Positions 1 to 20,404 of a DNA stretch of 20,404 bases are shown piece by piece. Position 1 is the stretch's first letter. Each line of letters begins with the position of its first letter. Position numbers and translations under genes: made by a program. The DNA lies in the IMG/VR virus record IMGVR_UViG_3300031898_000278, positions 1 through 20,404 of that record. The stretch is one strand, 5' to 3'. Source of the stretch: a virus. The notes below the pieces were generated by a model that did not search any database, had not been told where the DNA came from, and worked only from the letters and a program-made list of their open reading frames with translations.

Positions 1-348
1 GCTCAAAGAAGCAACTCTGAAGGTCGTGTCGAAAATCAACATGCTATTCTGTTTTTGAAAGAAATTGAGCAGATACGTCGCATACTCATCCTTCAGAAAC
101 CTAAACCTAACACGACAAGGAAACAGCGGATCCAGAACGTAACCCTTCTCACTCCGCGCCCTACTCTTAAACTGCAAAGGCGTAACAGAATAGGGCTTAG
201 CAGTATTCAACTCATGTAATAGCCCAGACGCACTAGGATCAACCCGCCCAACAACATGCAACAACAAACCCCGAGCCACATGACCAGTAAAAAACGGCAA
301 AACCACAGGCTTCTCAGCATACATCTCCAATCCTATCTCTACAGGCAT
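1..348 (-). CDS. cas6: CRISPR RNA endonuclease Cas6, N-terminal part (cut by window edge)
   Basis: Reading from an ATG at 348 down to base 1 gives 116 open codons with no stop. Cas6 cuts the repeat of precursor CRISPR RNA to make mature guides. The visible part fits the first ferredoxin-like (RRM) domain: a GHVARGLLLHVVGRVDP stretch near residues 22-38 (a Cas6-like glycine and helix), then LLHEL and KPYSVTPLQF near 43-58, followed by strands such as CRVRFRFL. This is the usual 'ball over dome, LHE, KPY-x-x-SPL' pattern of Cas6. The C-terminal glycine-rich loop, which would confirm the call, lies outside the window. A GGGAG at 358-362 (read on minus) sits 9 nt before the ATG. It runs in the same direction as the portal gene. 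It could belong to a flanking host cas locus or to the virus; the window cannot decide. Confidence 0.75.
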   Translation of the reverse strand, partial: MPVEIGLEMYAEKPVVLPFFTGHVARGLLLHVVGRVDPSASGLLHELNTAKPYSVTPLQFKSRARSEKGYVLDPLFPCRVRFRFLKDEYATYLLNFFQKQNSMLIFDTTFRVASLS

Positions 349-380
349 ATTTATCAACTCCCAAAAATGGGATTTAAGTG

Positions 381-388
381 AATATATC
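381..388 (-). promoter_or_regulatory. Candidate TATA box for cas6
   Basis: On the minus strand this reads GATATATT, centred about 36 bases before the Cas6 ATG. That would place a start of transcription near 355-360, just before the start codon, as expected for short-leader archaeal mRNAs. No separate BRE match is clear. A second AT-rich box (TTTTTAAG on minus, about 414-421) lies further upstream. Confidence 0.35.
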
Positions 389-453
389 AACGAATACTAA
401 AAAGGAGATTCGTGGCTTAAAAACTTGTTTCGGACAGAAACCCGATCAGCCTT

Positions 454-570
454 TCAGCTATTGTTTTCTTTGTAGTAGCTTAGTCCTGCTGTTGCGCCTG
501 TTGTTATGGCGAACCATATGATTGTTCCTGTTATGTTTCCTTGGCTCACTATATAGGCTAAGCCTACTAA
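454..570 (-). pseudogene. Remnant of a small membrane protein gene (or a 31-residue GTG-start peptide)
   Basis: On the minus strand an open frame ending in TGA at 454-456 encodes a glycine-rich hydrophobic stretch, beginning LVGLAYIVSQGNITG and ending GLSYYKENNS, typical of a short transmembrane protein tail. The frame is open back to a TAA near 613-615 but has no ATG or TTG, and the codons upstream of about 570 look unrelated (RPHTH). The only usable start is the GTG at 547-549, which would give a 31-residue peptide with no good ribosome site. I read it as the 3' end of a gene that lost its 5' part, though a short real gene is possible. Confidence 0.4.
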
Positions 571-626
571 ATGCGTGTGGGGTCGAAAAACAAAGAAAAG
601 GGAAGATGAATTTTAGGGTTTGAAGA

Positions 627-809
627 TTATTTCGCTTCTGTCTTCTTTTTGTTGTTAGCCAAGTCTGATGCTAGCATCAGTTTCATGAAGTCGTAGATTT
701 TTCCTTCTCTTCTGTGACCGCTTATGACATCTATCACGTAGACGCCGACCACGAAGATTATGCATGCGATTAGCCACTCGATCAAAGGCGTAAAACTCGT
801 AAAGTCCAT
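627..809 (-). CDS. Small single-pass membrane protein
   Basis: This 60-residue protein has one strong hydrophobic segment at about residues 10-31 (EWLIACIIFVVGVYVIDVIS), followed by a positively charged tail ending KKKTEAK. An ideal AAGGAGGTG ribosome site lies just upstream of the ATG on the minus strand, so the gene is almost certainly translated. It follows the portal gene on the same strand after an 80-bp gap. It is not recognisable as a holin, since only one membrane span is visible, but a membrane role in assembly or lysis is possible. Function unknown. Confidence 0.7.
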   Translation of the reverse strand: MDFTSFTPLIEWLIACIIFVVGVYVIDVISGHRREGKIYDFMKLMLASDLANNKKKTEAK

Positions 810-848
810 TTTGGCTCTTCACCTCCTTCTTAACTTTAAACTGCACCG

Positions 849-871
849 CCGTTGAGCACTTGTCCCAACGG
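849..871 (-). terminator. Hairpin between portal and membrane-protein genes
   Basis: A perfect 6-bp inverted repeat (CCGTTG / CAACGG, 11-nt loop) lies about 20-40 bases past the portal stop in the direction of transcription. No T-run follows it, so it may be an mRNA processing or stability element instead of a terminator. Confidence 0.3.
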
Positions 872-889
872 TTTCGGGCGAGACAATTG

Positions 890-2116
890 CTAAGCCTTCT
901 TTTCAATCGTCACCTGCATTGGCTGTTCGGGTTCAGCTTTCTCAAGTGGCAACCCCATATCCTTCAAAATATCTCGAAATTCTGTGGCTGCTATGATGTC
1001 TGGCCTGTCTCTGGCGATCTGTGCAAGAATCGGAAGTAACCCGTTTACGTCTGGTTTTTCTGGCATGCCCCAGTTAAGTCTGCAATTTGCTTCAACAGGG
1101 TTTAGTCCCGCCTGCTTGATGACAGGTTCAAAAACTTCACGTTCCACCATGCGTTTGATGAATCTCTGTAATGCAAGAACTTTCCTCTCCGCCACTTCTA
1201 TTGCCGCTCTCGCAGAGGCTTCTGTGAAGCCAGGAGTCGTGAACAACTTCGGCAAAGGCGTCTGCAAGCCAAGAATAAACTGGTTCCACATATGCTCTAT
1301 GTAGGCGTCAAACCTGCTACGGGGATCCACAGTAACAGTTTGAACCTCAACATCCTTAGCGTTAGTAACAAATCTCGCGCCTTCCCTCGGGATATTCTTG
1401 ACCTGTCCAGCGTACTCCTGCGCTTTATCATCCTTCGCTCCTGGAAACTTCCAAATCTCTGTTGGCCCCGCATACTTCCTGACGATTTCCGTCATGCTCT
1501 TCTCGATTCCAGCCTTCATGGTTACGAAGGATGGACGAGTCTCATTTTCACCCGTGGTCATTGCGGAGGCTATGCTCTGTAGAATGCCCGTGCCAAATGC
1601 TTCACCGTTGACCGGGTTCCAGCAGAAATGAATGACACGATTAGGCTGTAATTCTTTGCCGCCATATCGGAAAGTCTGCTTGTAGGCTTGTACTTCGCCA
1701 TACTGGTCCCGCAGAACCTTATCCATGCTTGTTATCGGCAAAAGCTTCAGATTTTCTAGTTTCTGTGGCTCAATTTTTTCCCAGAAACAGTTGCCGAAAG
1801 CCACAACCTCTCTAACCGTCTTCTGCAATAACCCATCTAAGTTCACCGAAGCGTTAAAATCATCCACAATATGCTTAGCCTTTTCGTCGTCTGCTGTCGT
1901 GTAAAAGCCCATGCCCACCGTCTGATCCGCAAGGAAGTCCACGGCTGCTCTCGCAGCAGGGTCACAAAGGTAAATCTCAACCAAGACTTCGAACGATACG
2001 GTTGGTTTCTCTCCCGCCTTAGATGGCCACGCAGGCACTAGAACGCCAGTGCTCTCCTCTATTTTTCTTGGACGAAAACTGTTCAAGAGGCGCCTGGCAC
2101 GTTGAAAGAAACTCAT
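890..2116 (-). CDS. Phage portal protein
   Basis: The portal forms the dodecameric ring at one capsid vertex through which the terminase packs DNA and on which the neck is built. This 408-residue protein has the familiar arrangement: a basic N-terminus, CDPAARAAVDFLADQTVGMGF around residues 50-70, VREVVAFGNCFWEKI around 105-120 (the conserved 'GN-fw-E' strand), NRVIHFCWNP-GEAFGTGILQS around 158-180, then a clip and long-helix region with TEASARAAIEVAERKVLALQRFI. Length is normal for HK97/Mu-like portals. The start ATG overlaps the stop of the upstream HTH gene by four bases, which suggests coupled translation. The oddity is its strand: it is opposite to every other morphogenesis gene here and far from the terminase. 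The order is terminase then portal in most relatives. Confidence 0.9.
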   Translation of the reverse strand: MSFFQRARRLLNSFRPRKIEESTGVLVPAWPSKAGEKPTVSFEVLVEIYLCDPAARAAVDFLADQTVGMGFYTTADDEKAKHIVDDFNASVNLDGLLQKTVREVVAFGNCFWEKIEPQKLENLKLLPITSMDKVLRDQYGEVQAYKQTFRYGGKELQPNRVIHFCWNPVNGEAFGTGILQSIASAMTTGENETRPSFVTMKAGIEKSMTEIVRKYAGPTEIWKFPGAKDDKAQEYAGQVKNIPREGARFVTNAKDVEVQTVTVDPRSRFDAYIEHMWNQFILGLQTPLPKLFTTPGFTEASARAAIEVAERKVLALQRFIKRMVEREVFEPVIKQAGLNPVEANCRLNWGMPEKPDVNGLLPILAQIARDRPDIIAATEFRDILKDMGLPLEKAEPEQPMQVTIEKKA

Positions 2117-2358
2117 GTTGGAACCACTACTGCGATGCCTTCATTTCCCTTCATTTGCTGTCTCTGCAGGTTTTGCGGATAGCCTAAAGCCTTCATTTCG
2201 GCTAACTCCTCTTCTGCCTCTTGCAGCTTCCTTACCGCCGACTGGATTGTGCGTTGCACGTAACCTGGGTCTTCGCTGAAATGCCTAGCGATTTGGTATG
2301 GGGTTTTCTTGGTTTTCAAGGCGTACTCGAGAAATTTCCTTTCTTTTTCAGTGAGCAA
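2113..2358 (-). CDS. Small helix-turn-helix protein
   Basis: This 81-residue protein starts at a TTG; an in-frame TAG lies five codons upstream, and no ATG, GTG or other TTG start lies between. Residues 1-45 (LTEKERKFLEYAL, TPYQIARHF, YVQRTIQSAVRKL) fit a sigma-region-4/LuxR-like helix-turn-helix, and residues 44-58 form a short charged helix. It is the first gene of the minus-strand unit and overlaps the portal start (ATGA). It faces a divergent control region that carries four ATTGAC-type repeats, so autoregulation of the two divergent operons is a reasonable inference. It is not the small terminase, since a better candidate sits beside the large terminase. Function as a regulator is not proven. 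Confidence 0.65.
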   Translation of the reverse strand: MLTEKERKFLEYALKTKKTPYQIARHFSEDPGYVQRTIQSAVRKLQEAEEELAEMKALGYPQNLQRQQMKGNEGIAVVVPT

Positions 2359-2384
2359 GCCTATCCAATGCTAAAATCATGCTT

Positions 2385-2487
2385 TATTGACTAAAATACG
2401 TTATTGACTGTTTTTAATCCATGATTAAGGCTTGTCAATAGGCTTTTTCAGTTTCCCAAGCCCTTTTTGATTCTGGATTGACTGTTT
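2385..2487. promoter_or_regulatory. Divergent control region with repeated ATTGAC motifs
   Basis: The gap between the minus-strand HTH/portal unit and the plus-strand capsid operon holds TATTGAC at 2385-2391 and 2402-2408, its exact inverse GTCAATA at 2434-2440, and ATTGAC at 2477-2482. The second and last copies extend to an identical 11-mer, ATTGACTGTTT (2403-2413 and 2477-2487). The last copy ends immediately before the protease ATG. Such spacing suggests operator sites for a regulator, perhaps the adjacent HTH protein. No other coding content is seen in 2359-2487. Confidence 0.5.
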
Positions 2488-3729
2488 ATGTGGGAAGAGA
2501 CCGAAGAGTTCATTCGCAGCGGACATCGCAGCCCAGACGACTTCCAACCCGACAGTCTCAGAACAATTACAATCAGCGAAGAAGAAGGAATCAAGGCAGT
2601 AATTGGCAAGCCAAAAGGTCAAGACACGACCGAAGTGCAGTCCTACCTGTTTGCGAAGGATAAAGGCTGGACCATTGAGAAGGCTAAAGCGTGGTTTGAA
2701 CAGCACAGTCAAGCCAAAGAGCATCATGTCTGCTTTATAGCGCCTTTCTCTGTTACAAAAGAAAGCCTTGCGGAGAAGCCTTTGAAAACCAAAGGCATAG
2801 CCATGACAGCAGGCATGAGCCGAAACTTCAACATCTACACCGAAGACGAACTTCAGGCATTTGCGAAGAAACTCATCGGCTCACCCGTTTATCTTGAACA
2901 CGTTTCCGCAACGAATGCTATAGGCAAAGTCACCAAGACAGAGTGGAATCCAGAAAGTAAAGTCTTGTTCTACGAGGCTGAAATCCACGATGAAGAAACT
3001 GCTGAGAAGATACGTCGCGGCTTGATTCAACATGTTTCTGTAGCAGCAGACTATGAACGCCTCGATGTTGTAGACGGCAAAATCCCACATGGCTTGTATA
3101 ATGCTGAGTTGAGCCTAGTCGCTGTCCCAGGCATACCGGAAACTAATATTCAGGTTGCTGAGAAGTTGGACCCAAATTCAAAGGAATTTAGAGAATCGGT
3201 CAGAAGCATCGTGAAGGAGTTTTTGGGAGAGCAGGAAGACGGGCGCGCTAAACTTAGGCAAGCACAACTTGAGCGAGCACAGAAATACGGTATTGCACCA
3301 AAGGAAGGCGGAAACTTAACCAAGCCATCGGAATATGAAAGCATTCCAGAAGACCAATTTGCTGATCCGACAAACTATCGCTACCCTATCGACAAGGAGC
3401 ACGTGGACGCCGCTCTAAAGTATTTCAATCAACCCGACAATCGCCGAGACTATTCCCACGAAGAAGCCGTCAAGATCATGACGAAGATCATTCAGTCGGC
3501 TTTGACAAACGGCATCGAAGTCTCCTATCAAAGCGAAGACCCTGTCTACCGCGATTTACCAGAGGACTTGAAGGCGAAGATGAAAGGTTATACGCAAACA
3601 CGGGGCGGTTCTGTTGGCGAGTCTAAGAAACTGACTGGGCAGGGCATTGTTGTGCCACAAGCCCCTGAACCCGAGCCCGCGGATTTTGGCAAGGTCAAGT
3701 TGCGCGATGTTATGGAGGATTTTTCATAG
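2488..3729 (+). CDS. Prohead maturation protease with C-terminal scaffold-like region
   Basis: This enzyme trims scaffold and capsid proteins during head maturation. The 413-residue protein starts with a region ending in GWTIEKAKAWFEQH (residues 60-73), a motif often found before such proteases. The catalytic part follows: GIAMTAGMSRNFNIY (103-117), YLEH with His138, GKVTKTEWN, then GLIQHVSVAADY with Ser184, and LYNAELSLVAVPGIPETNI. This is the serine/histidine layout of S78/U35-like prohead proteases; the third catalytic residue is not assigned. Residues about 280-375 (FADPTNYRYPID, HVDAALKYFNQ) resemble the DUF6582 region commonly seen after these proteases. No separate scaffold gene is visible, so the C-terminus may serve. 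No Shine-Dalgarno site precedes the ATG; the transcript may be leaderless. The only other upstream candidate is a CTG two codons earlier. Confidence 0.88.
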   Translation: MWEETEEFIRSGHRSPDDFQPDSLRTITISEEEGIKAVIGKPKGQDTTEVQSYLFAKDKGWTIEKAKAWFEQHSQAKEHHVCFIAPFSVTKESLAEKPLKTKGIAMTAGMSRNFNIYTEDELQAFAKKLIGSPVYLEHVSATNAIGKVTKTEWNPESKVLFYEAEIHDEETAEKIRRGLIQHVSVAADYERLDVVDGKIPHGLYNAELSLVAVPGIPETNIQVAEKLDPNSKEFRESVRSIVKEFLGEQEDGRAKLRQAQLERAQKYGIAPKEGGNLTKPSEYESIPEDQFADPTNYRYPIDKEHVDAALKYFNQPDNRRDYSHEEAVKIMTKIIQSALTNGIEVSYQSEDPVYRDLPEDLKAKMKGYTQTRGGSVGESKKLTGQGIVVPQAPEPEPADFGKVKLRDVMEDFS

Positions 3730-3749
3730 TTATCCCTTGAAAGGGTAAC
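3729..3749 (+). promoter_or_regulatory. Intercistronic hairpin before the decoration gene
   Basis: GTTA-t-CCCTT / AAGGG-TAAC pairs into a nine-base stem with one bulged T and a minimal loop, beginning on the last base of the protease stop codon. An A-rich stretch and a GGAGG ribosome site follow. Its place suggests mRNA processing or stabilisation that favours the abundant capsid proteins downstream. It lacks a T-run, so a terminator role is unlikely. Confidence 0.4.
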
Positions 3750-3781
3750 AAAATCAAAAAATTCGGAGGAAAAAATGGAAA

Positions 3782-4198
3782 ATGGTCGATAAGTGGCCTG
3801 ACGAAGAAGGTTTCATTAGCGAAGGCGAAATAGTTTCGCTCTTCAAGGCAACTGGAACCATAACAAAGGGTAAACTCGTCTACTTGACTGGCGATTTGGA
3901 GGTTCAGCAAGGAGTTCTAGACTGCGATCCTATCGGTGTAGCATTGAAAGACGGTGTTAGTGGCGACTATGTGCCCATATGCATTCATGGCGTCTGCAAG
4001 GTCCTAGCTGGTGCAGCAATAACTCGTGGGAAGGCTATCAAAAGCGACGCAAACGGCAAGGCAATTCCGTTATCTGATCAGGCGGTAAATGAAGGCGGAA
4101 CAGGAACATACACGATCTACTATGCTCGCAAGGCTGGAGTGGCATTACAGGCAGCAACGGCAGACGGCGACTACATTCTGGCTTTCGTTTGCAAGTAG
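3782..4198 (+). CDS. Capsid decoration/stabilisation protein (DUF2190-like)
   Basis: This 138-residue, mostly beta protein has the features of DUF2190-type head decoration proteins: EGEIVSLFKATGTITKGKLVYLTGD near the start, IGVALKDGVSGDYVPICIHGVCKVLAG in the middle, and a glycine-rich middle-to-end with AGVALQAATADGDYILAFVCK. These proteins bind the outside of HK97-fold shells at high copy. It lies between protease and capsid genes, which is the expected place. GGAGG at 3765-3769 is 12 nt upstream of this ATG. An out-of-frame ATG at 3775 has better spacing but reads only five codons (MENGR) before a TAA at 3790. The reading frame from 3782 is the only long one. Confidence 0.8.
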   Translation: MVDKWPDEEGFISEGEIVSLFKATGTITKGKLVYLTGDLEVQQGVLDCDPIGVALKDGVSGDYVPICIHGVCKVLAGAAITRGKAIKSDANGKAIPLSDQAVNEGGTGTYTIYYARKAGVALQAATADGDYILAFVCK

Positions 4199-4209
4199 GT
4201 GAAATGAAA

Positions 4210-5139
4210 ATGGCGAAAACAGATTTAGCCGTAAAACGACTTGAAGAGAAGCTCAAGACCCCGTTTAGTGGCAAACCTTTGACAATTCTACAGGCTGAGT
4301 TAAGGCAGAAAATGGCAGAAGCACTAAAGGACAAGCGTCTGGCTGAACTCTTGCTTTCTGATGTTAGCCAAGCAACTGCAAAGGTCTTAGATGTCGTTTG
4401 GGAAGCCGCCAAACCCAACCTTATAGGCAGAGAACTTGCGGTTGTAGTGGCTCAAGACCTGCCCAGCCTAAAGGTTCCAAGGGCTAAGCTAAGCAAAGCA
4501 TATGAAATTGCTGAAGGTGCTGAAATCCCGGTTGGCACAGAAGACTATGACAGTGTAACTTTGACACCTAAAAAGTATGGTGTCCGCCCATTAATCAGCA
4601 AAGAGATGATTGAAGACGCCGAATGGGACGTAATAGAGTATCAGTTAGCTGAAGCGGGCAGAGCAATGGCAGACTTGGAAACCGAAAAAATCATCTCTGA
4701 AATGATTTCAGATGCGGGCAACAGTGTGGCTGCCGGAACGGGTGGAACCTTAGCATATGCGGATGTTGTGAACATACTGAAGGAATGCCTTACAGATGAT
4801 TTCGCGCCAGACACTTTGGCAATTCATCCTAGCGAATTCGCAGACTTGCTGAAAGATTCGGCTATTCAGAAAGCTATGGATTGGGGCGGCCCAGCCGTTG
4901 CTCCTACAGGAAGAATCGCGAATCTGCTTGGCATGCGAGTGTTGGTTTCAACGAAAGTCACGAGCGGAACCGCATTAGTTATAGACAGCAAACACGCAGG
5001 TGTCCTATTCATTCGCAGAGATGTAACTGTGGAAGAATACGAGGATCCAGTGAAAGACCTAGCAGGAGTTGCCGTGACTGCACGCTGGATATACGACACA
5101 TTAAGGCCAAATGCAATTGGCAAAGTCACGAACTGCTAG
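4210..5139 (+). CDS. Major capsid protein, HK97 fold
   Basis: This 309-residue protein should form the icosahedral shell. Its N-terminal 60 residues are helical and charged, like a delta or scaffold segment. The E-loop and spine follow (DLPSLKVPRAKLSKAYEIAE, EIPVGTEDYDSVTLTPKKYG, PLISKEMIEDAEWD). The A-domain region has FAPDTLAIHPSEFADLL and GRIANLLGMRVLVSTKV, and the C-terminal strands include VLFIRRDVTVEEYEDP and AVTARWIYDTLRPNAIGKV, all familiar from HK97-fold capsid proteins. Two ATGs (4204, 4210) and a TTG (4189) are possible starts. The AGGTG at 4197-4201 overlaps the preceding stop codon and is eight bases before 4210, so 4210 is preferred. It is placed directly after the decoration gene. 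Confidence 0.9.
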   Translation: MAKTDLAVKRLEEKLKTPFSGKPLTILQAELRQKMAEALKDKRLAELLLSDVSQATAKVLDVVWEAAKPNLIGRELAVVVAQDLPSLKVPRAKLSKAYEIAEGAEIPVGTEDYDSVTLTPKKYGVRPLISKEMIEDAEWDVIEYQLAEAGRAMADLETEKIISEMISDAGNSVAAGTGGTLAYADVVNILKECLTDDFAPDTLAIHPSEFADLLKDSAIQKAMDWGGPAVAPTGRIANLLGMRVLVSTKVTSGTALVIDSKHAGVLFIRRDVTVEEYEDPVKDLAGVAVTARWIYDTLRPNAIGKVTNC

Positions 5140-5144
5140 CACTC

Positions 5145-5162
5145 CCTTTCCTTTTTCTCTTT
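5145..5162 (+). terminator. Pyrimidine-rich tract after the capsid gene
   Basis: A run of T and C (CCCTTTCCTTTTTCTCTT) lies within 25 bases of the capsid stop, of the kind at which archaeal RNA polymerase terminates without a hairpin. It marks the left edge of the cargo island. Partial read-through to the next small gene is likely, as that gene's ribosome site begins at once. Confidence 0.4.
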
Positions 5163-5174
5163 GGAGGCTAACTG

Positions 5175-5270
5175 ATGGTTTTGGGCAATGTGCAATTAGA
5201 GAAACACATTGAGCATCTTGAGAAGCGAGTGGAAGCCCTAGAAAAGATCATCAAAAAGACCAAAGTGTAA
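5175..5270 (+). CDS. 31-residue coiled-coil peptide
   Basis: An ATG seven bases after a perfect GGAGG (5163-5167) opens a 31-residue frame ending in TAA. From residue 8 the peptide is a short amphipathic helix with heptad spacing (LEKHIEHLEKRVEALEKIIKK), with Leu/Ile/Val at a and d positions, so it probably forms a coiled coil with itself or a partner. The strong ribosome site and clean heptads argue that it is real despite its size. The winged-helix gene starts only seven bases downstream, so the two may be co-translated. Function unknown. Confidence 0.6.
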   Translation: MVLGNVQLEKHIEHLEKRVEALEKIIKKTKV

Positions 5271-5277
5271 AATCACA

Positions 5278-5520
5278 ATGAAAGACAATGAGCGCGACAT
5301 TCTTCGCAGAACGATCCTTCAACTTATCAAAAAAGGGCACATGCACTACACGGATATTGAAAAAAAGACTGTCTCAACAGGTTTACGGTTTGCAACATCA
5401 AACACAGTAAAAAGACAATTCTACCATTATCTACTTACAAATCGCTTTGTGGAACGAATAAGCCGAGGCATTTACAGAATCACACAAAAAGGAGAGAAAC
5501 TTCTAGAAATTTTAAGTTAA
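5278..5520 (+). CDS. Winged-helix DNA-binding protein
   Basis: This 80-residue protein reads as a complete winged helix: helix 1 (RDILRRTILQLIKKG), HMHYTDIEKKTV as the second helix, TSNTVKRQFYHYLLTNRFVERI as the recognition helix, and the wing hairpin ISRGIYRITQKGEKLLEIL. The pattern 'G-Y-R-x-T-x-K-G' at the end is common in archaeal winged-helix proteins. It follows the coiled-coil gene and precedes the HD gene, which has its own promoter and an inverted repeat at 5557-5599, so this protein may control the HD gene. Target and role are inference. Confidence 0.7.
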   Translation: MKDNERDILRRTILQLIKKGHMHYTDIEKKTVSTGLRFATSNTVKRQFYHYLLTNRFVERISRGIYRITQKGEKLLEILS

Positions 5521-5556
5521 GAGAGCCTCAAGGTATTGTTTTATTCCTGCACGCAT

Positions 5557-5599
5557 GCAAAGGATTTGCGATTGATGTCACCACTTGCAATCGTTTTGC
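5557..5599 (+). repeat. Imperfect inverted repeat upstream of the HD gene
   Basis: GCAAA (5557-5561) and CGATTG (5569-5574) are repeated in reverse as CAATCG (5588-5593) and TTTGC (5595-5599). It lies between the winged-helix stop and the HD-gene promoter and could be an operator or an RNA hairpin ending the small upstream transcript. The rest of 5521-5656 holds no recognisable gene. Confidence 0.35.
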
Positions 5600-5659
5600 T
5601 ATCACCATCGAAACCATAATGTCATGAACAATCCGTGTATGTATGTATTTCCAAAAATG

Positions 5660-5667
5660 CTTTTAAG
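5660..5667 (+). promoter_or_regulatory. Candidate archaeal TATA box of the HD gene
   Basis: CTTTTAAG, preceded by an A-rich stretch, is centred about 37 bases before the ATG at 5701. A TATA box usually sits about 26 bases before transcription start, so the transcript would begin near 5690 with a leader of about ten bases. This supports starting the HD protein at 5701. Confidence 0.4.
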
Positions 5668-5700
5668 TCGAATTTCGTAAGTATCACTTGTGAAATTGCA

Positions 5701-7389
5701 ATGAATTTGGAAGATTTTTTGACCGATAATGACAAAAGAGATGCCTTGCAAAAAATCAAGCAACATTGTTCTGATATGTGGATTCAAGGTCTGTATCCCG
5801 CGCCTTGGAATGTCATTCATGGGATTCCGCACTCTCAAGCAGTGGCCACACTGCTTGGAAGGATATTAGAGGTCTATATGACTAAACCCTATAGGATCAA
5901 CCAAAGTGAAATACTAGTGCTCTTGGGTGCCGCTTGGCTACATGACATAGGGTATTTGCCCAAGGAAGATGAAGACAAAGAGACTTACGATTTTGACGAA
6001 GTCAAGAAGAACCATCCCTTGAGAGGCTACGAGTACATTATGAACCATCTTTCCGAATGTGGTGAAAAATGGGGTCCTCTAATTGCTTTATGTGTAAGAG
6101 GGCATAGAGAAGTTCCTCCAAAGGAAGGGGACTATGTTAATGTAGTGATGAAGTCCGACACTATAAGGTTACAGTTTCTGACAGCTTTGCTGAGGTTAGC
6201 TGATGAACTAGACATAGGCGAAGAGCGTGCCCCGAGACCGTTTTTTGCGCAGATTAAAGAATTTTATGGAAGTCTTCCAAACCACACAATCCTGCAGTGG
6301 ATTAGACACCACTACACCGAGGGGATTGATTTACAACATGCGGCTAAAGACGGCGCGTTCATCCACATAGGAATTCATACGTATATTCCCTCGGATGAGT
6401 ACGCGAAATATGTTGTAGAACCATGGATCGTAGATCCAGTCAAGACCGCAATTCTCGATACTTTCTATGCGCTATCTTCGGAGTACTTGATGCTAGATAC
6501 AAATGTGACCAGTAGATCCCAACTCGTGTCTAGCATGGAAATCATACCTTATAACGTATTCTCGGACATTCAGAAGCAGGTTCTAGACAGAGAAAGCTTG
6601 CAGAGTTTGGTGAGATACGATTTCAGACGTACATGCATGTTTGAGGGAGAAATCGGTCAAAAAAATCATACTTTCAAGTCTGACATCATAAAAACGAGGA
6701 ACCATCTTTCTTATGTATTGGTTAATAATTCAAACGACAAAAGATACCTCGCTGGGGATGGCTTGCTACTAGGATTGTCTACTGATTTTTTTGAGGCACC
6801 GTCAGACGAGAGAATTAGCAAAAAGAATATAGAAGAAAAAACTGGCACAACAGTATACGTGACTCGAAATGGAAAACGCAAGGATTTACGAATTCAGTAT
6901 ATTGAAGTGCAACATCTGTCAGAAGTTAAGGTGATGTCAGTATCTCAGATTTGTAGTACGTACCTGAAAAAATTCAAATCCTACGCTGACAGAATCTTCG
7001 GATTTTATGAGATTGCAGAAAGCAAAGGATTGGTGACTGTAGCGATAAGATATTTGTTCCTTGAACCAATACAACCCAAGGAAGAACTCCGCTTCGAATA
7101 CTCTTGGAACTCAACTTTTCTCCCTTGGGATGCAGTTACATTTACGTTGAGCCATCCTACGAAGGGAGTTACGGTTTCCTTTGACGGTTTTCCAGAAGAA
7201 TATAGCTTCAGGACTACAGTCTCCTTACTTCGGGAAGTTGGAACAAGACCGGGACAAGAGCGAAAACCAGAGTTTGTAGTTGAACTTGGAGAAAAGGCAA
7301 GATTCTTCGCTGATTCGGGTGTGCTTGCGCCTGGCACCCAAATCGTCGCTCAATGGAGAGATATACGCAGGGGCCTTCATCAACTTTGA
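5701..7389 (+). CDS. HD-domain protein with C-terminal beta domain, possible conflict effector
   Basis: From the ATG at 5701 the protein has 562 residues. An upstream ATG at 5635 would add 22 residues, but a TATA-like box lies between the two. The HD metal site is complete: His44 (GIPHSQ), His81-Asp82 (AWLHDIGY), His105 (NHPLRG), His135 (RGHREV) and Asp168 (LRLADELDIG). Five such residues suggest a two-metal phosphohydrolase acting on a nucleotide or nucleic acid; the substrate is unknown. Residues about 300-430 are mixed. Residues 450-562 form a strand-rich C-terminus (LRFEYSWNS, HPTKGVTVSF) that may sense a ligand. HD proteins with such added domains occur in prokaryotic defence and conflict loci. 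Here it sits alone between capsid and neck genes with its own promoter, which suggests cargo, for instance superinfection exclusion or nucleotide control. The role is inference. Confidence 0.65.
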   Translation: MNLEDFLTDNDKRDALQKIKQHCSDMWIQGLYPAPWNVIHGIPHSQAVATLLGRILEVYMTKPYRINQSEILVLLGAAWLHDIGYLPKEDEDKETYDFDEVKKNHPLRGYEYIMNHLSECGEKWGPLIALCVRGHREVPPKEGDYVNVVMKSDTIRLQFLTALLRLADELDIGEERAPRPFFAQIKEFYGSLPNHTILQWIRHHYTEGIDLQHAAKDGAFIHIGIHTYIPSDEYAKYVVEPWIVDPVKTAILDTFYALSSEYLMLDTNVTSRSQLVSSMEIIPYNVFSDIQKQVLDRESLQSLVRYDFRRTCMFEGEIGQKNHTFKSDIIKTRNHLSYVLVNNSNDKRYLAGDGLLLGLSTDFFEAPSDERISKKNIEEKTGTTVYVTRNGKRKDLRIQYIEVQHLSEVKVMSVSQICSTYLKKFKSYADRIFGFYEIAESKGLVTVAIRYLFLEPIQPKEELRFEYSWNSTFLPWDAVTFTLSHPTKGVTVSFDGFPEEYSFRTTVSLLREVGTRPGQERKPEFVVELGEKARFFADSGVLAPGTQIVAQWRDIRRGLHQL

Positions 7390-7770
7390 CACATGTAATA
7401 GAAGACTATTCCATAAGCTTATCTTAGAAAGCCTTTTATTTAATAATCACCGAAGAAGAAAGAAGGGAGCGTCTGTTATCATTGGATTCGTCGATAGAGT
7501 GAAGCGATCGGAGCTTTCATCAACTCCGTACCAGAATCGCGTTGGTTAATGTTCTACATAATTTTTAACCTACACGTTTCTCTGTTTCTTAACAACCTTT
7601 CCTCTCTCTCATTAGCATAGAGGCGAGAAATCACTGAACCAATAAATCTAATTGCACCCCACATCGTTACTTCTTATTACTTCTGATACTGTTCATCCAA
7701 CCAAATCCTTTTTGCCAAAATAGGTTAAATTTTGCTTCTTTCTCGTTTTCTTTTGGGGGCCAGAGTCTGT
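7390..7770. other. Gene-poor stretch after the HD gene
   Basis: I see no convincing gene here. It contains a bulged hairpin at 7504-7540, a T/C-rich tract around 7561-7612 that may end the HD transcript, and an AT-rich stretch before the gp6-like gene (GGTTAAATTTT near 7722) that could be its promoter. Open frames crossing it lack ribosome sites or recognisable content. Confidence 0.5.
7504..7540 (+). terminator. Bulged hairpin and following T/C tract
   Basis: GCGAT-CGGAG (7504-7513) pairs with CTCCG (7524-7528) and ATCGC (7536-7540), giving ten base pairs with a seven-base bulge on one side. About 20 bases later a long T/C-rich run begins. Together they could end or process the HD mRNA; the hairpin alone might also be a structured RNA element. 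Confidence 0.3.
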
Positions 7771-8133
7771 TTGGTAGCAGTCACTCCAGACCGTGTTCGT
7801 AACCGCGTTAATCTTTCAGCCTCGGATATCGCCGATTCCATTGTCACCCAATTTATTGAAGATGCCTGTGCTGAAGTTATGCTTGAAACCGGTCTCACCA
7901 TTGACTATAACAGTTGCACACAAGCCGAAGCGTCTTGCATAACCGATCTTGCAGCCCTCTACTGTCTCACCTATCTAACTGGTGGGTCCGCATCTGGCAC
8001 CAGCTTCTCTCTTGGAGATTTGAGCGTAAAAGAGGTTACGGGTGGAGTTGAAACTCCTTCCCCGGCGTTTTTGCAGCAACGTGTTCTCATACTGATCGAG
8101 CAACTGAGGAAGCCTTATCTCGGGAGGGTCTAA
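7771..8133 (+). CDS. Head-tail adaptor, gp6-like
   Basis: These proteins dock as a ring under the portal and start the neck. The first part (VTPDRVRNRVNLSASDIADSI, FIEDACAEVMLETG) and the later helices (ASCITDLAALYCLTYLTGG, FLQQRVLILIEQLRKPYLG) match the all-helical gp6/gp15-like adaptor fold, with a polar loop (SLGDLSVKEVTGG) between helices, as is typical. Length from the TTG at 7771 is 120 residues. A frame extension to a TTG at 7732 adds 13 residues that look unrelated, so 7771 is preferred; the upstream GGGGG at 7755-7759 is only a weak ribosome site. It is followed by the stopper fusion in the same frame after a TAA. Confidence 0.7.
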   Translation: MVAVTPDRVRNRVNLSASDIADSIVTQFIEDACAEVMLETGLTIDYNSCTQAEASCITDLAALYCLTYLTGGSASGTSFSLGDLSVKEVTGGVETPSPAFLQQRVLILIEQLRKPYLGRV

Positions 8134-8139
8134 ACCATC
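8122..8139 (+). promoter_or_regulatory. Strong ribosome site facing a non-AUG codon
   Basis: GGGAGGG at 8122-8128 is the best ribosome site near the stopper fusion gene, but it is 41 bases from the ATG at 8170. It is eight bases from an in-frame ATC at 8137. The codons from 8140 to 8169 (GALEDYYNFV) read like protein continuous with the N-terminus. Either a rare AUC start, a sequence error (ATG to ATC), or an unknown mode of initiation may apply. Confidence 0.4.
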
Positions 8140-8169
8140 GGAGCCTTAGAAGACTACTACAATTTTGTC

Positions 8170-9522
8170 ATGACCCATGCGCCCTATTTCTATTGGCTTC
8201 CAGAACAGAGCCAACATGACCCAACATGGGGTCGAGGGACTTTAGTTGCAGCCTTCGCCATTGATTTTCTTTACGAATGCTATAATGATTCACGGTTTGA
8301 GAGCGAGAAAACAAACATCTATAACAAAATCGTTGAGCTTGCTGATTTCATCCTGACCCAACAGTGTACAGATCCAGCCAAGAAGGCATATGGCGGGTTC
8401 AAAAGTGCAGAAGTGAGCAACTATTATTATTCTGTTGACGCCTGTCGAGCGATTCCCGGACTGCTGCATGCTTTTGCTTTAACGAATACTGCAGGATACC
8501 TTAATGCTGCTAAGCTAGCTGGCGGGACTTTCCTCAAGACCATGCAAGACAAACAGACTTACGGTGGATTTGCACGTACAGTGACAATCAATGATGATTG
8601 GCTTTTACAGATTGACATTGAATGTCTGTACGGTCTAATCGGTCTTAAGATGTTGTCTAACTATGATCCAGATAACAAGAGCCAATATGAATCGATGATG
8701 GCTGAGTTAGTGGAGTTTTTAAAGGAAGGCTTTGAGGGATATTGGCTTTATTACGATCCGGCAGACGATAAGTGGCATCGAACTGGACTAGGTGAAACAC
8801 AAGTTTACGATGACCCTTTTAGTTACGCCTTGCTTGGTCTCTACGATTACGAAGGCAGAAGCATAACAGTTGAGAAGGTTTACGAGTTCATCAATACAAT
8901 AGGTGCGACCGTTGAATATCCTGGTTACAATCCATATATCTGCTGGAGCGGCTACATCGATGTTGTCACACGAAAAGCAGCATGCGAATACTATGACGGT
9001 GTCACATCTGGAATTCTCTATAAAATCCGAAACGCTTTCGACAAACCTTCTCTAGCGTTGAGTAAACAAATCGTTGAGGACCGGGCGGAACAGTTCAAAT
9101 ATTGGGGCGTCAAATTCACCGATTTTAGTCCTATTGCTAATCAGCAGTCAACCGTAACGGTTTCATGGCTCGGTCACATGCTTCTAAATTATACGCCAGC
9201 TCTTACATCATTCACGAAGATTCTAAACCAATACGGCGAAAATCTTGACCTCTTAATGATCGTCCAAGCTGGAGAGCCGACGAGCTACTACGATCCCATT
9301 CCTATCAAGGGCGTGATTCGTAATGTGCGGCAAGATGAGATCATAATCGAGCCAGGATACATGATCACTGATTTCTTGATGGTTTACACGTTTCTTCCGG
9401 TGCGACATCATGACAAGATAAGGCGTCATGGCGTCGATTACGAGGTTGCGCAGGTTGACTTGTTCCGACTCCAAGGTGAGCCACTGTTTTTTCGGTCTGT
9501 TGGTAGGAGGCTTCTTGGCTAA
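8170..9522 (+). CDS. Head-closure (stopper) protein fused to an (alpha/alpha)-toroid, glycosidase-like domain
   Basis: The C-terminal 106 residues (about 345-450) read as a neck stopper of the SPP1 gp16 type: TKILNQYGENLDLL, then strands IPIKGVIRNVRQDEIIIEPGY, and HDKIRRHGVDYEVAQVDLF with a final FFRSVGRRLL. Position after the adaptor and before the tail terminator agrees. The first about 344 residues are unrelated to any stopper: repeated helical hairpins with aromatic-glycine turns (TWGRGTLVAAFAIDFLYE, KKAYGGFKSAEVSNYYYS, QTYGGFARTV, DDPFSYALLGLYDYEG, YNPYICWSGYIDV) resemble six-hairpin (alpha/alpha) toroids of glycoside hydrolases and related enzymes. Catalytic residues cannot be assigned. 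The ATG at 8170 is used here, but see the ribosome site at 8122. The stop overlaps the next start (TAATG). Confidence 0.7.
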   Translation: MTHAPYFYWLPEQSQHDPTWGRGTLVAAFAIDFLYECYNDSRFESEKTNIYNKIVELADFILTQQCTDPAKKAYGGFKSAEVSNYYYSVDACRAIPGLLHAFALTNTAGYLNAAKLAGGTFLKTMQDKQTYGGFARTVTINDDWLLQIDIECLYGLIGLKMLSNYDPDNKSQYESMMAELVEFLKEGFEGYWLYYDPADDKWHRTGLGETQVYDDPFSYALLGLYDYEGRSITVEKVYEFINTIGATVEYPGYNPYICWSGYIDVVTRKAACEYYDGVTSGILYKIRNAFDKPSLALSKQIVEDRAEQFKYWGVKFTDFSPIANQQSTVTVSWLGHMLLNYTPALTSFTKILNQYGENLDLLMIVQAGEPTSYYDPIPIKGVIRNVRQDEIIIEPGYMITDFLMVYTFLPVRHHDKIRRHGVDYEVAQVDLFRLQGEPLFFRSVGRRLLG

Positions 9523-10490
9523 TGCCAGTTGAGGACCCTGTTACAACCCTTACTCGTTTGATTAAGACTAAGATGTGGCTTGTCAAAGATGACGGATCAC
9601 TGGCTAACATTCATGTGGGAAAGGAATGGTACGACCGTGAACTCCTAAAGAATTACGAAGGGCAAGTCACAGTAGGCCTCACCCGAAGTGACGACAAAAA
9701 GCTCAGCATGACCGGGAAAGATCGTAGGCGTGAGGGCTTTCTTCAAGTCAATATTTGGGTTATCGACAGGTCTGGCATTGTCGGCAGGGATATGCGTGAG
9801 AAACTAAAAGAGGAGATCCTTCGCATAATCCGAGAAAATCGGACTAAGCCCAATGAAACTCTTTATAATTTTCTTGGTGTTGGTCCTCCAACTGGCACTC
9901 ACAAGGCTTACTATGGCAAGTCTGAGACTGAATTAGTGCCTGGCGCGGCAGGATGGACTGAACTCTCAGCTACTAACTATGAGAAGATTTGGCAAAGCGA
10001 TGACAATCGCTACAGTTATTCGCAATTCGAGAATGGCAAATACAGCATGATCTTGTTCCGTTTCAAAATCGGTTCCAAGAAGGATGTTGTCAGTAAAATT
10101 ATTTTGAGATTTGAAGGCTACGGCACAGCTCCCGGTGGCAACGGTGTCACTATCAAAATTTGGAATTTTACGGCTTCTGCTTGGCAAAACGCCCAGACCG
10201 GGACAGGCGGAGCGGATGAATGGATATCCATCACTATAACATCTAATTTGACCAACTATGTCGATTCGAATGGCTACATCTATCTGCTTGCCAGAACAAC
10301 CAACTCCAGCGATGGCTCCACGCCAGCCATAATTTACTCGGATTGTGCCGACTCTATCATAACGGTTTATGGAATCACATACTGCGACATCGTTTCATAT
10401 CAAGATCAAGACGAGGTGCGTGTTAAACCGTTCTTGTGGCGCACTGAGTTCGCGGTCAAGTCATGGTTGTTTGAAACAATACCATTCTAA
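9522..10490 (+). CDS. Tail terminator-like neck protein with inserted beta-sandwich domain
   Basis: Residues 1-120 (DPVTTLTRLIKTKMWLV, GQVTVGLTRSDDKK, REGFLQVNIWVIDRSG, MREKLKEEILRIIRENR) and the last 37 residues (CDIVSYQDQDEVRVKPFLWR ... FETIPF) fit a small tail-terminator/tail-completion fold that caps the tube at the head side. Residues about 122-285 (bases 9885-10376) are a self-contained strand-rich insert with no similarity in style to the core: IWQSDDNRYSYSQF, MILFRFKIGSKKDVVSKIIL, VTIKIWNFTASAWQNAQTG, YIYLLARTTNSS. This resembles the DNRLRE/carbohydrate-binding beta-sandwich type, as found on secreted and virion proteins. The start overlaps the stopper stop codon by one base. Confidence 0.65.
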   Translation: MPVEDPVTTLTRLIKTKMWLVKDDGSLANIHVGKEWYDRELLKNYEGQVTVGLTRSDDKKLSMTGKDRRREGFLQVNIWVIDRSGIVGRDMREKLKEEILRIIRENRTKPNETLYNFLGVGPPTGTHKAYYGKSETELVPGAAGWTELSATNYEKIWQSDDNRYSYSQFENGKYSMILFRFKIGSKKDVVSKIILRFEGYGTAPGGNGVTIKIWNFTASAWQNAQTGTGGADEWISITITSNLTNYVDSNGYIYLLARTTNSSDGSTPAIIYSDCADSIITVYGITYCDIVSYQDQDEVRVKPFLWRTEFAVKSWLFETIPF

Positions 10491-10493
10491 AAA

Positions 10494-10511
10494 GGAGGAA
10501 AAATAAGGAAA
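10494..10511 (+). promoter_or_regulatory. GGAGG leader of the tail tube gene, shared with the decoration gene
   Basis: GGAGGAAAAATAAGGAAA before the ATG at 10512 is nearly identical to the leader GGAGGAAAAAATGGAAA before the decoration gene at 3782. Both place GGAGG an unusually long 12-13 bases from the start codon with an A-rich spacer. These are expected to be the two most expressed accessory structural genes. Confidence 0.5.
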
Positions 10512-11351
10512 ATGAGTATATATGGTGCGCATGAAGCAAAATTCTACTACGTCGAGGAAACCAACTATGGGGAAACGCCGGCAAATCCGAACATGCTTGG
10601 AATTGGACCCGTTGACAATGTTGAACCCGCAATAGATCCTGGGCTCATCAGAGTTCGTGGCATTGGATCTGTGGATTTACAGGCTATCAAAAAGGGTTTG
10701 AGAGAAGTCGCTGTGAAGGTTGCATTTGCCATTCCAAGCGACGCACCCATCAGCTTTATTCAATGGGTGAAGGTGGAGTTAGACAAAAGCCTTAGCATCG
10801 AGGTTTTCTACGAAAAATCAAGCGGGATCATCTCGCTACTTCACAGGGGATGTAAGTTCAACCGCTTATCACTGGGATGTTCCGTTGAAGACGTCATAAA
10901 AGGAGAGGCTGAATTACTCGGTCAAAACTTGGTTGTGGGAACTGTGAAAATCGGCGCAACCTATGGCGATCATCCATATGCAGTATCTTTTTGGGAGAGT
11001 TACGTCAAGAAGGGCGCAGCGACGCTGGAGCGTGTGACTGATTGGAAATGGACGATCGAGAATAATCTGAAACGCGTGCCCGTCATTAGAACAACTAGCG
11101 GAAACATTCTCAAGTTCCTGCCTCATCGGCATCGCAATCTCTCAGGCGAGGTAACGTTTGAGTTTGAGAGCAAGGACGAATTTGATGACGTCATTAATGA
11201 TACCGAATTTACCCTAGAGTTTGGGCTAGGCGGAAGCAACAAGGCAGTATTCAGCAACTGCAAGTGGGACAAAGTAAGCACTCCGACACGAATCGAGGAT
11301 CTCGTTGCTTTGAAGGCACCGTTTGTTGCAAGAAGTGTAGCCATAAGCTGA
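10512..11351 (+). CDS. Major tail (tube) protein
   Basis: This 279-residue beta-rich protein is placed between the tail terminator and the tail chaperones, the standard location of the tube subunit. The opening (GAHEAKFYYVEETNYGETPANP) is typical of tail tube proteins, which begin with a strand followed by 'E-TTYGT-P'. It continues with many beta strands (REVAVKVAFAIP, SLSIEVFYEKSSG, GEAELLGQNLVVG, KWTIENNLKRVPVI, LSGEVTFEFESKDEFDDV, TEFTLEFGLGG), with the regular hydrophobic alternation of the tube fold. It should polymerise in rings around the tape measure. It has a GGAGG ribosome site 13 bases upstream. Confidence 0.8.
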   Translation: MSIYGAHEAKFYYVEETNYGETPANPNMLGIGPVDNVEPAIDPGLIRVRGIGSVDLQAIKKGLREVAVKVAFAIPSDAPISFIQWVKVELDKSLSIEVFYEKSSGIISLLHRGCKFNRLSLGCSVEDVIKGEAELLGQNLVVGTVKIGATYGDHPYAVSFWESYVKKGAATLERVTDWKWTIENNLKRVPVIRTTSGNILKFLPHRHRNLSGEVTFEFESKDEFDDVINDTEFTLEFGLGGSNKAVFSNCKWDKVSTPTRIEDLVALKAPFVARSVAIS

Positions 11352-11362
11352 GGTGATTGAAA

Positions 11363-11818
11363 ATGCCATATTCTGTTCAAAGGAAGTTTTTCATCTCCAG
11401 TCTAGTATTATCTATTGGCTTGGTCGCTGCGTCACTCGTGGCTTTTGCTATGATGCAGTGGAGCCACCGTATTCGAAACATTACAACCTTGAAAGTGGTT
11501 GGCGTAGGCGTCTACAAAGATGCAAACTTCACACTCTTAGTGACAGAAATAGATTGGGGTGTGGTTGAGGCTGGGGAGACAAGGAACTTCAGTGCCTACA
11601 TCAAGAATGAAAGCAATGTTCCGCTTAGCTTGACGATGCGAACTGAGAGTTGGGAGCCTGCGAATGCTTCCTCTTTCGTTAGTCTTGCCTGGGATTACAA
11701 TGGAGAGTTGATTCCCATTGATAGCTCAGTTCCTGTGACCTTCACCCTCATTGTGGATTCAGCGATTTCAGGCATTACAAGCTTCAGTTTCACGATCGTG
11801 ATTATTGGGAGTGGATAG
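11363..11818 (+). CDS. Membrane-anchored beta-sandwich protein inside the tail cluster
   Basis: From the ATG at 11363 (AGGTGA six bases upstream; an earlier TTG at 11357 is less likely) it has 151 residues. Residues about 9-30 (FISSLVLSIGLVAASLVAFAMM) form one membrane segment after a short basic N-terminus, and the rest is an outward-facing strand-rich domain: LLVTEIDWGVVEAGETRNF, SAYIKNESNVPLSLTMRTES, VPVTFTLIVDSAISGI, SFSFTIVIIGSG. That pattern (tension between 'WG-v-G' and 'N-s-v-l-l') is seen in many archaeal Ig-like surface proteins. A membrane protein between tube and chaperone genes is unusual. It may be a virion surface or host-envelope component. Function not known. Confidence 0.65.
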   Translation: MPYSVQRKFFISSLVLSIGLVAASLVAFAMMQWSHRIRNITTLKVVGVGVYKDANFTLLVTEIDWGVVEAGETRNFSAYIKNESNVPLSLTMRTESWEPANASSFVSLAWDYNGELIPIDSSVPVTFTLIVDSAISGITSFSFTIVIIGSG

Positions 11819-11819
11819 C

Positions 11820-12020
11820 ATGGCTTCTGTAGAAGTTCTGAATTTTAGTCGCGCTGCTCAGTTGAAGCGAAAATGGAATCGATTGTGGGCTCAGATAGGC
11901 GAGCGAGTTCTAAGTTTGCCGCAGAGAGAACAGATCATTCTGCTTGAAGATTTCCAGACAGCGATTGAAAGCCGTCTTGTTGTCATGGAGAGGATAAATA
12001 ATGCGAAAAAAGGAAATTGA
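11820..12020 (+). CDS. Small helical protein before the tail chaperone
   Basis: Starting at the ATG at 11820 (GGGAG 8 bases before), it has 66 residues that are nearly all helix: AAQLKRKWNRLWAQIGERVL, PQREQIILLEDFQTAIESRL. Charged and heptad-like positions suggest a coiled coil. Its stop overlaps the chaperone start by 20 bases, so translation is coupled. It may be part of the tail-assembly chaperone set. I recognise no family. Confidence 0.6.
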   Translation: MASVEVLNFSRAAQLKRKWNRLWAQIGERVLSLPQREQIILLEDFQTAIESRLVVMERINNAKKGN

Positions 12021-12459
12021 ATTAGACGATCGCTTCGGTGCAGAATTTCAGGGAAAGTATGTATTCTCTGAGATTTCATGGGCTAAACGAAGCCGCATAA
12101 TCCAGAGGCATACGAAGTATCATCCGATATCGGGACAGGTTGTCAGCAGCGATTATGTGGCAATCCAAGCAGAAACTATCTGGGCGAGCCTCAAACAGCA
12201 ACCACAAGACAAGCCTATTACTCTTGAGAAGCTGCTTAGTGAAGAAGACGGCATACCCATAGAACTCGGGGAATTATTCTCTAAAATTGTGAATCGACTC
12301 TGCGGCTTAACTATTGACGATCAGCGTTTTTTATCAGAGCCATCCGAAGAGGCAAATCCCATCCAAGCTTCACAACATTCAGGCTCTGTCGTGAGTTCGG
12401 GTGGACCCCAAAACAGCTCGAGAAGCAACCAGCCAAAACCATCGAAGAGTTCATCGTGA
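12001..12459 (+). CDS. Tail assembly chaperone, unshifted product (G-like)
   Basis: In siphovirus assembly a G protein and its frameshifted G-T fusion hold the tape measure and recruit tube subunits. The first 111 residues (FQGKYVFSEISWAKRSRIIQRH, KPITLEKLLSEEDGIPIELGELFSKIVNRLCGL) fit the G-type helical fold. After residue 111 the in-frame product has a low-complexity, Ser/Pro/Gln-rich tail (SGSVVSSGGPQNSSRSNQPK) of 41 residues, as expected where a second frame constrains the DNA. GGAGAGG at 11987-11993 is seven bases before the ATG. The start overlaps the upstream helical gene. Confidence 0.75.
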   Translation: MRKKEIELDDRFGAEFQGKYVFSEISWAKRSRIIQRHTKYHPISGQVVSSDYVAIQAETIWASLKQQPQDKPITLEKLLSEEDGIPIELGELFSKIVNRLCGLTIDDQRFLSEPSEEANPIQASQHSGSVVSSGGPQNSSRSNQPKPSKSSS

Positions 12460-12533
12460 TCCTAAACGAGGTAGATCGGCAAACCGAGGAGGAGATGGAG
12501 AAGGCAAAGAGGCAAAGTCGCAATGTCCGTTAA
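12001..12533 (+). CDS. Tail assembly chaperone, -1 frameshift product (G-T-like)
   Basis: The -1 frame is open from 12318 to the TAA at 12531-12533 and encodes a clearly protein-like sequence: SFTTFRLCREFGWTPKQLEK, then PAKTIEEFIVILNEV, and EEEMEKAKRQSRN. The 'l-c-e-FGWTP-e-l-e-q-p' pattern and glutamate/lysine-rich helix are those of the T part of tail chaperones. No start codon with a ribosome site lies near its beginning. A slip at 12327-12333 would join 111 codons of the first frame to 66 of the second for a 177-residue product. Two products from one gene are the rule for this family, so this is a strong inference. The fused product ends 11 bases into the next gene. Confidence 0.7.
12327..12388 (+). 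promoter_or_regulatory. Programmed -1 frameshift site: U UUU UUA heptamer with downstream stem
   Basis: In the first frame the codons are CGT TTT TTA, giving the canonical X XXY YYZ heptamer T TTT TTA (12327-12333), identical to the HIV gag-pol slip sequence. CAGAGCC at 12335-12341 is exactly complementary to GGCTCTG at 12382-12388 and can close a 7-bp stem, starting only one base after the heptamer. The spacer is shorter than the usual 5-9 bases, so the lower stem may be open at the time of slipping. Confidence 0.65.
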
Positions 12534-12891
12534 AATGGAAATCCATGTTCAAGGTTTGCCAGAGTTGCGGGAGAAACTCCTTAGGTTAGGCGAATCCATG
12601 AAGGAACGGGTTCATGACGCTATGGTTTTTGAAGGCGAGGCAATGAAAACTACAGCTCAAAGTCTCGCCCCCGTAAGAACTGGTTACTTAGCCTCCACGA
12701 TCTTCTCCAGAGTTGAGGGTCTGATTCTCAGAATTGGTGCGACCGCTCCTTACGCAGTCTATCAAGAGTTTGGAACTCGCTTCATCCGAGCAAGACGGTT
12801 TCTCAGTCATGCTGTTGAGTTGCGTATGCAGAGCCTCATCAACCGAATCGACCATGCCATTGAAGAAGCAAAAACGGAGGCTTCCCATTGA
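12523..12891 (+). CDS. HK97-gp10-like head-tail/tail completion protein
   Basis: The 122-residue protein contains VQGLPELREKLLRLGESMKE at the start, EGEAMKTTAQSLAPVRTGYLASTI (the conserved 'A-P-v-rTG-L-sI' element) at about 38-61, APYAVYQEFGTRFIRARRFLSHA (the conserved 'Y-a-Y-e-fGt ... a-rpFl-pA' element) at about 74-98, and a final helix. These define the HK97-gp10-like family, which joins the neck to the tail tube. It usually sits beside the terminator gene upstream of the tube gene; here it is between chaperone and tape measure. It overlaps the frameshift product by 11 bases and the next gene by four (TTGA). Confidence 0.8.
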   Translation: MSVKMEIHVQGLPELREKLLRLGESMKERVHDAMVFEGEAMKTTAQSLAPVRTGYLASTIFSRVEGLILRIGATAPYAVYQEFGTRFIRARRFLSHAVELRMQSLINRIDHAIEEAKTEASH

Positions 12892-13520
12892 GTTTCCACG
12901 AAATAGCCATAGCCATAACAGCTCAAGATCAGGCGACTCCAGTTTTCACGGAAGTTCAAGCCCAGGCTGAAAGAACAGCAGTGAGCATGCGAACCTTAAG
13001 CATGGCTGTCGCAACCCTTGGAACAGCAAGCTCAGCAATAATTGGCTTAGCCTCTGACCTTGGGATTGTCGATAAAGAGAGCGCCAAGTGGGCCCGCACC
13101 ATATTGTCAGTAATATCGGTTGTCGCTGTTCTCGTCCGCATGAAGTATTACTTAGCCGTCGTAACGGGTCAATCCACAGCCGCTTTTGTAACCAACACAG
13201 GAGTTCAGACCGCCAATGCCGGGGCAACTGTTGCAAACTCAGCTTCTAAGGCAGGATACATTGCTTCGACGGGGACCGCCACAGCTGTAACATGGGCTTT
13301 CAATGCCGCTCTTGCCGCCAAGATCGTTTTGTTGACTCTGGGTGTTGGCGCCGTTATCGTAGCCGCTGCTGCTATGGCATCATTGGCTATGCAGACACAA
13401 GCCGCAAGTGGAGCCCTACGAGACTACAATTCGGCATTAGCCGAAACGCCCCGCTATACTCGTAGTATTCGGCGCGCTGGAGAGGAAGAGGAACTTCGCA
13501 GGCGGGGGATAGAAGGATGA
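12888..13520 (+). CDS. Tape measure protein, very short
   Basis: Starts with TTG overlapping the previous stop by four bases. The opening (IAIAITAQDQATPVFTEVQAQAER) is the typical N-terminus of tape measure proteins, and the middle is Ala/Val/Gly/Thr-rich with two hydrophobic segments (about residues 70-92 and 142-166). Tape measures fill the tail tube, set its length and help open the cell membrane. At roughly 0.15 nm per residue, 210 residues would give a tail of about 30 nm, far shorter than is usual for tubes of this type. No frameshift is evident that would extend it; the next gene starts in another frame after an ATGA overlap. Part of the role may be in another protein. Confidence 0.65.
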   Translation: MSFHEIAIAITAQDQATPVFTEVQAQAERTAVSMRTLSMAVATLGTASSAIIGLASDLGIVDKESAKWARTILSVISVVAVLVRMKYYLAVVTGQSTAAFVTNTGVQTANAGATVANSASKAGYIASTGTATAVTWAFNAALAAKIVLLTLGVGAVIVAAAAMASLAMQTQAASGALRDYNSALAETPRYTRSIRRAGEEEELRRRGIEG

Positions 13521-16138
13521 GTGTCGAGTTACCCGTTGTGGCTGTTGTTTTCGGTTCTGTCACACCTCCTCAGGGTGATATCCTTGAGTTAAGGGTTCAT
13601 TTGGGTTGCACAAAGGAGGTCAGCAGCTTTGAATGTTTGCTTCAAAACTTCAACAAGAAGTATAGCTCGGGTGGCACCTATCCCATAAACGTTGGCGACG
13701 ACGGAAGCATAAGCATTGGAAGAGGAACAAACTGTCCTCTAATCCTTACGCTTCGAGTAGAAGAAATTGAACCAGAATCAACTCCAGTGGAAAATTATAT
13801 TCGTGTTAGCGGTCGTTGTTGGGGAGAGAAAATCTTCCGTAAAGTTGTGACAAAAACTTATGAGAATCAGAAGGGCGAGGCAATCGTCAAGGACCTATTA
13901 GATAATTTTGTTGGACTAAGCCATGTCCGAGATACCACAGAGCTTGTTGAAGATACAGACACGACCTACACGCTTCTGGAGTATGAGAATACACCAGTCT
14001 TTGATATTCTGAAGTACATCGCTGAAAGCGCCGACAAGGCTGGCGTGATCGGATACGACTTCCGCGTGGAACACGATGGCAAATTCGCTTTCTTCCCAAA
14101 GAACAGCAAGACTTCGCCGATAAACCTCTCAGAGCGTATTGAGGTTAGTCATTACTCTAAGGATATCCACCGCATTCGAAACAAGATTATGGTTTATGGA
14201 GCTGCGGAAAAGGCTAATCCGTCAAATAGAGACGCTTGGACGGAAACTTTGGACATTAACAATGATGCGACGAACGATTGGACAAGTGGAACAGGAACTG
14301 GAAGCGTATCCTTAGACAATGCTGAGAAAATCCTTGGGTCTTACAGCATTAAGCATACTACGAGCACACCTGACTACTATGGATGCGCTGTTCTCACTTT
14401 TCCATCTGGCATGGAAGTTGACGGCAACAAGTATCCAAGCCTCTCATTCCAAGTAAAAGAGGAGTCAGCCTTCAACGGAAACATAGGCTTAGAGCTTGAA
14501 GATTCTGCTGGCATGAAGGTTCGCAGAGAAATCGGAGTCTCCCCTAACAACAAATGGCACCTACAAGGACTTAACGTTGGCAAAAAACACAGTGACGAAT
14601 GGACCCATAGCATTTTCAATTCTCAGCCCTTCAATTGGGCAAGCATTAAGAAGATTCTTTGGTACTGCAATTTTTCAGGAACTGGAACTGGCAAGTTTTG
14701 GATTGACAATCTGTTTTTTAATCGGAAGCGATGGGAAGCCACGAGAGCGGACTCAGGGAGCCAAACCAATTATGGCGTTAGGGAACTCGTTGAAGTTGAT
14801 GAGGAACTCCACAGCGACAATGAGTGTGACCTTCGCGCAAAAGCCTTACTAGATCACCTAAGTGTACCAGCAGAATTTCTGACTGTACAAACCACATGCT
14901 TGGACTATGGCACGAATCGCCTTTTGCCAGGAGACAAGATCCATGTCACGTTGCCCAACGAGAACATTGACTCAGACTTCCGCATCATAAGCGTTGAGTA
15001 CCGGGTTATCGCAAGTGAGCAAACATTAGAGATCACCTTGGAACTTGGAAAGGAGAAGCCCCTACTTGCTGATTATCTGTACGGTTTAAGGGCTACGACA
15101 GTAACCGTTGAGAAACTCATGCGTACTAAAGCAGGCCTCACTGGGGTGGCTGGATCTGCAGGGGGCGGTGGTGGAGGAGGCGGTATGACCCAACATGGAA
15201 ACGAATGGCATGATCCAGACATGGCTCTGCAAAGCGACTTTGCTTCACACAAAGATAGGCACAAGTCTGGTGGCGCAGATGCTTTTGTTTCGGCGGATCA
15301 TCTTGATGGTATTGCAAGAGTTAAGGTTCGCAAAAATAGCGGTGCAAGTGATGTAGGAGCAAGAAGGCGACTTAACCTTATCGAAGGCACAAATGTAACT
15401 TTAACGGTTGCAGATGACCCAACAGACGAAGAAGTTGACGTAACAATCGCCTCATCTGGCGGCGGAAGCGGAACTGACGAGAAGGTTAAGATTTCAGCAC
15501 AAGACATAACAAACAACTATCTGGAGCCGAAACTAACGGCTGGACCAAACATAAACATCACTAAGCAAAATCCCGGAGGCAATGAAAATCTTCTGATTGA
15601 GGCATTAAAGCAACTAACGTTTTTAGCAACAGGTATGTATTATCGCTCAATCCTCACGGCAGCCGTGCCTAATACCGTCGGTTATGCAGGTCCTAACTGG
15701 CTTTATGCAACACTCTACCCAATCACCAGAAAAATGACCTTCAATGAAGCCGCAATCCAATTGTTTTCGGGTGAGGCTGGCAAGAAAGTGCGGCTTGGAA
15801 TTTATGATGACTTAAACGGTGCACCAAATAATTTGATTCAAGATTTTGGTGAAATAGCCATAGACACAGCGGGTTTAAAAACAATAGCGATTAGTCCGGC
15901 GTTACAGTTGAACCCAGGTATTTATTGGTTAGCATATGTAAGTGATTCAACGTTAGCACAGATTTATTCTGTTATTACCGGATTAAATTTGATAGGTTCT
16001 ACTACAACACTTAGATATTCAACTGGAAGTTATTACCGGAGTTATACATATGCAGCCTTACCTGATCCGTTCGGAACGCCCATGTTTTCTCAAGGGTATT
16101 TGTATGCTATCGGTCTTAAACTCCAGAGTGTGCCATAA
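13517..16138 (+). CDS. Tail hub (Tal/gp27-like) fused to fibre and receptor-binding tip
   Basis: At 873 residues it is the largest protein here. Residues 1-240 and about 411-540 make a tail-tip hub split in two (SFECLLQNFNKKY, NYIRVSGRCWGEKIFRKVV, PVFDILKYIAESADKAGVI; then LTVQTTCLDYGTNRLLPGDK, IISVEYRVIASEQTLEITLE). Between them (about 241-410) is an inserted beta-sandwich with DYYGCAVLTFPSGMEV, YPSLSFQVKEES and GKFWIDNLFFNRKRW, in the style of galactose/carbohydrate-binding modules. A run of eight glycines (549-556) then leads to a His-rich segment (QHGNEWHD, HKDRHKSGGADAF), probably a metal-binding fibre knot, two fibre repeats (LIEGTNVTLTVADDPTDEEV; LTAGPNINITKQNPGG) and a C-terminal domain from about 700 that is the likely receptor tip. 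It overlaps the tape measure by four bases. Confidence 0.75.
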   Translation: MSVELPVVAVVFGSVTPPQGDILELRVHLGCTKEVSSFECLLQNFNKKYSSGGTYPINVGDDGSISIGRGTNCPLILTLRVEEIEPESTPVENYIRVSGRCWGEKIFRKVVTKTYENQKGEAIVKDLLDNFVGLSHVRDTTELVEDTDTTYTLLEYENTPVFDILKYIAESADKAGVIGYDFRVEHDGKFAFFPKNSKTSPINLSERIEVSHYSKDIHRIRNKIMVYGAAEKANPSNRDAWTETLDINNDATNDWTSGTGTGSVSLDNAEKILGSYSIKHTTSTPDYYGCAVLTFPSGMEVDGNKYPSLSFQVKEESAFNGNIGLELEDSAGMKVRREIGVSPNNKWHLQGLNVGKKHSDEWTHSIFNSQPFNWASIKKILWYCNFSGTGTGKFWIDNLFFNRKRWEATRADSGSQTNYGVRELVEVDEELHSDNECDLRAKALLDHLSVPAEFLTVQTTCLDYGTNRLLPGDKIHVTLPNENIDSDFRIISVEYRVIASEQTLEITLELGKEKPLLADYLYGLRATTVTVEKLMRTKAGLTGVAGSAGGGGGGGGMTQHGNEWHDPDMALQSDFASHKDRHKSGGADAFVSADHLDGIARVKVRKNSGASDVGARRRLNLIEGTNVTLTVADDPTDEEVDVTIASSGGGSGTDEKVKISAQDITNNYLEPKLTAGPNINITKQNPGGNENLLIEALKQLTFLATGMYYRSILTAAVPNTVGYAGPNWLYATLYPITRKMTFNEAAIQLFSGEAGKKVRLGIYDDLNGAPNNLIQDFGEIAIDTAGLKTIAISPALQLNPGIYWLAYVSDSTLAQIYSVITGLNLIGSTTTLRYSTGSYYRSYTYAALPDPFGTPMFSQGYLYAIGLKLQSVP

Positions 16139-16339
16139 ATGACCAAAATAAAAGTAACTAAACCTCCACAATCGCTTACGCCTAAAGAAATCGTAGAGCA
16201 GTTCATTGCAAAAAACTATGCTCTAGACTTGACGAAGGCTGAGGACAGAAACATCTTAGCTAACATTCTATGGTATTTCGTCATGACTTTTCTGAAGCCT
16301 TTGGCAGAAGACACTGCTGACATTGATGTGAACACGTAA
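16139..16339 (+). CDS. Small protein after the hub-fibre gene
   Basis: Starts on the base after the hub stop codon (TAA-ATG), with no separate ribosome site, so it is read by coupled translation. The 66 residues start with a basic, proline-containing stretch (KIKVTKPPQSLTPKEIVEQF), a helix, and then a hydrophobic segment (NILANILWYFVMTFLKPL) that could be a helix at a membrane or a protein interface. Position suggests a baseplate accessory or fibre assembly chaperone, but no family is recognised. Confidence 0.55.
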   Translation: MTKIKVTKPPQSLTPKEIVEQFIAKNYALDLTKAEDRNILANILWYFVMTFLKPLAEDTADIDVNT

Positions 16340-16353
16340 TTGGAGTAGGAATT

Positions 16354-16442
16354 TTGAAGGAAGTTAAGAAGAATTGGAGGGAAAGGCTATGATATTTCCG
16401 CATTTCTCGCATGTCACGGTTCAAGGATGTGGAAAACCTTGA
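16354..16442 (+). other. Chain of very short open frames with a strong ribosome site
   Basis: TTG at 16354 reads 12 codons to a TGA that overlaps an ATG at 16389. That ATG is eight bases after a perfect GGAGG (16376-16380) but reads only 17 codons (MIFPHFSHVTVQGCGKP) before a stop. The strong ribosome site on such a short frame suggests a leader peptide, a broken gene, or a frame error joining it to the frame at 16427. Confidence 0.3.
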
Positions 16443-16546
16443 AGACTGGAATCAGATTTAGGTGGCCGCATCGTGTGCACCTGATCTTAACGAATCGTAG
16501 CCTTGGTAACTTTTCGCCCCAATGGAATCACGGCGGTGCATGTTAA
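16427..16546 (+). CDS. 39-residue basic peptide, tentative
   Basis: The frame from ATG 16427 to TAA 16546 encodes 39 residues rich in Arg, Trp and His (WKTLKTGIRFRWPHRVHL, then NFSPQWNHGGAC). Its stop touches the next ATG exactly (TAA-ATG), the same junction seen at 16138/16139, which favours a real gene. The lack of a ribosome site before 16427 argues against. It may be the 3' part of a gene starting at 16389, with a frame change between. Confidence 0.3.
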   Translation: MWKTLKTGIRFRWPHRVHLILTNRSLGNFSPQWNHGGAC

Positions 16547-16915
16547 ATGAATAAAATGATAGCCAGACAAATCAAGTGTTTGCAGTTGGGTGACCTTGTT
16601 CGAGTAGAGTGGTTTGATGCCAGCATAGGATCCAGTAGGGCTGGAGCCATAGACGTTCCCGTGCATAGCTGGGGCGTCTTCATAGGAGTTTTAGGTGAAA
16701 GAAACAAGCACATCATTTTGGCGCAGAATAATTTCCGATATACTGACGGCTTGTACGATGTCGATTACACGGCTATTCCGCTATCTTGGGCTCTAACCAT
16801 AAAAATCGTCAATTCGGGTGAAGTACCGCCGGAAGAAGCAAAATCACTATTAGATTCGTTTTTGGCTGGCCGCAAACGCACACTGAAGAGGAGAGTATGT
16901 AATCATGGTTCGTAG
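16547..16915 (+). CDS. Unknown 122-residue protein upstream of the small terminase
   Basis: The central part reads as a small beta barrel: LGDLVRVEWFDASIGSSRAG, VHSWGVFIGVLGE, KHIILAQNNFRYTDG, YDVDYTAIPLSWALTIKIV, followed by a helix (PPEEAKSLLDSFLAG) and a basic end. The 'G-D-l-V-r-V-eW' opening and the 'WG-f-G' strand recall SH3-like barrels that bind DNA or peptides, but no family is recognised. It overlaps the small terminase start by 11 bases, so it is probably part of the packaging operon. Confidence 0.6.
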   Translation: MNKMIARQIKCLQLGDLVRVEWFDASIGSSRAGAIDVPVHSWGVFIGVLGERNKHIILAQNNFRYTDGLYDVDYTAIPLSWALTIKIVNSGEVPPEEAKSLLDSFLAGRKRTLKRRVCNHGS

Positions 16916-17360
16916 AACTTGGAAGCCTGAGGAAGAGAAACAGCTTATTGAAGAGTTCAGGAAATCAGGATATTCTACGACGGCGATTCCTCAGTTAGCC
17001 AAGCGTTTTAACCGTTCACCAGATTCAGTTTGGCAGAAGTTGCGCAGGCTTGGTGTACTCGGTTTAAATGTCGGAGGAGCAAAATTTGAGGTTTCTTCGA
17101 CATTTGAAAGAGTTAAGGATTTGCCAAGTCTCGAAGAAGTTTTGAAAATTGTAGCTGGCGCGTTACAGAAGGCGACAGAACCAGGGCTGGGCAAAACAGA
17201 GCTTCAACGTTTAGCAACAATAGCAGACTTGTACAAGGCGTATGTTGACGGTCTCGAGCGCTATGTCCGATATCGGGACATAGAGGAGAAACTTGACGAG
17301 TTGGAGAAGAAGTATGGAGAGTTGGCTAAGGAAAAAGCCAAGGGCAATGCGTCCGAATGA
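16905..17360 (+). CDS. terS: Terminase small subunit
   Basis: The small terminase binds the packaging site and directs the motor. Residues 1-48 form a Myb/SANT-like helix-turn-helix (TWKPEEEKQLIEEF, TAIPQLAKRFNRSPDSVWQKLRRLG), which would bind viral DNA. The rest is helical with a coiled coil at the end (YRDIEEKLDELEKKYGELAKEK) for ring assembly. It overlaps the next gene, the large terminase, which is its obligate partner. GAGGAG 11 bases upstream supports the start. A transcription regulator is the only serious alternative and is less likely given the position. Confidence 0.75.
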   Translation: MVRRTWKPEEEKQLIEEFRKSGYSTTAIPQLAKRFNRSPDSVWQKLRRLGVLGLNVGGAKFEVSSTFERVKDLPSLEEVLKIVAGALQKATEPGLGKTELQRLATIADLYKAYVDGLERYVRYRDIEEKLDELEKKYGELAKEKAKGNASE

Positions 17361-18756
17361 AATAATGCCCAAATGGTTCAGCCTTCAGCACAGTGAACGT
17401 GTAGTGAATGAGGCTGAAGTGGCGTGGGCTCAAAGCCTAAGCAAAGAGCCCGTAGAGTTTTTCCGTCAAGTAGTGGGATTCGAACCCACAGCCTACCAGA
17501 AAGAGTTTATCAAACTGTTTTTGGAAAATCAATTTCTGGCTGCTCGTTGGTGTCGTCAGTCAGGTAAATCTTGGATTGTTGCTGCATTGCTTCTGTGGTA
17601 CGCACTAACACATCCAGACAGCTACATTGCCGTAGTCGGTCCAAGTTGGAGACAAGCCAAACTAATCATCAGAAGGATAACTTACTTCCTTAGAAATCTG
17701 CCACCAGGCATGGTGTTCAAGCCTTTGCGGACAGTTATCCGCACAACAAATGGAAGCGTCATAGAAGCTTTTCCTTGCAATCCAGACACAATAAGGGGAC
17801 CCACATTAGACATCGTTTACTGCGACGAAATGAACTTCTTACCCAACGACATTGAAATGTATGATGCCATCCTTTTCACGCTTGCAACAACAAACGGAAA
17901 ATTCGTGTGCAGCAGCACACCTTGGAACAAGGACTCAATCTTCTACAAAATCTTCTTTCACGAGGGCTACGAGGACTTCGCTAAACATCATGTGACATGG
18001 CAGCAGGCCATCGAACCTTATGGACCACTGAAAAAGAAGATTCTAGACAAAATTCGCAGGCAGTTTGCCGAGGATCCTTGGCGCTGGCAAAGGGAGATGG
18101 AAGCCGAATGGGCAGAAGATGAAACAACGTGGCTTCCGCAATCTTTGATAACCCGCTGCATTGACGGGAACCTAGAGCTCTGGGATTTTGAGAGCCAGCA
18201 AAGAGGCAAGTTTTATGCGGGACTTGACTTGGGAAAACTTCGTGATTACAGCGTCCTTGTTGTCGTAGAAGAGGTTGAAGGCAAATATGTGCTTCGTCAC
18301 TGGAAGGTCTTCCCACATGGAACAAAATACGCGACAGTTATAGGCTACGTGAAAACGTTGTGCGACCGCTGGAAAGACTTTGAACGCATCAGAGTTGACA
18401 TCACGGGTGTTGGCGAATACGTAGTCGAGGACATGCAAAACGCAGGCATTGACGCTGAAACCGAAGGAGTAACCTTCACACTGCCACGGAAGCAGGAAAT
18501 GGCAAGCCTGCTCAAACAACGAATGTTAGACGGAGTCTACCGCTTTCCATTCGTTCAAATGAGGCTTTCTCCAACCGTTCTACTGTCTTACGTAGCAGAG
18601 TTAAACGTGGAAAGGTTCGAGTTGCGCAAGGATGGCAGCATAGCACTGTCGCATCCACAAGGACAGCATGACGACACATTTTGGGCAACCGCGTTAGCCC
18701 TCTATTGCTCGGTTAAGATGACTCCTGAACCATACTTGTCGGTGGTTCCAAGATGA
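17347..18756 (+). CDS. terL: Terminase large subunit
   Basis: This is the ATP-driven motor and nuclease that cuts and packs DNA through the portal. From ATG 17347 it has 469 residues. The ATPase part has a Q-motif-like region (FEPTAYQKEFIKLFLE), Walker A at residues 70-75 (CRQSGKSW), and Walker B with the catalytic acid in LDIVYCDEMNFL, then the coupling motif (CSSTPWNKDS). The RNase H-like nuclease part has the three acidic motifs: AGLDLGKLRDYSVL, RIRVDITGVG, and QGQHDDTFWATALALYC. Length is typical. An alternative start at 17365 would avoid the overlap with the small subunit. It overlaps the next gene by four bases (ATGA). Confidence 0.93.
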   Translation: MRPNEIMPKWFSLQHSERVVNEAEVAWAQSLSKEPVEFFRQVVGFEPTAYQKEFIKLFLENQFLAARWCRQSGKSWIVAALLLWYALTHPDSYIAVVGPSWRQAKLIIRRITYFLRNLPPGMVFKPLRTVIRTTNGSVIEAFPCNPDTIRGPTLDIVYCDEMNFLPNDIEMYDAILFTLATTNGKFVCSSTPWNKDSIFYKIFFHEGYEDFAKHHVTWQQAIEPYGPLKKKILDKIRRQFAEDPWRWQREMEAEWAEDETTWLPQSLITRCIDGNLELWDFESQQRGKFYAGLDLGKLRDYSVLVVVEEVEGKYVLRHWKVFPHGTKYATVIGYVKTLCDRWKDFERIRVDITGVGEYVVEDMQNAGIDAETEGVTFTLPRKQEMASLLKQRMLDGVYRFPFVQMRLSPTVLLSYVAELNVERFELRKDGSIALSHPQGQHDDTFWATALALYCSVKMTPEPYLSVVPR

Positions 18757-20204
18757 CAAGGCGCCAAGAGTTTTTCCACATAACGAAATACGCCCGCAGA
18801 TACGACAAGCGAGAAGGCAAATTCATAATTGACATAGCCTATGAAACAGCTGCTCCTGACCCGACGGATCGTGTGGTGGCTGTTGCCGAAGGCTTCGGGT
18901 TGGGACTTGACCAATGGGAAAAATTTGTTGTTTACGATAATGTGGAGTTGAAAATAGGACCAACGGACATCGTGTATATCACAGGCGACTCTGGGTCTGG
19001 CAAGTCTGTTCTGCTTAAGGTTCTTGAAAAAGACATCAAACGAGATTTAGGGTTAAGCTGCATCAACATTGCAGATATTTTACCGGACTTCGGTAAACCT
19101 CTCATCGAGACTGTTGGCAAAACCCTTGAGGAAGGCTTAGAGCTTCTCAGTAAAGTCGGCTTAAGCGACGCATTTCTCTTTTTGCGCTCCTATGAGCAGT
19201 TAAGCGATGGACAAAAATACCGATACCGTATAGCAAAAATGATTGAAAGCAAGGCTCAGTTTTGGGTTATGGACGAATTCTGTGCAACATTAGACAGAGA
19301 CACAGCTAAAATTGTAGCCTACAATCTGCAGAAGCTTGCAAGACAAGAGGGAAAGGCAGTTCTGGCAACCACAACACACACCGACCTCTTTGAAGATTTG
19401 AAGCCTTCAGTTCACGTTCACAAGCGATTCGGGAAAGAAATTGAAGTGCGCTACTATCCAAATGAGCCACCCAAGGAAAGCAGCCTAACAAAAGAAATTC
19501 GCATAGAAGAAGGCACAAGATCAGACTATGCACTACTGGCGAGTTTTCATTACCGTAGTCACCAAATTGGAATTGTGCGCAAGATTTTTCGTGCAGTTCG
19601 GGGCGATGAGGTTGCTGGCGTCATAGTTTACTGTTATCCAGGAATGACCGTTGCTGGACGCCTCAAGGTTCTGCCAAAGATGAGCGTGAAAGACTTGAAC
19701 CAGAAGCTAAGTGTCATTATGCGGGTCGTTGTTCACCCCAAATATCGCACTATAGGTTTGGGTCAACGACTTGTAAGAGAAACCTTGCCTCTTGTGGACA
19801 CGCCTTATGTTGAAACAATCGCAGTTATGGCCAAATATAATCCGTTTTTCCAGCGTGCAGGAATGCAGAAGATCATGGAGCAGTCTCCGCCTAAGCATGC
19901 TTTAGCCATTCGAGAAGTGCTTTCAGATCTGGGCTTCAACATAGTCTTGTTAGGCAGCCAAAAATACGTCCTTAATAAACTCCGTAGCCTATCAGATGAG
20001 CAAGTCTTGGATATCCGTTATGCTTTTATGAAGAACGTGCATGTGCGCTTCTTGAAAGAGTTTTTCTACCATGAACCATATGGAAAACGGGAATTATACA
20101 GGCAGAGAGTAGAGACTGCAACGTTAGAGAAACTTGCGAAACTTATCCATGTCACTGCCTTGCTACTGCAAACAAAAGTTTACTTGTTCTGGAAAAGAAA
20201 ATAA
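18753..20204 (+). CDS. ABC-type ATPase fused to GNAT acetyltransferase (COG2401-like)
   Basis: The N-terminal half is a soluble ABC ATPase: Walker A GDSGSGKS at 78-85, signature LSDGQ at 150-154, Walker B VMDE at 172-175 with CATLD after it, and the switch His at 209 (TTTHTDL). There are no membrane segments, so it is not a transporter. The C-terminal half has the GNAT core: MRVVVHPKYRTIGLGQRLVRE at about 322-343 with the R-x-x-G-x-G acetyl-CoA loop, and KYNPFFQRAGMQK as the last strand region. This pairing is the COG2401 family found in archaea and in viruses. The start overlaps the terminase stop (ATGA), so it is translated with the packaging motor. It may serve packaging, DNA processing or host-protein acetylation; the role is unknown. 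Confidence 0.85.
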   Translation: MTRRQEFFHITKYARRYDKREGKFIIDIAYETAAPDPTDRVVAVAEGFGLGLDQWEKFVVYDNVELKIGPTDIVYITGDSGSGKSVLLKVLEKDIKRDLGLSCINIADILPDFGKPLIETVGKTLEEGLELLSKVGLSDAFLFLRSYEQLSDGQKYRYRIAKMIESKAQFWVMDEFCATLDRDTAKIVAYNLQKLARQEGKAVLATTTHTDLFEDLKPSVHVHKRFGKEIEVRYYPNEPPKESSLTKEIRIEEGTRSDYALLASFHYRSHQIGIVRKIFRAVRGDEVAGVIVYCYPGMTVAGRLKVLPKMSVKDLNQKLSVIMRVVVHPKYRTIGLGQRLVRETLPLVDTPYVETIAVMAKYNPFFQRAGMQKIMEQSPPKHALAIREVLSDLGFNIVLLGSQKYVLNKLRSLSDEQVLDIRYAFMKNVHVRFLKEFFYHEPYGKRELYRQRVETATLEKLAKLIHVTALLLQTKVYLFWKRK

Positions 20205-20212
20205 GAAAAAAA
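20191..20212 (-). terminator. T-run ending the minus-strand AbrB-type gene
   Basis: On the minus strand a run of seven T (20206-20212) and several shorter T-runs follow the AbrB stop codon at 20240 by about 30 bases, running into the end of the convergent ATPase gene. This suits archaeal termination. Confidence 0.4.
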
Positions 20213-20239
20213 GAGAGAACAAAGATTTATCTCACCTCT

Positions 20240-20404
20240 CTACGCTCCTTTCGTTACAAGTAATCCTTCAGGCGTCTGTTGCAGTTTGACTTTGTCGCCC
20301 TTTTGGAAACCGAGTGTTGCCAAGACTTCTTTGCTCAGATAGAGGAAGCCATACTTGTTGATAGAAGTCTCTGCTGGAAGCGTTTGCTTGTTTTCTTTTG
20401 TCAT
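20240..20404 (-). CDS. AbrB/SpoVT-type DNA-binding protein (start at window edge)
   Basis: A 54-residue frame runs from an ATG on the last three bases of the window to a TAG at 20240-20242. The core TSINKYGFLYLSKEVLATLG, then FQKGDKVKLQQTPEGLLVTK, is the swapped-hairpin AbrB fold ('G-v-l-pkevl-lgl-kGDkv-v-...-g-l-l'), which binds DNA as a dimer and is common as antitoxin or small regulator. Length is near that of the minimal domain; the true start might be farther upstream beyond the window. It converges on the ATPase gene. A toxin partner, if any, would lie outside the window. Confidence 0.75.
   Translation of the reverse strand: MTKENKQTLPAETSINKYGFLYLSKEVLATLGFQKGDKVKLQQTPEGLLVTKGA

Follow-up and report, generated by a model that had tools for sequence, protein, structure and literature searches.

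Stoppers, the head-closure proteins of tailed-virus necks, are among the most size-constrained proteins of the virion. In SPP1, six copies of gp16 assemble and close the channel after DNA packaging (PMC9701221). Glycan-directed modules have been described at other positions of the particle: in 936 lactococcal phages, the CBMs of the neck passage structure are glycan-binding modules located at the neck (PMC6669499), and in the archaeal tailed virus HFTV1 the turret head protein exposes a predicted glycan-modifying domain on the virion surface (PMC12494034). Head-tailed viruses of Bathyarchaeia, Fuxiviridae and Kunpengviridae, have been described by Duan et al. 2024 (PMC10848311), and tailed proviruses of Bathyarchaeia by a 2024 survey (PMC11705971); passages of the main text of both papers make no mention of a stopper fusion, and in the open-access PMC literature no fusion between a glycosidase and a stopper, or any other neck protein, was found.

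The protein described here shares with the neck stoppers SPP1 gp16, lambda gpFII and that of Pam3 (Hc1) a C-terminal β-barrel of ~100 residues, the gene slot between adaptor and tail completion, and a link to phrog_939; unlike these stoppers, which have ~110 residues and no enzyme-like domain, it carries an N-terminal toroid of ~350 aa. As in the neck passage structures of the lactococcal phages 936 and TP901-1, a glycan-directed module, here a predicted one, would be placed at the neck, but in those phages a separate trimeric fibre protein bears the CBMs, whereas here the stopper itself bears the domain. The HFTV1 turret head protein is comparable in that it decorates the virion and combines a predicted glycan-modifying domain with a binding module directed against the archaeal surface; in HFTV1, however, the decorations are capsid turrets with a polysaccharide-deacetylase fold, and the proteins are unrelated to the toroid-stopper.

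The window, that is, the whole stretch of DNA analysed, is an IMG/VR virus record of 20,404 bases with a tailed-virus structural module, in which terminase, portal, HK97 capsid protein, adaptor, fusion protein, tail completion, tail tube and tail protein genes are present (Table 1). The open frame at 8170–9522 on the plus strand, from which the initial annotation started, is uninterrupted and encodes 450 aa, and the two-part layout proposed for it is reproduced by the AlphaFold model, with helices up to ~residue 355 followed by a β-barrel in the last ~95 residues; the chain of 450–461 aa contrasts with the ~110 residues of a single-domain stopper. The true start is probably the ATC at 8137 rather than the ATG at 8170, because the peptide encoded by the 11 codons between them is conserved in relatives, a Shine-Dalgarno-like motif (GGGAGG) lies just upstream of 8137 in the window (8124–8139) and in close relatives, and the ATC, common to the window and three close relatives, is replaced by ATG or TTG at the orthologous position in other relatives, L018 having an ATG one codon before it. 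Residue numbers of the AlphaFold model are counted from 8137 (+11 relative to the ATG at 8170).

Table 1. Window coordinates of the toroid-stopper gene, its two domains and the neighbouring structural genes.
Feature	Coordinates	Strand	Evidence
HK97-fold major capsid protein (MCP)	4189..5139	+	75-77% identical to the MCP of the sister provirus with toroid-less stopper
Head-tail adaptor	7762..8133	+	48-59% identical to the adaptor of free-stopper sisters; weak phrog_302 (virion structural); lies between MCP and stopper
Full toroid-stopper fusion gene	8137..9522	+	probable ATC start at 8137; first ATG at 8170
Predicted N-terminal (alpha/alpha)6 toroid, glycoside-hydrolase/epimerase-like	8170..9202	+	model, Foldseek, HMM matches in homologues
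Predicted C-terminal stopper (head-closure) beta-barrel	9208..9519	+	Foldseek, HMM, hhalign
Tail-completion/terminator protein with PF14741 extension	9522..10490	+	PF14741 (GH114_assoc) E 8.2e-06, residues 158-266
Tail tube protein	10512..11351	+	PF18906 E 4.9e-16; phrog_290 E 9e-20

The portal gene (890–2116) is encoded on the strand opposite to the other structural genes of the window and is co-directional in L182. The variable cargo slot between capsid and adaptor contains a winged-helix-like plus HD-CE protein in the window (5278–7389), and genes that by eye were named sugar-nucleotide epimerase-like and glycosyltransferase-like in L172 (5081–7238). The large tail protein (13517–16138) shows two apparent inserts, at ~residues 250–405 and 734–847, the latter matching phrog_25864, and these suggest further surface decorations.

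The toroid-like fold suspected for the N-terminal part is supported by high-confidence structure prediction and by Foldseek. The AlphaFold2 model, derived from 53 natural homologues (pLDDT 89.5, pTM 0.90; a single-sequence run with pLDDT 35.6 was discarded), contains the six inner/outer helix pairs of an (α/α)6 toroid, with helices starting at residues 35, 52, 99, 119, 161, 178, 225, 243, 289, 303, 339 and 358. In the PDB, the toroid matched GH126 (E 4e-07), GH76, AGE-type epimerases, GH88 and GH8, with a Foldseek probability of 1.00. The predicted likeness to GH126 (CPF_2247), GH76, AGE/glucose-2-epimerase, GH88 and GH8 extends from the fold to the aromatic- and carboxylate-rich loops before the inner helices, although sequence identity to these enzymes is ~10–13% and the domain is here fused to a virion structural protein.

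At the sequence level, the best match is the C-terminal domain of D-glucuronyl C5-epimerase (PF06662, C5-epim_C), detected in 48 of the 53 homologues (best E 1.2e-05), but just ~95–120 residues align and the N-terminal epimerase domains are absent here; PF07470 (GH88) is matched by 11 of the 53 (best E 0.00039). The window protein itself scores 17.8 bits against PF06662, under the Pfam gathering cut-off of 23.3, and no specific glycan family exceeds the Pfam threshold with it. The NCBIfam search gave no match for the fusion protein, and PDB sequence searches gave E values of 0.026 or worse, the best solved-structure match being the local alignment of the family to 6hzz/6i01 (E 0.026–0.028). 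A catalytic pair could not be mapped onto any single GH family and no family-specific catalytic motif was assigned; the invariant D225–D226 precedes the fourth inner helix, and no superposition on the Asp-Asp pair of GH76 was obtained. AGE / cellobiose-2-epimerase activity requires two catalytic histidines, and membership in this group was rejected because H214 is the only strongly conserved His on the loops of the sugar-binding face.

For the C-terminus (β-barrel at residues 368–458 of the model), the initial assignment as a head-closure domain is in agreement with several predictions. Foldseek placed it closest to 8hdr_A, from the neck of cyanophage Pam3 (E 7.9e-05, TMt 0.75), and against viral predictions it returned mostly short proteins of stopper size, several of them named SPP1-type head-tail adaptor or head closure; 17 of the 53 homologues match the phrog_939 head protein (best E 6.8e-08), and hhalign related the fused stopper domain to the free stopper of the sister provirus L172 at 99.4%. 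The gene position is likewise that of a stopper, after the adaptor and before tail completion and tail tube, and the same order is found in proviruses.

The toroid is under strong purifying selection, with dN/dS values of 0.03–0.05 against close relatives. Conservation is higher in the loops before the inner helices, whose boundaries were drawn by hand on the predicted secondary structure, than in the outer helices (p = 0.002). Across all 53 sequences, four carboxylates (E92, D225, D226 and D287) and the aromatics Y97, W213, W270, Y285, Y286 and W323 show no variation, R215 also being among the invariant residues, and the conserved carboxylates and aromatics sit on the loops that form the sugar-binding face in toroid enzymes. 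The invariant residues are those that a working carbohydrate site would keep.

A second feature of the neck concerns the tail-completion protein encoded immediately downstream, the C-terminal ~170 aa of which correspond to a CBM-like GH114_assoc (PF14741) β-sandwich extension. In toroid-less sister viruses the orthologue has 153 aa and the extension is absent; it was matched in nearly all fused loci tested and in 0 of 5 toroid-less loci, counts that are not independent, since many of the loci are duplicates from one contig retrieved two times. The extension co-occurs with the toroid, a combination that would set a CBM-like ring beside the enzyme-like one at the neck.

On balance, we favour by a little the interpretation that the protein is the head-closure subunit of a Bathyarchaeia tailed virus onto which a toroid has been grafted, predicted to act as a neck-borne glycan-active collar; the predicted glycan-modifying decorations of HFTV1 and the neck glycan-binding modules of the 936 phages argue for this interpretation. 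The stopper domains would assemble under the adaptor ring after DNA packaging and close the channel, as in SPP1-type biology, and by analogy with SPP1 gp16 (PMC9701221) six copies are a better guess than twelve, both having been considered in the initial annotation. Each subunit would hang a toroid of ~350 residues outward, giving rise to a collar at the head–tail joint, adjoined by the ring of tail-completion subunits with their CBM-like β-sandwich. The most likely task of such a collar would be to attach to glycans of the host surface (S-layer or N-glycan matrix) and cleave or modify them during approach to the envelope or its penetration, and an enzymatic role is predicted to be more likely than a lectin or structural one. 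It is possible, and we propose it tentatively, that the DNA-gate protein bears an active glycan-degrading collar of six toroids beside a CBM-bearing tail-completion ring, and that the toroid represents a new glycosidase or lyase family.

The toroid may, on the other hand, be a catalytically dead lectin, the collar then serving as a multivalent glycan binder by which the virion is held to its host. Neck-located binding modules have a precedent in lactococcal phages (PMC6669499), the adjacent tail-completion protein bears a CBM-like domain, and the invariant aromatics fit sugar stacking; nevertheless, the complete retention of E92, D225, D226 and D287 would exceed what binding usually demands, and we consider a lectin unlikely, though worth serious attention.

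Toroid-less sister viruses bear directly on the origin of the fusion. In the provirus L172 (genome G072), with the 75–77% identical capsid protein, the gene order is the same and the stopper is a free protein of ~111 aa (8165–8503), and a search of genome G072 for the toroid gave no match; four further viral contigs carry the same free stopper, two with a 73% identical capsid protein and two with a different one. The stand-alone stopper of these sisters, without any toroid gene beside such similar capsid proteins, indicates that the toroid is a separable graft, and since they manage with the bare stopper, not all viruses of the group can depend on what the toroid does. A tree of the stopper domain, although uncertain in some long branches, requires just one switch between the fused and the free state, as expected if the toroid was gained or lost once; L177 is fused, but in its stopper domain it is nearer to the free stoppers, and the extension is missing from its tail-completion protein. 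No donor gene was identified, because the likeness of the cellular Bathyarchaeia toroid relatives L174 and L175 (E about 1e-5) is at the superfamily level only.

A stopper-like domain was also observed in a different context in one genome only (G060), where a cellular topoisomerase VI B gene (L173, 7327–9411, plus strand; PF09239 E 4.9e-61) ends in such a domain (phrog_8797 Hc1 E 0.01; a stretch of 71 aa shares 45% identity with the free L172 stopper) and is followed by an ORF of 368 aa, probably topoisomerase VI A.

The toroid-less sisters weigh against the view that the toroid is a structural brace of the portal vertex and tail joint, devoid of glycan function and conserved as a part of the particle. 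Column entropy across the family is lower in the toroid than in the stopper domain (p = 0.0005) and the fusion is almost never broken, both in line with a brace, but viruses with 73–77% identical MCPs are entirely without a toroid and conservation of the loops before the inner helices is above that of the outer helices, so that this explanation appears quite improbable.

The fusion was found in 129 distinct intact sequences with 46–92% identity, from IMG/VR contigs and Bathyarchaeia proviruses. The first scan recovered 13 viral contigs, all essentially full-length, the alignment scan 132 relatives (80 retained), and the genome scan 14 contigs with matches, all of Candidatus Bathyarchaeota; the proviruses carrying the fusion sit on long chromosomal Bathyarchaeia contigs. 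A scan with a stopper-only query, blind to the toroid, returned fused proteins except for two frame-broken copies (L122 and L128), and among 257 Bathyarchaeia genomes the stopper was present in 36 and the toroid in 43, nearly always in one frame; neither search revealed a virus with the two parts as separate intact genes. Strong matches in a 398-genome sample of the phylum were limited to genomes already found within the class, with one weak toroid-like match beyond these (G552), and tblastn against the phage GenBank collection gave no relative (best E 7). These Bathyarchaeia tailed viruses have retained the fusion almost without exception, and its origin is ancient.

Some copies depart from the common form. 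The assembly G001 (Candidatus Bathyarchaeota A05DMB-2) holds six separate toroid-stopper copies, probably several proviruses. Nine loci (L113, L116, L119, L140, L144, L155, L160, L167 and L170) have frames of ~540–560 aa with an insert of ~60–80 aa in the N-terminal region (GQKNVTVADGTKF...), which by eye resembles segments of the L172 and L182 minor tail proteins and suggests a mobile virion domain. In the Bathyarchaeia contig L099 (1692–3578), the stopper is joined directly to a GNAT-like gene, homologous to window 18753–20204, by deletion or misassembly.

Proteolytic processing, by which the toroid would be released as a free enzyme and the stopper alone would enter the virion, is very improbable: capsid-assembly proteases exist in such viruses and a candidate may be encoded upstream of the MCP (2488–3729), but the segment between the domains is short and mostly helical in the model, and the two parts were never found encoded separately and intact. 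An assembly or annotation artefact deserves practically no credence, since the odd isolated copies (L099, running into the GNAT gene, and the frame-broken L122 and L128) stand against 129 distinct intact fusions from many independent metagenomes and genomes, which exclude chance and assembly error; with more than 100 viruses sharing it, the fusion reported in the initial annotation is genuine, and the artefact, separate-genes and pseudogene readings are ruled out by the recurrence scans and the selection analysis.

Returning to the glycan-active collar, the age and persistence of the fusion make it probable that the neck of Bathyarchaeia tailed viruses bears a collar that cuts or binds glycans. 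That a stopper is fused so stably and widely to an enzyme-like domain suggests that necks can serve as enzymatic or adhesive organs, with the toroid as the possible basis of a new carbohydrate-active family. The toroid-less sisters with closely related capsids provide a natural comparison, and the fusion itself offers a handle on how viruses pass the surface of Bathyarchaeia, a class of abundant and little-cultured sediment archaea. If true, a glycan-degrading collar built into the DNA-gate protein would be a virion-entry device not described before.
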